NCBI RefSeq assembly: GCF_003993795.1
Contig: NZ_RWKV01000008.1
Coordinates: 930,001-994,000, forward strand
Length of the DNA: 64,000 nt
Direction of reading: 5' to 3'
DNA from: Aquabacter cavernae
GTDB lineage: Bacteria > Pseudomonadota > Alphaproteobacteria > Rhizobiales > Xanthobacteraceae
Numbering within the stretch: the first letter of the stretch is position 1; each line of letters begins with the position of its first letter. The notes under the pieces were generated by a model. It searched no databases, was not told the DNA's origin, and saw only the letters and a list, made by a program, of their open reading frames with translations. A program made the position numbers and the translations under genes. Shown here one piece after another: positions 1 to 64,000 of the stretch.

Positions 1-161
1 AGCCATTTTCCGCCGGAACGCGCGACCGTCGCCATGAAACCCCCGCAGTCTCGGCACGTCGATCTTGTGGAGACGCGCCGCTTCCCCGGCCACCCGCAGC
101 CGGTTGATACATTTATGACTGCAAATCTTATTCCAGGCTTGTGACTTAGCCCCGCACCGCC
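1..161. other. window edge, no gene seen
   Basis: This is the stretch downstream of lolD on the minus strand. I see no open frame with a plausible start and no clear terminator hairpin. In related bacteria dnaE often follows lolD, but nothing here is long enough to show it. Confidence 0.4.
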
Positions 162-866
162 CTAATCCAGCTCAATCACGGCCCCGTCCTGAACGGTGAC
201 CCGGCGGTCCATCTGCGCGGCAAGGGCGAGATTGTGGGTGGCGATGAGGGCGGCCACCCCGGTGGCATGCACCAGTTCCGTGAGCGCCCCGAACACATGG
301 TCGGATGTGCGCGGATCCAGGTTTCCCGTGGGCTCGTCCGCCAGCAGCAGGCGCGGCGCATTGGCGAGCGCGCGGGCGATGGCGACGCGCTGCTGCTCGC
401 CGCCGGACAGTTCCGAAGGCCGATGCGTCAGGCGCTTGCCAAGACCCAGATAACTCAGCAGATCCTTGGCCCGTGCCTCCGCCGCCGTCTTGGAAAGGCC
501 GCGGATCATCTGCGGCAGCACCACGTTTTCCAGCGCGGTGAACTCGCCCAGCAGATGGTGGAACTGATAGACGAAACCCACATGCAGGCGGCGGATGCGG
601 GTGCGCTCGGCGTCGGACAGCTTGGAGGTGGGCCGCCCGTCGATGAACACCTCGCCCTCGTCGGGATGCTCCAGAAGGCCCGCCAGATGCAGCAGCGTGG
701 ACTTGCCGCTGCCCGACGGGGCCACCAGAGCCACCGACTGCCCGTGCTCTATGACGAGGTCGGCATTGCGCAGAATCTCGATATGCCCCTCGCCCTGCTT
801 ATAGCGGCGCCCCACGCCCGCAAGGGCCATGGCAGGGGTGTATTCGGGGGGACCGCCTGCCGTCAT
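162..866 (-). CDS. lolD: LolD, lipoprotein-releasing ABC transporter ATPase
   Basis: ATPase of the LolCDE-type complex, which extracts lipoproteins from the inner membrane and hands them to LolA. The frame (234 aa) has Walker [10 protein letters not shown] at about residues 49-57 (Ala where Gly is usual), a Q-loop near 101, the signature LSGGEQQRV near 153-161, Walker B LLLADEP near 173-179 and the switch His near 211. The MacB/LolD-specific phrase GEFTALENV is present. The ATG at 866 overlaps the lolC stop as TGATG, which implies translational coupling. A GTG three bases upstream of it is an alternative start. It forms an operon with lolC and proS. Confidence 0.95.
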
Positions 867-2155
867 CACTCGTATCTCAAGGCTTCGACGGGATCGAGAC
901 GCGCGGCCCGCCAGGAGGGATAGAGGGTGGCGAGGAGCGAGAGGACAAGCGCCATCACCACCACGGACGTGGTCTCGCTCGCATTCATCTGCGCGGGCAG
1001 CTTGGAGAGATAATACAGCTCCGGCGAGAACAACTCGGTGCTGGTGAGCCAGGAGATGAAGCGCCGGATTTCCTCGATATTGAGACAGACCAGCACACCC
1101 AGCCCCAGCCCCACCGCCGTGCCCACGAAGCCGATGCTCGCGCCGGTGATGAGGAAGACCCGCATGATGGCGCCCTGGGTCGCCCCCATGGTGCGCAGCA
1201 CCGCGATGTCGTGCCCCTTGTCCTTCACCAGCATGATGAGGCCGGACACGATGTTCAGCGCCGCCACCAGCACGATCAGGGTGAGGATGAGGAACATCAC
1301 GTTCCGCTCCACCTGGAGGGCGTTGAAAAAGGTGGCGTTCCGCTGTCGCCAGTCCACGATATAGACCGGCCGCTCCGCCGCCGCGAGGATGGCGGGGCGC
1401 AGCTCGGCCACATCGTCGGGATTGTCGATATAGACCTCGATGGCGTTCACATCGCCATTGCGGTTGAAATAGGCCTGGGCCTCCGGCAGCGGCATGAAGA
1501 GGAAGGCGCCGTCATATTCCGACATGCCGATCTCGAAGATGGCCGCCACCTTGTAGACCTTGATGCGGGGCGATGTGCCCATGGGCGTCACCGCGCCGCG
1601 CGGGGCGACGAGCGTGATGTTGTCGCCCGCATGCAGCGAGAGCTGGTCGGCGAGCCGTTTGCCGATGGCCACCCCCTGCCCCTGGTCGAAGCCTTCCAGC
1701 GTGCCGCTCTTGATGTTGTTGGCGATGGAGGGGAGCTTGCGCAGGTCTGCCTCGCTGAGGCCGCGCACCAGCACGCCGGAGGCGTTGTAGGCGGACGAGG
1801 CGAGCGCCTGTCCTTCCACCAGGGGCACGGCCATGCGCACCCCCTTCAGCTTGGCGATGCGCTCCGCCACCTCCTTATAGTCGGTGAGCGGCCGTTCCAG
1901 CGGCTGGACCAGGATATGGCCGTTGAGGCCCAGGATCTTGCCCAGCAATTCCTGGCGGAAGCCGTTCATCACCGCCATCACGATGATCAGCGTCGCCACC
2001 CCCAGCACGATGCCGAGGAAGGAGAAGCCGGCGATGACGGAGATGAAGCCTTCCTTGCGCCGGGCCCGCAGGTAGCGCAGCGACAGCATCCATTCGAACG
2101 CGGAAAAGGGCCGGGTCCCCGTGGGTTCCGGCGAAGCCTCCGCGCCCTTTGCCAT
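866..2155 (-). CDS. lolC: LolC/LolE-family lipoprotein-releasing permease
   Basis: Inner-membrane permease partner of LolD (429 aa). It shows the family layout: an N-terminal transmembrane helix around residues 35-60 ([15 protein letters not shown]), a large periplasmic domain to about residue 260, then three helices with the FtsX-type stretch [13 protein letters not shown], a cytoplasmic loop contacting the ATPase. Only one permease gene is present, as is usual in alphaproteobacteria, so it probably acts as a homodimer in place of LolC plus LolE. I chose the ATG at 2155 because AGGAG lies 8 bases upstream. A GTG at 2173 that overlaps the proS stop is the longer alternative. Confidence 0.93.
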
Positions 2156-2169
2156 ACGCTGCGCTCCTG

Positions 2170-3492
2170 TCACGCGGTGAGCCGTTCGACCACGTCGTCG
2201 ATCGACATGAGTTCACGCGCCCCGTCCACCCGCCGCTTCAGTTCCACCTTGCCCTCGGCGAGGCTCTTCGGCCCCACCAGGATCTGCCAGGGCAGGCCGA
2301 TCAGGTCGGCGGTGGCGAACTTCGCGCCGGCCCGCTCGTCCGTGTCGTCATAGAGCACGTCCTTGCCGGCGGCGGTCAGGCGCGCATAGAGCGCGCCGCA
2401 AGCGGCGTCGGTGGCGGAATCGCCGGTCTTGAGATTGAGGATGCCCACCTGGAAGGGCGCCACGGCGTCCGGCCAGATGATTCCCGCCTCGTCATGGGAG
2501 GCCTCGATCATCGCCGCCACGAGGCGCGAGGGGCCGATGCCGTAGGAGCCCATGTGGATGAGGTGCTCGGCGCCGTCCGGCCCCTGCACCTTGGCGCCGA
2601 AGGGCTCGGAATATTTGGTGCCGAAATAGAAGATGTGGCCCACCTCGATGCCGCGCGCGGCCATGCGGCGGGCGTCGGGAATCGCGGCGAAGGCGGCCTC
2701 GTCATGCTTCTCGGAGGTGGCGGCATAAAGCTCGGTCCACTGGTCCACGAGATCCTGCAGGCCCGCTTTGTCGTCGAAGTCGGTGGAGACGGCGGGGGCG
2801 GCCTTGTCCAGATAGTCGGCGTGGCAGAACACCTCGCTCTCGCCCGTGGAGGCGAGAATGATGAATTCGTGCGAAAGGTTGCCGCCGATGGGACCCGTGT
2901 CCGCCACCATGGGAATCGCTTTCAGCCCCATCCGGGAGAAGGTGCGCAGATAAGCGACGAACATCTTGTTGTAGGAATGGCGGGCGCCGGCCGCATCCAG
3001 ATCAAATGAATAGGCGTCCTTCATCAGGAATTCGCGCGAGCGATAGACGCCGAAGCGCGGGCGCACCTCGTCCCGGAACTTCCACTGGATGTGATAGAGG
3101 TTCAGCGGCAGCGCCTTGTAGGACTTCACATAGGCCCGGACGATCTCGGTGATCATCTCCTCATTGGTGGGCCCATAGAGCACATCGCGGTCGTGCCGGT
3201 CGCGGATGCGCAGCATCTCCTTGCCGTAGTCGTCATAGCGGCCGCTCTCGCGCCACAGGTCCGCCGACTGGATGGTGGGCATCAGCATCTCGATGGCGCC
3301 CGCCCGATTCTGCTCCTCGCGAATGATTCCGCAGATCTTGTTGAGCACCCGGTGGCCGAGCGGCAGCCACGCATAGATGCCCGCGCTCTCCTGACGCACC
3401 ATGCCCGCCCGCAGCATGAGCCGGTGGGACACGATCTCCGCCTCCTTCGGAACCTCGCGAAGAATGGGCAGGAAATATCGGGACAGACGCAT
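2170..3492 (-). CDS. proS: Prolyl-tRNA synthetase, short bacterial form
   Basis: Charges tRNA-Pro with proline in the cytoplasm. The 440-residue protein begins [18 protein letters not shown] and carries class II motif 2 ([17 protein letters not shown]) and motif 3 with [13 protein letters not shown]. It lacks the roughly 180-residue editing insertion found in the ~570-aa E. coli enzyme, as known for alphaproteobacterial ProS. The open frame extends 38 codons further upstream, but that part looks like non-coding sequence and family members begin at the ATG used here. The Shine-Dalgarno sequence is weak. It leads the minus-strand proS-lolC-lolD operon, with only 14 bases before lolC. Confidence 0.96.
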
Positions 3493-3780
3493 GATGGGAC
3501 TCAAGAGGCTAGCGATTGCGTGGCCGCCAGTGAAAGCGGAACGGTCGGAAAAACACAAGCCCGCGACGGCGCCGTGACGGGCAAACCGGGGATGCCGCGA
3601 TGGCACTGTTCCGAGGCGCGGGCAGAAGCTTCACCCCAGATGTTGTGCAACGCAGCAAAAGATCTATTGCGGCGCAAGGATGACAAACACGTAAATCTTG
3701 TTCTACTTTAGCCAAGTCAAAAGAAAGGGGTCCGCCATTGTGCCTTTCACGGCATCTTGGGAGAGGTCCAGGTCTCGGGA

Positions 3781-3933
3781 GGAAGGTCAAACAATAAGCC
3801 GCCCGACGCTGGCCTCGTGAAGGCCCGATAGAATCGGAAGCGGCAGCGCTCTGCCGGTGCGTTCGCACCCACGGACCGGCTGAACTAAGATACGCGCACG
3901 AAATAAAGGCGAGGCAACGGCCTCGCCTTTTTC
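3781..3933 (+). ncRNA. candidate structured small RNA
   Basis: Five hairpins follow one another with almost no spacing. They are GGCCT/AGGCC (3811-3825), CCGAT/ATCGG (3825-3837), CGGCAG/CTGCCG (3841-3856), GGTGC/GCACC (3856-3869) and the terminator stem (3905-3930). The poly-T tail follows the last stem only on the plus strand, where no protein gene is present to end. The 5' end is a guess and I could not match the sequence to a known RNA family. It could instead be structured leader or trailer sequence. Confidence 0.35.
3905..3933 (+). terminator. Rho-independent terminator
   Basis: An 11-bp stem (3905-3915 with 3920-3930, core AAAGGCGAGG/CCTCGCCTTT) with loop AACG is followed by TTCTTTTTCT-type sequence on the plus strand. 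The minus-strand tail is weaker (TTTATTT), so it may also end the complex I operon transcript. Confidence 0.8.
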
Positions 3934-4135
3934 TTTTTCTCACACCATCCACATGGGAAACGCCTGCGGGCGGAGCGGGCTAAGTCGGATCGCCATTCCA
4001 GCGGTCTGAGCGGCTTTTCAAAGCAGGAAGCGTCATGGCGGGGCTTCCCCCGGCCATCCACGGGGCTCCGCTGGGGCCGCGCGCGACGCGGCCCCATCAT
4101 GCCCATCAATCTGAATGTCGATCCGTCCTCGCGGC

Positions 4136-4414
4136 CTACCAATTGTCCGTCTTGAACGGCATCGGCAGGTCCGACAGGCGCACCACCCCGCTGGTGCCGA
4201 TCCAGATGAGGCCCGCCGTCACGAACGCCGCCACGATGCTGGTGGCGATGGCCTTGCGCAGGAGATTCGGATGCCGGGGCGCGCCGGGATCGGTTCCCGG
4301 CGTGATGTCGCCCTCCTCCGCCTGGCTGCGCACGCCCCAGGGCAGAACAACGAACAGCATCACCCACCAGGTGATGAAATAGATGGCCGCATAGGTGCCG
4401 ATGGCCATGCCCAT
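4136..4414 (-). CDS. DUF1467-family small membrane protein
   Basis: A 92-aa protein with two predicted membrane helices, around residues 4-25 (TYAAIYFITWWVMLFVVLP) and 54-75 (ATSIVAAFVTAGLIWIG), joined by a short polar loop. The phrase WWVMLFVVLPWGVRSQ and the place beside mce, rnj and proS match the alphaproteobacterial DUF1467 family, whose function is unknown. The gene starts 4 bases after the mce stop, so it is probably the last gene of the operon. A second in-frame ATG two codons in is possible. Confidence 0.88.
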   Translation of the reverse strand: MGMAIGTYAAIYFITWWVMLFVVLPWGVRSQAEEGDITPGTDPGAPRHPNLLRKAIATSIVAAFVTAGLIWIGTSGVVRLSDLPMPFKTDNW

Positions 4415-4418
4415 GCTC

Positions 4419-4823
4419 TCAGGCCTGCTCCAGCTCCACCAGAGTCCCGTTGAAGTCCTTCGGGTGAAGGAACAGGACCGGCTTGTTATGGGCGCCGATC
4501 TTCGGCTCCCCGTCGCCCAGCACCCGCGCGCCCTGCGCCTTCAGCTGGTCGCGGGCGGCGATGATGTCGTCCACCTCGTAGCAGATGTGGTGGATGCCGC
4601 CGTCCGGATTGCGCTCCAGGAACTTGGCGATGGGGGACGATTCGCCCAGCGGCTCCAGAAGCTCGATCTTGGTGTTGGGGAGGTTGATGAAGACGGTGGT
4701 GACGCCATGGGCGTGCTGGGCCACCTGCTCGGACACGTCCGCGCCCAACGTGTCGCGATAAAGCGCGGTGGCCGCGGCAATGTCGCGAACCGCGATGGCC
4801 ACATGGTTCAGCCGTCCGATCAT
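4419..4823 (-). CDS. mce: Methylmalonyl-CoA epimerase
   Basis: A 134-aa VOC-fold protein that interconverts (R)- and (S)-methylmalonyl-CoA, linking propionyl-CoA use to the TCA cycle. It begins MIGRLNHVAIAVRD, with metal-ligand His in NHVAIAV. It also has HAHGVTTVFI, GIHHICYEVDD and a C-terminal FLHPKDFNGTLVELEQ giving the last Glu ligand. GAGGAGGGG stands just upstream of this ATG, which fixes the start; the longer frame adds 28 unlikely codons. It lies between rnj and the DUF1467 gene on the same strand. Confidence 0.94.
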   Translation of the reverse strand: MIGRLNHVAIAVRDIAAATALYRDTLGADVSEQVAQHAHGVTTVFINLPNTKIELLEPLGESSPIAKFLERNPDGGIHHICYEVDDIIAARDQLKAQGARVLGDGEPKIGAHNKPVLFLHPKDFNGTLVELEQA

Positions 4824-4971
4824 CGTCCCCTCCTCAATGCGCACCTTGAAGGCGCTTATCCTATCAAAGGCCCGGCCGTCTTCGCATGGGTCTTTGAGTC
4901 CGCACACGCGGCACTTCGCTTCACCTCACGCCGGCCCGGGCGCAACCCGCCCGATGCCAGCCGAGGCCGCC

Positions 4972-6639
4972 TCAGACCTCGATCACGTGGACGTGGCAAA
5001 CCGGCTTCTTGCCCCAGATGGCGTTGACCGCCCCCCGGATGGCCTTCTCCAGCGAATCGGACACGGCTTCAGCATCCCGCCGCCGCGCGCGGGGCAGGTT
5101 GTCCAGGGTGGTCACCAGCGTGTCGAGGATATGGTCGAGCGTATCGACGCCCCCCTCCCCCCGCTCGGGAAGGCCGGAGCATTCCACGCTGGGATCACCC
5201 ACCAGATTGCCCTTGGAATCCATGGCGAACGCCACGGAGACCACGCCCACGAAGCTGAGCTTGCGCCGCTCGGGAATGGTGCGCTCGGCCTCGGGGATGA
5301 GCAGGCGCCCATCCTTGTAGAGGCGGCCGAAGGGGATGTCGTCCACCCGCTCGGCGGGCCCCGGCGCGAGGCGCACCACATGCCCGTCCGAGCACAGCAC
5401 GATCTCCGGCACGCCGAGGCGGCGGGCAAGGTCGGCATGGGCGGCCAGATGCATGGGCTCGCCATGCACGGGCACGCTCACCTGCGGGCGCACCCAGCCG
5501 TACATCTGCTCCAGCTCGCCCCGCCGGGGATGGCCGGAGACGTGCACGAGCCCGTCGCGATCGGTCATCACGTTGATGCCGCGCTTCACGAGGCCGTTGA
5601 TGACCTTGTTCACCACCTTCTCGTTGCCGGGAATGGTGCGTGAGGAGAAGACCACCAGATCGCCCTTGGAGAGGGCAATCTCGGGATGGTCGTCCTCCGA
5701 GATGCGGCGCAGGGCGGCGCGCGGCTCACCCTGGGAGCCGGTGAGCAGCGCCACCACCTTGTCGCGCGGCAGGTAGCCGTAGGATTCGGAGGTGCGGAAG
5801 GGCGGGATCCCGTCCAGATATCCCTGCTCGCGCGCGACGCCGATGACCCGGTCCATGGCGCGGCCCACCACCACCACTTCACGGTCATTGGCCATGGCGG
5901 CTTCCGCGATGGAGCGGATGCGGGCCACGTTGGACGAGAAGGTGGTGAAGCAGATGCGGTGCTTCGCCTTCGCGACGATCTCCTTCAGCGTCACCGCCAC
6001 ATCCGCCTCGGAGGGCGAAATGCCGTCGCGGACCGCATTGGTGGAATCGCAGATGATGGCGCGCACGCCCTCATCGCCGAGCGCCTTCAGGCGCGCGGAA
6101 TCGGTGACGTGGCCCACCACCGGGCTGGGATCCAGCTTCCAGTCGCCGGTATGCAGCACCAGGCCCGCCGCCGTGCGGATGGCGATGGCGTGGCTGTCCG
6201 GGATGGAATGGGCGACGGGGATGAATTCCAGTTGGAACGGCCCGAGGTCGAACGGCTCACCGGCCCGCACGATGGTCATGGGCAGCTTCGGCGCGCCGGG
6301 CTCGGCAAAGCGCTTGGCCTCCAGCAGGCCCGCCGTGAAGCGGGTGGTGTAGATGGGGCATTTGAGGCGCGGCCACAGGTCCAGGATCGCGCCCACATGG
6401 TCCTCATGGCCATGGGTGAGGACGAGCCCTTCGATGGACTTGGCCTCGCGCTCCAGGAAGCGGATGTCGGGCAGGACGAGATCGACGCCGGGCGCCTCGT
6501 CGCCGGCGAAGCTCATGCCGAGATCGACCATGAGCCACCGGCGCGCGCGCTTGGGACCGAAGCCGTAAAGGCCGAGATTCATCCCGATCTCGCCCACCCC
6601 ACCAAGGGGCGCGAAGACCAGTTCGGATGCGTCGGACAT
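4972..6639 (-). CDS. rnj: Ribonuclease J
   Basis: A metallo-beta-lactamase/beta-CASP ribonuclease (555 aa) with 5'-3' exonuclease and endonuclease activity on mRNA and rRNA precursors. The zinc motif THGHEDHVGAILDLW sits near residues 73-87. A second site, HSIPDSHAIAI, and HTGDWKLDP follow. The beta-CASP part holds CDSTNAVRDG and LTGSQGEPRAAL, and the C-terminal part has HVSGHPRRGELEQM and VPVHGEPMHLAAHA. The start MSDASELVFAPLGG has a purine-rich GAAGGGAGAATAAGG upstream and lies 7 bases after the birA stop, so the two are probably co-transcribed. An earlier in-frame start at 6672 would overlap birA. Confidence 0.95.
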   Translation of the reverse strand: MSDASELVFAPLGGVGEIGMNLGLYGFGPKRARRWLMVDLGMSFAGDEAPGVDLVLPDIRFLEREAKSIEGLVLTHGHEDHVGAILDLWPRLKCPIYTTRFTAGLLEAKRFAEPGAPKLPMTIVRAGEPFDLGPFQLEFIPVAHSIPDSHAIAIRTAAGLVLHTGDWKLDPSPVVGHVTDSARLKALGDEGVRAIICDSTNAVRDGISPSEADVAVTLKEIVAKAKHRICFTTFSSNVARIRSIAEAAMANDREVVVVGRAMDRVIGVAREQGYLDGIPPFRTSESYGYLPRDKVVALLTGSQGEPRAALRRISEDDHPEIALSKGDLVVFSSRTIPGNEKVVNKVINGLVKRGINVMTDRDGLVHVSGHPRRGELEQMYGWVRPQVSVPVHGEPMHLAAHADLARRLGVPEIVLCSDGHVVRLAPGPAERVDDIPFGRLYKDGRLLIPEAERTIPERRKLSFVGVVSVAFAMDSKGNLVGDPSVECSGLPERGEGGVDTLDHILDTLVTTLDNLPRARRRDAEAVSDSLEKAIRGAVNAIWGKKPVCHVHVIEV

Positions 6640-6646
6640 GCGGACC

Positions 6647-7414
6647 TTATTCTCCCTTCGGCAGGGAGACATCCCCGGCCGTGATGATTTCCGCGATGCC
6701 GTCCTTGCGCCGAAGCATCATGGCGCCCCGCACGTCAATGCTCTCGAAGCGGCCCGTCACCTCGCGCTCGCCCACCTTCACGGTGACCGTGTCGCCGATG
6801 GCGAAGGCGTGGCGCATCCAGTCGCTGCGGATGGACGCAAAGCCGTTGCCGCCATTCCACTGGTTCAGGCGCACGGCCATGGCCGTGTCCAGCGCCTCCA
6901 GCACCCGGTCGGGCGCGGCGGGCGCGCCTGCCGCTTCAAGGCTGGTGGCGGGATAAGGAAGGTCCTCGGGATGGTGCAGGCAATTGACGCCGAAACCCAC
7001 CACGGCCGCCGGGCGTCCCGCCGGGTCCGTGCCGCCCTCAACCAGGATGCCGGCCAGCTTGCCGCCATTGAGGATGAGGTCGTTGGGCCATTTCAGCTTG
7101 AGCGCATCGGTGACCAGCAGCGGTGCGGCGGCGATGACCGCATCACGCAGAGCGAGGCCCGCGACGAAGCAGAGCTGCGCCACATTGGTGGGCGGCGCGG
7201 GATTGGGCAGAACAAGGGTCGCGAACAGGTTGCCCAGTTCGCTGGTCCATGGCCGCCCCCGCCGCCCGTGGCCCGCGGTCTGGATATCGGCCACCAGCCA
7301 AACCGGCATGGCCTCGCCGCGGGAGAGCCGGGCGAGGCCTTCGGTGTTGGTCGAGCCAATTTCCGTGAACCGGACGATCGGAACGGTGGAGCTTTGAAAC
7401 CTGTGCAGCGCCAT
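6647..7414 (-). CDS. birA: Biotin--[acetyl-CoA-carboxylase] ligase
   Basis: Attaches biotin to the carboxyl carrier protein of acetyl-CoA carboxylase. The 255-aa frame has the family motifs FTEIGSTNTEGLAR, ADIQTAGHGRRGRPW (biotinyl-AMP loop), LKWPNDLILNGGKLAGIL with the catalytic Lys, and GFGVNCLH. The N-terminal DNA-binding domain of E. coli BirA is absent, so this is a group I ligase without repressor function. It starts 3 bases after the nuoN stop. Placement straight after the nuo genes is common in Hyphomicrobiales. Confidence 0.94.
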   Translation of the reverse strand: MALHRFQSSTVPIVRFTEIGSTNTEGLARLSRGEAMPVWLVADIQTAGHGRRGRPWTSELGNLFATLVLPNPAPPTNVAQLCFVAGLALRDAVIAAAPLLVTDALKLKWPNDLILNGGKLAGILVEGGTDPAGRPAAVVGFGVNCLHHPEDLPYPATSLEAAGAPAAPDRVLEALDTAMAVRLNQWNGGNGFASIRSDWMRHAFAIGDTVTVKVGEREVTGRFESIDVRGAMMLRRKDGIAEIITAGDVSLPKGE

Positions 7415-7417
7415 CGG

Positions 7418-8848
7418 TCAGAAAAGTGCGCGCGCAGCCGCTCCGGCCGCGTCGATGAGAGGGGCCGGCCAGAGGAAGTAGAACACTGTGAACAAGCCGG
7501 ACACGCTCAGCACCGCCTTCAGCTCGCCGGGCATCGGATCGAACGCATCCGCCGGCTCGTCGAAATACATGATCTTCACGACCCGCAGATAATAGTACGC
7601 ACCGACCACGGACGCGAGCACGCCGATGACAGCCAGACCATACAGGCCCGCCTGGATGGCGGCGAGGAAGACATAGTACTTTGCCAGGAAGCCGGCCAGC
7701 GGGGGAATGCCCGCCAGCGAGAACATCAGGCCGGAAAAGGCGAGCGCCATGAGCGGCCGGGTCCGGGACAGGCCGGCGAGGTCGTCGATGGTCTCCACGG
7801 CCTGGCCGTTGCGCCGCATGGACAGCACGCAGGCGAAGGAGCCCAGCGTCATGGCCACATAGATGGTCATGTACACCATCACGCCCCGGACACCCTGGGG
7901 GGTTGCGGCCGCGAGGCCCACCAGCGCGAAGCCCATATGGCCGATGGAGGAATAGGCCAGCAGGCGCTTGATGTTGCGCTGGCCGATGGCGGCGAAGGCA
8001 CCCAGCACCATGGAGGCGATGGCCACGAAGGTGATGATCTGCTGCCAGGAATGGGTGACGTTGGGCAGCGCCTCCACGGCGACCCGCATGAACACCGCCA
8101 TGGCGGCCACCTTGGGCGCGGTGGCGAAGAAGGCGGTCACCGGGGTGGGGGCGCCCTCATAGACGTCCGGCGTCCACATGTGGAACGGCACGGCCGACAC
8201 CTTGAAGCAGAGGCCCGCCATGACGAACACGATGCCGAAGACGAGGCCCAGCGTGGGCGAGGTGGCGGCCTTGGCGATGCCGTCGAAATTCACCGTTCCG
8301 GTGAAGCCGTAGAGCAGCGAGGCGCCGTAGAGCAGCATGCCGGAGGAGAGCGAGCCCAGGACGAAATACTTCAGGCCCGCTTCCGTGGAACGCACGGATT
8401 CCCGGTTGATGGCCGCGATCACATAGAGCGACAGGCTCATGAGTTCGAGGCCGAGATAGAGGGCGATGAGGTCGCCCGCCGAGACCAGCATCATCATGCC
8501 GAGGGTGGAGATGAGCACCAGCACGGCATATTCGAACTTGTTCTGCCCCTCGCGGTTCAGCCAGTCCACCGACATGATGAGGGACACGGTCGCGCCCAGG
8601 AGCGCGAGGGCCTTCATGAAGCGGGAGAAGGGATCGATCACCAGCGCGCCGTTGAAGGCCGAAAGCGTCACCACCGGCTTCAGCAGGACCAGCAGCAGCA
8701 CCGCCGCCAGCACCGCGATGGCGAGGCCGGTGACGAGGTTCGCCGACCGCTCGCCCTTGATGGCGCCGACGAGCAGCAGGATGATCGCCGCGAGCGCGAG
8801 CACCAGTTCCGGAAGGACGGCGCCAAGCGGGGGCAGGAAGGAGGACAT
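7418..8848 (-). CDS. nuoN: NADH-quinone oxidoreductase subunit N
   Basis: Antiporter-like proton-channel subunit in the membrane arm of complex I (476 aa, about 14 helices). Typical features are [15 protein letters not shown] with the channel Glu, [19 protein letters not shown] with the paired Lys and discontinuous helix, and [16 protein letters not shown]. It is the last nuo gene, 14 bases after nuoM, and is followed directly by birA. Confidence 0.97.
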
Positions 8849-8862
8849 CGGGCGACCTCGGG

Positions 8863-10377
8863 TCAGAAGCTGAACAGCAGCGAGGCGGTCTTGACCGCCT
8901 GGGCCACGGAATCGGTGCGGGCCACCACCGCGTTCACGGCGGTGGAGGTCATGTCGAGAATGGGCGCCGGCCAGAAGCCGAAGACCACCGTGAGCAGGAT
9001 CAGCGGCACCATGATCGCCGTCTCGCGCCCATTGAGGTCGAGAATGCCCTTGAGGCTGTCCTTATCGAGCGTGCCGAACACCACGCGGCGATACAGGTAC
9101 AGGGCATAGGCGGCCGAGAGGATCACGCCCGTGGCCGCGAAGAAGGCGACCCAGGTGTTGCGCTCGAACACCGCCATCATGGTGAGGAACTCGCCCACGA
9201 AGCCCGACGTGCCCGGCAGGCCCACATTGGCCATGGTGAAGATCATCAGGGCCACGGCGTATTTCGGCATGCGGTTCACGAGGCCGCCATAGGCGGAGAT
9301 CTCGCGGGTGTGCATGCGGTCGTAAATGACGCCCACGCACAGGAACAGCGCGCCCGAGACGAAGCCGTGGGAGATCATCAGGAACATGGCGCCCTGGAGG
9401 CCCGCCTCGTTCATGGCGAAGATGCCCATGGTCACGAAGCCCATATGGGCGACCGACGAATAGGCGATCAGCTTCTTGATGTCCTCCTGCACCAGCGCCA
9501 CCAGCGAGGTGTAGATGATGGCCACCACCGACAGGGTGTAGACCATGGGCGCGAACAGGTGCGACGCATCCGGGAACATGGGCAGCGAGAAGCGGATGAA
9601 GCCGTAGCCGCCCATCTTCAGCAGCACGCCCGCCAGGATCACCGAGCCCGCCGTGGGCGCCTCGACGTGCGCGTCGGGCAACCAGGTGTGCACCGGCCAC
9701 ATGGGCATCTTCACCGCGAAGGAGGCGAAGAAGGCCAGCCATAGCCACGTCTGCATGCCGGACGGGAAGCCGAACTGCATGAGGGTCGGGATGTCGGTGG
9801 TGCCGGCCGTCCAGTACATGGCCATGATGGCAAGCATCATGAGCACGGAGCCGAGCAGCGTGTAGAGGAAGAACTTGAAGCTCGCATAGATGCGGCGCGG
9901 ACCGCCCCAGATGCCGATGATGAGGAACATCGGGATGAGGCCGGCTTCGAAGAAGAAGTAGAAGAGGACCAGGTCCAGCGCGCAGAAGGTGCCGACCATG
10001 AAGGTCTCCAGCACCAGGAACGCGATCATGTATTCCTTCACCCGCTTATGCACGCTCTCCCAGGAGGCGAGGATGCAGAAGGGCATGAGGAAGGTGGTGA
10101 GCAGCACCAGGGGCAGCGAGATGCCGTCCACGCCCATGTGATAGGCGGCGACGTCCCCGAGCCAGGGATGCTTCTCGACGAACTGGAAGCCGGGTGCCGA
10201 GGCATCGAAGCCCGGCAGCAGCAGCAGGGACACCACGAAGGTGACGAGGGTGGTCCACAGCGCAACCCAGCGGGCATTGCGCGCGGTCACTTCCTCGTCG
10301 CCCCGCACCACCATGATGAACAGGGCGCCGACGAGCGGCAGGAAGGTGATGACGGAGAGGATCGGCCAGGTGGTCAT
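8863..10377 (-). CDS. nuoM: NADH-quinone oxidoreductase subunit M
   Basis: Antiporter-like subunit of complex I (504 aa). Diagnostic stretches are [11 protein letters not shown] (channel Glu), [35 protein letters not shown] (channel Lys and proton path) and [16 protein letters not shown] chose the ATG at 10377 because GGAG lies 7 bases upstream. A GTG two codons earlier overlaps the nuoL stop but sits too close to that ribosome-binding site. Confidence 0.97.
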
Positions 10378-10379
10378 CG

Positions 10380-12305
10380 TCACACTCCGGCAAACATGAA
10401 CCAGGTGATGAGAGCGGCCACGCCGATCAGCATCACGAAGGCATAGTGATAAAGGTAGCCGCTCTGCAGCCGGACCACGCGGCCCGTGACGTCGAGCACC
10501 CGGGCGGAGACCCCGTTGGGCCCCCAGCCGTCGATGATGCGCCCGTCACCCTGCTTCCAGAGCACCCGTCCGATCCACATGGAGGGGCGGATGAAGAGGA
10601 AGTCGTAGAGCTCGTCGAAGTACCACTTGTTCAGCAGGAACTGGTACAGCGCGTCCTGGCTCTTGGCGAGCCGCACGGGCAGCGAGCGGTCCACAACATA
10701 GAACCAGTAGGCCACCGCGAAGCCGAGCGCCATCATCAGCGTGGGCATGTACTTCGCCCAGAGCGGGATGTTGTGCATCTCGTGCAGGATGTGGTTCTCG
10801 GCGCCCATGAAGATGGCGTGGCCGAAGAAGTGGTGCACGTTCTCGCCGACGAAGTCGTTGAAGAAGACCGCGCCCGCGAACACCGAACCGATGGCGAGCA
10901 CGCCCAGCGGAATGGTCATCACCAGCGGCGATTCATGCGCCGCGTCATAATGGTGATGGTCGTGTGGCTTGCCGTGGAAGGTGAGGAAGACGAGGCGCCA
11001 GGAATAGAAGGAGGTCAGCGCCGCGGCGCCCACCGTCATCACCCAGCCATAGAGGGCGAACGTGCCATGGGAGGCCCAGGCCGCCTCGATGATGGCGTCC
11101 TTCGAGTAATAGCCGGCGAGGAACGGGAAGCCGGTGATGGCCAGCGTGCCGATCATCATGGCGCCGTAGGTGAAGGGGATCTTCTTCCAGAGCCCGCCCA
11201 TGTTCCGCATGTCCTGCTCATGGTGCATCGCCGTGATGACCGAGCCGGCGCTGAGGAACAGCAGCGCCTTGAAGCAGGCATGGGTGAAGAGGTGGAACAC
11301 GCCGATGGAATAGGCGCCCGTTCCCATGGCCACGAACATGTAGCCGAGCTGGGAGCAGGTGGAATAGGCGATCACCTTCTTGATGTCGTTCTGCACCAGC
11401 GCGATGGTCGCGGCGAACACCGAGGTGGTGGCGCCCACCAGCATGATGAGGTCCAGCGCGGTCGGCGACAGCTCGAAGATGGGCGACATGCGCGCCACCA
11501 TGAACACGCCGGCGGTCACCATGGTGGCCGCGTGGATGAGGGCCGAGACCGGGGTCGGGCCCTCCATGGCGTCGGGCAGCCAGGTGTGCAGCAGGAACTG
11601 CGCGGACTTACCCATGGCGCCGATGAACAGCAGGATACAGATGACCGTCGGCGCATCCCAATTGTGGCCGAGGAAGGAGATGGTCTTGCCCGCAAGGCTG
11701 GGCGCCTGGGCGAACACCGTCTCGAAGCTCACCGCCCCGGTCATCACGAAGATGGCGAAGATGCCAAGCAGGAACCCGAAGTCACCCACGCGGTTCACCA
11801 CGAACGCCTTCATGGCGGCGGCGTTGGCGGAGGGCTTCTGGAAATAGAAGCCGATGAGCAGATAGGAGGCGAGGCCCACGCCCTCCCAGCCGAAGAACAG
11901 CTGCAGCAGGTTGTCCGCCGTCACCAGCATGAGCATGGCGAACGTGAACAGGGACAGATAGCCGAAGAAGCGCGGACGGAACGGATCGTCGTGCATGTAG
12001 CCGATCGAATACAGATGCACGAGCGAAGACACCGTGGTGACGACGATCAGCATGATCGCGGTCATGGTGTCGATGCGGAGCGCCCAATCGACCTTGAAGT
12101 CGCCCACATAGATCCACTGCATCAGCTGGACGCGCACATCGTGGCCGCCGATGGCCACGTTGAAGAAGGCGATCCAGGAGAGGATGCAGGCAATGAACAG
12201 GAACGACGTGGTCACCACCTCGGACGCGCGGGCGCCGATGGCGCGCCCGAACATGCCTGTGATGAGGAAGCCGATGAGGGGGAGGAAGACGATAGCCTGA
12301 TACAT
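10380..12305 (-). CDS. nuoL: NADH-quinone oxidoreductase subunit L
   Basis: The distal antiporter-like subunit of complex I (641 aa), with the long lateral helix expected after helix 14. Key stretches are [34 protein letters not shown] and [18 protein letters not shown]. The C-terminal part contains a histidine-rich loop ([14 protein letters not shown]). The start is 4 bases after the nuoK stop. Confidence 0.97.
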
Positions 12306-12309
12306 GGCC

Positions 12310-12618
12310 TCAGCCCTTCATGGCGTTGATGTCCTCGACGGCGATCGAACCGCGGTTGCGGTAGAACACCACGAGGATGGCGAGACCAATGGCCGCTTCG
12401 GCAGCGGCCACCGTCAGCACGAGCAGCGCGAACACCTGCCCGACGATGTTCCCGAGGAACATCGAGAAGGAGACGAGGTTGATGTTCACCGCCAGCAGGA
12501 TGAGCTCCACCGACATCAGGATGACGATGACGTTCTTCCGATTGAGGAAGATGCCCAGCGTTCCCAGCGTGAACAGGATCGCCGCGACGGTGAGGTAGTG
12601 GGACAGTCCGATTTCCAT
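12310..12618 (-). CDS. nuoK: NADH-quinone oxidoreductase subunit K
   Basis: Small membrane subunit (102 aa, three helices) of the complex I proton path. It begins [16 protein letters not shown] and contains the conserved membrane Glu in [16 protein letters not shown]. Two ATG codons are adjacent; the second fits the GAGGAGGGG ribosome-binding site and the usual 102-residue length better. Confidence 0.96.
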
Positions 12619-12628
12619 CATCCCCTCC

Positions 12629-13240
12629 TCAGATACCCTGGCCCGGCCGGACCTTGACCACTTCCATGGCCTGCTCCGGCGTGCGTGCGACCTGATCGGA
12701 AATGTTCTGACGCTTCACGTTGGGCTTGTGGCGGAGCGTCAGCACGATGGCACCGATCATTGCGACGAGGAGAACCATGCCGGCCGCCTCGAAGAAGTAG
12801 ACATATTCCGTGTAGAGCACGCGGCCGAGCTGCTGCGTGTTGGTGAGGTGCGAGGTCGCCTCGGCGATGGCCGGAACAGTGGCGATGGTGGAGCTGGTGG
12901 CCCAGCTGCCCACGACCAGAACAAGCTCCGCGAGGAAGATGACCCCGATCAGCACCCCAATGGGCAGATATTGCAGGAAGCCCTGCCTCAGCTCGACGAA
13001 GTCCACGTCCAGCATCATCACCACGAAGAGGAAGAGCACCGCGACGGCGCCCACATAGACCACGATGAGGATGAGGCCGAGGAATTCGGCACCGATCAGG
13101 ATGAACAGACCCGCCGCATTAACGAAGCAGAGGATCAGGAACAGCACCGAGTGAACCGGGTTGCGCGAGGCGATGACCATGAAGGCCGAGGCCACCAGCA
13201 CGCCGGCGAACAGATAGAAAAACGCTGCCGCGACACTCAT
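12629..13240 (-). CDS. nuoJ: NADH-quinone oxidoreductase subunit J
   Basis: Membrane subunit (203 aa) with five predicted helices. The sequences [22 protein letters not shown] region, [16 protein letters not shown] (pi-bulge helix) and the tail [12 protein letters not shown] are typical of alphaproteobacterial NuoJ. It is separated from nuoI by about 240 bases, an unusually wide gap for this operon, and lies 10 bases before nuoK. Confidence 0.96.
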
Positions 13241-13484
13241 GCGCCGAGCCCCCCCTTGCGCGGCGCGCGAGCGCCGGTTCTCAACGCACCGTTCGGCGCA
13301 CCGGCACGACCAAGTGCCTGCGGCCGGATGGCGGCGGTGTCCATGGCGGCGGCCCCTTGAAGCCGCAAGCGGCTACAGGCCCGTCGATAGCCCCTACCCA
13401 TGACAAAAGTCCACTCGTCTGAGGCAGCCGCAGGAAGCGGCCGCCGCCCAACCCCGAATTGGCCGCCCATCGGGCGGCCCCGTC
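13241..13484. repeat. nuoI-nuoJ spacer with an 8-bp hairpin
   Basis: No gene is seen in these 244 bases, the widest gap within the nuo genes. GGCCGCCC/GGGCGGCC with loop ATC (13461-13479) stands just after the nuoI stop on the minus strand. No T-tract follows, so it looks more like an RNA-stabilising or processing hairpin than a terminator. Confidence 0.5.
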
Positions 13485-13973
13485 TCACCGGTACGGCGCA
13501 TCCAGCGCGATCGCCTGCGCGATCTCGCGCTCCCAGCGGTCGCCATTGGAGAGCAGCCGTTCCTTGTCGTAATAGAGTTCTTCGCGCGTCTCGGTGGCGA
13601 ACTCGAAGTTCGGCCCTTCCACGATGGCATCCACCGGGCACGCTTCCTGGCAGAAGCCGCAATAGATGCACTTCACCATGTCGATGTCGTAGCGCGTGGT
13701 GCGGCGCGTGCCGTCATTGCGGCGCGGGCCGGCCTCGATGGTGATGGCCTGCGCCGGGCAGATGGCCTCGCACAGCTTGCACGCGATGCAGCGCTCTTCG
13801 CCGTTGGGATAGCGGCGCAGCGCATGCTCGCCGCGGAAGCGCGGCGAGATGGGGTTCTTCTCGAACGGATAGTTGATGGTCGCCTTGGGCTTGAAGAAAT
13901 AGCGCATGGCGAGGAAGAAGCCGGAGATCAGCTCCGTCAAGAAGATGGCGCGTGCCGCCTGGTCGAGCTTCAT
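13485..13973 (-). CDS. nuoI: NADH-quinone oxidoreductase subunit I
   Basis: The 162-aa TYKY-type subunit carrying two [4Fe-4S] clusters (N6a, N6b) that pass electrons to NuoB. Both ferredoxin motifs are intact: [16 protein letters not shown] and [16 protein letters not shown]. The N-terminus has the amphipathic [16 protein letters not shown] stretch, and [13 protein letters not shown] precedes the first cluster. It lies 38 bases downstream of nuoH. Confidence 0.97.
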
Positions 13974-14011
13974 GGCTCAGCTCCGGTCGATTGCGTTCGG
14001 GCGGGAAGCGG

Positions 14012-15031
14012 TCATCGCGGCGCCGTCCCCGTGAAGTGAAGCACGCCGGCCACCACCACCACGGCCACGAGGGAGATGGGAAGGAACACCTTCCACCCCA
14101 GGCGCATGAGCTGGTCGTAGCGATAGCGCGGCACCATGGCCTTCGCCATGGCGAACAGGAAGAACATGAAGCAGAGCTTCAGCACGAACCAGACGAGGCC
14201 CGGCACCCAGGTGAAGGGCGCGAAGGGCAGCGGCGACAGCCACCCGCCGAGGAACAGGATCGTGCCCATGGCGCACATGGTCATGATGGCCACGTACTCG
14301 CCCAGCATGAACAGCAGGTAAGGCGTGGAGCCGTACTCGGTCATGAAGCCCGCCACCAGTTCCGACTCCGCTTCCACGAGGTCGAAGGGCGGACGGTTCG
14401 TCTCTGCCAGGGCGGAGACGAAGAAGATGACGAACATGGGCAGGAGCGGCAGGAAGTACCAGTTCAGCAGGCCCAGCGGGCCGTCCTGCGCTTCCACGAT
14501 CCTGGAGAGGTTTTGCGAGCCCGCGCACATGAGCACGGTGATGATCACGAAGCCGATGGAGACTTCGTAGGACACCATCTGCGCCGCCGAGCGAAGCGCC
14601 GCCAGGAACGGATACTTCGAGTTGGACGCCCAGCCGGCCATGATGATGCCGTACACGCCCAGCGAAGAGATGGCGAAGATGTAGAGGATGCCGACATTCA
14701 GGTCGGCGATCACCCAGCCGTCCGCGATCGGCACCGCCACCCATGCGGCGAGTGCCAGCACGCAGGTGACCAGCGGCGCCAGAAGGAACAGCGCCTTGTT
14801 GGCGCCCGAGGGAACCACCGGCTCCTTCAGCACGAACTTCAGAAGGTCCGCGAAGGACTGGAAGAGGCCGAGCGGGCCCACCACGTTGGGGCCGCGCCGG
14901 AGCTGGACCGCGGCCCAGATCTTGCGGTCAGCCAGAAGGATGTAGGCGATGAAGACGAGCAGCGCGACGAGCAGAGCAAGGCTCTGCCCGACAATGATCG
15001 CCACCTTCAGAAGAGTGTCCTGCCAGGTCAT
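14012..15031 (-). CDS. nuoH: NADH-quinone oxidoreductase subunit H
   Basis: Quinone-site membrane subunit (339 aa, eight helices). It has [27 protein letters not shown], the quinone-chamber loop [19 protein letters not shown] and [14 protein letters not shown]. The start follows the nuoG stop by 15 bases. Confidence 0.97.
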
Positions 15032-15046
15032 GCGTCCGCCCCGCCC

Positions 15047-17134
15047 TTACTCAGCCGCCACGGCGGCCACACCGCCCAGCCGCAGCGCCGAGCATTCCGC
15101 CATGACGGCGGAAGCGCGGGCGATGGGGTTGGTCAGGTAGAAATCCGTGATCACGGGGGCAAAGCCCCCCTTGTCCGTGTTCCCGCCGCGCTGCGCGAGC
15201 GCGGTGAGGCCCGCCGGGTCCGCCGCCTCGATGGCACCGATCCGGCCGATATGAGGATGTGCCGCCACCAGCGCCGCGCGCAGCGCGGAGAGCTGGTCGT
15301 AGGGCAGCTTCTGGCCCAGAACCTCAGAGAGCGCCCGCAGGATCGCCCAGTCCTCGCGCGCATCCCCCGGGGGGAAGGCGGCGCGGTTGGCGAACTGAAC
15401 CCGCCCTTCGGTGTTCACATAGAGGCCGGACTTTTCCGAATAGGCCGCGCCCGGCAGGATCACGTCCGCCCGGTGGGCACCGCGATCGCCATGGGTGCCC
15501 AGATAGACCACGAAGGCGCCCGGAGCGACGTCGATCTCGTCCGCGCCCAGCAGGAACACCACGTCCGCGCCACCCGGCGCCGCGAGGGCGGCGGCATCGA
15601 GCCCGCCTTCCCCCGGCACGCAGCCCACATCCAGGGCACCGACGCGGGAGGCGGCGGTGTGGAGCACGCCGAAGCCGTTCCAGCCGTCCTTCACCGCGCC
15701 CACGGACAGAGCGAGACGCGCGGCGAGGGAGAGCACGGCGGCGCCGTCGGCACGGGCCAGAGCCCCCTGCCCCACGATCACCAGCGGCTTCTCCGCGCCC
15801 TTCAGCACGTCGGCGAAGGTGCCGGAGCCGGCGAGATCCGCCAGGGTCTCGGGGCCGGCGCCGAGATATTCATAAGGATAGGTCAGGTCCGCCTGCGCGC
15901 CCACGAGCGCGATCTTCAGCTTGCCGCCCGTGGCGCGCCAGCGCTTGCGGATGCGTGCATTCAGGACCGACGCCTCGTGGCGGGGATCGGTGCCCACCAG
16001 CAGGATGGCGTCCGCCTCCTCGATGCCGGCAATGCCGGCATTGAACAGGTAGGAGGCGCGCCCGAGCGACGGGTCGAGCGCCGCGCCGTCCTGGCGGCAG
16101 TCGATGCTGGCGGAGCCGAGCTTGGTCAGCAGCTGCTTGAGCGCGAATGCTTCCTCGACGCTCGCCAGATCGCCGACGATGGCGCCGATGCGCTTGGCGG
16201 GGGTGGCCTTCACCTTGGCGGCGACGGCGTCGAACGCCTCCGGCCAGGTGGCGGGCACGAGGCGGCCGCCCTTGCGCACATAGGGGCGATCGAGGCGCTG
16301 GGTCTTCAGGCCGTCCCACACATAGCGGGTCTTGTCGGAGATCCACTCCTCGTTCACGGCGTCATTGGTGCGCGGGAGGATGCGCATCACTTCGCGGCCA
16401 CGGGTGTCGATGCGGATGTTGGAGCCGACCGCGTCCATGACGTCGATGGACTCGGTCTTGTTCAATTCCCAGGGACGGGCATGGAAGGCGTAGGGCTTGT
16501 GGGTGAGCGCGCCCACCGGGCACAGGTCCGCCACGTTGCCCTGCATCTCGGAGCGCATGGCGTGCTCGAGATAGGTGGTGATCTCCATGTCCTCGCCGCG
16601 CCCGATGGCGCCGAGGTCCGATGCGCCCGCCACCTCGGTGGTGAAGCGCACGCAGCGGGTGCAGTGGATGCACCGGTTCATGGAGGTGCGCACCAGCGGG
16701 CCGATATACTTGTCCTCGACCGCGCGCTTGTTCTCCGCGAAGCGCGACGTGTCCACGCCATAGGCCATGGCCTGGTCCTGGAGGTCGCACTCGCCGCCCT
16801 GGTCGCAGATGGGGCAGTCCAGCGGGTGGTTGATGAGGAGGAACTCCATCACCCCCTCGCGGGCCTTCTTCACCATGGGGCTCTTGGTGAGGACGACCGG
16901 CGGCTCGCCGTTCGGGCCGGGGCGCAGGTCCTTCACCGCCATGGCGCACGACGCGGTGGGCTTGGGCGGTCCGCCCTTCACCTCGACCAGGCACATGCGG
17001 CAATTGCCGGCGATGGACAGCCGTTCATGGAAGCAGAAGCGCGGAATCTCGACGCCCGCCGCCTCGCACGCCTGAAGCAGCGTGTATTCGGCGGGAACGT
17101 CCACCTCGGTTCCATCGACGACGATCTTCGCCAT
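15047..17134 (-). CDS. nuoG: NADH-quinone oxidoreductase subunit G
   Basis: The large 75-kDa-type iron-sulfur subunit (695 aa). The N-terminal [2Fe-2S] motif is intact ([20 protein letters not shown] plus a Cys at TASC). The N5 site [14 protein letters not shown] with its His ligand and the [10 protein letters not shown] cluster motif follow. The rest is a molybdopterin-oxidoreductase-like fold without a cofactor site. The start [14 protein letters not shown] is one base after the stop of the preceding VOC gene. The longer open frame to 17305 merely runs back through that gene. Confidence 0.97.
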
Positions 17135-17135
17135 C

Positions 17136-17519
17136 TCAACTTTCCTCGTCTCGCGCCGGGCACTCGCCGGAAACCGGAGCGCCGAAGCGCAGCAGGTTCC
17201 CATCCGGGTCCCAGACATAGAATTCGCGCATGCCCCATGCGCGATCTGCCACTTCCGAGATGTGCCCGCCTTCGCGTGCCGCCCCCAGAGTGGCGTGCAA
17301 ACCATCCACGTCGTCCGCCCGAAGATAGGCGGACGTGTTCTCGGCGATCCTGCGGTCCTGGCAATGCCAGAACTGAAGCTCGATGCCGTCCCGCATGACG
17401 ATGCCGTAATGCGGGTATTCGCTCTTCACCTCGAAGCCCAGCTTGTCCCGGTACCAGGCGAGCGTGGCGGGAAGATCCGCCGCCGCCAGGATGGGACAGG
17501 CCCGCAGGAGGCGCGCCAT
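17136..17519 (-). CDS. VOC/bleomycin-resistance-like protein inside the nuo operon
   Basis: A 127-aa glyoxalase-fold protein, [16 protein letters not shown] at the start, then [30 protein letters not shown] and [19 protein letters not shown] at the end. The spacing of the paired half-domains resembles the bleomycin-resistance branch of the VOC family, which binds drugs rather than catalysing a reaction; the real ligand is unknown. The start is 3 bases after the nuoF stop, and nuoG starts 1 base after its own stop, so it must be co-transcribed with complex I. It is not a known complex I subunit. Confidence 0.85.
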
Positions 17520-17521
17520 TC

Positions 17522-18823
<1,302 letters not shown>

Positions 18824-18826
18824 CGC

Positions 18827-19504
18827 TCACTCCTCCGGGTCGCGCACGCCGGCGGCGGCGGGCGCCTCGGCCGTCGCGCCGCCCGCGGAGGGGCCGCGCG
18901 TATAAAGGCTCGGATCAGTCAGGCTGGTCAGCCCCAGTTCCGGCGACGATCCCTGACGACCGACCTGGGAGCCCGTCTTCACCGGACGATCCGCCCGCAG
19001 ATCATCGAGGAGCTTGGCGAAATTATCGGGGGTCAGGTCTTCGTAATAATCGTAGTTGATCTGGGCCATGGGCGCATTGGCGCAGGCACCCAGGCATTCC
19101 ACTTCCAGCCAGGACAGCGCACCGTCCGCGCTCACATGGCGCTCCGGGCCGATCTTGCTGCGGCACACGTCCTTCAGTTCCTCGGAACCGCGCATCATGC
19201 AATGCGTGGTCCCGCAGAGCTGGACGAAATGGCGCCCCACCGGCTCCAGGTTGAACATGGTGTAGAAGGTGGCGATTTCGAGCACGCGAATGCTCTCCAT
19301 GCTCAGACGATCCGCCACTGCGCGGATGGCAGGCTCCGGCAGCCAGCCACCCGCCTGCTCCTGTGCCTTCCACAGCAGCGGAACCACCGCGCTCGCCTGC
19401 CGGCCTTCGGGGTATTTGGCGATCTGCTGAACGATCCAAGCCTCGTTCTCCGCCGTGAAGGCGAAGCTCTCGGGTTGGACGGCAGCGAGGCGGCGGACGG
19501 ACAT
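18827..19504 (-). CDS. nuoE: NADH-quinone oxidoreductase subunit E
   Basis: The 24-kDa-type [2Fe-2S] subunit (225 aa). The four cluster cysteines are in LCGTTHCMMRG and ECLGACANAPMAQIN. An Ala/Gly/Pro-rich tail of about 40 residues after the core is common in alphaproteobacterial NuoE. The ATG shares its A with the stop of the upstream secreted-protein gene (TGATG). Confidence 0.97.
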   Translation of the reverse strand: MSVRRLAAVQPESFAFTAENEAWIVQQIAKYPEGRQASAVVPLLWKAQEQAGGWLPEPAIRAVADRLSMESIRVLEIATFYTMFNLEPVGRHFVQLCGTTHCMMRGSEELKDVCRSKIGPERHVSADGALSWLEVECLGACANAPMAQINYDYYEDLTPDNFAKLLDDLRADRPVKTGSQVGRQGSSPELGLTSLTDPSLYTRGPSAGGATAEAPAAAGVRDPEE

Positions 19505-19896
19505 CAGCGGCTTCCCGGAGTCAGGATTCGACAGTCATTGTAGGCGCCGCCCACCCGGGCGAGGCCGCAGTCGGCGTAAACGCCGCCCTTGTAGAGGCGC
19601 AGCGCGGTGCCATCCACATGGGCGAAGGCACCGCCGGTGCCCGGCACGCCGCTCTCGGGAATGAGAGCCGCGCTCACCGGCGTCCAGCCCGTCTCCAGCA
19701 GCTGGTAGGCGGTGATGCGCTCCACCACCACGGCCACGGGCGGCGGGGCGGGAACGACCGGCACCACCACCTGCGCGGGGGTCTGAACCACCATGGGATA
19801 GGGCATGATCATGACGGGATCAGCCGCCAGGGCGGGAACGGCGGCGCACGCGAGCACGCCGGCGGAAAACAGAGTCTTGAGAGAAACGCTCATCAT
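19504..19896 (-). CDS. unknown exported protein inside the nuo operon
   Basis: A 130-aa protein I do not recognise. It begins [20 protein letters not shown] with a clear signal peptide ending near PALAA. A Pro/Val-rich linker follows ([19 protein letters not shown]), then a small C-terminal domain with two cysteines in [16 protein letters not shown]. It should therefore reach the periplasm, whereas its neighbours are complex I subunits. Its ATG overlaps the nuoD stop and its stop overlaps the nuoE ATG, and GGAGGTGG precedes the start, so expression with complex I is nearly forced. Confidence 0.8.
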
Positions 19897-21101
19897 CGGT
19901 CCACCTCCCCGAACACTATGTCGAGGGAGCCCAGCACCGCCGACACGTCGGCGAGCATGTGCCCGCGACACAGGAAGTCCATGGCTTGCAGGTGGGCGAA
20001 TCCGGGAGCCCGGATCTTGCAGCGGTAAGGCTTGTTGGTGCCGTCCGCCACCAGATAGACGCCGAACTCACCCTTCGGCGCCTCCACGGCGGCATAGACG
20101 TCGCCTTCCGGCACGTGGAAGCCTTCCGTGTATAGTTTGAAATGGTGAATGAGTGCTTCCATGGAGCGCTTCATCTCGCCCCGCTTGGGGGGAGTCACCT
20201 TGTGATCCAAGGAATGGGCCGGGCCCTCTTCCTTCAGCAGGCGCTCCACGCACTGGATCATGATCTTGTTCGACTGGCGCATCTCTTCCATGCGCACGAC
20301 ATAGCGGTCGTAGCAGTCGCCGTGCTTGCCGATCGGGATGTCGAAATCCAGCTCGGAATAGCACTCATAGGGCTGCGAGCGCCGCAGGTCCCAGGCCGCG
20401 CCCGAGCCGCGCACCATCACGCCCGAGAAGCCCCAGGCCATGGCGTCCTGCAGGGAGACGACGCCGATATCCACGGTGCGCTGCTTGAAGATGCGGTTGC
20501 CGGTGACCAGGTTGTCGAGGTCGTCCAGCAGGTTCGGGAACGTGGCGCAGAAGGTGCCGATATCCTCGACCAGCTTCTTCGGCAGGTCCTGGTGCACGCC
20601 GCCCGGCCGGAAATAGGCCGCATGCATGCGGCTGCCGGAGGCGCGCTCATAGAACATCATGAGCTTTTCGCGCGCTTCGAAGCCCCACAGCGGCGGGGTG
20701 AGCGCGCCCACGTCCATGGCGAAGGTGGTGACGTTCAGAAGGTGCGAGAGCAGGCGCCCGATCTCGGAATAGAGCACGCGGATGAGCTGGGCGCGCTTGG
20801 GCACCTCGATGCCCAGCAGACGCTCCACCGCCAGGCAGTAAGCGTGCTCCTGGTTCATGGGCGCGCAATAGTCCAGGCGGTCGAAATAAGGCACGGCCTG
20901 GAGATAGGTCTTGGCCTCGATCAGCTTCTCGGTGCCGCGATGAAGCAGGCCGATATGCGGATCCACCCGTTCCACAACCTCGCCGTTCAGCTCCAGCACG
21001 AGGCGGAGCACGCCGTGGGCGGCGGGATGCTGGGGGCCGAAATTGATCTGGAAATTGCGAACCGGAGCGGCGGGCCGGGGGCTTTCGAGGGTCTGGGCCA
21101 T
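19893..21101 (-). CDS. nuoD: NADH-quinone oxidoreductase subunit D
   Basis: The 49-kDa-type subunit (402 aa) that forms the quinone pocket with NuoB. It has [49 protein letters not shown] and [15 protein letters not shown]. It ends [12 protein letters not shown], the usual family C-terminus. It lies 11 bases downstream of nuoC. Confidence 0.97.
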
Positions 21102-21112
21102 GGGTCGCTCCT

Positions 21113-21739
21113 TCAGCCGGCCTTGGGCGCGGCGGGCTGGCCGGACGCCTTTTCGTCGCCGGGCAGCACATATTCGACGCCCTCCCAGGGGGAGAGGAAG
21201 TCGAAGTTGCGGAACTCCTGGGCGAGACGCACGGGCTCGTAGATCACGCGCTTCGCCTCTTCGTCATACCGCACCTCGACGAAGCCGGTGAGCGGGAAGT
21301 CCTTGCGCAGCGGGTGGCCGTCGAAGCCGTAATCGGTGAGCAGGCGGCGCAGCTCGGGATGCCCGGTGAACAGGATGCCGTACATGTCGTACGCCTCCCG
21401 CTCGAACCAGTTGGCGCCGACGAAGACCGAGCAGATGGACGGCACGGTGGACACCTCGTCCACCTCCACCTTCAGGCGGATGCGCAGGTTCTGCTTCATG
21501 GACAGCAGGTGGTAGACCACCTCGAACCGCGCCTCGCGGGCCGGATAATCGGCGCCGCACACATCGATGATGGTGGTGAACAGACAGCTCGGGTCGTCGC
21601 GCAGGAAGGTGGCCACCTTGACGATGTCCGCGCGCTCCACGTCCAGCGTCAGCTCGCCGTACGCGATCTTGCTGCCGCGCACAGCCGTGCCCAGCACGCC
21701 GGAGATGTGGACCGCGAGGTCCTTCAGGGTCTCGTCCAT
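21113..21739 (-). CDS. nuoC: NADH-quinone oxidoreductase subunit C
   Basis: The 30-kDa-type subunit (208 aa) of the hydrophilic arm. Family signatures are [16 protein letters not shown] and [13 protein letters not shown]. It begins [14 protein letters not shown]; the open frame continues upstream through the nuoB region, which is ruled out by overlap with nuoB. C and D are separate genes here, not fused as in E. coli. Confidence 0.96.
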
Positions 21740-21809
21740 CAGCTTGTCCCTCACACCCTCCGAGGCGAACCCCGGCGGCGAACCCTTGATCCGATCGGCT
21801 TGGGCCCGA

Positions 21810-22394
21810 TCAGCGTTCGATGGTCCCGACGCGGCGAATCTTCTTCTGCAGCAGCAGGACGCCGTAGAGCAGCGCCTCGGCGGTCGGCGGGCAGCCGGGG
21901 ACATAGATGTCCACCGGGACCACGCGATCGCATCCGCGCACCACGGCATAGGAATAGTGGTAGTAGCCGCCGCCATTGGCGCAGCTGCCCATGGAGATGA
22001 CGTAGCGCGGCTCCGGCATCTGGTCGTAGACCTTGCGCAGGGCCGGGGCCATCTTGTTGGTCAGCGTGCCGGCCACGATCATCACGTCCGACTGGCGCGG
22101 CGAGGCGCGCGGCGCGAAGCCGAAGCGCTCCACGTCATAGCGGGGCATGGAGACCTGCATCATCTCCACCGCGCAGCAGGCGAGACCGAACGTCATCCAC
22201 ATGAGCGAGCCGGTGCGCGCCCAGGTGATGAGATCGTCCGTGGTGGTGACAAGGAAGCCCTTGTCCGCCAACTCGGCATTGATCTCCTGATAGAACGGGT
22301 CATCGGCGCCGATGGGGCGGCCGGTGGACGGATCGATGATTCCCTTGGGGGCAGGCGCCACCAGAGGCTTCGTCGCGGAAGGGGTCAATCCCAT
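21810..22394 (-). CDS. nuoB: NADH-quinone oxidoreductase subunit B
   Basis: PSST-type subunit (194 aa) carrying the terminal [4Fe-4S] cluster N2 that reduces quinone. Cluster ligands are visible in [27 protein letters not shown] and [15 protein letters not shown] chose the ATG at 22394, which has GGGAG 8 bases upstream and overlaps the nuoA end by 10 bases. Confidence 0.96.
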
Positions 22395-22750
22395 TCGAGT
22401 GCTCCCTTGCGCCACTCATAGATGAACCCGACGGTCAGCACGCCGAGAAAGATCATCATGGACCAGAAGCCGAGGTCGCCGAGCCCTCCGAACGAGATCG
22501 CCCAGGGGAACAGGAAGGCCACTTCCAGGTCGAAGATGATGAAGAGGATAGAGACCAGGTAAAAGCGCACGTCGAAGGTCATGCGCGCGTCGTCGAAGGC
22601 GTTGAAGCCGCATTCGTAGGCGGAGAGCTTCTCCGGATCCGGATTGCTGTAGGCCACCAGGAAGGGAGAGATCAGGAGCGCCAGCCCGATCACCAGGGAC
22701 ACTCCGATGAAGATCACCACCGGGAGGTAGTCTTGCAGCAAGAGGTTCAT
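22385..22750 (-). CDS. nuoA: NADH-quinone oxidoreductase subunit A
   Basis: Small membrane subunit (121 aa, three helices) and the first gene of the complex I operon. It contains the ND3-type loop [14 protein letters not shown], including the Cys of the active/deactive loop, and FLFPWAIS. The start [14 protein letters not shown] has GAGGTG upstream; the longer frame adds 12 unlikely residues. Confidence 0.96.
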
Positions 22751-23093
22751 GTCCGCACCTCGGGGCGCTTGGGCGATCCGCTTCAAGCGTTACCGCGCCG
22801 GCCTCGGTTGGAGGAATTCGAAACACGCGAGGCTTATCGCAGCGCCAGATGGGTGGCAAGAGCGACCTGACCCGGCTCCACGATTCCGGACCTATCGCAT
22901 CGCAAAATAACCGCTTTTGGGTGTGTTCTCCGTAGCAGGGGATGCTCGGCATTATGTATGCCAGAACATTTCCCTCGGCCATTTGCTGCATTGCGGTGAA
23001 GGGCGGGCCGCCCTTCCTTGAAGGAAGGTGCGACAGTATGGCCCGCCCTTTTCCACGCCCCTGCGGGGCACCGGATCTGCGCTCCAAGCGGCG
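22751..23093. other. 343-base region between cckA and nuoA
   Basis: No gene is seen. It must hold the nuo operon promoter on the minus strand. A short inverted repeat GGCAT/ATGCC (22948-22962) is a possible operator. A large hairpin, AAGGGCGGGCC (22999-23009) with GGCCCGCCCTT (23040-23050), encloses a smaller CCTTCC/GGAAGG hairpin, and GCCCC/GGGGC (23057-23069) follows. These lie just after cckA and may end its transcript, though no T-tract follows on the minus strand. Confidence 0.55.
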
Positions 23094-25634
23094 TCAGCCG
23101 GCGGTGGCTTCCTTCACGGCGGCCACCAGTTGCTTCAGCGAGAAGGGCTTCGGAAGGAAGGCGAAAGTCTCCCCCTCAGCCAGATTCTTGCCGAACGCCT
23201 CCTGGGCATAACCGGAGATGAAGATGACCTTCAGCCCCGGATCGCGCGCCCGCAGCGCCTTGAGCAATGTGGGCCCGTCCATTTCGGGCATCACCACGTC
23301 GGAGATGACGAGATCCACACGGGCGCCCGCATGGTCCATGGCCTCCAGGGCCTCGGCACCGCTTGCGGCAGAGATCACATTGTAGCCGCGCGCAGTGAGC
23401 GCGCGGGTGGCGAAGGCCCGCACCGCGTCCTCGTCCTCCACCAGCAGGATGGTCCCCTGCCCCGTGAGGTCCGGCGCGGGGCGCGGCTCGGCTTCCAGAG
23501 CGGGCACCGGCACGTCCTCGGCCCCCGCCACATGGCGCGGCAGGAACACGCGGAAGACGGTTCCCCGGCCCAGCTCGCTCTCGGGAAGGATGTTGCCGCC
23601 GGTCTGCTTGACGATGCCATAGACGGTGGAAAGGCCGAGGCCCGTCCCCTTCCCCACTTCCTTCGTGGAGAAGAAGGGCTCGAAAATCTTGTCCATAATG
23701 TCAGGCGGTATGCCGGTGCCCGAATCACTCACTTCGATCAGGACGTAGTCGGCAGCAGCGAGGGTCGCCGCATCGCCGTAGCGCTCGCATTCCTGGGCGG
23801 GCACGTTGAGCGTGCGGATGGTGAGCTGCCCCCCGCCCGGCATGGCATCACGCGCATTCACGGCGAGATTGACCACGACCTGCTCGAACTGGTTCACATC
23901 CACCCGCACCGGCCACAGATCCCGGCCATGCTCCACCTTCAAGTCGATGCTCTCGCCGATCAGCCGGCGCAGCAGCATGGAGAGGTCGGACAGCACGTCG
24001 GGAAGATGGATGACCTGCGGACGCAGGGTCTGGCGACGCGAGAAGGCGAGCAACTGGCGCACCAGCCCGGCGGCCCGGTTCGCGTTCTGCTTGATCTGCA
24101 TGATGTCCGGGAAGGACGGATCGCTCGGCCGGTGATTGGCCAGCAGCAGGTCGCAATAGCCGAGGATGGCTGTCAGCACATTGTTGAAGTCGTGCGCGAC
24201 CCCGCCCGCGAGCTGGCCAATGGCCTGCATCTTCTGCGACTGGGCGAACTGCGCCTCCAGGGTGCGCTGCGCCGTCATGTCCACCGCATAGACGGCGATC
24301 CCGGACCCGGCGGGGCCCAGCAGCGCCGCATAAAGGCGGGCGGAGCGCCCCCCTTCCCCGGCGATCGACGCCTCCACGGGCGAGACCGGCGCCTGCCCGG
24401 AAACCGTATCCTTCAACAGCCGGTCCACGGCGGCCGCGTCCCGCTCCAGCACGAGACGCTCCAGCTTGGCGCCGAGCACCGCGATGCCCGCCCCCGCGAA
24501 CAGGCGCGTGAAGCTGCCATTGGCCTCCACCACCCGGCCGGTCCGATCGACGCTCGCCATGGCAAGAGGCGAGCGGGAGAAAAAGTCCGTCTCGGTACCC
24601 GCGGGGAGAGCGGGAGGGGCGCCCTGCACAGCAACCGGGGCCTGTGCCGTGCGCGCGACGGCGGCCAGGATGCTCACGCCGCCGGGGCGGCCGGAAATCC
24701 ACACATGGGCGGGCCACGCGCTTCCGTCCTTGCGGATCAGGTCCACGTCGAGGCTCGCCGGGCCGCCCTGGTCCGCCGAAAAAGCCCTCACCACGGCGGA
24801 CTGACTGGCCGCGTCGAACAATTCGGAAAAAGCGATGCCGGAGCCCCATTCGGCAAGATCGTAGCCGAGCCAGCGCGCGAGGGTGCCGTTGGCAAGCCGC
24901 CCCTCTTCCGGGCTGATGAGCATGAGACCCACGGGCGCGGCCTCCCAAAGGGCCATGAGCTGGGCCGCAACGTCCGAATCGATACCGATGGCCGGGGTCG
25001 CGGTAGCCACCGCAGCCACCCTGGGGCGGCTCTCGGCCGGTACGCCGCCCAGTTTCGCGCCCCCGGCATCCGCCAGGCTCAGCACCCAGAGTACGCGCTT
25101 CAGGCTGTCGAGCGGATGCACGCTCACCATGAGCCTGCGCCCGGAGGGGTCGGAATCGAACGGGAAGGACTGAAGCCCCGAGCTTCCGTCCGCGATAGAG
25201 CGCAGCAGCGTCGCCACATTGGCCTGGGCGCCGGGAATCCGGCTCAGGAATCGCTCGGGCGTGGGGGATTGTCCCTCGCGACTACGGCTGAGGCGCAGAT
25301 AGGCGGCATTGGCCTGGACCAGTTCGTCGCCATTCTCGACCAGCGCCACGGCGTCGGAGGTGGCGGCGAACAAGGTGCGGGTGAGATCGTCGGTGCGCCG
25401 CTCCTCGCCGCGCATGAAACGGACGGCAGTGGTGATGACCGTGAACACACCTATCGCGGCGAGCCCGGCCAGCAGCGCCGTCAGCCCGGAACCACCATCG
25501 CCATCAAACAGGGTGGCAATCACCCCTCCGGCAAATGCAGCCCCACCAACAAGCCAACGCTGCGAACCAACCAGACGTACCTTTCGGGAACCGCCGACCT
25601 TCTCCGCGCGATCCTCGCGCGCCTTACTCGCCAT
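23094..25634 (-). CDS. cckA: CckA, hybrid sensor histidine kinase of the cell cycle
   Basis: Essential kinase/phosphatase that feeds the ChpT-CtrA phosphorelay in alphaproteobacteria. The 846-aa protein has two N-terminal helices (about 27-43 and 50-74) and PAS-like regions spanning about 85-455. The DHp helix is [17 protein letters not shown] with phospho-acceptor His481, followed by an ATPase domain ([32 protein letters not shown]). A C-terminal receiver has phospho-acceptor Asp779 in [12 protein letters not shown]. The [19 protein letters not shown] context is characteristic of CckA. GAGGAAACGCT precedes the ATG. A CtrA-like box lies about 60 bases upstream. Confidence 0.93.
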
Positions 25635-25693
25635 AGCGTTTCCTCATTTTCGCGCCGCAAGACGCCCCAAGCCTCGCAGCCGATTCCCGAAAA

Positions 25694-25708
25694 TTAACGC
25701 AAAGTTAC
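25694..25708. promoter_or_regulatory. CtrA-like binding site upstream of cckA
   Basis: TTAACGCAAAGTTAC fits the CtrA consensus TTAA-N7-TTAA with one mismatch in the last position. It lies in the 214-base gap between the divergent cckA and FliO-domain genes, about 60 bases from the cckA ATG. A GATTC (GANTC, CcrM methylation type) stands at 25682-25686. Binding is inferred, not shown. Confidence 0.5.
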
Positions 25709-25848
25709 GGCATTGATTGATTTATGGACCAAATGGTCAAGAATTTCTTCGCGCACGGGCCTGTGCCCTACGCGCCCATGCTGTCTGATGACCCCGGCTG
25801 GATTTTGACGCCCGCGACAGGTACCTCAGGCCGCAAAGAGGAGACGTA

Positions 25849-28068
25849 ATGTTGCAGGATCTGCTCGGAACGCAGCTCGATCTGCCCATCAGGGTGGCTA
25901 TCGCCACCGTCGTGATCGCGGCCTTGCTCGGGTTGACCGTTCTCATCGTGCGGCGGCTGAGCGGCGGGGGAACCGGGGGCGTCCTGCGCTCGCGGCAGGC
26001 CCGGCTCGCGGTCGTGGACAGTGTGGCCGTGGACCCGCGGCGACGCCTTGTCCTTGTGCGGCGTGACGAGGTCGAACATCTCCTGCTCGTGGGCGGCACC
26101 ACGGACATCGTGGTGGAGCCGGCCATCAGCCGGACCGGCCGCGAAGCTCCGGCAGCGCCCCGCGAAGTGCCCGCTCCCCGTGACATGCCCGCACTGCGCG
26201 ATGGGGCTGCGGGCCGCGAGACGACGGCCCTGCGCGAGCCTCCGGCGCGCGAAGCCCTGTCCCGACGCCCGACGCCCGCGGTGCTCACCGCGCCGCCCGC
26301 CGAAATCCCGCTGGACATCCCGGCCGCCGAAGACACGCCGGAAGCCGAAGAGCCGGCCCCGATCACGCCTGAAGCCGCCGAGGCCCATCCGCCCCGCGCT
26401 GCGGCTTTCACCTCCGCCCGTCCGGAAACCCCGCTCACCGAGACCCGGCGCCCCCTGCCGTCGCGGCGGCCCCTGCGCACGGAAGAGGACACCCCGCCTC
26501 GCCCTGCCCGCCCGCTGCCGGGCGCCGCGGAGCGATTTGCCCGCCCCGCGGGCCTGGGCTTGAGCCGCCCGTCGCTCACCGAGGGCAAGCCGCCCCGCTC
26601 ACCGCTGTTCGGAGCGGAAGCCCGTCAGCGGCCCGGAGCCCCGGCGACGCCGTCGCACGACGCCTCTCCGTCTGTCGGTGATATCGCCACGGCGGCGGCT
26701 CCGGCTCTCGTGGCGGCCAATGCCGACGAGGTAAAGCCTGCCACCGACGCCATTCCGGTGTTCGACATCCCCGCCTCTTCGCCGGACGCTCTCGTCAGCG
26801 AGCCCGCTCATGAAGCTGCGGATAGTGCAGCCCCGGTGGCGGCCGAGGCGAATCTCTCCACCGACGAGGTGAAGGCGGACGAATCCCTTTCCGCGCCGGA
26901 GCCGCTGTCGTTTGAGACTGCGGCCCCCCAGGCCCAGGAGCCGCTGGCTCAAGACCCCCTGGTGGAGAATACGCCCATCCAAGATACCGTCGCCCACGAC
27001 GCTGTCGCTCAGGACACTGTTGTCCAGCAGACGGTGATTGAGGAGACGGTCGTTCAGGAAACGGTGGTGCAGACCACGAGCTTCCAGGACCAGACCTTCC
27101 AAGAACCCAATTTCCAAGAACCCAAGTTCCAGGAACCCTCATTCCAAGAGCCCGCATTCCAGGCTCCGGCCTTCCAGGAACCCACGTTCCAAGAGTCGAC
27201 CTTTCAAGAACCGACATTCCAGCAGCCCGTGTTCCAGGAGCCGACCTTCCCGGCCCCCGCGCCGCAAGCGGACATGGTCGAATTCGGCACGCCCCAGAGC
27301 ACGGCGCCCGACGTTTCGGCCCCCTTCGCAGAGCAGGAGCCGCTCGCGGAGGCTCCTCCCGTCGTGCTGGAGCCCGAACCGGAGACCTCGTCCTCGGCGG
27401 CCATGGAAGCCCCTGCGGTGGTTGTCACCCCCGCCGCGCCCATGCTTCCGGAGATGCCCCTGACTCCGGCTCCTGAAGTGGAGCCCCCTGCGGCTGAAGC
27501 GGCCGAGCCGGAAGCGCCTGCCGCTCCGCCTCCCTTCCGCCGCGTGCCCATGTTCAGCCTCAGCCGGCCGCCCCGGCCGGCTGCCGAGACGCGCACCGAA
27601 CCGCAGATCGGGGATCTGGCGAAGCGGCTGGAATCCTCGCTGGGCGAGGCCCTCGGCACGCCCGCCGCGCCGGACGAGCCCGCCCCTGCCGCGCGTCAGG
27701 CGCCCCGCATCAGCCCGGCCCGCTTCTCGCCCATCATGCGGGCGGGCATCAACACGGCACCGCCGTCCCACCCCCTGCCGCGCGACGTGAAGCCGGCTCC
27801 CGTGCCTCCGGCACCGAGCGCGCCTGTCATGGCGTCCCCAGACCTCGGGCTGGAAGCCGATCTGGTGCGCCAGCTCGAACTCACCCTCGCCCGGGAAGCG
27901 GAGGCGGAGGAAGCCGCCCGCTTTGCAGCGAAGGAAGCCGAGGAAAAGAAGGCGGCGGAAGCGGCTGCAACGGCCAATGCGGCTCCCGCGAAGGAGCCCG
28001 ATCCGTTCGACGATCTCGAAGCGGAGATGGCGACACTCCTTGGCAGGACGCCCATCTCGCGAGGCTGA
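25849..28068 (+). CDS. FliO-domain membrane protein with long pentad-repeat region
   Basis: A 739-aa protein with an N-terminal membrane helix at about residues 15-36 (IATVVIAALLGLTVLIV). A FliO/MopB-like domain follows (residues about 47-95, ARLAVVDSVAVDPRRRLVLV and VEHLLLVGGTTDIVVE). FliO assists assembly of the flagellar export gate, but such proteins occur in Hyphomicrobiales away from flagellar genes, as here, so a flagellar role is unproven. The middle is low-complexity Pro/Ala/Glu sequence including 22 tandem pentads. The end is an Ala/Glu-rich coiled coil closing with DPFDDLEAEMATLLGR. AGAGGAGA precedes the ATG. Confidence 0.85.
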   Translation: MLQDLLGTQLDLPIRVAIATVVIAALLGLTVLIVRRLSGGGTGGVLRSRQARLAVVDSVAVDPRRRLVLVRRDEVEHLLLVGGTTDIVVEPAISRTGREAPAAPREVPAPRDMPALRDGAAGRETTALREPPAREALSRRPTPAVLTAPPAEIPLDIPAAEDTPEAEEPAPITPEAAEAHPPRAAAFTSARPETPLTETRRPLPSRRPLRTEEDTPPRPARPLPGAAERFARPAGLGLSRPSLTEGKPPRSPLFGAEARQRPGAPATPSHDASPSVGDIATAAAPALVAANADEVKPATDAIPVFDIPASSPDALVSEPAHEAADSAAPVAAEANLSTDEVKADESLSAPEPLSFETAAPQAQEPLAQDPLVENTPIQDTVAHDAVAQDTVVQQTVIEETVVQETVVQTTSFQDQTFQEPNFQEPKFQEPSFQEPAFQAPAFQEPTFQESTFQEPTFQQPVFQEPTFPAPAPQADMVEFGTPQSTAPDVSAPFAEQEPLAEAPPVVLEPEPETSSSAAMEAPAVVVTPAAPMLPEMPLTPAPEVEPPAAEAAEPEAPAAPPPFRRVPMFSLSRPPRPAAETRTEPQIGDLAKRLESSLGEALGTPAAPDEPAPAARQAPRISPARFSPIMRAGINTAPPSHPLPRDVKPAPVPPAPSAPVMASPDLGLEADLVRQLELTLAREAEAEEAARFAAKEAEEKKAAEAAATANAAPAKEPDPFDDLEAEMATLLGRTPISRG
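26932..27261 (+). repeat. 22 tandem 15-base units (five-residue repeat)
   Basis: An unbroken in-frame array covers residues 362-471 of the FliO-domain protein. Units run AQEPL, AQDPL, VENTP, then seven like VQDTV (IQDTV, AHDAV, AQDTV, VQQTV, IEETV, VQETV, VQTTS). Twelve of type FQEPx follow (FQDQT, FQEPN, FQEPK, FQEPS, FQEPA, FQAPA, FQEPT, FQEST, FQEPT, FQQPV, FQEPT, FPAPA). Synonymous changes (CAA/CAG, GAA/GAG) separate neighbouring units, so it is not a very recent slippage product. Confidence 0.9.
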
Positions 28069-28099
28069 GGCTCACCCCTCCCCCTCAGCGCGGACACAG

Positions 28100-28131
28100 A
28101 AAAAGCCCCGGACCGAGATCCGGGGCTTTTT
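28100..28131. terminator. bidirectional Rho-independent terminator
   Basis: A perfect 13-bp stem, AAAAAGCCCCGGA with TCCGGGGCTTTTT, encloses the 6-base loop CCGAGA. T-tracts occur on both strands. It lies between the convergent FliO-domain gene (ends 28068) and the small secreted-protein gene (ends 28165), so it serves both. Confidence 0.92.
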
Positions 28132-28164
28132 GCTGCGTGGAACCCGGCAGGCGCCGGGCCGATA

Positions 28165-28440
28165 TCAGGAATTGATGAGCACGAGGCACTTGCCGGCCGC
28201 TTCGGCGGCCGGACGGGCATTGCCCATGCTGACCGAGCCGGAGCGCACGAGGGTCTCGGTGGCGGACTTCACCACCGCGCGGACATCGGCGCCGGGAGTG
28301 ACCTGTGCGGCAGAGGCCGCATAAATGGACTGGCCATCGGCGTTGAGGCCCGCCGCGCACTTGTCGGCGGCCGGCCGGTCGGCCAGGGCCACGGTCGCGG
28401 TCAGGCAGAGGGCCGCCGCAGTGGTCAGACGAACGAACAT
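28165..28440 (-). CDS. small exported protein, function unknown
   Basis: A 91-aa protein with a signal peptide (MFVRLTTAAALCLTATVALA, cleavage near ALA-DRPA). The mature part of about 70 residues has two cysteines (ADKCAAGLN and GKCLVLINS) and could form one disulfide. I do not recognise a family. GGAGAGAAAGCA stands before the ATG, which makes this start much better than the longer frame. Confidence 0.75.
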   Translation of the reverse strand: MFVRLTTAAALCLTATVALADRPAADKCAAGLNADGQSIYAASAAQVTPGADVRAVVKSATETLVRSGSVSMGNARPAAEAAGKCLVLINS

Positions 28441-28603
28441 TGCTTTCTCTCCGTGATGGGAGCGCCCCAAGGCAGGGCACGCCCGTTTCGACATGGCGCC
28501 ACAGGCGCTGCGCGGAACGCCGCGCGATCTTTCCGGCACGCGGCCATGGCCGCATGCCGCTTCACGCCACACCAACCATAAAGGATGCGGCCGTTCGGGT
28601 GGC

Positions 28604-28960
28604 CTATCGGACACCGACCCGGTTCACGGGACCGCCGGCATTGACGCCGCCATAGCCGGGCGCCCCAACGCCCGGGGCTCCGACACCCGCGCCGGGCGCC
28701 AGGCCGGCGCCTGCAGCACCCGCCCCCGCTCCCGGATAGACGCCGACACCGTTCGCGCCCACGCCGGGGCCACGGGTCAGGCCCGGTCCAGCGGCGCCTG
28801 CACCCGGCCCCGGCAGCACGCCGACGCCACCGGGGTTCCAGACACAGCCGGCGGGAATGCCGGGCGCGGTGCAATAGACCGTCGCGCTGCTCTCGCCGGC
28901 GCCGAGCGCAAGGCCGGCTCCCATGGCGAGGCCGAAGATCGCGATTTTGAGGGACGCCAT
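28604..28960 (-). CDS. glycine-rich exported protein, function unknown
   Basis: A 118-aa protein with a signal peptide (MASLKIAIFGLAMGAGLALG). A short segment with two cysteines follows (TVYCTAPGIPAGCVWNPGG), then an elastin-like Gly/Ala/Pro/Val tail with repeated PGAGAGAAG and GAPGVGAPG. AGGAGGAATTCAGC precedes the ATG. It is probably secreted or surface-exposed, and the function is unknown. It is divergent from the winged-helix gene at 29198. Confidence 0.72.
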   Translation of the reverse strand: MASLKIAIFGLAMGAGLALGAGESSATVYCTAPGIPAGCVWNPGGVGVLPGPGAGAAGPGLTRGPGVGANGVGVYPGAGAGAAGAGLAPGAGVGAPGVGAPGYGGVNAGGPVNRVGVR

Positions 28961-29197
28961 GCTGAATTCCTCCTGGGCAAAGGACCAATGTCGCGCCATG
29001 TGCCGCCGGCTGTATTGCCAAGCTGTAGCTAAACGCGATCGCAAGCAGAACGTTCCCCCGCTCTAGGTTCGCCCTTCCCTCACGGCAATGGCAATTCTTG
29101 ACCCGTTTTGGCGGCGGGCGCTCTCCCGTGTGGGCGCCGGGGTGCTTATAGTGGAGTGCCGGAAAGGCTGAAGAATCGTCGAGGCGCCAAGCCAAGA

Positions 29198-30175
29198 ATG
29201 CCGCATTCAGGACCCCCCTCCACGAGCGCCGAACTCTTCAGACGGATAAAATCTCGGATGAGCACCTTCCGCGCCCACCCCAATTTTCTCCCGGCGAGCG
29301 AGCAGATGGCGCGTGGGCTGGTGGAACTTTACCGGGGGAACCGCCTGCTCAACCGCATCCTCAATGATCGGGGCCGGGCGATTTTCGGCATGTTCGCCCT
29401 CTATCTCGACGCGACGCCCGACGAGCGGGGCGTTGGGCTCACGGTCACGCGCATCGCGAATCTCTGCCACGATTCCGGCATCTGCAGCCGCGGCCGGGCG
29501 AAGGCCATCGTCACCCTCATGCGGTGGGGCGGCTATCTGGAGGTGGGGCCGGACAGCGGGCCCAACCGGCGCCAGCGTCCCCTGGTGCCCACCGACCGCA
29601 TGATACAGGAGCAGTTGAAGCGCTGGCAGACCATCTTCAGCGCCATCGCCCAGGTCCACCCGCCCGCCGAGGAGGTGCTGGCCCGTCTGCATGAGGTGGG
29701 GTTCCGCAAGGCGCTGATCCGCGAGATCGGCGGCCGCTTCCATGCGGGGTTCCGGCTGCGGGACTATGCGCCCCACGCCCTCCTGTTCGGCGAGCGGGAT
29801 GCCGGCCTCCTGATCGCCTGGAGCCTGCTCATCTCCGGCACGGACGGCGACACCTTCCCGCCCACCCAGCCGGTGCCGGTTCCGGTGGCGGCATTGTCGC
29901 GGCAGTTCTTCGTCTCCCGTGCCCATGTTCTGAAGCTGCTGCGCGAGGCCGAGCAACTGGAGCTGATCGAGCGCACGCCGTCTCCCACCGGAAGCGTCCG
30001 CCTGCTCCCCCCCATGCACGAGACCATGCTGAACCTCTTCGGGGCCATGTTCGCGGGCTTTGCCGAAGCCGGCGATTCGGCTGTTGCGGCCTTTGAGACG
30101 AAGACCGAGATCGTGGTGCCGGTGCGTGAGGCGGATGTGCGCCCCGCCCCCTATGCAGGCAATTTCCCGGTCTGA
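29198..30175 (+). CDS. putative DNA-binding protein with two winged-helix regions
   Basis: A 325-aa cytoplasmic protein without a recognised name. An N-terminal winged-helix-like stretch (about residues 60-135) contains TVTRIANLCHDSGICSRGRA. A second lies near 235-280 (PVAALSRQFFVSRAHVLKLL then LELIERTPSPTGSVRL). No ligand-binding or receiver domain is visible. The start is uncertain: the ATG at 29198 has only a weak purine-rich sequence, and an ATG at 29258 is the next option. It stands alone on the plus strand. Confidence 0.6.
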   Translation: MPHSGPPSTSAELFRRIKSRMSTFRAHPNFLPASEQMARGLVELYRGNRLLNRILNDRGRAIFGMFALYLDATPDERGVGLTVTRIANLCHDSGICSRGRAKAIVTLMRWGGYLEVGPDSGPNRRQRPLVPTDRMIQEQLKRWQTIFSAIAQVHPPAEEVLARLHEVGFRKALIREIGGRFHAGFRLRDYAPHALLFGERDAGLLIAWSLLISGTDGDTFPPTQPVPVPVAALSRQFFVSRAHVLKLLREAEQLELIERTPSPTGSVRLLPPMHETMLNLFGAMFAGFAEAGDSAVAAFETKTEIVVPVREADVRPAPYAGNFPV

Positions 30176-30311
30176 TTCCCAACGGGAACGCAGCGCTTCA
30201 TGTCCAGGCGCAGTTCTTGCCTTGCACCGGCGCAATGGCAGATAGGCGCACTTCGTCTTATCTTTCCGTCCATGCACTTCATGCCCGCACCGACGCGGGA
30301 AGGACGACAAG

Positions 30312-31178
30312 ATGACCGCGCTTCAAGACATCACCTCCACCGCCCCCACCCTGCCCGCGGCCCTGACCATGGGCGCCGTGGTGCTGCGCAGCCGTGACCC
30401 CGACCGGCTTGCGCCCTTCTATGAGCAGGCCGTGGGCCTCAGGGTGATGGCGCGCGATGCGGACCGGCTGGTGCTGGGCGCGGGGCTGCTGCCCTTGGTG
30501 GAGATTCGGCGGGATGCGGCGGCGGCACCTGCCGACCGGCGTGCGCCGGGCCTGTTCCATCTCGCCGTCCGCGTCCCGAACCGCCGCGCCTTGGCGGAGC
30601 GGGTCATGGCCCTCCATCAGGCGGGCATTCGCTTTGGCGCCTCGGACCATCTGGTGAGCGAGGCCCTCTATATCGACGACCCCGACGGCAACGGCGTCGA
30701 GATCTATTGCGACCGGCCCAAGGCCGACTGGCCGTGGCAGGACGGGCGCATCTCCATGGCCACCATGCCCCTGGACCTCGCCTCCCTCGCGCCCCTTGCA
30801 CCGCCCGTTCCCGGCCCGGCGCCCGCCGGAACGGATATGGGCCATGTGCACCTGAAGGTGCGCGATCTGGCCGAAGCGGAAGCCTTCTGGGTGGGGCTGC
30901 TCGGCTTCGAGCTGATGACCACCTATCCCGGCGCCCTGTTCGTGGCGGCCGGTGGCTATCACCACCATGTGGGCCTGAATGTCTGGTCCTCGCGCGGCGC
31001 GCCAGCCCTGAAGCCCGGCCATGTGGGCCTCGACCACGTCACTGTGCGGGTGCCCGGCACGGCGGTGGAAGCGCTGGCCGAGCGGCTGAAGGCGGCCCGC
31101 TATCCGTTCGAGACCGTGGACGGCGCCTTGTCCCTGCGCGATCCCAGCGGAAATGGCGTGCAGTTTCACGCCGCGTAA
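30312..31178 (+). CDS. VOC-family dioxygenase-like protein, two domains (CatE type)
   Basis: A 288-aa protein built of two VOC domains, about residues 18-135 and 176-288. Candidate metal ligands are His in FHLAVRV and Glu in DDPDGNGVEIY in the first half, and His in GHVHLKV, HVGLDHVTVRV and the second NGVQFH in the second half. The length and layout match the Bacillus CatE-like extradiol dioxygenase family, but no catechol pathway genes are nearby, so the substrate is open. GGAAGGACGACAAG precedes the ATG. Confidence 0.75.
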   Translation: MTALQDITSTAPTLPAALTMGAVVLRSRDPDRLAPFYEQAVGLRVMARDADRLVLGAGLLPLVEIRRDAAAAPADRRAPGLFHLAVRVPNRRALAERVMALHQAGIRFGASDHLVSEALYIDDPDGNGVEIYCDRPKADWPWQDGRISMATMPLDLASLAPLAPPVPGPAPAGTDMGHVHLKVRDLAEAEAFWVGLLGFELMTTYPGALFVAAGGYHHHVGLNVWSSRGAPALKPGHVGLDHVTVRVPGTAVEALAERLKAARYPFETVDGALSLRDPSGNGVQFHAA

Positions 31179-31249
31179 CCGGCAGGGAGTGGCCGAAGGG
31201 CCTGCAACTCACGTAGAAGCATGGCGTTTCGCCCTTTCAAGGCTCCGCC

Positions 31250-31846
31250 ATGCGCACGCTTTATCTTGCCGGGCCCGACATCTTCCGACCGGACGCCGAG
31301 ACCCATGGTGCCCGGCTCAAGCAGGTGTGCGCGGCGCACGGCCTGAAGGGCCTCTATCCCCTGGACGGCGCGCCGCCGGAGGCGGGCGCGGATGCCATCC
31401 GGCGCAAATGCATGGCCGAGATCGACTCGGCCGATGCGGTGGTGGCCAATATCAGCCCGTTCCGCGGGCCGCATATGGACCCCGGAACGGCCTTCGAGCT
31501 TGGCTATGCGGAGGCGCGGAGAAAGCCGGTCTTCCTCTGGAGCGACAATCCCCACACCCTCATCGCCCGCGTGGGCAGCGCCACCGAGACCGGCTGGCGG
31601 GATGGGGACGGGCATCTGGTGGAGGATTTCGGCGGCCGCGAGAATTTGATGATCGCGCTGCCCGAATCCACGGTCTTCGATACGCCGGACGCAGCCATCG
31701 CGGCGGCGGCCGATCATCTGGCGGACCATGCGCCGTCCCCTCGCCCCGTCCCCCGTCCCACGCTCGGCCTGCTGCAGATGATCGGCATCGCCGCTCTGGT
31801 GGCGCTCGCGGCGGGCTATCTGGGCGACCGTTTCCTCTTCAAGTGA
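31250..31846 (+). CDS. nucleoside 2-deoxyribosyltransferase with C-terminal membrane helix
   Basis: A 198-aa protein whose first ~150 residues match the nucleoside 2-deoxyribosyltransferase fold. They include the N-terminal LYLAGPDIFRPDA, CMAEIDSADAVVANISPFRG, and DPGTAFELGYAEARRKPVF with the catalytic Glu. Such enzymes move or hydrolyse deoxyribose/ribose between bases. Unusually, residues about 170-195 (LQMIGIAALVALAAGYLGDR) look like a membrane anchor. The ribosome-binding site is weak. It converges on the epimerase gene. Confidence 0.82.
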   Translation: MRTLYLAGPDIFRPDAETHGARLKQVCAAHGLKGLYPLDGAPPEAGADAIRRKCMAEIDSADAVVANISPFRGPHMDPGTAFELGYAEARRKPVFLWSDNPHTLIARVGSATETGWRDGDGHLVEDFGGRENLMIALPESTVFDTPDAAIAAAADHLADHAPSPRPVPRPTLGLLQMIGIAALVALAAGYLGDRFLFK

Positions 31847-31873
31847 AGCGGCCCAAGCCCCAAATCCCCGGCC

Positions 31874-33022
31874 TCAGTCCGCCACCGCCTCCAGCGCACC
31901 CATGATGTGATAGAGGCTGCTGGCCCGCGCGGGCTCGCGCAGGGGCTGGCCGTCCGGGCCGATATGCTCCCACCAGGACCCGGCGACGGGATGGACCAGG
32001 AAGCGCCGCAGGCCCGCCACGGCCACCGCCGCGCAGTGATCGGCCATGATGCGTTCGGCCTGTGAAGCGGCCTCGCTGCGCAGCAGGGCATGGGCCTTCA
32101 CCCGCTCCGTCTGGGGCCACAGCCGGGCCCGATTGTCACGTACCGCAAGCGCGGGATCGAGTTCGTTCAGCGCGAGGCCGAGGAACGCATCGACCCCTTG
32201 GGCCTCCGCGAGATTGATGAGGCGCAAAGCGGCGGCGATCGCGTCCGGTCGCCCGCGACGTGCGCCCCAACGCAGCAGCAGCCATGCCCACTCGAACTGG
32301 TGGCCCGGCTCCACGATGGCCTCCGGGCCCTCGGGAATGCGCCGCCATTGCCGGTCATAATATTCATGCACCGCCCCGGTGGCGGGATCGATGAAGCGGT
32401 CGAGGCAGAGCTGCGCGATCTTGTCCGCGCGCTCCTCCCATCCCTGCCCGGGCGCGAGATCCTCCCAGGCTAGGAACGCCTCCAGCAGATGCATGTGCGG
32501 ATTGGCCTTCAGGGGCGCCGTGGGTGGCGCGCCCTCTTCAAATCCGGCCTCAGGATGGGCGTAGCCCGCGCGCATCGCGTCGCGCAGCGCAGCCGCCCGC
32601 GCGGCGAGCCGCCCGCCGCCCTCTCCGATCCCGGCGGCGGCGGCGAGGCCGAACAGGACAAAGGCATGGTCATAAAGGTCGAAGTCCCTCCGCACCGGCG
32701 CGCCACCGGGGGCGACGGAAGGAATGACCAGCCCTTCCGCCTTCAGATGATCCCGCTCCAGCGCCGCCAGCCCATGGCGGACCAGTTCCCGCGCCGGGCC
32801 GTCCCAGCCCAGCCGGGCGGCAGTGGCGAACACATAGATCTGCCGGGAGACGAGCCGCGCCCGGCGGGGATCGTCCATGACGACGCCGTCCGGGCTCAGG
32901 CGCTCGAAGAAGCCGCCCGCCGCACGATCCACGCCGATGTCCGCCCAGAAGGGCAACGCCGTCCCGAACATCCAGTCCTTCAGCGCCTCTGCCTCGGCGG
33001 CGAAATCCGGCTTGGGGCTCAT
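31874..33022 (-). CDS. AGE-family sugar epimerase/isomerase
   Basis: A 382-aa protein of the N-acylglucosamine 2-epimerase/mannose isomerase (alpha/alpha barrel) family. Recognisable parts are [78 protein letters not shown] (catalytic His region) and [15 protein letters not shown]. The exact sugar cannot be told. Its ATG overlaps the gmhB stop, so the pair is coupled; GmhB acts on heptose bisphosphate, which suggests a role in surface-sugar precursors. Confidence 0.87.
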
Positions 33023-33570
33023 TGTGCCCCCGCATCGCGCAGGAGGGCGGCGATGAAGGCGTCGAGGTCGTCCCCGGTGAACAGGTGTCCGGCGATTCCG
33101 GCGGCGGCGGCGGCCATCATGTCCGTGTCCTTGTCCCCCACCATGAAGCTGCGGGCGCGGTCCACCGGCCAGTGGCGCATCAGGTCCAGCAGCATGCCCG
33201 CTTCCGGCTTGCGCCAGTCCGATGCCCGGCGATAGGGCTCCACGGTCCCCTCCGGATGGTAGGGGCAGAAGCGCTCGTCATCGATACGCGCGCCCGCCTC
33301 CGCAAGGCCCCGCTCCATATGCGCCCGCACGGCCCGGTAGGCGGCTTCCGTATAGAGGCCGCGCGCGATACCCGACTGGTTGGTGACGATGAAGGCGAAG
33401 AACCCGGCCTCGTTGATCCGCCGCACCGCCGCTCGGGCGCCGGGCATCCAGTGGAAGCGGGCCACGTCGCCCACATAGCCGAGATCGCGGTTGATGACCC
33501 CGTCGCGATCCAGGAACACGGCGGGTCGCAGGGCCGTCTTGTGGGAGGCGGGATCTGGGGTATCAGGCAT
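33019..33570 (-). CDS. gmhB: D,D-heptose 1,7-bisphosphate phosphatase-like HAD protein
   Basis: A 183-aa HAD-IIIA phosphatase. Motif I is [11 protein letters not shown], motif [14 protein letters not shown], a lysine motif [12 protein letters not shown] and motif [15 protein letters not shown]. These fit GmhB, which removes the 7-phosphate in ADP-heptose synthesis for LPS; a histidinol-phosphatase-like role is less likely. One of the usual four zinc cysteines is visible in FCPYHPEG, so the zinc loop is reduced. The ribosome-binding site is weak. Long upstream extensions of the frame were discarded. Confidence 0.82.
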
Positions 33571-33687
33571 CACGCCGCCGCTATAGCAAATCCCGCAGCC
33601 GCGGGAGAGGTAAGTTCTCTCTTTCCCGCGCGCCGCCCGTGTGACAGCTTGGCCCGAAACATAGTCCTCCGGGACGGAGAAACGCCC

Positions 33688-33963
33688 ATGCCCCAATCCC
33701 TTCCCTCCGGTCGGCAGATCGCCGCCGCCCTCGCCCTTCTCGGTGAAAGCCGGGCCGATATGGCGGCCGCGAGCGGTCTTTCGGAAGTGGAGTTCGCCGC
33801 CGCCGAGGCGGGGGCCGCCGGTTCGGGGGCGCTGGACGAGGTACGCCGCGCCCTGGAGGGAGCGGGCATCGAGTTTCTCCACGATGGCGCTCCGGGCGTG
33901 CGCCTGCGCCCCCCGGCCGACGGCATCATGCCGAGTGATCTCAATGCCTCGAACGACGGCTGA
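33688..33963 (+). CDS. small XRE-like helix-turn-helix protein
   Basis: A 91-aa protein starting [19 protein letters not shown]. The stretch [22 protein letters not shown] resembles the first helices of an XRE/Cro domain. [19 protein letters not shown] matches the tail common to small rhizobial XRE regulators. The recognition helix is not clearly conserved, so DNA binding is uncertain. GGACGGAGAAACGCCC precedes the ATG. It is divergent from gmhB. Confidence 0.65.
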
Positions 33964-34104
33964 CATGGAAGGCGGACGCCTCATGCGCTGTCCGCTTGTG
34001 GTCGGCTTGGCTTGCGCTATCTTCGCTATCCCGCTGCGGTCCGGATCATTCGGGCGGCGGCCAAGAGCGGCGCACGAAAACCATCGCGCGCCTGGAGGAC
34101 AAGA

Positions 34105-34320
34105 ATGCTGAAGCACCCGTTGGAAGGGCAGATCATCGAAGGCCTCGGCGTGATCGAGACCGTCGAGAGCGACAATATCCTGCGGTGGGACGGCAAGATG
34201 GTCTATGTGGAGCAGGACATCTTCCACAACGGCCAGCTCGTCCATGCCAAGTACAAGCGGCGCGTGACGAAGGAAGTGGCCCGCGTCCTGCTCGCGAGCA
34301 TCACCGCCTCCAGCAACTGA
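34105..34320 (+). CDS. small conserved hypothetical protein
   Basis: A 71-aa protein, [20 protein letters not shown] at the start, without signal peptide or membrane helix. The content is mixed beta-like sequence with a basic tail ([15 protein letters not shown]). TGGAGGACAAGA gives a strong ribosome-binding site at this ATG, so expression is plausible. Function unknown. It ends 10 bases before the convergent methyltransferase. Confidence 0.7.
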
Positions 34321-34329
34321 GCGGCGGCC

Positions 34330-34998
34330 TCAGTTGCCCACCCGCGCCAGCGCGAAACCGTCATAGCCCTTGCAGCCCACGGTCTGGACGGCAGTGACGG
34401 TGAGGCGCGGGTTCGCCGCCATGAGATCGAACAAATGCCGCGTCGCCTGGATGCGCGGATCGGTGCTGTCGCCGTCCGCCACCGCGCCGTCGCGGATCAC
34501 ATTGTCCCACACCATCAGCGTGCCGGGCCGCGACAGCTTGAGCGCCCATTCCAGATAGTTGGGATTGTTGGGCTTGTCCGCGTCCACGAAGATGAGGTCG
34601 AACGGCCCCTCGCCCCCCGCCACCAGCTTCGGCAGCGTGTCGAGGGCCGCGCCCTCCTTCAGCGAGATGCGCCCGGCAACCTCCGCCAACTCGAAATTGG
34701 ACCGGGCCACCGCCGCATGGGCGGGGTCGAACTCCAGGGTCACGAGCTGCCCGTCCGCAGGCAGCGCGCGGGCCATGCAGATGCCGCTATAGCCGCCCAG
34801 CGTGCCGATCTCCAGGATGCGCCGCGCGCCGGTCATCTGCACGAAGAGCGCCAGCAGCCGGCCCTGGGCGGGCGACACCGCGATGGCCGGAAGGCCGGCC
34901 GCCTCGCTCGACGCCAGCACTTGATCGAGGATCGGATCGGGACCGAGAATGGCTTCGCCGATATAATCGTCAACGCGCGTCCAGACATCCCGAGCCAT
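34330..34998 (-). CDS. class I SAM-dependent O-methyltransferase
   Basis: A 222-aa protein of the catechol/caffeoyl-CoA O-methyltransferase-like family. Motif I is ILEIGTLGGYSGICMARAL; the acidic residue is in LVTLEFDPAHAAVA; metal-site residues are in LIFVDADKPNN and VWDNVIRDG. These are metal-dependent enzymes acting on hydroxylated aromatics or related molecules; the acceptor here is unknown. GGGAGGCC precedes the ATG at 34998. Confidence 0.88.
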   Translation of the reverse strand: MARDVWTRVDDYIGEAILGPDPILDQVLASSEAAGLPAIAVSPAQGRLLALFVQMTGARRILEIGTLGGYSGICMARALPADGQLVTLEFDPAHAAVARSNFELAEVAGRISLKEGAALDTLPKLVAGGEGPFDLIFVDADKPNNPNYLEWALKLSRPGTLMVWDNVIRDGAVADGDSTDPRIQATRHLFDLMAANPRLTVTAVQTVGCKGYDGFALARVGN

Positions 34999-35097
34999 GG
35001 TAGGCCTCCCGTGAAACGCGGCCACGCCATGATGGCGAGCCACCGGCATTCAAGACATGACCGTCCCAAACTCCCGCTGCGCCGGACGGGAGGATCG

Positions 35098-35529
35098 CTA
35101 TTCCTCGTCGCTCTCGCGGGCGGCACGCACGGAGAGCACCGCATAGGCCACCACCAGGGCCACCTCCAGCACGGACAGGACCATGAGGCGCGACATGCCC
35201 TCCGGCGCCCACACGCCCAGTGCCACCTGGGTGGCGGTGGCGATGAGCCAGAGCACCACGCCCCAGCCGGCCCCGAGCCAAAGCCCCACGCCCGCGATGG
35301 GATCGATGATGGCGGCCCAGACGATCCCCGCCTGAACCAGGGTGGGCAATTCCGGGAAGCCGCCGAACTGCCCCTCGCCGATGCCGCAGATGATGGCCCA
35401 GTGGAACACCGACTCGGCCAGCAGGAACAGCGCCACCGCGCGCAGATAGAAGACCAGCCGCCGACGCCAGGGGGTCATGCGCTCCATATGCGCCTTGGCG
35501 CTGGCGTCGATGGGGTCGTAATGGCTCAT
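35098..35529 (-). CDS. four-helix membrane protein, probably DUF6163 family
   Basis: A 143-aa inner-membrane protein with about four helices (residues near 24-50, 60-80, 82-104 and 112-136) and short cytoplasmic ends. The N-terminus is DPIDASAKAHMERMTPWRRR. The layout and the beginning of the first helix suit the Hyphomicrobiales family DUF6163, of unknown function. It lies 5 bases downstream of the hydrolase gene and is probably co-transcribed with it. Confidence 0.7.
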   Translation of the reverse strand: MSHYDPIDASAKAHMERMTPWRRRLVFYLRAVALFLLAESVFHWAIICGIGEGQFGGFPELPTLVQAGIVWAAIIDPIAGVGLWLGAGWGVVLWLIATATQVALGVWAPEGMSRLMVLSVLEVALVVAYAVLSVRAARESDEE

Positions 35530-35534
35530 TCAGA

Positions 35535-36605
35535 TCAGGCCAGTTCCGCCGCGAGGGAGAGTTCGTCGTCAATGGGCGCGAAATGCGCCTGGATAACGTC
35601 GGGATCCACATCCGCGAGGCGTGCCGGCTCCCAGCGGGGCGCATTGTCCTTGTCCACGATGATGGCGCGCACGCCCTCGTAGAAATCGTGCCCCCGCGCC
35701 ACGCGGTTCACCACCCGGAACTCGGTGGCGAGCGCGCCCCCGAGCGTCAGGGTCGGCCCGCGGCGCATCTGCTCCATGGTGATGGCGAGGCTGGTGGGGC
35801 AAGCGGCCCGCATGGCGTCGGCCGACTTGCGGGCGAATGCCGCCGCCTCGCCGTCCGTGCCCGCGATCTCGTCCAGCCGGGCGAGGATGGCTCCGATGTC
35901 GGTGCGCCCGAAGGCATCGGCAATCAGGTCGCCATGGGCATCGAGGGGTGCGGGCGCGGGCGCGGCGGAATACGCCGCCAGGGCTGCGTCCACCGGCTCA
36001 CCGCCTGCGAGCGCGGCTTCCAGCTCGGCCATGCGGGCGGACGGCACCACATGGGTGGCGAGCCCCACCGCCTTGGCGTCCGCCGCCTTGATGCGCGCGC
36101 CGGTGAGCGCCAGATAGACGCCCCGCGCGCCGGGCAGGCGCGGCAGCACATAGGTGCCGCCCACGTCCGGGAACAAGCCGATATTCACCTCGGGCATGGC
36201 GAACAGATAGCGGTCGCCCGCCACGCGATAGGCCCCGTGGGCCGACAGCCCGAAGCCGCCGCCCATGCAGATGCCGTCGATGAGCGACACATAGGGCTTG
36301 GGATAGGTGCCGATATAATGATTGAGGAGATATTCCTCGCGCCAGAAGGTGATGGCCTCGTCGGCCTGGCCCGAGCGGCCCAAATCATAGATGGCGCGAA
36401 TGTCGCCGCCCGCGCAGAAGGCCTTCTCCCCGGCGGCCTTCAAGACCACCCGCGTCACCTGCGGGTCATCCGCCCATTCCAGCAACTGGGGATGGATCAT
36501 CCGCACCATCTGGTGGCTCAGGGCGTTGAGCGCCTTGGGCCGGTTGAGGGTGATGATGCCGGCCTCACCCCGGCGCTCGAACAGGACCTCAGCCTCGCTG
36601 CTCAC
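35535..36605 (-). CDS. 3-hydroxyisobutyryl-CoA hydrolase (crotonase family)
   Basis: A 356-aa crotonase-fold enzyme of valine breakdown that releases 3-hydroxyisobutyrate from its CoA ester. It has ITLNRPKALNALSHQMV, the oxyanion loop FCAGGDIRAIYDLG, DGICMGGGFGLSAHG and PEVNIGLFPDVGGTYVLPR (catalytic Glu/Asp region). Its C-terminal extension separates it from plain enoyl-CoA hydratases. The start I use is the GTG at 36605 behind GAGGAACACCA; the longest frame instead begins at a TTG ten codons earlier. Confidence 0.88.
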   Translation of the reverse strand: MSSEAEVLFERRGEAGIITLNRPKALNALSHQMVRMIHPQLLEWADDPQVTRVVLKAAGEKAFCAGGDIRAIYDLGRSGQADEAITFWREEYLLNHYIGTYPKPYVSLIDGICMGGGFGLSAHGAYRVAGDRYLFAMPEVNIGLFPDVGGTYVLPRLPGARGVYLALTGARIKAADAKAVGLATHVVPSARMAELEAALAGGEPVDAALAAYSAAPAPAPLDAHGDLIADAFGRTDIGAILARLDEIAGTDGEAAAFARKSADAMRAACPTSLAITMEQMRRGPTLTLGGALATEFRVVNRVARGHDFYEGVRAIIVDKDNAPRWEPARLADVDPDVIQAHFAPIDDELSLAAELA

Positions 36606-36713
36606 TGGTGTTCCTCGGCGCTTGTTCTTGATCAATGGGGGGCAGGGTTAGACGGGTGGCCCCCCAGCGTCAACGGTTCCGCCCGGCGGGGAATGGCCTC
36701 GCCTCCCGGTTAG

Positions 36714-37814
<1,101 letters not shown>

Positions 37815-37817
37815 GCC

Positions 37818-39062
37818 ATGAACCGGCCGGACCTGCCCTTGCCCGTCACCCTGGCCGATGTGGAGGCCGTGCGCCCCGTGGTGGAGGCGGCGGTCCTGCG
37901 CACCCCCACCCTGAAGGCCCCGCGCCTCTCCGCCCTCACCGGCGCGGACGTGTGGGTGAAGTTCGAGAATTTCCAGCTCACCTCTTCCTTCAAGGAGCGC
38001 GGTGCGGTGGCGAAGCTGGCGCATCTCTCCGCCGATGAGGCGGCGCGCGGCGTCATCGCCATGTCGGCGGGTAACCATGCCCAGGCGGTGGCCTATCACG
38101 GGACGCGGCTCGGCATCTCCACCACCATCGTGATGCCCGAGACCACCCCCCAGGTGAAGGTGCTCGCCACCGAGGCCTTCGGGGCGCGGGTCGTTCTGTA
38201 TGGGGAGACCGTCTCGGACGCCGAGCTGGAAGCACGCCGCCTCGCCGAGGCCGAGCAGCGCGTGTTCGTGCATCCTTATGACGACCCCTACGTCATTGCG
38301 GGCCAGGGCACCATCGCCCTGGAAATGCTGGAAGACGGGCCGGTCTTCGATTCCATCCTGGTGCCCGTGGGCGGCGGAGGCATGATCTCCGGCATCGCCG
38401 TCGCCGTGAAGGGGCGCGCGCCGCAGACCGAGGTGGTGGGCATCGAGGCCGGTCTCTATCCGGCGATGAAGTGCATGCTGGACGGCACCGAGCGCCCCTC
38501 CGGCGGGCCGACGCTGGCCGAGGGCATCGCCGTGCGCAATGTGGGCCGCTTGACCTCGGAGATCGTGGCCCGCCTCGTGTCGGACATCGTGCTCGTGGAA
38601 GAGAGCACGCTGGAGCGGGCGGTGAACGCCTTCCTCACGCTCCAGAAGACCGTCGCCGAAGGCGCAGGCGCCGCCGGGCTCGCCGCCCTGCTCACGGAGC
38701 CCGAGCGCTTCCGGGGCCGCACCGTGGGCCTCGTGCTGTGCGGCGGCAATATCGACCCGCGCGTGCTGGCGGGAATCATGATGCGCGAGCTGGAGCGCGA
38801 CCACCGCATCGTCTCCTTCCGCCTCACCATCCTGGACCGGCCGGGGATGCTGGGGCGCATCTCCACGCTGCTCGGCAAGCTCGGGGCCAATATCCTGGAA
38901 GTGCACCATCGCCGCACCTTCCTGGATGTGCCGGCCAAGGGCACCCGCCTGGACCTGACCGTGGAGACCCGCGACCAGGCCCATGCCGAGGTCATAGAAG
39001 CCGCCCTCGCGGCGGAGGGCCTGCCGGTGCAGCGCCTGGGCGCCGGCGGCGCCGATTGGTAG
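37818..39062 (+). CDS. ilvA: threonine ammonia-lyase with C-terminal ACT domain
   Basis: A PLP enzyme (414 aa) that converts threonine to 2-oxobutyrate, the entry to isoleucine. The PLP lysine is Lys59 in LTSSFKERGAVAK; the phosphate-binding glycines are in PVGGGGMISGIA; SAGNHAQAVAYH is the substrate loop. A single ACT-like domain (about residues 330-405, RPGMLGRISTLLGKLGANI) suggests allosteric control. It is the ~410-residue short form rather than the ~510-residue two-ACT enzyme. It is coupled to hemB. Confidence 0.93.
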   Translation: MNRPDLPLPVTLADVEAVRPVVEAAVLRTPTLKAPRLSALTGADVWVKFENFQLTSSFKERGAVAKLAHLSADEAARGVIAMSAGNHAQAVAYHGTRLGISTTIVMPETTPQVKVLATEAFGARVVLYGETVSDAELEARRLAEAEQRVFVHPYDDPYVIAGQGTIALEMLEDGPVFDSILVPVGGGGMISGIAVAVKGRAPQTEVVGIEAGLYPAMKCMLDGTERPSGGPTLAEGIAVRNVGRLTSEIVARLVSDIVLVEESTLERAVNAFLTLQKTVAEGAGAAGLAALLTEPERFRGRTVGLVLCGGNIDPRVLAGIMMRELERDHRIVSFRLTILDRPGMLGRISTLLGKLGANILEVHHRRTFLDVPAKGTRLDLTVETRDQAHAEVIEAALAAEGLPVQRLGAGGADW

Positions 39063-39141
39063 CAGAGAACCGCCCCTTCAACGCTGCCTTGCCCTCGCCT
39101 CACTCCCCCTCCACATAGGAGGTGGAGGAGTCGAGAAGGAC

Positions 39142-39681
39142 ATGAGCTACACGTCCCCCGAGGACCGCGGTTTCGGAAGCATTGCCCCGGACCGTCCCCA
39201 CGCCTACGATCCGGCAATTCAGCCCGAATATTTTGAAGGTGTTCTTGCGCGGCGCGTCATGGCCTTCGCCATCGATGCCGTTATCATCATCGCCCCCATC
39301 GTTTTGCTGGCCATCTTCATCTTCGTGTTCGGCATCGTCACGCTGAGCCTTGGCTGGATGCTGTTTCCGGTCCTGGGTCCGGCCTTCGCCATCTGGGCCA
39401 TCTGGTACAATGCCGTGACGCTGGGCTCCCCTGCCTCGGCGACGCTGGGCATGCGCGCCATGAATATCGAGATGCGCACCTGGTACGGCGCCCCGGCCTA
39501 TGGGCTGCTGGGCGCGGTCCATGCCCTCGCCTACTGGATCTCGGTCAGCGTCTGCACGCCGCTGATTCTCCTGGTGGCGCTGTTCAACGGCCGCCGGCGC
39601 CAGCTTCACGACTTTCTCGTGGGCACGGTGATCGTGAATACGCAATCACGGGCCGCCGGGCTGCGCCGCCGCACCTTTTGA
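39142..39681 (+). CDS. RDD-family membrane protein
   Basis: A 179-aa inner-membrane protein with an RDD domain: LARRVMAFAIDAVIIIAPIV carries the Arg and Asp, and RRRQLHDFLVGTVIV is the usual C-terminal part. Three to four helices are predicted. Family members are linked to ion transport or remain uncharacterised. GGAGTCGAGAAGGAC precedes the ATG. It lies between ilvA and bpt, an arrangement I expect in this order of bacteria. Confidence 0.88.
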   Translation: MSYTSPEDRGFGSIAPDRPHAYDPAIQPEYFEGVLARRVMAFAIDAVIIIAPIVLLAIFIFVFGIVTLSLGWMLFPVLGPAFAIWAIWYNAVTLGSPASATLGMRAMNIEMRTWYGAPAYGLLGAVHALAYWISVSVCTPLILLVALFNGRRRQLHDFLVGTVIVNTQSRAAGLRRRTF

Positions 39682-39773
39682 TGTGGCAGACCGACGGAAA
39701 CCTTTGACCGCCTCGCCCTGGGGAGCCATGCTGTCGCATTGTTCCTCAGGAGAGGCGCCGGGGCTCCAGTGCC

Positions 39774-40547
39774 GTGACCGAGCATTCGCGCGACACGCCG
39801 CAATTCTATCTGACGGCCCCTTCGCCGTGCCCCTATCTGCCGGGCCGCGAGGAGCGCAAGGTGTTCACCCATCTTGTGGGCGAGCGGGCAGCCTCCCTCA
39901 ATGACGTGCTCACCCAGGGCGGCTTCCGGCGCAGCCAGTCCATCGCCTATCGGCCGGCTTGCGAAGGGTGCCGGGCCTGCGTGTCCGTGCGCATCTGCGT
40001 CGATGAGTTCGACCTGACGCGCAGCTTCCGGCGGGTGCTGGCCGAGAATGAGGACCTGGCGGGCACCCTGCGCCCCGCTGCTCCCACCTCAGAGCAATAT
40101 TCCCTGTTCCGCGCCTATGTGAATGCGCGCCACGGCTCCGGCGGCATGGCCGACATGAGCGTGCTCGATTACGCGATGATGGTGGAGGACACCCATGTGG
40201 AGACCCGCATCGTCGAATATCGGCGGCGCGGGCCGGACACGCGCATCACCGGCCGGACGGTGGGCGACCTGTTCGCGGTGGCCCTCACGGACATCCTCGC
40301 GGACGGGCTGTCCATGGTCTATTCCTTCTACAACCCGAACCTGCCCGACCGCTCGCTGGGCACCTTCCTGATCCTCGACCACATCGCCCGCGCCAAGGAG
40401 ATGCACCTGCCCTATGTCTATCTGGGATATTGGGTGCAGGGGTCACGGAAGATGGATTATAAGCGTCGCTTCCTGCCCCAGGAGCGGCTCACGCCCGTGG
40501 GATGGGAGCGATCCGACGAACCCGTGAAAGCGAAGCCGCAGGAATGA
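39774..40547 (+). CDS. bpt: Bpt, aspartate/glutamate leucyltransferase
   Basis: Transfers leucine from Leu-tRNA to proteins with N-terminal Asp or Glu, marking them for ClpS/ClpAP. The 257-aa protein has [16 protein letters not shown], the CxxC region [33 protein letters not shown] and [16 protein letters not shown], all typical of the ATE/Bpt family. The start is a GTG. The stop overlaps the ATG of the MarC gene. Confidence 0.93.
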
Positions 40548-41209
40548 GTCAGGCGTTCAACGTATTCCTCGCCGTCTTCGCCGCGCTGTTTCCGGTGGTC
40601 AATCCGCTGGGCGGCGCGCCGATCTTCTACCAGCTCACCCGCGACGTTCCGCCGGAGACCCGCGCGCGCATGGCGCGCAAGGTGGCGGTCTACGGCTTCG
40701 TGCTGCTGCTGGGCTCCATGATCATCGGCTCCCACGTCCTGACCTTCTTCGGCATCAGCCTGCCGGTGTTGCGGGTGGCGGGTGGCCTCGTGGTGACGTT
40801 CGTCGGCTGGCAGCTTCTCCACCAGGGCAACCCCACGCCCGAGCGCTCCGCCGCGCGCACCATCGACGTGGCGCAGATCGAGGGGCAGGCCTTCTATCCC
40901 ATCACCATGCCCCTCACCACGGGGCCGGGCTCCATCGCCACCAGCGTGGCCCTGGGCGCGCAGGCGGGCCTGCATACGAGCGATCCGGGCATGATGGCGG
41001 CGGCCACGGCGGCGGCCGTGCTGGGCCTCGCCGCCGTCTCCGCCACCATCTATCTCGCCTATCGCTATGCGGGCGACATCGAGCGCGTGCTCGGCCCCAA
41101 CGGAACCAATATTCTGGTGCGCCTGTTCGCCTTCATCCTGCTGTGCATCGGCATGCAGATCATGTGGATCGGCATCAGCTCGCTCATCACCAGCCTGCCC
41201 CACGGCTGA
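40544..41209 (+). CDS. MarC-family integral membrane protein
   Basis: A 221-aa protein with six predicted helices. It starts [20 protein letters not shown] and has [31 protein letters not shown] and [19 protein letters not shown], hallmarks of MarC/YchE proteins. Their transport role is unproven; an early link to antibiotic resistance was not confirmed. The ATG overlaps the bpt stop (ATGA). Confidence 0.92.
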
Positions 41210-41230
41210 GGACGGCGGGGGGACTCCCGC

Positions 41231-43021
41231 TCAGGCGCCGGGATCCTCGCCGGAGAGCGTGCGCCGCTGCATTTCCAGCGCCTGCGCATAGGCATGGAGC
41301 GCCTCCGCCTCGTCCAGCAGGCCGACCGGCACCCGGGTCTTCCCGTCCACCACCGCCAGGATCGGCGTTCCCGCCCCGTCGAAGCGGCGCAGGGCGTCCT
41401 GGACATTCATGGTCCCCTCAAGGCCCCGGTCGGCGCAGATGGCAAGCTGCGCGGCCGGCATGGCGGGGTCCGCGCCATAGGTCATCAGCAGCCGGACGAG
41501 GCCCGCATAGGCCCCGGCCGCGTCCACCAGCAGCACGGCACGGGCGCCGCCATCGGCGAAGCGCGCGCGCAGGTCGCCCACCGATCCGTCTGCCGGAAAG
41601 ACCGGCGGGCCCGCCTGCATCAGGCGCTGCACGGTCAGCTCCCGCAGGACGCCCACGTCATGGGCGCCCCTTATGCTCTCCCCGCGCAGATGCATGCGCC
41701 AGGTGGAGAAGGAGTAGCCGAAGCCCAGGCGCACCGTGAGCGAACAGGCGATGGCCGCCACGAGCACGAGCCCGGCGATGGCGAGGTTGCCGGTGGCCTC
41801 CAGCACCAGGAAAGTCATGGTGGCCGGGCCCCCCACGATGCCCACCGCCAGCGCCGCCATCCCCACCACCGCCGCCACGACCGGATCGATATGGACGAAG
41901 GGCACCAGGATCAGCATCACGCCCGCAAACAGCTTGCCCATCATGGAGCCGAGGAACAAGGCGGCGGAGAACAGGCCGCCGCGGAACCCCGACCCCAGCG
42001 AGCAGGCGGCGGCAAGGATCTTCAAGGCGAGGATGCCCGCCACAGACAGGGTGATGGCGGAGCCCACCTGGATATGGATGGCGGCCTCGCCGCTGGCGAG
42101 CACCTGGGGCGAGACCAGCGCCAGCCCACCCACCGCGAGGCCCCCGACCACCGGACGCAAGGGCGCGGGCAGGCCACTGCGGGAAAAACCCTGCTCGATC
42201 AGCGTCATCAGGCGCATGACGCCGATGGCGAAGGCGGCCCCCACGAGGCCCAGCAGCAGATAGAGCAGATAGTCCGACGGCACCACGTCGGGCACCTGGG
42301 GGATGATGATGGGCGTGCCGACGACGCCCAGCATCTGGGCCGAGAGATAGCCCAGAAGTGCCGCCGCCATGACCGGCGCCACATGGGGGATGGCATAGAC
42401 GCCGATGATCAGCTCGAAGGCATAGAAGGCGCCCGCCAGCGGCGCATGGAAGGCGGCGGCGATGCCGCCCGCGGCCCCGCAGCCCACCAGCACCCGCAGG
42501 TCGCTGCGCTTGAGGCCGAGCTTCTGGCCGATGGCCGAGGCGATGCCCGAGCCCCATTGGGTATAGCCGGCCTCCATGCCCACCGAGGCGCCGAAGCCGT
42601 TGCCGATCACCGTCTGGCTGGAGAGGATGACGCTGTCCAGCAGCGACATCTTCCCCCCTTCAAGGGCGTTCGCCTCGATGGGATCCACCACCGGGGGGCG
42701 CCGCAGCCGCTTCACCAGAAGCGTGTAGAGGCCGATGATCAGCCCGCCGATGGCGGGCACGAAATACATGTAGGTGGCGGTCAGGTCCGGCGTGGCGCTG
42801 AGAAAGCCGCCCGGCCCGGTGTCGAACAGGCGCTCATGCAGCCAGTGGGCGGTGATGCTCATGAGCGTGGCGCCGGAGCCCGCCAGCACGCCCACCACGC
42901 AGGCGAGCAGCACCACCACCACTTCGCCACGGGCCGACACGGCCAGGAGCCGGGTCGCGGCCGGCCCCTCGGTCTCGCGTGCCGTAACCTCGAAGACCTT
43001 GTCCCGCGCCCCCGCGTCCAT
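41231..43021 (-). CDS. CLC-type chloride channel/antiporter with CBS domains
   Basis: A 596-aa protein with the CLC membrane domain (residues about 35-440) and a C-terminal CBS pair (about 455-580). The gating-glutamate motif, normally GREGP, reads VGMEAG here, keeping the Glu. AGGIAAAFHAPLAGAFYAFEL is the second conserved region and GSGFRGGLFSAALFLGSM replaces the usual GGIFAP-type motif. The serine-motif GSGIP is not recognisable. It may exchange chloride or another anion for protons. It starts 8 bases after the parC stop. Confidence 0.88.
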   Translation of the reverse strand: MDAGARDKVFEVTARETEGPAATRLLAVSARGEVVVVLLACVVGVLAGSGATLMSITAHWLHERLFDTGPGGFLSATPDLTATYMYFVPAIGGLIIGLYTLLVKRLRRPPVVDPIEANALEGGKMSLLDSVILSSQTVIGNGFGASVGMEAGYTQWGSGIASAIGQKLGLKRSDLRVLVGCGAAGGIAAAFHAPLAGAFYAFELIIGVYAIPHVAPVMAAALLGYLSAQMLGVVGTPIIIPQVPDVVPSDYLLYLLLGLVGAAFAIGVMRLMTLIEQGFSRSGLPAPLRPVVGGLAVGGLALVSPQVLASGEAAIHIQVGSAITLSVAGILALKILAAACSLGSGFRGGLFSAALFLGSMMGKLFAGVMLILVPFVHIDPVVAAVVGMAALAVGIVGGPATMTFLVLEATGNLAIAGLVLVAAIACSLTVRLGFGYSFSTWRMHLRGESIRGAHDVGVLRELTVQRLMQAGPPVFPADGSVGDLRARFADGGARAVLLVDAAGAYAGLVRLLMTYGADPAMPAAQLAICADRGLEGTMNVQDALRRFDGAGTPILAVVDGKTRVPVGLLDEAEALHAYAQALEMQRRTLSGEDPGA

Positions 43022-43029
43022 TCACGCCC

Positions 43030-45267
43030 CTATCGGAAACGATTGTTGCGCGGGAAGCCCTTGGGAGGAAGCCGGCCGGATGCGGCCCGCTCGCCCTGCC
43101 ATTCCAGCAGGTCGGTCACGGTCCAGGTGCGTCCGGACGTATCTTCCCAGGTCAGGCCATCCGCGCGGGTGAACACCTTGATGTCCGAGAGACCGCCCTC
43201 GCGATAGCGCTGCAGCCGCACGCCGCGTCCGCGCGCCATCTCCGGCACCTGATTGAGCGGGAAGAGCAGGAGCTTTCGGTTGTCGCCGATCACCGCGACG
43301 GTGTCGCCTGCCGCCGTCACCGCCGCATGGGCCTTGTCGGTGCCGTCCACGGTGAGCACCTGCTTGCCCTTGCGGGTATTGGCGAGACAGTCCTCCTCCG
43401 ACACGACAAAGCCGCGCCCCTCAAGGGAGGCCACCAGCAGCTTGCCGCCGGGCGTATGGGTGAAGACGCGGGCGATCTCCGCATCCTGCTCCATCTCGAT
43501 CATCAGCCGCAGCGGCTCGCCATGGCCGCGCCCGCCCGGCAGCTTGGAGGCTTCCACCGTGTAGAAACGGCCGTTGGACGCAAACACCATGATGCGCGAG
43601 GTGGTCTCGGCGAAGAAGGCGTGGGCGAGGCTGTCATCGGCCTTGAACTGCAGGCCCGACAAATCCTGCACATGGCCCTTCAGCGCGCGGATCCAGCCCT
43701 TGGCGGACAGGACCACCGTGACGGGCTCGCGCTCCACCAATGCCTCGGTGAAGGCGTCCTCATGGATTTCCGGCGCGCTGGCGAAGGTGGTGCGCCGACG
43801 GCCCAGCTCGGTCTCCGGCCCATACTCCTTGCGGGTCTCCCGGATTTCCTTGGAGATGGTCCGCCACTGCGCCGCCTCGGAGGCCACCAGCTTGTTGAGC
43901 TGGTCCTGCTCCTTGGAGAGCGCATCATGCTCCTTGCGGATCTCCATCTCCTCCAGCCGGCGCAGGGAGCGCAGGCGCATGTTGAGAATGGCTTCCGCCT
44001 GGGTGTCGGTGAGCGAGAAGGTGGCGATGAGGCTGGCCTTCGGCTCATCCTCCTCGCGGATGATCCGGATCACCTCGTCGAGGTTGAGATAGGCGATGAG
44101 ATAGCCCGCCAGAATCTCCAGGCGGCGGGCGATCTCGGCAAGGCGATGGCGCGAGCGGCGCAGCAGCACGTCGCGCCGGTGGGCCAGCCATTCGCGCAGG
44201 GCATCGGCCAGGGACAGCACCTTCGGCACCTGCCCGCGCACCAGCACATTCATGTTCAGCGGCACGCGCGCCTCAAGCTCGGTGAGCTTGAACAGGCTGG
44301 CCATGAGCACTTCGGGATCCACGGTGCGGGCCCGCGGCTCCAGGACAAGGCGGATATCCTCCGCGCTCTCGTCGCGCACATCGGCCAGCAGCGGCAGCTT
44401 CTTCTCCGTCAGAAGCTCGGCGATCTTCTCCACAAGGCGCGACTTCGGCACGCCGTAGGGGATTTCCGTGATGACCACCAGATAGGTGCCGCGACCACCC
44501 TCCTCCTTGTGCCAGCGCGCCCGCACGCGGAACGAGCCGCGCCCGGTGGCATAGGCTTCCGCGATGCCCACCGGATCGTCCACGAGAATGCCGCCGGTGG
44601 GGAAATCGGGACCGGGCACGAACTGGAGCAGGTCGGAGGCGGGCGCGGCGGGGTGCTCCACCAGATGGAGCGCCGCATCCAGCAACTCGGCGGCATTGTG
44701 CGGCGGAATGGACGTGGCCATGCCCACCGCGATGCCTTGCGAGCCGTTGGCCAGAAGATTGGGGAAGGCCGCCGGCAGCACGCTCGGCTCCTCCTCGGAG
44801 CCGTCATAGGTGGGCCGGAAGTCCACCGCATCCTCGTCGATCCCGTCCAGCAGCAGCATGGCGGTGTCGGTGAGGCGCGCCTCGGTGTAACGCATGGCGG
44901 CGGCGTTATCGCCGTCCACATTGCCGAAATTGCCCTGCCCGTCCACCAGCGGATAGCGCTGGGCGAAACCCTGGGCGAGGCGCACCAGCGCGTCATAGAC
45001 AGCCTGGTCGCCATGGGGGTGGAACTTGCCGATGACGTCGCCCACCACGCGCGCGCACTTCTTGAACCCCTGGCCGGGATCAAGGCGCAGCTGGCGCATG
45101 GCGTGGAGGATGCGCCGATGCACGGGCTTGAGGCCATCGCGCGCGTCGGGCAATGCCCGGTGCATGATGGTGGACAGGGCATAAGCGAGGTAGCGCTCTT
45201 CAAGCGCGGCCTTCAGATCGACCGGCTCGATGACGCCATCCCCGGGCGGACTGGTGCGGGTGGCCAT
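43030..45267 (-). CDS. parC: DNA topoisomerase IV subunit A
   Basis: Breakage-reunion subunit of topoisomerase IV (745 aa), which separates daughter chromosomes. The active-site Tyr is in [31 protein letters not shown] and [16 protein letters not shown] form the quinolone-binding region, and [19 protein letters not shown] follows. The C-terminal beta-pinwheel is shorter than in GyrA and lacks the GyrA box. The longer frame to 45378 adds 37 unlikely codons; [20 protein letters not shown] is the natural start. Confidence 0.95.
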
Positions 45268-45570
45268 GGGTTCCGGAGTAGCGCGGCAGGTCTTCCGGCA
45301 CAAGGCGCCGTCATGGCCCGCCAAGGTCCGCCACGGCCCCGGCATCGCTTCGTCCTCATCCTGCCTCGGCTCTGCCATGAAGCTGAATGAAACGTCGATT
45401 TGCGTTTACCGAGGTGAACGCGCGTTCAAGAAGCGCGTATTTCAGCACCTGTTTCAACAGAAGATATTTTTCTGGAATGTTTTTATGGAACACAACCATG
45501 ACATTCGGTCGTTTCACCTTTCGATAGGACGCGGATACGCGGCCACTCAGGATCTCCAGGAGGAGACGAA
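45268..45570. promoter_or_regulatory. 303-base divergent promoter region
   Basis: No gene is seen between parC and the small exported-protein gene. About 45405-45540 is clearly AT-richer than the surroundings. It contains inverted repeats ACGCGC/GCGCGT (45418-45438, 9-base spacer) and CTGTT-TC-AACAG (45449-45460), possible operators. No terminator is visible. Confidence 0.45.
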
Positions 45571-45909
45571 ATGAATCGACTTGTCCTTGCTTTTTGCGGT
45601 GCGGCAGCGCTCGGCGTCACTGCCATGGCCACCGGGGCCAATGCGACCCCGCTGAATCCGGTCAATCCGGCGGGCGGGTCCGTGGGTAACATCACCGAAG
45701 AGGTGCGGTGGCGGCGCGTGTGCCGGCCCATGTGGCGCGGCCCGGTGCAGGTCATGAACTGCCGGAATGTCTGGGTGGGTCCGCCCCGTGGCAATAATTA
45801 CGGCTACGGCCCCGGCCCCCGTTCCGGCCCGCGTTACGGGTGGGGCCCCGGGCCCGGCTACGGCCCCGGCTATGGCGGCCCCGGCTATGGTGGCCGCGGC
45901 TATTACTGA
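45571..45909 (+). CDS. glycine/tyrosine-rich exported protein, function unknown
   Basis: A 112-aa protein with a signal peptide (MNRLVLAFCGAAALGVTAMA, cleavage near ANA). A short segment follows with two cysteines (RRVCRPMWRGPVQVMNC), then a Gly/Pro/Tyr tail of repeated GPGYG and GGPGYGG units. GGAGGAGACGAA precedes the ATG and gives strong translation. Its last 7 bases overlap the recO end on the opposite strand. It may be a surface or envelope protein; the family is not recognised. Confidence 0.72.
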   Translation: MNRLVLAFCGAAALGVTAMATGANATPLNPVNPAGGSVGNITEEVRWRRVCRPMWRGPVQVMNCRNVWVGPPRGNNYGYGPGPRSGPRYGWGPGPGYGPGYGGPGYGGRGYY

Positions 45910-46628
45910 GCCTGACGCGCCACAGACGCGATGAACGCCGCGCGGGCGTCCGAAAGGGCGAACCCGCGCGGTTCCATGATGTGGCGGGACAGGAAATGCC
46001 CCGTCAGCCGGAACGCCTCGGCGATCTCGTCCGCCGTCGGGCGTATCTGCGTCGCCAGCAGGAAGGTGGGCAGAGGCAGCAGCCGGTCCGCATAAGGCGC
46101 GCCCGCCTGGGCCGAAACCGCCCGTCCGCTGCGGGGCGACACATAGATGAGATCCTCGCGCCCCCCCGTCGCCGCGCAAGTTTCGAGATCGAGCCCGAAG
46201 CCCAGTTCCGACAGCAGCGCCAGTTCGAGCCGCGCCATCAGGATGGCCGCATCGCGCGGATCCTCGAACGTATCGAGGATGGTCTGGCAGACGCGGTAGA
46301 GCGCGGGATGAGGATCGCGCTCCGGCAGCAGGCGGATGAGGCTTGCCATGTGGCTCACCCCGAAGGCCGCATGGGCGAGGCGCATCAGCGCTTCCGCCCG
46401 AAGGGCAAGCGGCTCCACGGAGAACGTGCCGAGTTGGTCTTCCAGGCGCGCACGCCAGGTGACGTGGAGGGTGTTTCCCGGTTGGAGCCAGGGCGCGAGG
46501 CGCCGGGAGAAGGCACCTCGCACAAGGCCCATATGGCGCCCCCGCGTGAAGGTCAGAAGCTCGACGATGGCGCTCGCCTCCCCGTGCCGCCGCACGCCGG
46601 TGACCAGGGCTTCGTCGCTCCATTCCAC
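45903..46628 (-). CDS. recO: RecO, DNA repair and recombination mediator
   Basis: A 241-aa protein that loads RecA with RecR at gapped DNA. The N-terminal OB fold begins VEWSDEALVTGVRRHGEASA and continues with RGRHMGLVRGAFSRR. The C-terminal helical part holds RLELALLSELGFGLDLETCA, whose cysteine would be one zinc ligand; the other zinc cysteines are not obvious. The start is a GTG, 7 bases after the era stop. This is the last gene of the lepB-rnc-era-recO run. Confidence 0.92.
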   Translation of the reverse strand: MEWSDEALVTGVRRHGEASAIVELLTFTRGRHMGLVRGAFSRRLAPWLQPGNTLHVTWRARLEDQLGTFSVEPLALRAEALMRLAHAAFGVSHMASLIRLLPERDPHPALYRVCQTILDTFEDPRDAAILMARLELALLSELGFGLDLETCAATGGREDLIYVSPRSGRAVSAQAGAPYADRLLPLPTFLLATQIRPTADEIAEAFRLTGHFLSRHIMEPRGFALSDARAAFIASVARQAQ

Positions 46629-46635
46629 GGCGGCG

Positions 46636-47760
46636 TCAGTCTCCCTTCGGGAAGTCCAGGCCCATCTCCCGATAGCGCTCGGGATCATCAGCCCAATTCT
46701 CGCGAACTTTCACGAACAGGAACAGATGCACCTTCTGCTCGGTGATCTCCGCGATCTCGGCCCGCGCCTCCGAAGAGATGGCCTTGATGGTGGAGCCCCC
46801 CTTGCCGAGCACGATCTTCCGCTGGCTTTCCCGCTCCACGAAGATGGTCTGCTCGATGCGCACCGAACCGTCGCGCAATTCCTTCCAGGACTCGGTCTCG
46901 ACGGTGGAGCGGTACGGCAGCTCGTCGTGCAGGCGCACGAACAGCTTCTCCCGCGTCACCTCGGCCGCCAGCATGCGCATGGGGGCGTCGGTGATCTGGT
47001 CCTCCGGATAGAGCCAGGGGCCTTCGGGCACATGGTGCGCCATCCAGCCCTTCAGGTCCTCCACGCCGTCGCCCGTGAGCGCGGAAATCATGAAGACGCG
47101 ATCGAAGGACAGGCGCTGGGTGATCTCGGCGGTGAGCGCCAGAAGCGTGTCGCGCCGAATGAGGTCGATCTTGTTGAGCACCAGCGCGCGAGGGCGGCGC
47201 ACTTCAGAGAGCGGTCCCAGCAGGGCTTCCACGTCCGGGTCCAGGCCGCGCTTGGCGTCCACCAGAAGCGCCACAAGATCGGCGTCCGAGGCACTGGTCC
47301 AGGCGGTGGAGACCATGGCCCGCTCCAGCCGCCGCCGGGGCGAGAAGATGCCGGGCGTGTCCACCAGAACCACCTGGGCGGAGCCGTCGAGGAGAATGCC
47401 GCGCACCACCGCGCGGGTGGTCTGCACCTTGTGGGAGACGATGGAAACCTTCGTGCCCACCAGCGCATTGGTCAGCGTGGACTTGCCCGCATTGGGCGCG
47501 CCCAGCAGGGCGACGAAGCCGCAGCGGGTCGGCCCCTCCGGCGGGGCGGGACGCTCACGGAGAGCGATCTCGTCGTCTTCGTCGTCGAAATCCTCGTCGT
47601 CGAAGTCGTCCGCGTCCAGATCGTCCGATTCCCCCTCGTCGGCGTCGAGATCCTCGTCCGCCTGCGTCTCTTCGGTCGTATCGTGCGTCTCGGCTTCGAG
47701 CGCGTCGTCCTCACGCTCGTCCGGGTCCTGGCCCGGCTTGCGTCCTTCGTCCGCGATCAT
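46636..47760 (-). CDS. era: Era GTPase with acidic N-terminal extension
   Basis: A ribosome-assembly GTPase that binds the 3' end of 16S rRNA. At 374 aa it is about 70 residues longer than E. coli Era. The G domain starts near residue 81: P-loop GAPNAGKST (87-95), VDTPGIFSPRRR and LNKIDLI. The KH domain lies at the end (VLGKGGSTIKAISSEARAEI). Residues 1-66 are extremely acidic, 35 of them Asp or Glu. The ATG overlaps the rnc stop (ATGA) and no internal start precedes the G domain, so the tail is real. Confidence 0.95.
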   Translation of the reverse strand: MIADEGRKPGQDPDEREDDALEAETHDTTEETQADEDLDADEGESDDLDADDFDDEDFDDEDDEIALRERPAPPEGPTRCGFVALLGAPNAGKSTLTNALVGTKVSIVSHKVQTTRAVVRGILLDGSAQVVLVDTPGIFSPRRRLERAMVSTAWTSASDADLVALLVDAKRGLDPDVEALLGPLSEVRRPRALVLNKIDLIRRDTLLALTAEITQRLSFDRVFMISALTGDGVEDLKGWMAHHVPEGPWLYPEDQITDAPMRMLAAEVTREKLFVRLHDELPYRSTVETESWKELRDGSVRIEQTIFVERESQRKIVLGKGGSTIKAISSEARAEIAEITEQKVHLFLFVKVRENWADDPERYREMGLDFPKGD

Positions 47761-48464
47761 GCCTCGCTCCCTTCGCTCACGCCCTCACGGGCCAGAAAGG
47801 CGGCGGCTGCCGCCTTCTGCGCATCCTGCTTGGAGGCGCCCAGCGCCTCCGCCCGCTCCAACCCCGGAAGCTCCACCGCCATCACAAAGCGCGGCGCGTG
47901 GTCCGGTCCGGTGCGGGACACCTCACGATAGGCGGGCGGCGGGAGACCCCGCGCCTGCGCCCATTCCTGCAACACGGTCTTCGGGTCGCGCAGCGGCCTG
48001 CGGGGCGCTTCCAGGCGCGCACGCCAGAAGCGGTCCACCAGAGCGCGCGCGGCCTCGTAGCCAGCATCCAGATAGACCGCCGCCACCACCGCTTCGGCGA
48101 TATCCGCCAGAATGGTGCGGCGCTTGCGGGCGCCGGACTGGGCTTCCCCGACGCCAAGGCGGATGAAGGGGCCGACCATCATGTCCTCGGCCACCTCGGC
48201 GCAGGCTTCCTCGCGCACGAGATCCGCGAGGCGGCGGGACAATTCCCCCTCCTCCGCCTGCGGGAAGGCGGTGAACAACATGTCCGAGACGACGCTGCCG
48301 AGAACGTGGTCGCCCAGGAATTCCAGCCGCTGGTAGGAGCGCACGCGCAGCGCTTCCCCCTTCAACGCGCTGATATGGGTCAGGGCCAGCTCGATCAGCG
48401 CCCGGTCGGCGAAGACGTGGCCGATCCGAGCCTCCAGGGAGGCGAGGTCGTCGATGGCGCTCAT
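47757..48464 (-). CDS. rnc: Ribonuclease III
   Basis: A double-strand-specific endonuclease (235 aa) that processes rRNA and structured RNAs. The catalytic signature is YQRLEFLGDHVLGSVVSDML; a second acidic site is in TILADIAEAVVAAVYLDAG. The dsRNA-binding domain covers about residues 160-230 (PKTVLQEWAQARGLPPPAY, and SKQDAQKAAAAAFL). The ATG at 48464 overlaps the lepB stop, which sets the start over a GTG three codons earlier. Confidence 0.96.
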   Translation of the reverse strand: MSAIDDLASLEARIGHVFADRALIELALTHISALKGEALRVRSYQRLEFLGDHVLGSVVSDMLFTAFPQAEEGELSRRLADLVREEACAEVAEDMMVGPFIRLGVGEAQSGARKRRTILADIAEAVVAAVYLDAGYEAARALVDRFWRARLEAPRRPLRDPKTVLQEWAQARGLPPPAYREVSRTGPDHAPRFVMAVELPGLERAEALGASKQDAQKAAAAAFLAREGVSEGSEA

Positions 48465-49213
48465 CGCACCCACGTCATGAGGCGCGTCCAGCGCACCGTC
48501 CAGGGCCAGGTCCAGACCTGCCAGGCGGGGGTGTGATCGTCGATGGAGAAGAAGATGATCTGCGCCTTGCCAATGAAGTTCTCGAACGGAACGTAGCCCA
48601 CCTGGCTCAGCACGCGGCTGTCGGCCGAATTGTCCCGGTTGTCGCCCATCATGAAATAATGGCCGGCCGGAACGTTGTAGACCTGCGTATTGTCGTAGAA
48701 ACCATTGTCCACGAGATCGAGCGTCTCATAGGACACGCCATTGGGCAGCGTCTCCTTGTAGCGCTTCACCGGCACCATGCGGCCGGTCCCGTCATCCTGC
48801 ATCACATCCGAAAGGCGCTCGCGCTTCACCGGCACGCCGTTGATCTGCAGCACGCCCTCGATCATCTGGATGCGGTCGCCGGGCATGCCGACCACGCGCT
48901 TGATGTAGTCGGTCTCATTGTCCTTGGGCAGCTTGAACACCGCCACGTCGCCGCGCGTGGGCTCCGAGCCGAAGATGCGGCCGGAGAACAAAGGCGGCGA
49001 GAAGGGAATGGAGAAGCGTGAATAGCCGTAGCTGAACTTGGAGACGAAGAGATAGTCGCCGATCAGCAGCGTGTCCTTCATGGACCCGGAGGGGATGTTG
49101 AAGGGCTGGAAGAAGAGGGTACGGATGACGAGCGCAATCAGCAGGGCATGCACGATGACCCGCACGGTTTCCATGAAACCGCCGTCCTTCTTCGAATCGC
49201 TGGTCGTGCTCAT
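48461..49213 (-). CDS. lepB: Signal peptidase I
   Basis: Cleaves signal peptides from exported proteins at the inner membrane (250 aa). One N-terminal helix is predicted (about residues 14-36). The catalytic Ser44 is in IPSGSMKDTLLIGD and the Lys105 in YIKRVVGMPGDRIQ. The later box GHYFMMGDNRDNSADSR is intact. It is coupled to rnc by a 4-base overlap. Confidence 0.96.
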   Translation of the reverse strand: MSTTSDSKKDGGFMETVRVIVHALLIALVIRTLFFQPFNIPSGSMKDTLLIGDYLFVSKFSYGYSRFSIPFSPPLFSGRIFGSEPTRGDVAVFKLPKDNETDYIKRVVGMPGDRIQMIEGVLQINGVPVKRERLSDVMQDDGTGRMVPVKRYKETLPNGVSYETLDLVDNGFYDNTQVYNVPAGHYFMMGDNRDNSADSRVLSQVGYVPFENFIGKAQIIFFSIDDHTPAWQVWTWPWTVRWTRLMTWVR

Positions 49214-49447
49214 TGAATGTCCGGTCGGTTCCGAGAATTCTGCTTATCCCCCCCGCCGCATGGAGGGAATTGGGACGGCTCCGTCACCCCCAGGGTTCCG
49301 GTTTGCCCGGCGCCAAGCGCGGGCGGAAACCCGCCAAGCGGCGCGGCGCCGTTACCGCATGCCCCTCCGGAAACCGAAATCCGATCAGGCCCGTGCGGTT
49401 GGTTTCTATAGACGCTTCGCACTGGAGGGGCAACGCGATGGCGGGCC

Positions 49448-50326
49448 TTATGGCCGCGTCGCCGCCTTCAGCCCATCGGGATCGGCGTCGAAGGCCGCGC
49501 GCATGACGCCGAGGGCGTTGAGGTTGCCGTCGCGATAGCTCACCTGCCCCACATGGAACCAGTCATCGAAGATGTGGTGGACACGCACATCCGCATAGCC
49601 CGGAACGATGCCGGAGCGGATTTCCGCATGCTTGAAGTGCGTCTCGTCCATGTGGCGATAAAGGGTGGTCCACATGCGCCCGCCGGTATCCAGGCGGAGC
49701 ATGCGATCGGTGCCGAAATTCACCTTCCGGGCGGGGATGCGGTCGAGGTCGAACAGCGCATAGCCCGGCCATAGATACCAGGCGCGGGAGCGCCCATCAT
49801 GCTGCTGCACATAGCCATAGCAGGGCTGGTCCGCGAGCCGCGCCATCAGGTCGTCCGGCCCGAGCGGGACGAGGTCGTGGTCCAAGGTCGCGAAGCGGCG
49901 CACCCCGCTGGGCAGAATGAGATTGTGCAGGGTCCAGTTCAGCGCCGTGGCGTGGGAGCGGGAGGAGAATTTCTTCACCAGCGGCGCCCGGGGCAGGCGG
50001 CAATAGATGCGGCCCGCCGCCTCGCAATAGGCGCGGATCTGCGCCGGGGCGTCCGGGTCATCGGAATTGTCGCACACCACCAGGGGCACGCCGGGATGGA
50101 AGCGCGCCATGGCGTCCGACAGGAGCGAGATGGCCTGCGGCACGTTGAAGGCCACCGTGAAGGCCACGATCGGTGCCTTCGAGGCCCGGATGGCGGCCAC
50201 CGCCTTGTCCTGGTCCGGGCTGCGCTGGCGGTGATGCAGCATATCCAGCGCCTGATAGCGGGCGTGGAACAGGCTCTGCTGGATCGGGCCCTGCAGCAGA
50301 AGGTCCCTGAATGTCACGCGGCTCAC
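49448..50326 (-). CDS. putative glycosyltransferase-like protein
   Basis: A 292-aa protein without a recognised name. It looks like a GT-A fold: an N-terminal strand [31 protein letters not shown] typical of the nucleotide-sugar region, and a DxD-like [31 protein letters not shown] lies near the end. No membrane helix is seen. The start is a GTG overlapping the acpS stop (GTGA), so it is coupled to acpS. Between acpS and lepB this gene is unexpected. The acceptor is unknown. Confidence 0.62.
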
Positions 50327-50757
50327 ACGCCCTCACTGGATTGGGCGGGGAAAGCTGGGCCCCGCGGTTCGGCGCTGATGATGACGTGGGCGGCACACAA
50401 TGGCCCCTCATCGGTCAGGCTCAGCTCGATATAGGCTTCATATCCGGGCGGAACCATGGCCCGCAACCGTGCGGCGGCACCTCCGGTCAACACCAGCGTC
50501 GGCTTCCCCGAGGGCAGGTTCACCACGCCCATGTCGCGCCAGAACACGCCCTGGCTCAAGCCCGTGCCCAGCGCCTTGGAGCAGGCCTCCTTGGCGGCGA
50601 AGCGCTTGGCATAGGTCTCCACCCGCCGTGCCCGGCGATCCGCCTTGGCGCGCTCGGCCGGGGTGAAGATGCGGTCGAGGAAACGGTCGCCGAAGCGCTC
50701 GATGGAGCGCGCGATGCGACGGGCGTCGCAGAAGTCGGTTCCAAGCCCCAGGATCAC
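50323..50757 (-). CDS. acpS: Holo-[acyl-carrier-protein] synthase
   Basis: Transfers phosphopantetheine from CoA to acyl carrier protein (144 aa). Metal ligands are Asp8 ([12 protein letters not shown]) and Glu57 ([15 protein letters not shown]). It starts with a GTG that overlaps the pdxJ stop, and its own stop overlaps the next GTG, so three genes are coupled. Confidence 0.95.
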
Positions 50758-51524
50758 GCCACATGCCCCAGAGTGCGGGCATGGCCCTTGGCGATGTGCG
50801 AGCGCATGCGCCGAACCACCGTGTCCAGCCCGTCGAAGATGGCTTCGCCCACCAGGAAATGGCCGATATTCAGCTCCGCCACCTGCGGCAGGCCGGCGAT
50901 CAACTCGGCGGTCTCATAGTCGAGGCCGTGGCCGGCATGGACTTCGAGGCCCAGCTCGCGTGCCCGCGCGGCGCCGGACCTCAGGCGACGGAACTCGCTG
51001 TCGCTCTCGATGCGCGCATCCGCGAGACGGTGATCGCACCAGGCACCCGTATGCAGCTCGATCACATCAGCGCCGAGGGCGTGGGCTGCCTCGATCTGGC
51101 GGGGATCGGCCGCGATGAAGAGCGAAACGCGAATGCCCGCCTCCTTCAGCGCAGCGATGCGCGGAGCGAGATCGGCCGCCTGCCCGGCGCAATTGAGGCC
51201 CCCCTCCGTGGTCCGTTCCTCGCGCCGCTCGGGCACGAGGCAGCAGGCATGGGGGCGCAGGCGCAGCGCGATGCCCACCATCTCGTCGGTGGCCGCCATC
51301 TCGAAATTCAGCGGCAGGGCCACTTCGCTTTTCAGGCGCACCATGTCGGTGTCGCGGATATGGCGCCGGTCCTCGCGCAGATGGGCGGTGATGCCGTCCG
51401 CCCCGGCCGCCTTGGCGAGCTGGGCCGCGCGCACCGGATCGGGATGGACCCCGCCCCGCGCGTTGCGCACCGTCGCAACGTGATCGATGTTCACACCGAG
51501 ACGTACACTCGCACGCGCGCCCAT
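50754..51524 (-). CDS. pdxJ: Pyridoxine 5'-phosphate synthase
   Basis: A TIM-barrel enzyme (256 aa) forming pyridoxine 5'-phosphate from 1-deoxyxylulose 5-phosphate and 3-amino-2-oxopropyl phosphate. It has [17 protein letters not shown] (catalytic residues), [26 protein letters not shown] and [26 protein letters not shown] precedes the ATG at 51524, whose first bases follow just after the end of rsh. The open frame to 51818 merely runs through the rsh gene. Confidence 0.96.
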
Positions 51525-51535
51525 GTGTGCCTCCC

Positions 51536-53746
51536 TCATCCGTTCGAGCGCTCGACCCCGGAAACCACCGCACGGCTTCTCAGATCCGAGACGATGCCGT
51601 TCAGGTGGCGCAGGTCGAACACGCCGACGTCGATGACCATTTCCGTGAAATCCGGCGACCGCGAGCGCATGGAGATGCCCTCGATATTGCCGTTGCGCTC
51701 GGCGATGGTGGTGGCCACCTGCGCGAGCGAGCCCGGCTCGTTCACCGCCGTCACCACGATCTGTGCCGGGAAGCGCCCGTCCGTCAGCTCGTCCACGTCC
51801 CAGCGCACGTCGAGCCACCGCTCCGGCGTGTCCTCGAACTGCTGCAGTTCGCGCGAATGGATGGGATAGATGGTGATCCCCTCCCCCGGCGTCAGGATGC
51901 CGACGATCCGGTCTCCCGGAACCGCGCCGCCCTTGGCGGCGAAGCGCACGGGCAGTTCGCCGTTGATGCCGCGGATGGGAATGGCCGCCGCGTCGTCCGA
52001 GGCATCGGGGATCTTGAACTTGAGGTTCTGCCCCTTCTTCAGCTCGAACCAGCCCTCGCCATTGGGCGCCCGCCCGCCCGTGCCGCGCTCGTCGGCGCGC
52101 GGGGCGCTCCAGTCGGGATAGACGGCGCGGATCAGGTCGTCGGTCTTGATCTCGCCCCGGCCCACCGCCGCGAACACGTCGTCCAGCGAGGTGCGGGCAA
52201 GGCGCGGCATGGCCTTGACGAGGGCGTCCTCGGAGAAAGCCTTGCCGGCCCGGGCGAAGGCGCGTTCCGCGATCTTGCGGCCGAGCCCCGCATATTGCGC
52301 GCGCACCGCCGTGCGGGTCGCCCGACGCACCGCCGCGCGGGCCTTGCCGGTCACGGCGATGGTCTCCCAGGCGCCGGGCGGGGTCTGCGCCTTGGAGGTG
52401 ATGATCTCAACCTCGTCGCCATTCTTCAGCTCGGACACGAGCGGCGCGATGGTGCCGTTGATCTTGCAGCCCACCGCCGTGTTGCCCACGTCCGTATGGA
52501 CCGCATAGGCGAAATCGATGGGGGTCGCCCGGCGCGGCAGGGCGATGAGGCGCCCCTTGGGCGTGAAGCAGAAGACCTGGTCGTGGAACAGTTCGAGCTT
52601 GGTGTGCTCCAGGAACTCCTCCGGGCTCAGGCCCTGGGAGAGGTTCTCGATGGTCTTGCGCAGCCAGGCATAAGCGCGGCTCTCATTGGAGAGGATGAGG
52701 GCCTGGGCACCCGACCCGTCCTTGTAGAGCGCATGGGCGGCGATGCCGTATTCGGCGATGTCGTCCATGTCCTGGGTGCGGATCTGAAGCTCGACACGCT
52801 GGCGCCGCGGCCCGATGACCGTGGTGTGGACCGAGCGGTAGTCGTTGGGCTTCGGGGTGGAGATGTAATCCTTGAAGCGCCCGGGAACGATGGGCCACTT
52901 CATGTGCACCACGCCAAGCGCCCGGTAACAATCCTCCATGGACTTCACGATGACCCGGAAGCCGTAGAGGTCCGACAGTTGCTCGAAGCCGATGGCCTTG
53001 CGTTCCATCTTGCGCCAGATGGAATAGGGACGCTTCTCCCGGCCCATCACCTGGGCGGTGATGCCGCGTGCGTTCAGCTGGTCCTGAAGCTCGCGCTCGA
53101 TCTCCTCCACCAGCGGCCCGTTGCGCTCGCGCAATTCCTCCACCCGCTGGGTGATGGAGGCATAGGCCTCCGACGAGAGCTGCCGGAAGGACAGGTCCTC
53201 CAGCTCCTCGCGCATGTCCTGCATGCCCATGCGCGCGGCGAGCGGGGCGTAGATGTCCAGGGTTTCCTGCGCCACCCGGTCCCGCTTCTCCTGCGGGACA
53301 TATTTCAGGGTGCGCATGTTGTGCAGGCGGTCGGCCAGCTTCACCAGCAGCACGCGCACGTCGTCGGCGATGGCGAGCAGCAGCTTGCGCAGGTTTTCCG
53401 CCTGCTTGGCCTGCTTGGACACGAGGTCCAGCTTCTTGATCTTGGTGAGCCCTTCCACCAGATCGGCGATCTGGGTGCCGAACAGCTTCTCGATCTCGGC
53501 CCGGGTGGCGCCGGTATCCTCGATGGTGTCGTGCAGCAGCGCGGCGACGATGGTGGCGTCGTCCAGCTCCAGATCCGTGAGGATCGCGGCCACTTCCAGG
53601 GGATGGGAGAAATAGGGATCGCCGGACGCGCGCAACTGGGTGCCATGCGCGCGCATGGCATAGACATAAGCGCGGTCGAGCAACGCCTCGTCGGTGTCTG
53701 GATTGTACCGGCGGACGCGATCGACAAGCTCGTATTGGCGCATCAT
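51536..53746 (-). CDS. rsh: RelA/SpoT-type (p)ppGpp synthetase/hydrolase
   Basis: The single bifunctional stringent-response enzyme usual in alphaproteobacteria (736 aa). The HD hydrolase domain is intact (His72-Asp73 in [13 protein letters not shown], with [10 protein letters not shown]), so it can degrade ppGpp. The synthetase domain shows [18 protein letters not shown] and [24 protein letters not shown] domain (about 385-445) and a C-terminal ACT domain (about 660-730, [20 protein letters not shown]) follow. Two ATG codons stand side by side at the start. It lies upstream of pdxJ. Confidence 0.95.
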
Positions 53747-53862
53747 GGCCGAACGGACCGCCGCAAATTGGACGCAAACTAAACTTTGCGGCTCAGGATA
53801 TCACTTGGCGGCGGCACTGGCGCAAGGCCGAATTCGGTCCTCGCGCCAAATGCATAGCTGCG

Positions 53863-54837
53863 TCACGGCAGAAGCAGGCTCGCGCCCGTCGTGACCCGGT
53901 TCTCCAGATCGCGATGAGCCTTCTGCACATCCTTCAGCGCATAGGTCTGGTGGATGGGGATCTTCACCGTGCCCTTCAGCACGACCTCGAACAGGTCGTT
54001 GGCGGTGGCCAGCAGGTCCTCGCGCGTGGAGATATGGGTGTTGAGCGTCGGGCGTGTCGCGTAGAGCGAGCCCTTCTGCGAGAGCAGCAGGAGGTTGAAA
54101 TCCTTGATGGCGCCGGACGCATTGCCGAACGACACCCACAGGCCGCGCGGCTTGAGGCAGTCGAGGGAGGCGGGATAGGTGTCCTGCCCCACCCCGTCAT
54201 AGACCACGTCGCACCCCTTGCCGCCGGTGATCTCCTTCACCCGCTGCACGAAATCCTCGGTGCGGTAGAGAATCACCTCGTCGCAGCCATGGCTGTAGGC
54301 AAGCTCGGCCTTCTGCTTGGAGCCTACCGTGCCGATCACCTTGGCACCCAGCGCGTGGCACCATTGGGAGAGGATGAGCCCGATGCCGCCGGCCGCCGCC
54401 TGGATGAGCACGGTATCGCCCGGCTTCACCTCGAATGTGCGCCGCACCAGATACTGCACCGTCATGCCCTTCAGCATCATGGCCGCTGCAGTGCGGTCGT
54501 CGATGGCGGCGGGCAGGTGGACCAGCCCGGAGGCGGGAATGTTCCGCGCCTCGCTGTAGGAGCCGATATAGGTGGCGTAGGCGACCCGGTCGCCCGCATG
54601 GAAGTCGTTCACATGTTCGCCAACGGCGGTGACGACACCCGCCCCCTCGTTTCCCGGCACGAACGGCAACACCGCGCTCTTGTAGAGCCCTGAACGGAAA
54701 TAGGTTTCCACGAAATTCAGGCCGATGGCGGTGTGCCGGATCTGAACCTCGCCGGGACCGGGCGGCGGCAGCGGCACGTCCTCATAGGTGAGAACCTCGG
54801 GGCCGCCATATTTGTGAACGCGGACCATTCCGACCAT
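53863..54837 (-). CDS. qor: NADPH:quinone oxidoreductase, zeta-crystallin type
   Basis: A 324-aa zinc-free medium-chain reductase that reduces quinones by one electron. It has HKYGGPEVLTYEDVPLPPPG, RHTAIGLNFVETYFRSGLY, VLIQAAAGGIGLILSQW (nucleotide-binding glycines) and KGCDVVYDGVGQDTY. I chose the ATG at 54837 because GGAG lies 6 bases upstream and the length fits the family; the longer frame adds unlikely residues. It is divergent from the cotransporter gene. Confidence 0.92.
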   Translation of the reverse strand: MVGMVRVHKYGGPEVLTYEDVPLPPPGPGEVQIRHTAIGLNFVETYFRSGLYKSAVLPFVPGNEGAGVVTAVGEHVNDFHAGDRVAYATYIGSYSEARNIPASGLVHLPAAIDDRTAAAMMLKGMTVQYLVRRTFEVKPGDTVLIQAAAGGIGLILSQWCHALGAKVIGTVGSKQKAELAYSHGCDEVILYRTEDFVQRVKEITGGKGCDVVYDGVGQDTYPASLDCLKPRGLWVSFGNASGAIKDFNLLLLSQKGSLYATRPTLNTHISTREDLLATANDLFEVVLKGTVKIPIHQTYALKDVQKAHRDLENRVTTGASLLLP

Positions 54838-54992
54838 TGCCGTCTCCATCCCGATGCCGTCGTCCGGCGTGGCGGCATGATAGGCGCACATCGGGGAGCG
54901 ACAAGCGAAAGAGAAGCGGCAGAGGCCTCTGGTGCACTGCAGCATTCTCGATTACGAGTCTTTCACTCGATCTCGCACGAGGGGACCGCAAT

Positions 54993-56639
54993 ATGTCCAT
55001 TGCGATCGGCCTTCTGGCTGGCCTGGGTTTCATCTTCATCGGCACGCAGTTCCTGACGGCCAACATGAAGCAGGTGGCTGGTCCCCGCTTCCACCGGATC
55101 GTCAGCAGCGCCACGGGACATCCCCTGAAGGCGATTCTCGCCGGCATCGGAGCCGGCGCCATCATCCAGAGCACCAATGCCGTCACGTTCATCGTGATCA
55201 GTCTGGTGAGCGCGGGCGCGGCCACGGTGCGCAGCGCCATGCCCATCGTCACCTGGTCCTATGCCGGATCCACGCTGCGCCTGCTGCTGGCGTCCATCGA
55301 CATGGATTCGGTGATTCTCGCTGGCGTCGGCGGGCTCGGCATCGCCTATCTGCTCGGCTATGACCGGGAGGCGAAGTATCGCAACCTCGTCGCCGCCGTG
55401 CTGGGGCTGGTCCTGCTGCTTTACGGCGTGCAGATGATGGTGCGGGTGTGCGAGCCGCTGCGCGAATCCGAGTCTTTGCGCGCCATCCTCGCCTTTGCCG
55501 ACAAATTCTACCTCTGGGGCTTCATCGCGGGGACGGCCCTGGCCGCGATCATCCAGGGCCAGACCGTCTCCGTCATCGCCGTCGCCCTCGTGACAGGCGG
55601 CGTGCTGGCGCTGGATCAGGCCATCCTCATCGTGGTGGGCGCCAATCTCGGCTCGGGCCTCATGACGGTGGCGCAGGGCGCGGGCCTCGGCGGCACGGCG
55701 CGCCAGCTCAACCTCTACCAATTGGTGCTGAAGCTGATCGGCGTCGCCGTGATGCTGCCGCTGCTGATGATCGAGCATTTCCTCCATGTGCCGCTGATCC
55801 AGGCGGGCGTGGTGGCGCTCACCGGCGATCCGGGCTTCCAGGTGACGGCCGTGCACTGGATGTTCCAGATCGTATCGGCGGTGGTGGCGTCTCTGCTGAG
55901 CGCGCCACTGTTCGCGCTGATCGAGCGCATCAGCCCGGCCAGCCTTCAGGAATCCCTGGCCAAGCCGGAATTCATCACCAGCGGCAAGAATGTGGACATG
56001 CAGGCGGCTGCGCTCCTCGTGGAGCAGGAGCAGCTGCGCGTGCTGCGGCGCCTGCCCTTGTTCCTGAGGCGCTTCCGGGAGGATCCGGACGGCATCGAAC
56101 TCACCGAGGAACCGGCGGCGACAAAGGCGTCCCGCATGGTGTTGCGCGACAGCAGCTTGGAACTCCTCGTCACCATCCAGACCTTCCTCAAGCAGCAGAT
56201 GGAGACACCCGCAGGCCCCCGCGAGATGGACAGCATGCTTCATCTGTGGACCTGCAATCAGTTGCTCACCTCGCTCATCACCACCCTGCCATCCCTGGCG
56301 GAGCGGATGGACGACCTGGGCGGCCAGGAGGAAGTGGCGGCGTTCCTGAAGCGGCTCGCCGAATCCACCTGCGCCCTCATGGAGACCGTCTCGGACGAAC
56401 TGAACGATTGGGGCGAGGAAAGCCCCGATATGCTCGCCGTTCTCACCGCCGACCGCTCCTCCCTCATGCGCAAGACGCGCGACGATTTCATCGTGCGCAT
56501 GCCCGGCCTGTCGGTGGCGGACCTTCGGATCCTATGGGGCGTGACGCACCAGTTCGAGCAAAGCGTGTGGCTGCTGAACCGCTTCGCCACCACCTTTGTC
56601 GGCGTCATCCTGTCGCCTCGGCATTCTTCCCTCTCGTGA
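54993..56639 (+). CDS. Na+/Pi-cotransporter-family protein with PhoU-like tail
   Basis: A 548-aa membrane protein with the inverted repeat of the Na/Pi cotransporter (NptA) family in residues about 1-320 and a cytoplasmic helical PhoU-like region in about 345-530. The two repeat motifs, normally QSSSAT-like, read IIQSTNAVTFIVISLV and IIQGQTVSVIAVALV. Each keeps the Gln but not the serine row, so the transported ion may differ. GAGGGGACCGCAAT precedes the ATG. Confidence 0.85.
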   Translation: MSIAIGLLAGLGFIFIGTQFLTANMKQVAGPRFHRIVSSATGHPLKAILAGIGAGAIIQSTNAVTFIVISLVSAGAATVRSAMPIVTWSYAGSTLRLLLASIDMDSVILAGVGGLGIAYLLGYDREAKYRNLVAAVLGLVLLLYGVQMMVRVCEPLRESESLRAILAFADKFYLWGFIAGTALAAIIQGQTVSVIAVALVTGGVLALDQAILIVVGANLGSGLMTVAQGAGLGGTARQLNLYQLVLKLIGVAVMLPLLMIEHFLHVPLIQAGVVALTGDPGFQVTAVHWMFQIVSAVVASLLSAPLFALIERISPASLQESLAKPEFITSGKNVDMQAAALLVEQEQLRVLRRLPLFLRRFREDPDGIELTEEPAATKASRMVLRDSSLELLVTIQTFLKQQMETPAGPREMDSMLHLWTCNQLLTSLITTLPSLAERMDDLGGQEEVAAFLKRLAESTCALMETVSDELNDWGEESPDMLAVLTADRSSLMRKTRDDFIVRMPGLSVADLRILWGVTHQFEQSVWLLNRFATTFVGVILSPRHSSLS

Positions 56640-56730
56640 GCCGGCATCGCGCGCCGTATGGTGGCGCGAGAGACGAGAGCACTTCAGCTTTTCATGGAAA
56701 CGCTGAAACGCTCACTCTCTTTGTCTTTAT

Positions 56731-56774
56731 GCGTTTCCTTCACGCGAACCGCTTCACACTTCGCTCGGAAACGC
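56731..56774. repeat. palindromic intergenic element
   Basis: GCGTTTCC (56731-56738) pairs with GGAAACGC (56767-56774), and inside them GCGAA (56744-56748) pairs with TTCGC (56760-56764). The form resembles palindromic units I know from intergenic DNA of Hyphomicrobiales, and it lies just before the ribosome-binding site of the next gene. Confidence 0.6.
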
Positions 56775-56790
56775 TCCAAGGGAGGCTCGC

Positions 56791-57969
56791 ATGAGCACAG
56801 CCGACGCCATCGATGTGGTCGTGGTGGGCGCAGGCCCGGCCGGGCTCGCGGCCGCGATCGCCTTTGCGCGAAAGGGCATCGCGACGGCGCTGGTCACGGG
56901 GCCGACCCGCGCGGCCGACCATCGCACCACCGCCCTCATGGAAGGCTCCGTGCGGGTGTTGGACGAGATCGGCGTGTGGGAACGCCTCGCCCCCCACACC
57001 ACCCCGCTCCGGGACCTGCGCATCGTGGACGCCACCCGCCGCCTCGTGCGCGCGCCGGAAGTGCTGTTCCGGGCGCGCGAGATCGGCCTCGAAGCCTTCG
57101 GCTACAATATCGAGAACGACGCCCTGCGCCGGGAATTGCAGGCGGTGGCCGACGCGACCGAGGGGCTGGAGATCGTGCGCGCTTCCGCCATCGGGCATGA
57201 GGCGGACGCGGAGCGCATCCATGTGGCGCTTGATGACGGGCGCACGCTCTCAGCCCGCCTCTGCGTGGCGGCGGACGGGCGCCAGTCCCGCATGCGGCAG
57301 GCCGCCGGCATCCGGGTGCGCACCCGCGCCTATCCCCAGGTGGCCCTCACCTTCACCGTACGGCACACGCGCCCGCACGAGGAAATCTCCACCGAATTCC
57401 ACACCGAATCCGGCCCCTTCACCCTCGTGCCCCTGCCCGGCGAGCGTTCCTCCATCGTGTGCGTTGTGAATGAGCGCGACGCGGTGCGGCTGATCGGCCT
57501 TGAAGGCGAGGCCCTGGCCCGCGAACTGGAGCGACGCGCCTTCTCCCTGCTGGGTGCCTTCCAGGTGGACGAAGGGCGCGGCGCCTTCCCCCTCGCCTCC
57601 GAAGTGGCCGAGCAGCTTGTGGCGCCCCGCCTGGCACTCATGGCGGAAGCCGCCCATGTGATGCCGCCCATCGGCGCCCAGGGGCTCAATCTGGGCCTGC
57701 GCGATGTGTCGGCCCTGCTGGAGAGCGTGGAAACGGCCACAGCGCGGGGCGGCGATCCGGGTGAGGAAAGCGTGCTGGAGGGGTACGAGTCGCACCGCCG
57801 CCGGGACATCGATTCCCGCATGGCAGCCGTGGACCTGCTGAACCGCTCGCTCCTGTCGGACCTCGTGCCCATGCAGGGCCTGCGCGGGCTCGGCCTGTAC
57901 ATGATGCAGAAGGTCGGCCCGTTCCGGCGCGGCCTCATGCGGCTCGGCGCGGGCCTCAACGCGGCCTGA
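56791..57969 (+). CDS. FAD-dependent hydroxylase, UbiH/UbiF/Coq6 family
   Basis: A 392-aa class A flavin monooxygenase, probably acting in ubiquinone ring hydroxylation. It has the dinucleotide motif VVVGAGPAGLAAAIAFAR, the DG motif CVAADGRQSRMRQAAGI and a C-terminal flavin motif LMAEAAHVMPPIGAQGLNLG. In the last, the usual GDAAH reads AEAAH, so the Asp that touches FAD ribose is replaced by Glu. GGGAGGCTCGC precedes the ATG. Which ring carbon it hydroxylates cannot be told. Confidence 0.9.
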   Translation: MSTADAIDVVVVGAGPAGLAAAIAFARKGIATALVTGPTRAADHRTTALMEGSVRVLDEIGVWERLAPHTTPLRDLRIVDATRRLVRAPEVLFRAREIGLEAFGYNIENDALRRELQAVADATEGLEIVRASAIGHEADAERIHVALDDGRTLSARLCVAADGRQSRMRQAAGIRVRTRAYPQVALTFTVRHTRPHEEISTEFHTESGPFTLVPLPGERSSIVCVVNERDAVRLIGLEGEALARELERRAFSLLGAFQVDEGRGAFPLASEVAEQLVAPRLALMAEAAHVMPPIGAQGLNLGLRDVSALLESVETATARGGDPGEESVLEGYESHRRRDIDSRMAAVDLLNRSLLSDLVPMQGLRGLGLYMMQKVGPFRRGLMRLGAGLNAA

Positions 57970-58011
57970 GTCGGATCCGCGTTGGGATAAAGTCTGTAAC
58001 GCTCTCGACGC

Positions 58012-58971
58012 TCACCAGAGCCCGCCCAGCGGCAGAAGATGCTGCTGGAGCAGATAGAGCACGCCGGTGACGGTCGCCACGGAGGCGAGCGTGCCCAGGA
58101 GCACGGCGGCGGACGCCTGCTCCAGATAGACATTGTACTGCCGCGCCAGCACGAAGCAGTTCAGCGCGGGCGGCAGGGACGCCATCAGAACCCCGGTTTC
58201 CACCCAGCTGCGCGACACGCTCGCGAACGTGGTCAGGGAGATGAGCGCGATCACCGGGTGCGCCACCAGCTTGATGGCGAGCAGCGGGAACAGCTCCGTG
58301 GGCACCTTGCCCAGCGGGCGCAGCGCCACCGTCACCCCCAGCGTGAACAGGGCGCAGGGCGCTGCCGCGTTCTTCAGGAAATCCAGCATGCGCTCCACCG
58401 CCCCCGGCGCGCGGAATTCCGCCCATGCGGCCAGCACGCCCAGCAGCGTGGCGATGTTGAACGGGTGGGTCAGCACGCGCTTCACCACCAGCAGCAGCGT
58501 GGTGCCCAGCGATCCCTGCCCGCCGCGCACCGCCACCAGCAGCGGCACCAGCGTGAAGAAGAACATGCTGTCGCAGGCGAAGATCAGCGCGGCGGGCGTC
58601 GCCGCCTCCTGGCCCAGCGCGGCCAGCGTCAGGCCCGGGCCCATATAGCCCACATTGGCATAGGCCCCGACCGTGGTGGCGATGGCCGATTCGGCCAGAT
58701 TCCCCCGCCGCAGCCTCAGGCTGACCCCGAAGGCCAGCGCGGCGGTGAATGAGGTGGAGATGACGACCGCCAGGATGAAGCCGGGATTGACCAGTTCCTG
58801 GAACGGGGTCTCCGCCACGATCCGGTAGAACAAAGCCGGCAGCGCCAGATAGATGATGAAGAAGGACAGCCAGGCGAGCCCTTCCTCCGGCAGGCGCACG
58901 AAGCGCCCGCAGCCATAGCCGAGGAAGATCAGGCCGAAGAAGGGAAAGGCGAGGCCAATAAGATCGGACAT
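58012..58971 (-). CDS. AEC-family (auxin-efflux-carrier-like) transporter
   Basis: A 319-aa membrane protein with ten predicted helices in two halves. Typical stretches are FPFFGLIFLGYGCGRF, YANVGYMGPGLTLAALG and the second-half LPPALNCFVLARQYNVY with the conserved Asn. Bacterial members move organic acids such as malate; the substrate here is unknown. It converges on the flavin hydroxylase gene with 42 bases between. Confidence 0.9.
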   Translation of the reverse strand: MSDLIGLAFPFFGLIFLGYGCGRFVRLPEEGLAWLSFFIIYLALPALFYRIVAETPFQELVNPGFILAVVISTSFTAALAFGVSLRLRRGNLAESAIATTVGAYANVGYMGPGLTLAALGQEAATPAALIFACDSMFFFTLVPLLVAVRGGQGSLGTTLLLVVKRVLTHPFNIATLLGVLAAWAEFRAPGAVERMLDFLKNAAAPCALFTLGVTVALRPLGKVPTELFPLLAIKLVAHPVIALISLTTFASVSRSWVETGVLMASLPPALNCFVLARQYNVYLEQASAAVLLGTLASVATVTGVLYLLQQHLLPLGGLW

Positions 58972-59181
58972 GAGGCGGGGCGCGTGGCTTTCGTCGTTGC
59001 GGAACCTTTAGGGCCTGCCGATACGGTGAGGAAGTGGCCCCCGCGAAGGCGCCTGGCCCACGTCATGCACAGAGCGGGACGCTTCCGCGCAGCGACCCCC
59101 TTGAATCCCATTCCTCATCAGCGTAGGTTCCGCGCCTCGCCAAGGCCTATCGGTCCTGGCGTCCCCGCATTGCGGGCCTTT

Positions 59182-59258
59182 GCAGCTGTAGCTCAGTTGG
59201 TTAGAGCGCCGGTCTGTGGAACCGGAGGTCGGTGGTTCGAGCCCACCCAGCTGTACCA
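59182..59258 (+). tRNA. tRNA-His (anticodon GTG)
   Basis: A 77-base cloverleaf with encoded CCA. The anticodon stem is CCGGT/ACCGG around loop CTGTGGA, giving anticodon GTG. The T stem is GGTGG/CCACC with loop TTCGAGC, and D-loop sequence AGTTGGTTA is present. The acceptor stem is GCAGCTG/CAGCTGT with a terminal G-U pair, and the discriminator is A73. The base before position 1 is T, so no G-1 is encoded. A T-tract follows the CCA and may end transcription. Confidence 0.97.
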
Positions 59259-59515
59259 CCACTTTTTCATTAGAATTCAACGCGCCAAATGCGATACGCA
59301 CTATGGTCGCACGCCTCGCCGGCCGTGCCTGGGCTTGCGGCGGATCGGTGCGTTTTCAGCGCGTCTTCACCACCTGCCGGCAATTTCATGCGACACGGAT
59401 CCTTCACGAAAGCGGTGGATCGTTCATGCTGGGCGCGGGCAAGCCTCGAATCTGCTGGCATCCAGCTTTCGGCCGGCGTCGGGTGGATCTGGAGTGGCGC
59501 CCAAGGAGAAATACG
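59259..59515. other. 257-base spacer after tRNA-His
   Basis: Apart from the T-tract just after the tRNA, I see no gene, strong hairpin or clear promoter. The single open frame through it only becomes convincing at the ribosome-binding site before 59516. Confidence 0.5.
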
Positions 59516-59728
59516 ATGATCGACCATAAGGCGCGCGCGGAAGCCGCCTTCTCTGGCCAGAAACCCACCGCAACGCCCTCGTCCGTCGAGCAGGCCGCCG
59601 ATGCCGCGCAAGCCAAGATCGCCCGCCTCAAGGCCCTGCGAGAGGCGCGTGAAAAGGCTGAGGCGGACAGGATGGAAATCGCCCGCCAAAAGGCGCGGCG
59701 TGCGCGGGAGGAACGCAACAGGGGATAG
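59516..59728 (+). CDS. small basic coiled-coil protein, function unknown
   Basis: A 70-aa soluble protein starting MIDHKARAEAAFSGQK. From about residue 22 it is an Ala/Lys/Arg/Glu-rich helix (AQAKIARLKALREAREKAE, then RQKARRAREERNRG) that should form a coiled coil. CCAAGGAGAAATACG gives a strong ribosome-binding site. It lies between tRNA-His and a copy of the tRNA 3' part. Confidence 0.7.
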   Translation: MIDHKARAEAAFSGQKPTATPSSVEQAADAAQAKIARLKALREAREKAEADRMEIARQKARRAREERNRG

Positions 59729-59782
59729 GCTGGACGCAGCCGTCCCATGGAGGTGAATACCGAAATGCCCCCCAGGTCGGCT

Positions 59783-59798
59783 GGAGGTCGGTGGTTCG
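59783..59798 (+). repeat. 16-base copy of the tRNA-His 3' half
   Basis: GGAGGTCGGTGGTTCG is identical to tRNA-His bases 59224-59239 (variable loop, T stem and start of T loop). After it the match becomes broken, though GCTGT also recurs. The rest of the tRNA is absent. It may be a gene remnant or the far end of an integration event at the tRNA. Confidence 0.6.
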
Positions 59799-59928
59799 CG
59801 CGCCCGGGCTGTCCCTTCCCCGTCCGCGCCCCGCTTTCCAACTGCGTCGGTGCGCGTCTGTCCGGTCCGGTCGCTTCACCCTCGCCGGATCAGGTTCTAA
59901 TGTCCTCCCGCATCCTCGGGAGACCCGC

Positions 59929-61020
59929 TTGTCCCAAGCCATCGGCACCCACGCCCCCGCGCCCCCCGTCTCGCTCGGTGATTACGAGCGCCACGCCGCC
60001 ACCCTCATGAGCCCCATGGCTCTGGCCTATGTGAATGGCGGCGCGGGTGACGAGATCACGCTCAGTGAGAATCGTGCGGCGTTCGATCGGCTGCGCCTGA
60101 CGAGCCGCGTGCTGCGGGACATGGGCGGTGCCAGCACGGCCCTGCGGCTGCTGGGCGTCGAGCTGGACCATCCCATCCTCCTGGCGCCCGTCGCCTATCA
60201 CAAGCTGGTCCACCCGGAGGGCGAGATCGCCACCGCCCAGGGGGCCGGGGCGGCGCGCGCGGGGCTGGTGGTGAGCACCCAGGCGAGCACCCGCCTGGAG
60301 GACATCGCGGCAGCCGCCACCGCTCCCCTCTTCTTCCAACTCTATGTGCAGCCGGACCGGGACTTCACCCGCGACCTCATCGCCCGTGCACGCGCCGCCG
60401 GATACAAGGCGCTGATGGTGACGGTGGATGCGCCCGCCAGCCTGCGCAATCGCGAGCAGCGCGTGGGCTTCCGGCTGCCGGCCGGCGTGTCGCCCGTCAA
60501 TCTCGCAGGGATGGCCCCGCGGCCGGCGGCCACGGGCGCGGTGGGGCAGAGCCCGCTCTTCTCCGGCTTCCTGTCGGGCAGCGCCACCTGGGCCGACATT
60601 GCCTGGCTGCGGGAACTCACCGACATGCCCCTTGTGCTGAAGGGCATCCTCTCCCCCGCCGATGCGCGCGAGGCGCTCGCCCATGGGGTGGACGGCATGG
60701 TGGTGTCCAACCATGGGGGCCGGGTGCTGGACACGCTCCCCTCCACCATCGAGGCCCTGCCCCGCGTGGCGGAGGCCGTGGGTGGCGCGGTGCCCCTTCT
60801 GCTGGACGGCGGCGTGCGGCGCGGCACGGATATCGTGAAGGCCATAGCCCTCGGCGCCAGCGCGGTCATGATCGGCCGCCCCTACATCCATGCTTTGTGC
60901 GCGGCCGGCGCGGCCGGGGTGGCCCATGCGGTCCACCTGTTGCGGGCGGAGCTGGAAGTGGCCATGGCCCTGACCGGCAGCGCCCGCATTGAGGACATCG
61001 ACGCCACCGTGCTGTGGTGA
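59929..61020 (+). CDS. FMN-dependent alpha-hydroxyacid oxidase/dehydrogenase
   Basis: A 363-aa TIM-barrel flavoprotein of the lactate/glycolate/mandelate oxidase family. It has LAYVNGGAGDEITLSENRAA (N-terminal substrate Tyr), KALMVTVDAPASLRNR, the catalytic His-Arg in VSNHGGRVLDTLPST, and the phosphate site LLDGGVRRGTDIVKAIALG. No membrane segment is seen, so it acts in the cytoplasm. The start is a TTG at 59929 behind GGGAG; the longest frame begins at a GTG in sequence without coding character. Confidence 0.9.
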   Translation: MSQAIGTHAPAPPVSLGDYERHAATLMSPMALAYVNGGAGDEITLSENRAAFDRLRLTSRVLRDMGGASTALRLLGVELDHPILLAPVAYHKLVHPEGEIATAQGAGAARAGLVVSTQASTRLEDIAAAATAPLFFQLYVQPDRDFTRDLIARARAAGYKALMVTVDAPASLRNREQRVGFRLPAGVSPVNLAGMAPRPAATGAVGQSPLFSGFLSGSATWADIAWLRELTDMPLVLKGILSPADAREALAHGVDGMVVSNHGGRVLDTLPSTIEALPRVAEAVGGAVPLLLDGGVRRGTDIVKAIALGASAVMIGRPYIHALCAAGAAGVAHAVHLLRAELEVAMALTGSARIEDIDATVLW

Positions 61021-61076
61021 GACGCGGGAACCGTTCCGCCTACGCTTGCGTTATCTCGGCAAACGGAGACTTCACC

Positions 61077-61223
61077 ATGCCGAAAGCCGTGCTTTACGCC
61101 GTCATCGCCGTCCTTCTCGTGGGCGGAGGCGTCTATGCCTACCAGCAGCACGAGAAGGAAAAGGACACGCTCCAGATTGAAATCGGCCCGAAGGGCTTGA
61201 AGGTGGACCCGCCCGCCCGCTGA
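61077..61223 (+). CDS. small single-helix membrane protein
   Basis: A 48-aa protein, MPKAVLYAVIAVLLVGGGVY, with one membrane helix at about residues 4-21. A charged tail contains YQQHEKEKDTLQIEIGPKG. AACGGAGACTTCACC gives a good ribosome-binding site. Function unknown. A terminator follows within 50 bases. Confidence 0.68.
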   Translation: MPKAVLYAVIAVLLVGGGVYAYQQHEKEKDTLQIEIGPKGLKVDPPAR

Positions 61224-61271
61224 CACGGCCGGAGCGGAAGCCTCTGATTTCGTTCGCTGTATGGAAAACCT

Positions 61272-61303
61272 AAACGCCTCTACCTTCGGTGGAGGCGTTT
61301 TTT
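61272..61303 (+). terminator. Rho-independent terminator
   Basis: AACGCCTCTACC pairs with GGTGGAGGCGTT (12 bp with one G-T pair, 61273-61299) around loop TTC, followed by a run of T. It ends the transcript of the hydroxyacid oxidase and the 48-residue protein. Confidence 0.92.
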
Positions 61304-61406
61304 CTTGCGCTCATTCCATCGGAAATGGACCTATTAGCCCGCAAACATTCATATGAGTGTCAACAATCGGGAACAGGTGTGCGCCTTTATTTGACCGGAT
61401 CTCATC

Positions 61407-63179
61407 ATGACCCTGATTGCCGATCTCCCGCCCGTATCGCGGGCCGCACCTGCCGTGCATTCATCCAGGAAGCGCGCACCCCGGATCAGGCTTGCCTGGC
61501 CCCATCTCACCATCGGGCGCAAGCTTGCGGGCGTGATCGGACTTCTGTCCCTGCTCACCCTCGGCGTGGCACTCCTGAGCGTGGTGCAGATCGCCTCCGA
61601 GCAGCGCCGGGCCGCGGAGGTGGAGGAGATCTGGACGGTGGCCTTCCAGGCCCAGAACCTCGCCCGCTCCATCGAGCATGCGGTGGTCGCCGCCAATGCC
61701 GTCTACACCGCCAAGGACAAGGCCGCAGCGAAGCAGAAGCTGGAAGGCCTGGAGGGCGCCCTCGCCGAGGTGGAGGCCGCCCGCGAGCCCTTCTTCGCGG
61801 CCCTCGGAGAGCGGCTGGAACCCATGCGCCGCCTGCGCCTGCAGAACCAGGTGAATGAATTCATCGCCTACCAGAAGGACACCGCCGAGCTGGGCCTCAC
61901 CATCTCGCCCCAGGCGGCGCTGCTCCAGGCCCAGGAAGAGCCCACCGTGAGAAGCCGCGAGCAGATGGTGAAGGCCATCGAGGCGCTCGGCGCGGAAACG
62001 CTCACCGGCCTCAACGAGGCCAAGGCCCGCGTCGCCTCTGAACGGCAGGAGGCGCAGGTGGCGCTGGTGGTCATTCCCATCGTCGGCCTGCTGCTGGCGC
62101 TCGCCGCCGCCGTGAGCGTGACGGTGGGGCAGATCCAGCGGCCACTCGCCCGCCTGAAAACCTATATGACGGCGCTGGCCGCAAACAATCTGACGGTGGA
62201 TGTCCCCTTCACCGGCCGTCGCGACGAGATCGGCGAGATGGCGAACGCCATCGCCGTGTTCCGCACGGCTCTCACCGACAAGGCGGCGGCGGATGCCCGC
62301 CTCCAGGCCCAGGCCGCCGCCGAGCATGCGCGGCTGGAGCAATTGTCCGAGGCGGCACGCCGCTTCGAGGCGGATGCGCTGGGCATGATGCAGGCCGTGC
62401 GCGGAGCAACGGAACGCATGGGCGAGGCCGCCAGCGCCATGTCCGTCGCCTCCGACGAGACCGAGAAGGACGCGGTGGTGGTGGCGGATGCCGCTGCCGC
62501 CTCCGCCCGCGCGGTGGATTCCATCGCCGAGCACGCCACCCAGCTCTCGCAGGCGGCCAATGGCATCGGCGAGCGCATCCGCAGCACCAGCGAGATGGCG
62601 GCCACGGCCCTGGACGAAACCCGCCAGACCGGCGACGCGGCGGACGGACTGGTGCGTGCGGTCTCGCAGATCGGCGCGGTCATCGACATGATCGGCGCCA
62701 TTGCGGGCCAGACCAACCTGCTCGCCCTCAATGCCAGTATCGAGGCCGCCCGCGCCGGGGACATGGGCCGGGGCTTCGCGGTGGTGGCGCAGGAAGTGAA
62801 GGCCCTCGCCCAGCAGACCGCCAACGCCACCGCCGAGGTGACGCAGCAGATCGAGGCCATCCAGCAGGCAAGCCGCGCCACCGCCCAGGCGGTGAACGGC
62901 ATCGGCGCCACCATCGAGCGCATGACCGGCCTTGCGGCGGAAGTGGCCGCCGCCGCCCACCAGCAGGAAATGTCGGTGCGGGACATCGCCCACGGCATGA
63001 GCGAGGCGGCGGGCGGCTCGCAGACCGTGTCGCGGCGCATCGAAAGCGTGCGCTCCTCCGTGGTCTCGCAGGGCACGCATTTCGATCAGGTGCAGTCCTT
63101 GGCCGGGCAGCTCGACCAGCAGGCACGGACCCTGGGTGATTCCGTGGACCGCTTCCTGGTCTGCGTCCGCGCGGCCTAG
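61407..63179 (+). CDS. Methyl-accepting chemotaxis protein
   Basis: A 590-aa chemoreceptor. Membrane helices lie at about residues 38-62 and 217-237, flanking a periplasmic helical sensor of about 150 residues. A HAMP domain covers about 238-290. The cytoplasmic signalling tip is IAGQTNLLALNASIEAARAG near 431-455, with GFAVVAQEVKALAQQT after it. The C-terminus (RFLVCVRAA) lacks a CheR/CheB-binding pentapeptide. No che genes are nearby. The ribosome-binding site is weak. Confidence 0.95.
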   Translation: MTLIADLPPVSRAAPAVHSSRKRAPRIRLAWPHLTIGRKLAGVIGLLSLLTLGVALLSVVQIASEQRRAAEVEEIWTVAFQAQNLARSIEHAVVAANAVYTAKDKAAAKQKLEGLEGALAEVEAAREPFFAALGERLEPMRRLRLQNQVNEFIAYQKDTAELGLTISPQAALLQAQEEPTVRSREQMVKAIEALGAETLTGLNEAKARVASERQEAQVALVVIPIVGLLLALAAAVSVTVGQIQRPLARLKTYMTALAANNLTVDVPFTGRRDEIGEMANAIAVFRTALTDKAAADARLQAQAAAEHARLEQLSEAARRFEADALGMMQAVRGATERMGEAASAMSVASDETEKDAVVVADAAAASARAVDSIAEHATQLSQAANGIGERIRSTSEMAATALDETRQTGDAADGLVRAVSQIGAVIDMIGAIAGQTNLLALNASIEAARAGDMGRGFAVVAQEVKALAQQTANATAEVTQQIEAIQQASRATAQAVNGIGATIERMTGLAAEVAAAAHQQEMSVRDIAHGMSEAAGGSQTVSRRIESVRSSVVSQGTHFDQVQSLAGQLDQQARTLGDSVDRFLVCVRAA

Positions 63180-63431
63180 GTCGGCGCGAGTGGCGGGGCG
63201 CATCGCCCACCTCGGGCTTGGCCGAATGCCTTGAAGCCGTCGCAATTGGAGGCTTTTAAGCCACCATCGAGATCGTGCGCCGGGCCAGGAAGATCCCCTT
63301 GGGCCCGTAATTCCCGGCGACGACGTCGCGACGAGCGGTCCCCATCCGGGGATCCGTCATGACCGGTCAGAAAGGTCATGCGCCCCGTCCGGTTTAACCG
63401 GGCGGGGCGTTTCGCGTTTCAGGGGGCCGTG
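63180..63431. other. 252-base spacer between chemoreceptor and lectin genes
   Basis: No gene is seen. The only structure is the hairpin at 63381-63409, listed separately. Confidence 0.5.
63381..63409. terminator. probable terminator between convergent genes
   Basis: CGCCCCGTCCGGT pairs with ACCGGGCGGGGCG (13 pairs, one T-G) around loop TTA. A short TTTCGCGTTT tail follows on the plus strand. It lies between the chemoreceptor (ends 63179) and the lectin-like gene (ends 63432 on the minus strand). The weak T-tract lowers certainty. Confidence 0.6.
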
Positions 63432-63839
63432 TCAGCGGGGCACGTAGCAGTCGCAGCTCGACTGGCCGGGCGCGAAGGTGCGCCAGTTGCCGTCCCAGAG
63501 ATTGCGCCCGCCGCAGGCATGAGAGCACTTCCCGGGCGCATCCCAATTGCCCCAGATCGGCCCGGCCACCACCTGCTCGATACGGTAAGACCAATTGCCG
63601 CCATTGCCGCTCGGCCACCGGCGGAAGTCGCAGCTGCAGACCGATTCCATGCCGGGGACGACGGTCTTCCAACGGCCGGTCCAGACGCCGCGTTCGCAGA
63701 CGCGCGGGCATTTGGCCTGGGCATCCCAGTCGTTCCAGATGGGGCCGGCGGGGACATCCCCGGCGAACGCGCTCTGGGTCATCATGCCCGTGAGAAGAAA
63801 AGCAGCGGCAAGAATGCCGGCCAGGAACCGCACCATCAT
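63432..63839 (-). CDS. secreted mannan-binding (MVL-like) protein
   Basis: A 135-aa protein with a signal peptide (MMVRFLAGILAAAFLLTGMM, cleavage near SAFA-GDVP). Two tandem repeats follow: AGPIWNDWDAQAKCP to TGRWKTVVPGMESVCSC, and AGPIWGNWDAPGKCS to DGNWRTFAPGQSSCDC. The AGPxW...AQ...GxW.T.V.....S pattern is that of MVL, the mannan-binding lectin of Microcystis viridis. Here each repeat has extra paired cysteines. GAGGGGGACGG precedes the ATG. Confidence 0.82.
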   Translation of the reverse strand: MMVRFLAGILAAAFLLTGMMTQSAFAGDVPAGPIWNDWDAQAKCPRVCERGVWTGRWKTVVPGMESVCSCDFRRWPSGNGGNWSYRIEQVVAGPIWGNWDAPGKCSHACGGRNLWDGNWRTFAPGQSSCDCYVPR

Positions 63840-63913
63840 CCGTCCCCCTCGTTCGAGGCCTTGGGGCAGCCGCGCCCGGCTGCAAGGCGACATCTCCGGC
63901 TCTAGAGTGCGAT

Positions 63914-63953
63914 CGCCTCACCTCGATGCACGTCGGTGCATCGAGGTGAGGCG
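63914..63953. repeat. perfect 18-bp hairpin near window end
   Basis: The arm at 63914-63931 (CGCCTCACCTCGATGCAC) is the exact reverse complement of 63936-63953, with loop GTCG. Flanking AGAGTGCGA and TCGCTCT extend it imperfectly. No T-tract adjoins it. It lies upstream of the lectin-like gene and resembles a dispersed intergenic repeat more than a terminator. Confidence 0.7.
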
Positions 63954-64000
63954 TGAATCGCTCTCTATCAATGATTTAGAGACTGTTTCACCAATCCGGT

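Follow-up and report, generated by a model that had tools for sequence, protein, structure and literature searches.

The nuo operon of the window, the stretch of 64,000 nt analysed here, lies on the minus strand and contains, between nuoF and nuoG, a gene for a protein of the VOC superfamily. We hold it probable that this is an optional cargo gene, co-expressed with nuo, for a metal-independent small-molecule-binding protein. The features of the region are:

15047..17134, minus strand: nuoG, 695 aa, downstream neighbour of the VOC gene, over the cut-off of TIGR01973
17136..17519, minus strand: VOC gene, 127 aa, product structurally of the bleomycin-binding type (BlmA/ZbmA/ShBle)
17140..17147, minus strand: probable Shine-Dalgarno sequence of nuoG, GAGGAAAG, within the 3' end of the VOC gene
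17522..18823, minus strand: nuoF, 433 aa, upstream neighbour of the VOC gene, over the cut-offs of NCBIfam NF010120 and TIGR01959
18827..19504, minus strand: nuoE, 225 aa, next gene upstream of nuoF in the same operon

The VOC reading frame was complete, with an ATG at 17519 and the stop codon at 17138-17136. The sequence-only reading had located a complete gene of 127 aa at exactly these coordinates, to which we add the strand, and had placed it between nuoF and nuoG, in agreement with the NCBIfam and TIGR matches of both neighbours. It had given gaps of 3 and 1 bases; the 1 nt between the VOC stop and the nuoG start was correct, whereas the spacing between the nuoF stop and the VOC start was 2 nt. 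The conserved 3' end of nuoF, GCGGCGGA, precedes the VOC start, and the Shine-Dalgarno sequence of the next gene likely lies within it. Since the probable Shine-Dalgarno sequence of nuoG is inside the 3' end of the VOC gene, translation of nuoG would initiate out of the VOC coding region. From the spacing of 1-2 nt and this Shine-Dalgarno arrangement we infer that the VOC gene is expressed together with nuo, very likely by co-transcription and translational coupling. No internal promoter was found from 16900 to 18000. A single terminator-like hairpin inside the VOC frame was given little weight, because 0.3 are expected in shuffled sequences; termination there would cut off nuoG. Another non-subunit gene within the nuo operon is a small ORF between nuoD and nuoE (window 19504-19971, minus strand), which has a signal-peptide-like start and is conserved in the related genomes L031 and L032.

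The VOC protein matched the Pfam model Glyoxalase (PF00903) with 42.7 bits, over the gathering cut-off of 20.6, and its best PDB relatives by sequence were ZbmA, BlmA and ShBle, with E values down to 1.9e-15. Its initial designation as a VOC/bleomycin-resistance-like protein was thus confirmed. The ORF is not a product of chance, since 12 other genomes have homologues with 54-88% identity at this junction. An AlphaFold model for which 14 relatives were used (pLDDT 92, pTM 0.83) and its structural matches in the PDB revealed the fold of paired beta-alpha-beta-beta-beta modules. Structure comparison returned 232 PDB chains at Z ≥ 8, and those listed were VOC proteins. The Z scores were 18.5 for ZbmA, 18.4 for ShBle and 17.8 for BlmA (range 17.7-18.5, rmsd 1.6-2.2, 110-119 residues), and those for E. 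coli GloA (11.4) and FosAKP (11.7) were clearly lower than for these bleomycin-type binders. A second glyoxalase/extradiol-dioxygenase-like protein, with two domains and 288 aa, is encoded outside the nuo operon (window 30312-31178, plus strand).

That the nearest solved structures are bleomycin and zorbamycin binders, and that Pro9 and Trp95 are kept, would fit a gene acquired as an immunity gene, whose product binds bleomycin, phleomycin or zorbamycin-type glycopeptides. Such a role in drug resistance appears quite unlikely to us. Bleomycin and zorbamycin binding proteins also provided the best NCBIfam models, but all of these matches were well under their cut-offs, with 69.5 bits for BLMA (NF033156) against a curated cut-off of 140, and identity to the drug binders was about 35% or less. 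Position 33, where ZbmA and BlmA have an aromatic residue that contacts the drug, is Ser in the window protein and S, L, M, R, F or W in the other group members, and binding of bleomycin is only putative.

The VOC protein also has its superfamily in common with glyoxalase I and thiol transferases, and could be a metal-dependent enzyme that detoxifies methylglyoxal-type or NADH-derived by-products. The ligands H5, E56, H74 and E122 of E. coli GloA align to C8, E47, Y65 and R111 of the VOC protein, so that Glu47 is the only one of the four His/Glu ligands that is kept. The residues at the other three positions are themselves conserved: Cys8 and Tyr65 are, like Glu47, invariant among 14 relatives, and at position 111 the residue is either Arg or Lys. 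Without the ligand set, glyoxalase chemistry that depends on a metal is unlikely, and the metal-ligand positions and structural scores ruled out an ordinary lactoylglutathione lyase. With a model that is far nearer to the non-enzymatic binders, we regard a metal-dependent detoxifying enzyme as very improbable. The residues at the GloA ligand positions and the structural scores rather suggest that the VOC protein works like a metal-independent binder.

The order nuoF-VOC-nuoG was found in 13 genomes, the window's own included, by scanning a single genome for each species and by searching the family. These genomes span Xanthobacteraceae, Beijerinckiaceae, Methylobacteriaceae and Rhodobiaceae and comprise the window and L031 (the window's genus), L032 and L004 (Aquabacter and a relative), L035, L037 and L042 (Xanthobacter), L040 (Methylobacterium), L039 and L041 (Beijerinckiaceae MAGs), L034 (a Rhodobiaceae MAG), L038 (MnTg02) and L036 (an unclassified proteobacterial MAG). 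Xanthobacter agilis and X. tagetidis are among the species with this gene order. This comparison of junctions across relatives, set beforehand as a test that could refute the link to nuo, excluded a strain-specific oddity. A universal nuo accessory gene was likewise ruled out by the distribution in order and class. When the order was sampled evenly, with the window's genome included, a strong VOC match (E <1e-60) was present in 3 of 397 genomes, each time linked to nuo, and was missing in 394, so that the gene does not generally accompany nuoF and nuoG. The class sample beyond the order contained no VOC copy at E <1e-60 (0 of 384 genomes). All but one of the homologues with more than 50% identity were at the nuo site. 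At least 7 changes were needed to account for the presence of the VOC gene on a NuoF tree with 56 genomes. Regarding mobile carriage, only relatives with less than 60% identity were found on plasmids. No published description of the nuoF-VOC-nuoG arrangement was found in the literature covered, which left out most subscription journals.

Among four genomes of the window's genus with a readable junction, the VOC gene was kept in two, a relic was present in one and nothing in one. The relic (G077) lies in a gap of about 150 nt and matches the window gene at 77% over 83 nt (E 2e-13); the gap of about 180 nt in G006 holds unrelated sequence. A Xanthobacter-like genome (G041) also has a relic, with 84% over 69 nt, in which most of the middle is deleted and the frame is thus internally deleted, and its junction contains an unrelated membrane ORF as well. 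Seven Xanthobacter-like genomes have gaps of 118 nt that share about 30-40 nt beside nuoG with this relic. Since the common stretch takes in the ribosome-binding site of nuoG, these gaps were not counted as relics.

The only close homologue away from nuo (67% identity), in a MAG (L033, 2859-4867), separates the alpha subunit gene of a class-I fumarase from the beta subunit gene and is preceded by fumarate reductase-like genes. L033 and G161 are probably the same genome. The fumarase pair is present without VOC in four congeners, and the same fumarase subunit tail in these VOC-less congeners ruled out that the VOC copy had brought the nuoF 3' end along. In the VOC tree the fumarase-linked copy stood beside the nuo-linked copy of L036 with a support of 100/93, and a single monophyletic nuo-linked VOC group was rejected by the AU test (p 0.018). 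Between VOC and nuo trees no significant conflict was seen, in a test that is weak for such a short protein (p 0.55 for the grouping of L034 and L038, p 0.12 for Xanthobacteraceae). In this test the VOC data rejected no nuo grouping and did not demonstrate a horizontal transfer of VOC apart from nuo; the gene may thus have been co-inherited with nuo for a long time and lost many times.

The dN/dS of the VOC gene (Nei-Gojobori estimate) was 0.15-0.21 for L039-L040 and for pairs drawn from Xanthobacter or from the Aquabacter relatives, which indicates a working, maintained protein in those lineages. For the window and L031 the value was 0.52, resting on few changes, compared with 0.05 for NuoF. 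Constraint may therefore be weak in the window's genus, and VOC function may be fading there. The VOC gene evolved several times faster than NuoF in the pairs window-L031, L032-L004 and L039-L040. In the Xanthobacter pairs its dN/dS converged with that of NuoF, and VOC and NuoG were similarly constrained. The value of 0.52, the changes of conserved residues in L031, the nearest relative (Y23S, C53G, N61T), and the relics in sister genomes might be taken to mean that the gene of the window is a decaying remnant without function. This is extremely improbable in our view, since the gene is intact in the window, its product still has the invariant pocket residues and is predicted to fold with confidence, and purifying selection acts in other lineages.

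Besides the junctions above, we compared 40 nuoF-nuoG junctions of the family and 60 of the order; of the latter, 56 were readable. The gap sizes lay between -1 and 1453 nt. Of the 56 order junctions, 27 measured 60 nt or less and 24 more than 150 nt; the VOC gene was found in none of them. Recurring occupants were DUF3291 proteins (PF11695, 3e-47) and pentapeptide-repeat proteins (PF00805, 3e-16), as well as a coiled-coil protein about 70 aa long and small proteins, either membrane or hypothetical ones. The nuoF-nuoG junction is a general slot for optional small genes. Within the family (119 genomes), all 10 DUF3291 genes were located between nuoF and nuoG, 6 as seen from coordinates and 4 from sequence. 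In the class sample DUF3291 adjoined nuoF in only 2 of the 13 genomes that have it, and most copies were elsewhere.

Junctions with DUF3291 occur, for example, in L202, L203, L204, L205, L211, L103, L105 and L111. Short pentapeptide-repeat-like ORFs, sometimes beside DUF3291, were seen at the junctions of L086, L096, L103, L142, L148, L150, L172, L183, L184 and L193. The coiled-coil ORF of about 70 aa (L083, L084, L087, L088, L098, L108, L110, L156, L168) had only a sub-threshold Pfam match, to DUF7310. Hypothetical proteins at the junctions of L036 (5781-6443) and L101, from different genera, share the motif RQ-Y-LGYL-L-F and are apparently related.

The strict placement of the VOC gene between two electron-input subunits in 13 genomes could also point to an accessory factor of the NADH-dehydrogenase module, which protects or repairs something at the flavin and iron-sulfur site of NuoF/NuoG or assists in the assembly of NuoE/F/G, with the slot selecting helpers. 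Class-I fumarase is an iron-sulfur enzyme, and the sole exception to the VOC placement, the fumarase operon beside fumarate reductase-like genes, is likewise respiratory. The preference of VOC and of DUF3291, which is also small and limited to the same slot within the family, keeps this explanation under consideration. It is nevertheless unlikely, as the great majority of nuo operons have nuoF and nuoG intact but no VOC gene, and as this gene was lost in sister genomes, is replaced by unrelated ORFs, and evolved several times faster than NuoF in three close pairs; in the Xanthobacter pairs the dN/dS values converge. A wider version, in which the nuoF-nuoG junction of Hyphomicrobiales would be a dedicated slot for small interchangeable helpers (VOC, DUF3291, pentapeptide-repeat and coiled-coil proteins) with the NADH-input module as their target, e.g., as binders of an inhibitor or of a damaged cofactor close to the flavin site, we consider unlikely. 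The tie to NADH oxidation and protection of the flavin site that the sequence-only reading had proposed was not supported: the gene is missing from almost all nuo operons of order and class, sister genomes show it deleted or in decay, the slot often holds unrelated small genes, and a close VOC copy was found in a fumarase operon instead. As a whole, that interpretation was partly supported.

Because the gene is optional and often lost, and the slot often contains other small genes, the VOC protein is probably not part of complex I. As optional cargo at nuoF-nuoG, the gene would be co-transcribed and translationally coupled with nuo, and its product would act outside complex I and independently of its function. 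The protein is predicted to form a homodimer that would sequester its ligand in clefts, and the host would gain steady expression of a protective binding protein. Against the cargo explanation count the lack of significant conflict between VOC and nuo trees, which fits long co-inheritance, the preference of VOC and DUF3291 for the nuo site, and the dN/dS of 0.52 in the window's genus. Since nearly all homologues above 50% identity and all family DUF3291 genes are located there, selection may favour cargo whose role is connected to nuo. Where an operon for a core respiratory enzyme has an extra gene between those of two catalytic subunits, one is tempted to a functional story, and the coming and going of the VOC gene at a tolerant junction is a warning against inferring function from operon position alone. 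The nuoF-nuoG junction is a recurrent variable site in a core operon that has so far been little described. If VOC or DUF3291 proteins did act on complex I, this would give uncharacterised families a role and provide new handles on the NADH-input module.

The nuo/nqo operons of Paracoccus and Rhodobacter capsulatus contain unidentified reading frames (URFs). They are like the VOC gene in being non-subunit ORFs among alphaproteobacterial complex I genes, whereas here one identifiable family recurs exactly at nuoF-nuoG across families, in a slot shared with others. The complex I of Paracoccus has the supernumerary subunits PdNUMM, PdNUYM and PdN7BM (PMC8115037), which are also small proteins associated with alphaproteobacterial complex I; in contrast to these, the VOC gene occurs sporadically and has often been lost, and its product is probably not in the complex. 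With E. coli GloA and the FosA-type thiol transferases the VOC protein shares the superfamily, but the GloA His/Glu ligands are absent and the Z scores are about 11.5. The BLMA-type binders BlmA (1qto), ShBle (1byl/2zhp) and ZbmA (4iag/5cj3) are closest, with common fold and length (Z 17.7-18.5), Pro9, the motif GREF-x3-DP-x-GN and the absence of the metal-ligand set, although identity is about 30-35% or less and the NCBIfam cut-off is not reached. Unlike them, the VOC protein has no conserved aromatic residue at position 33 and carries invariant Cys8, Glu47 and Tyr65 together with Arg/Lys111 in the ancestral metal positions, and its gene, of which plasmids carry only distant relatives (<60% identity), is located in a respiratory operon.
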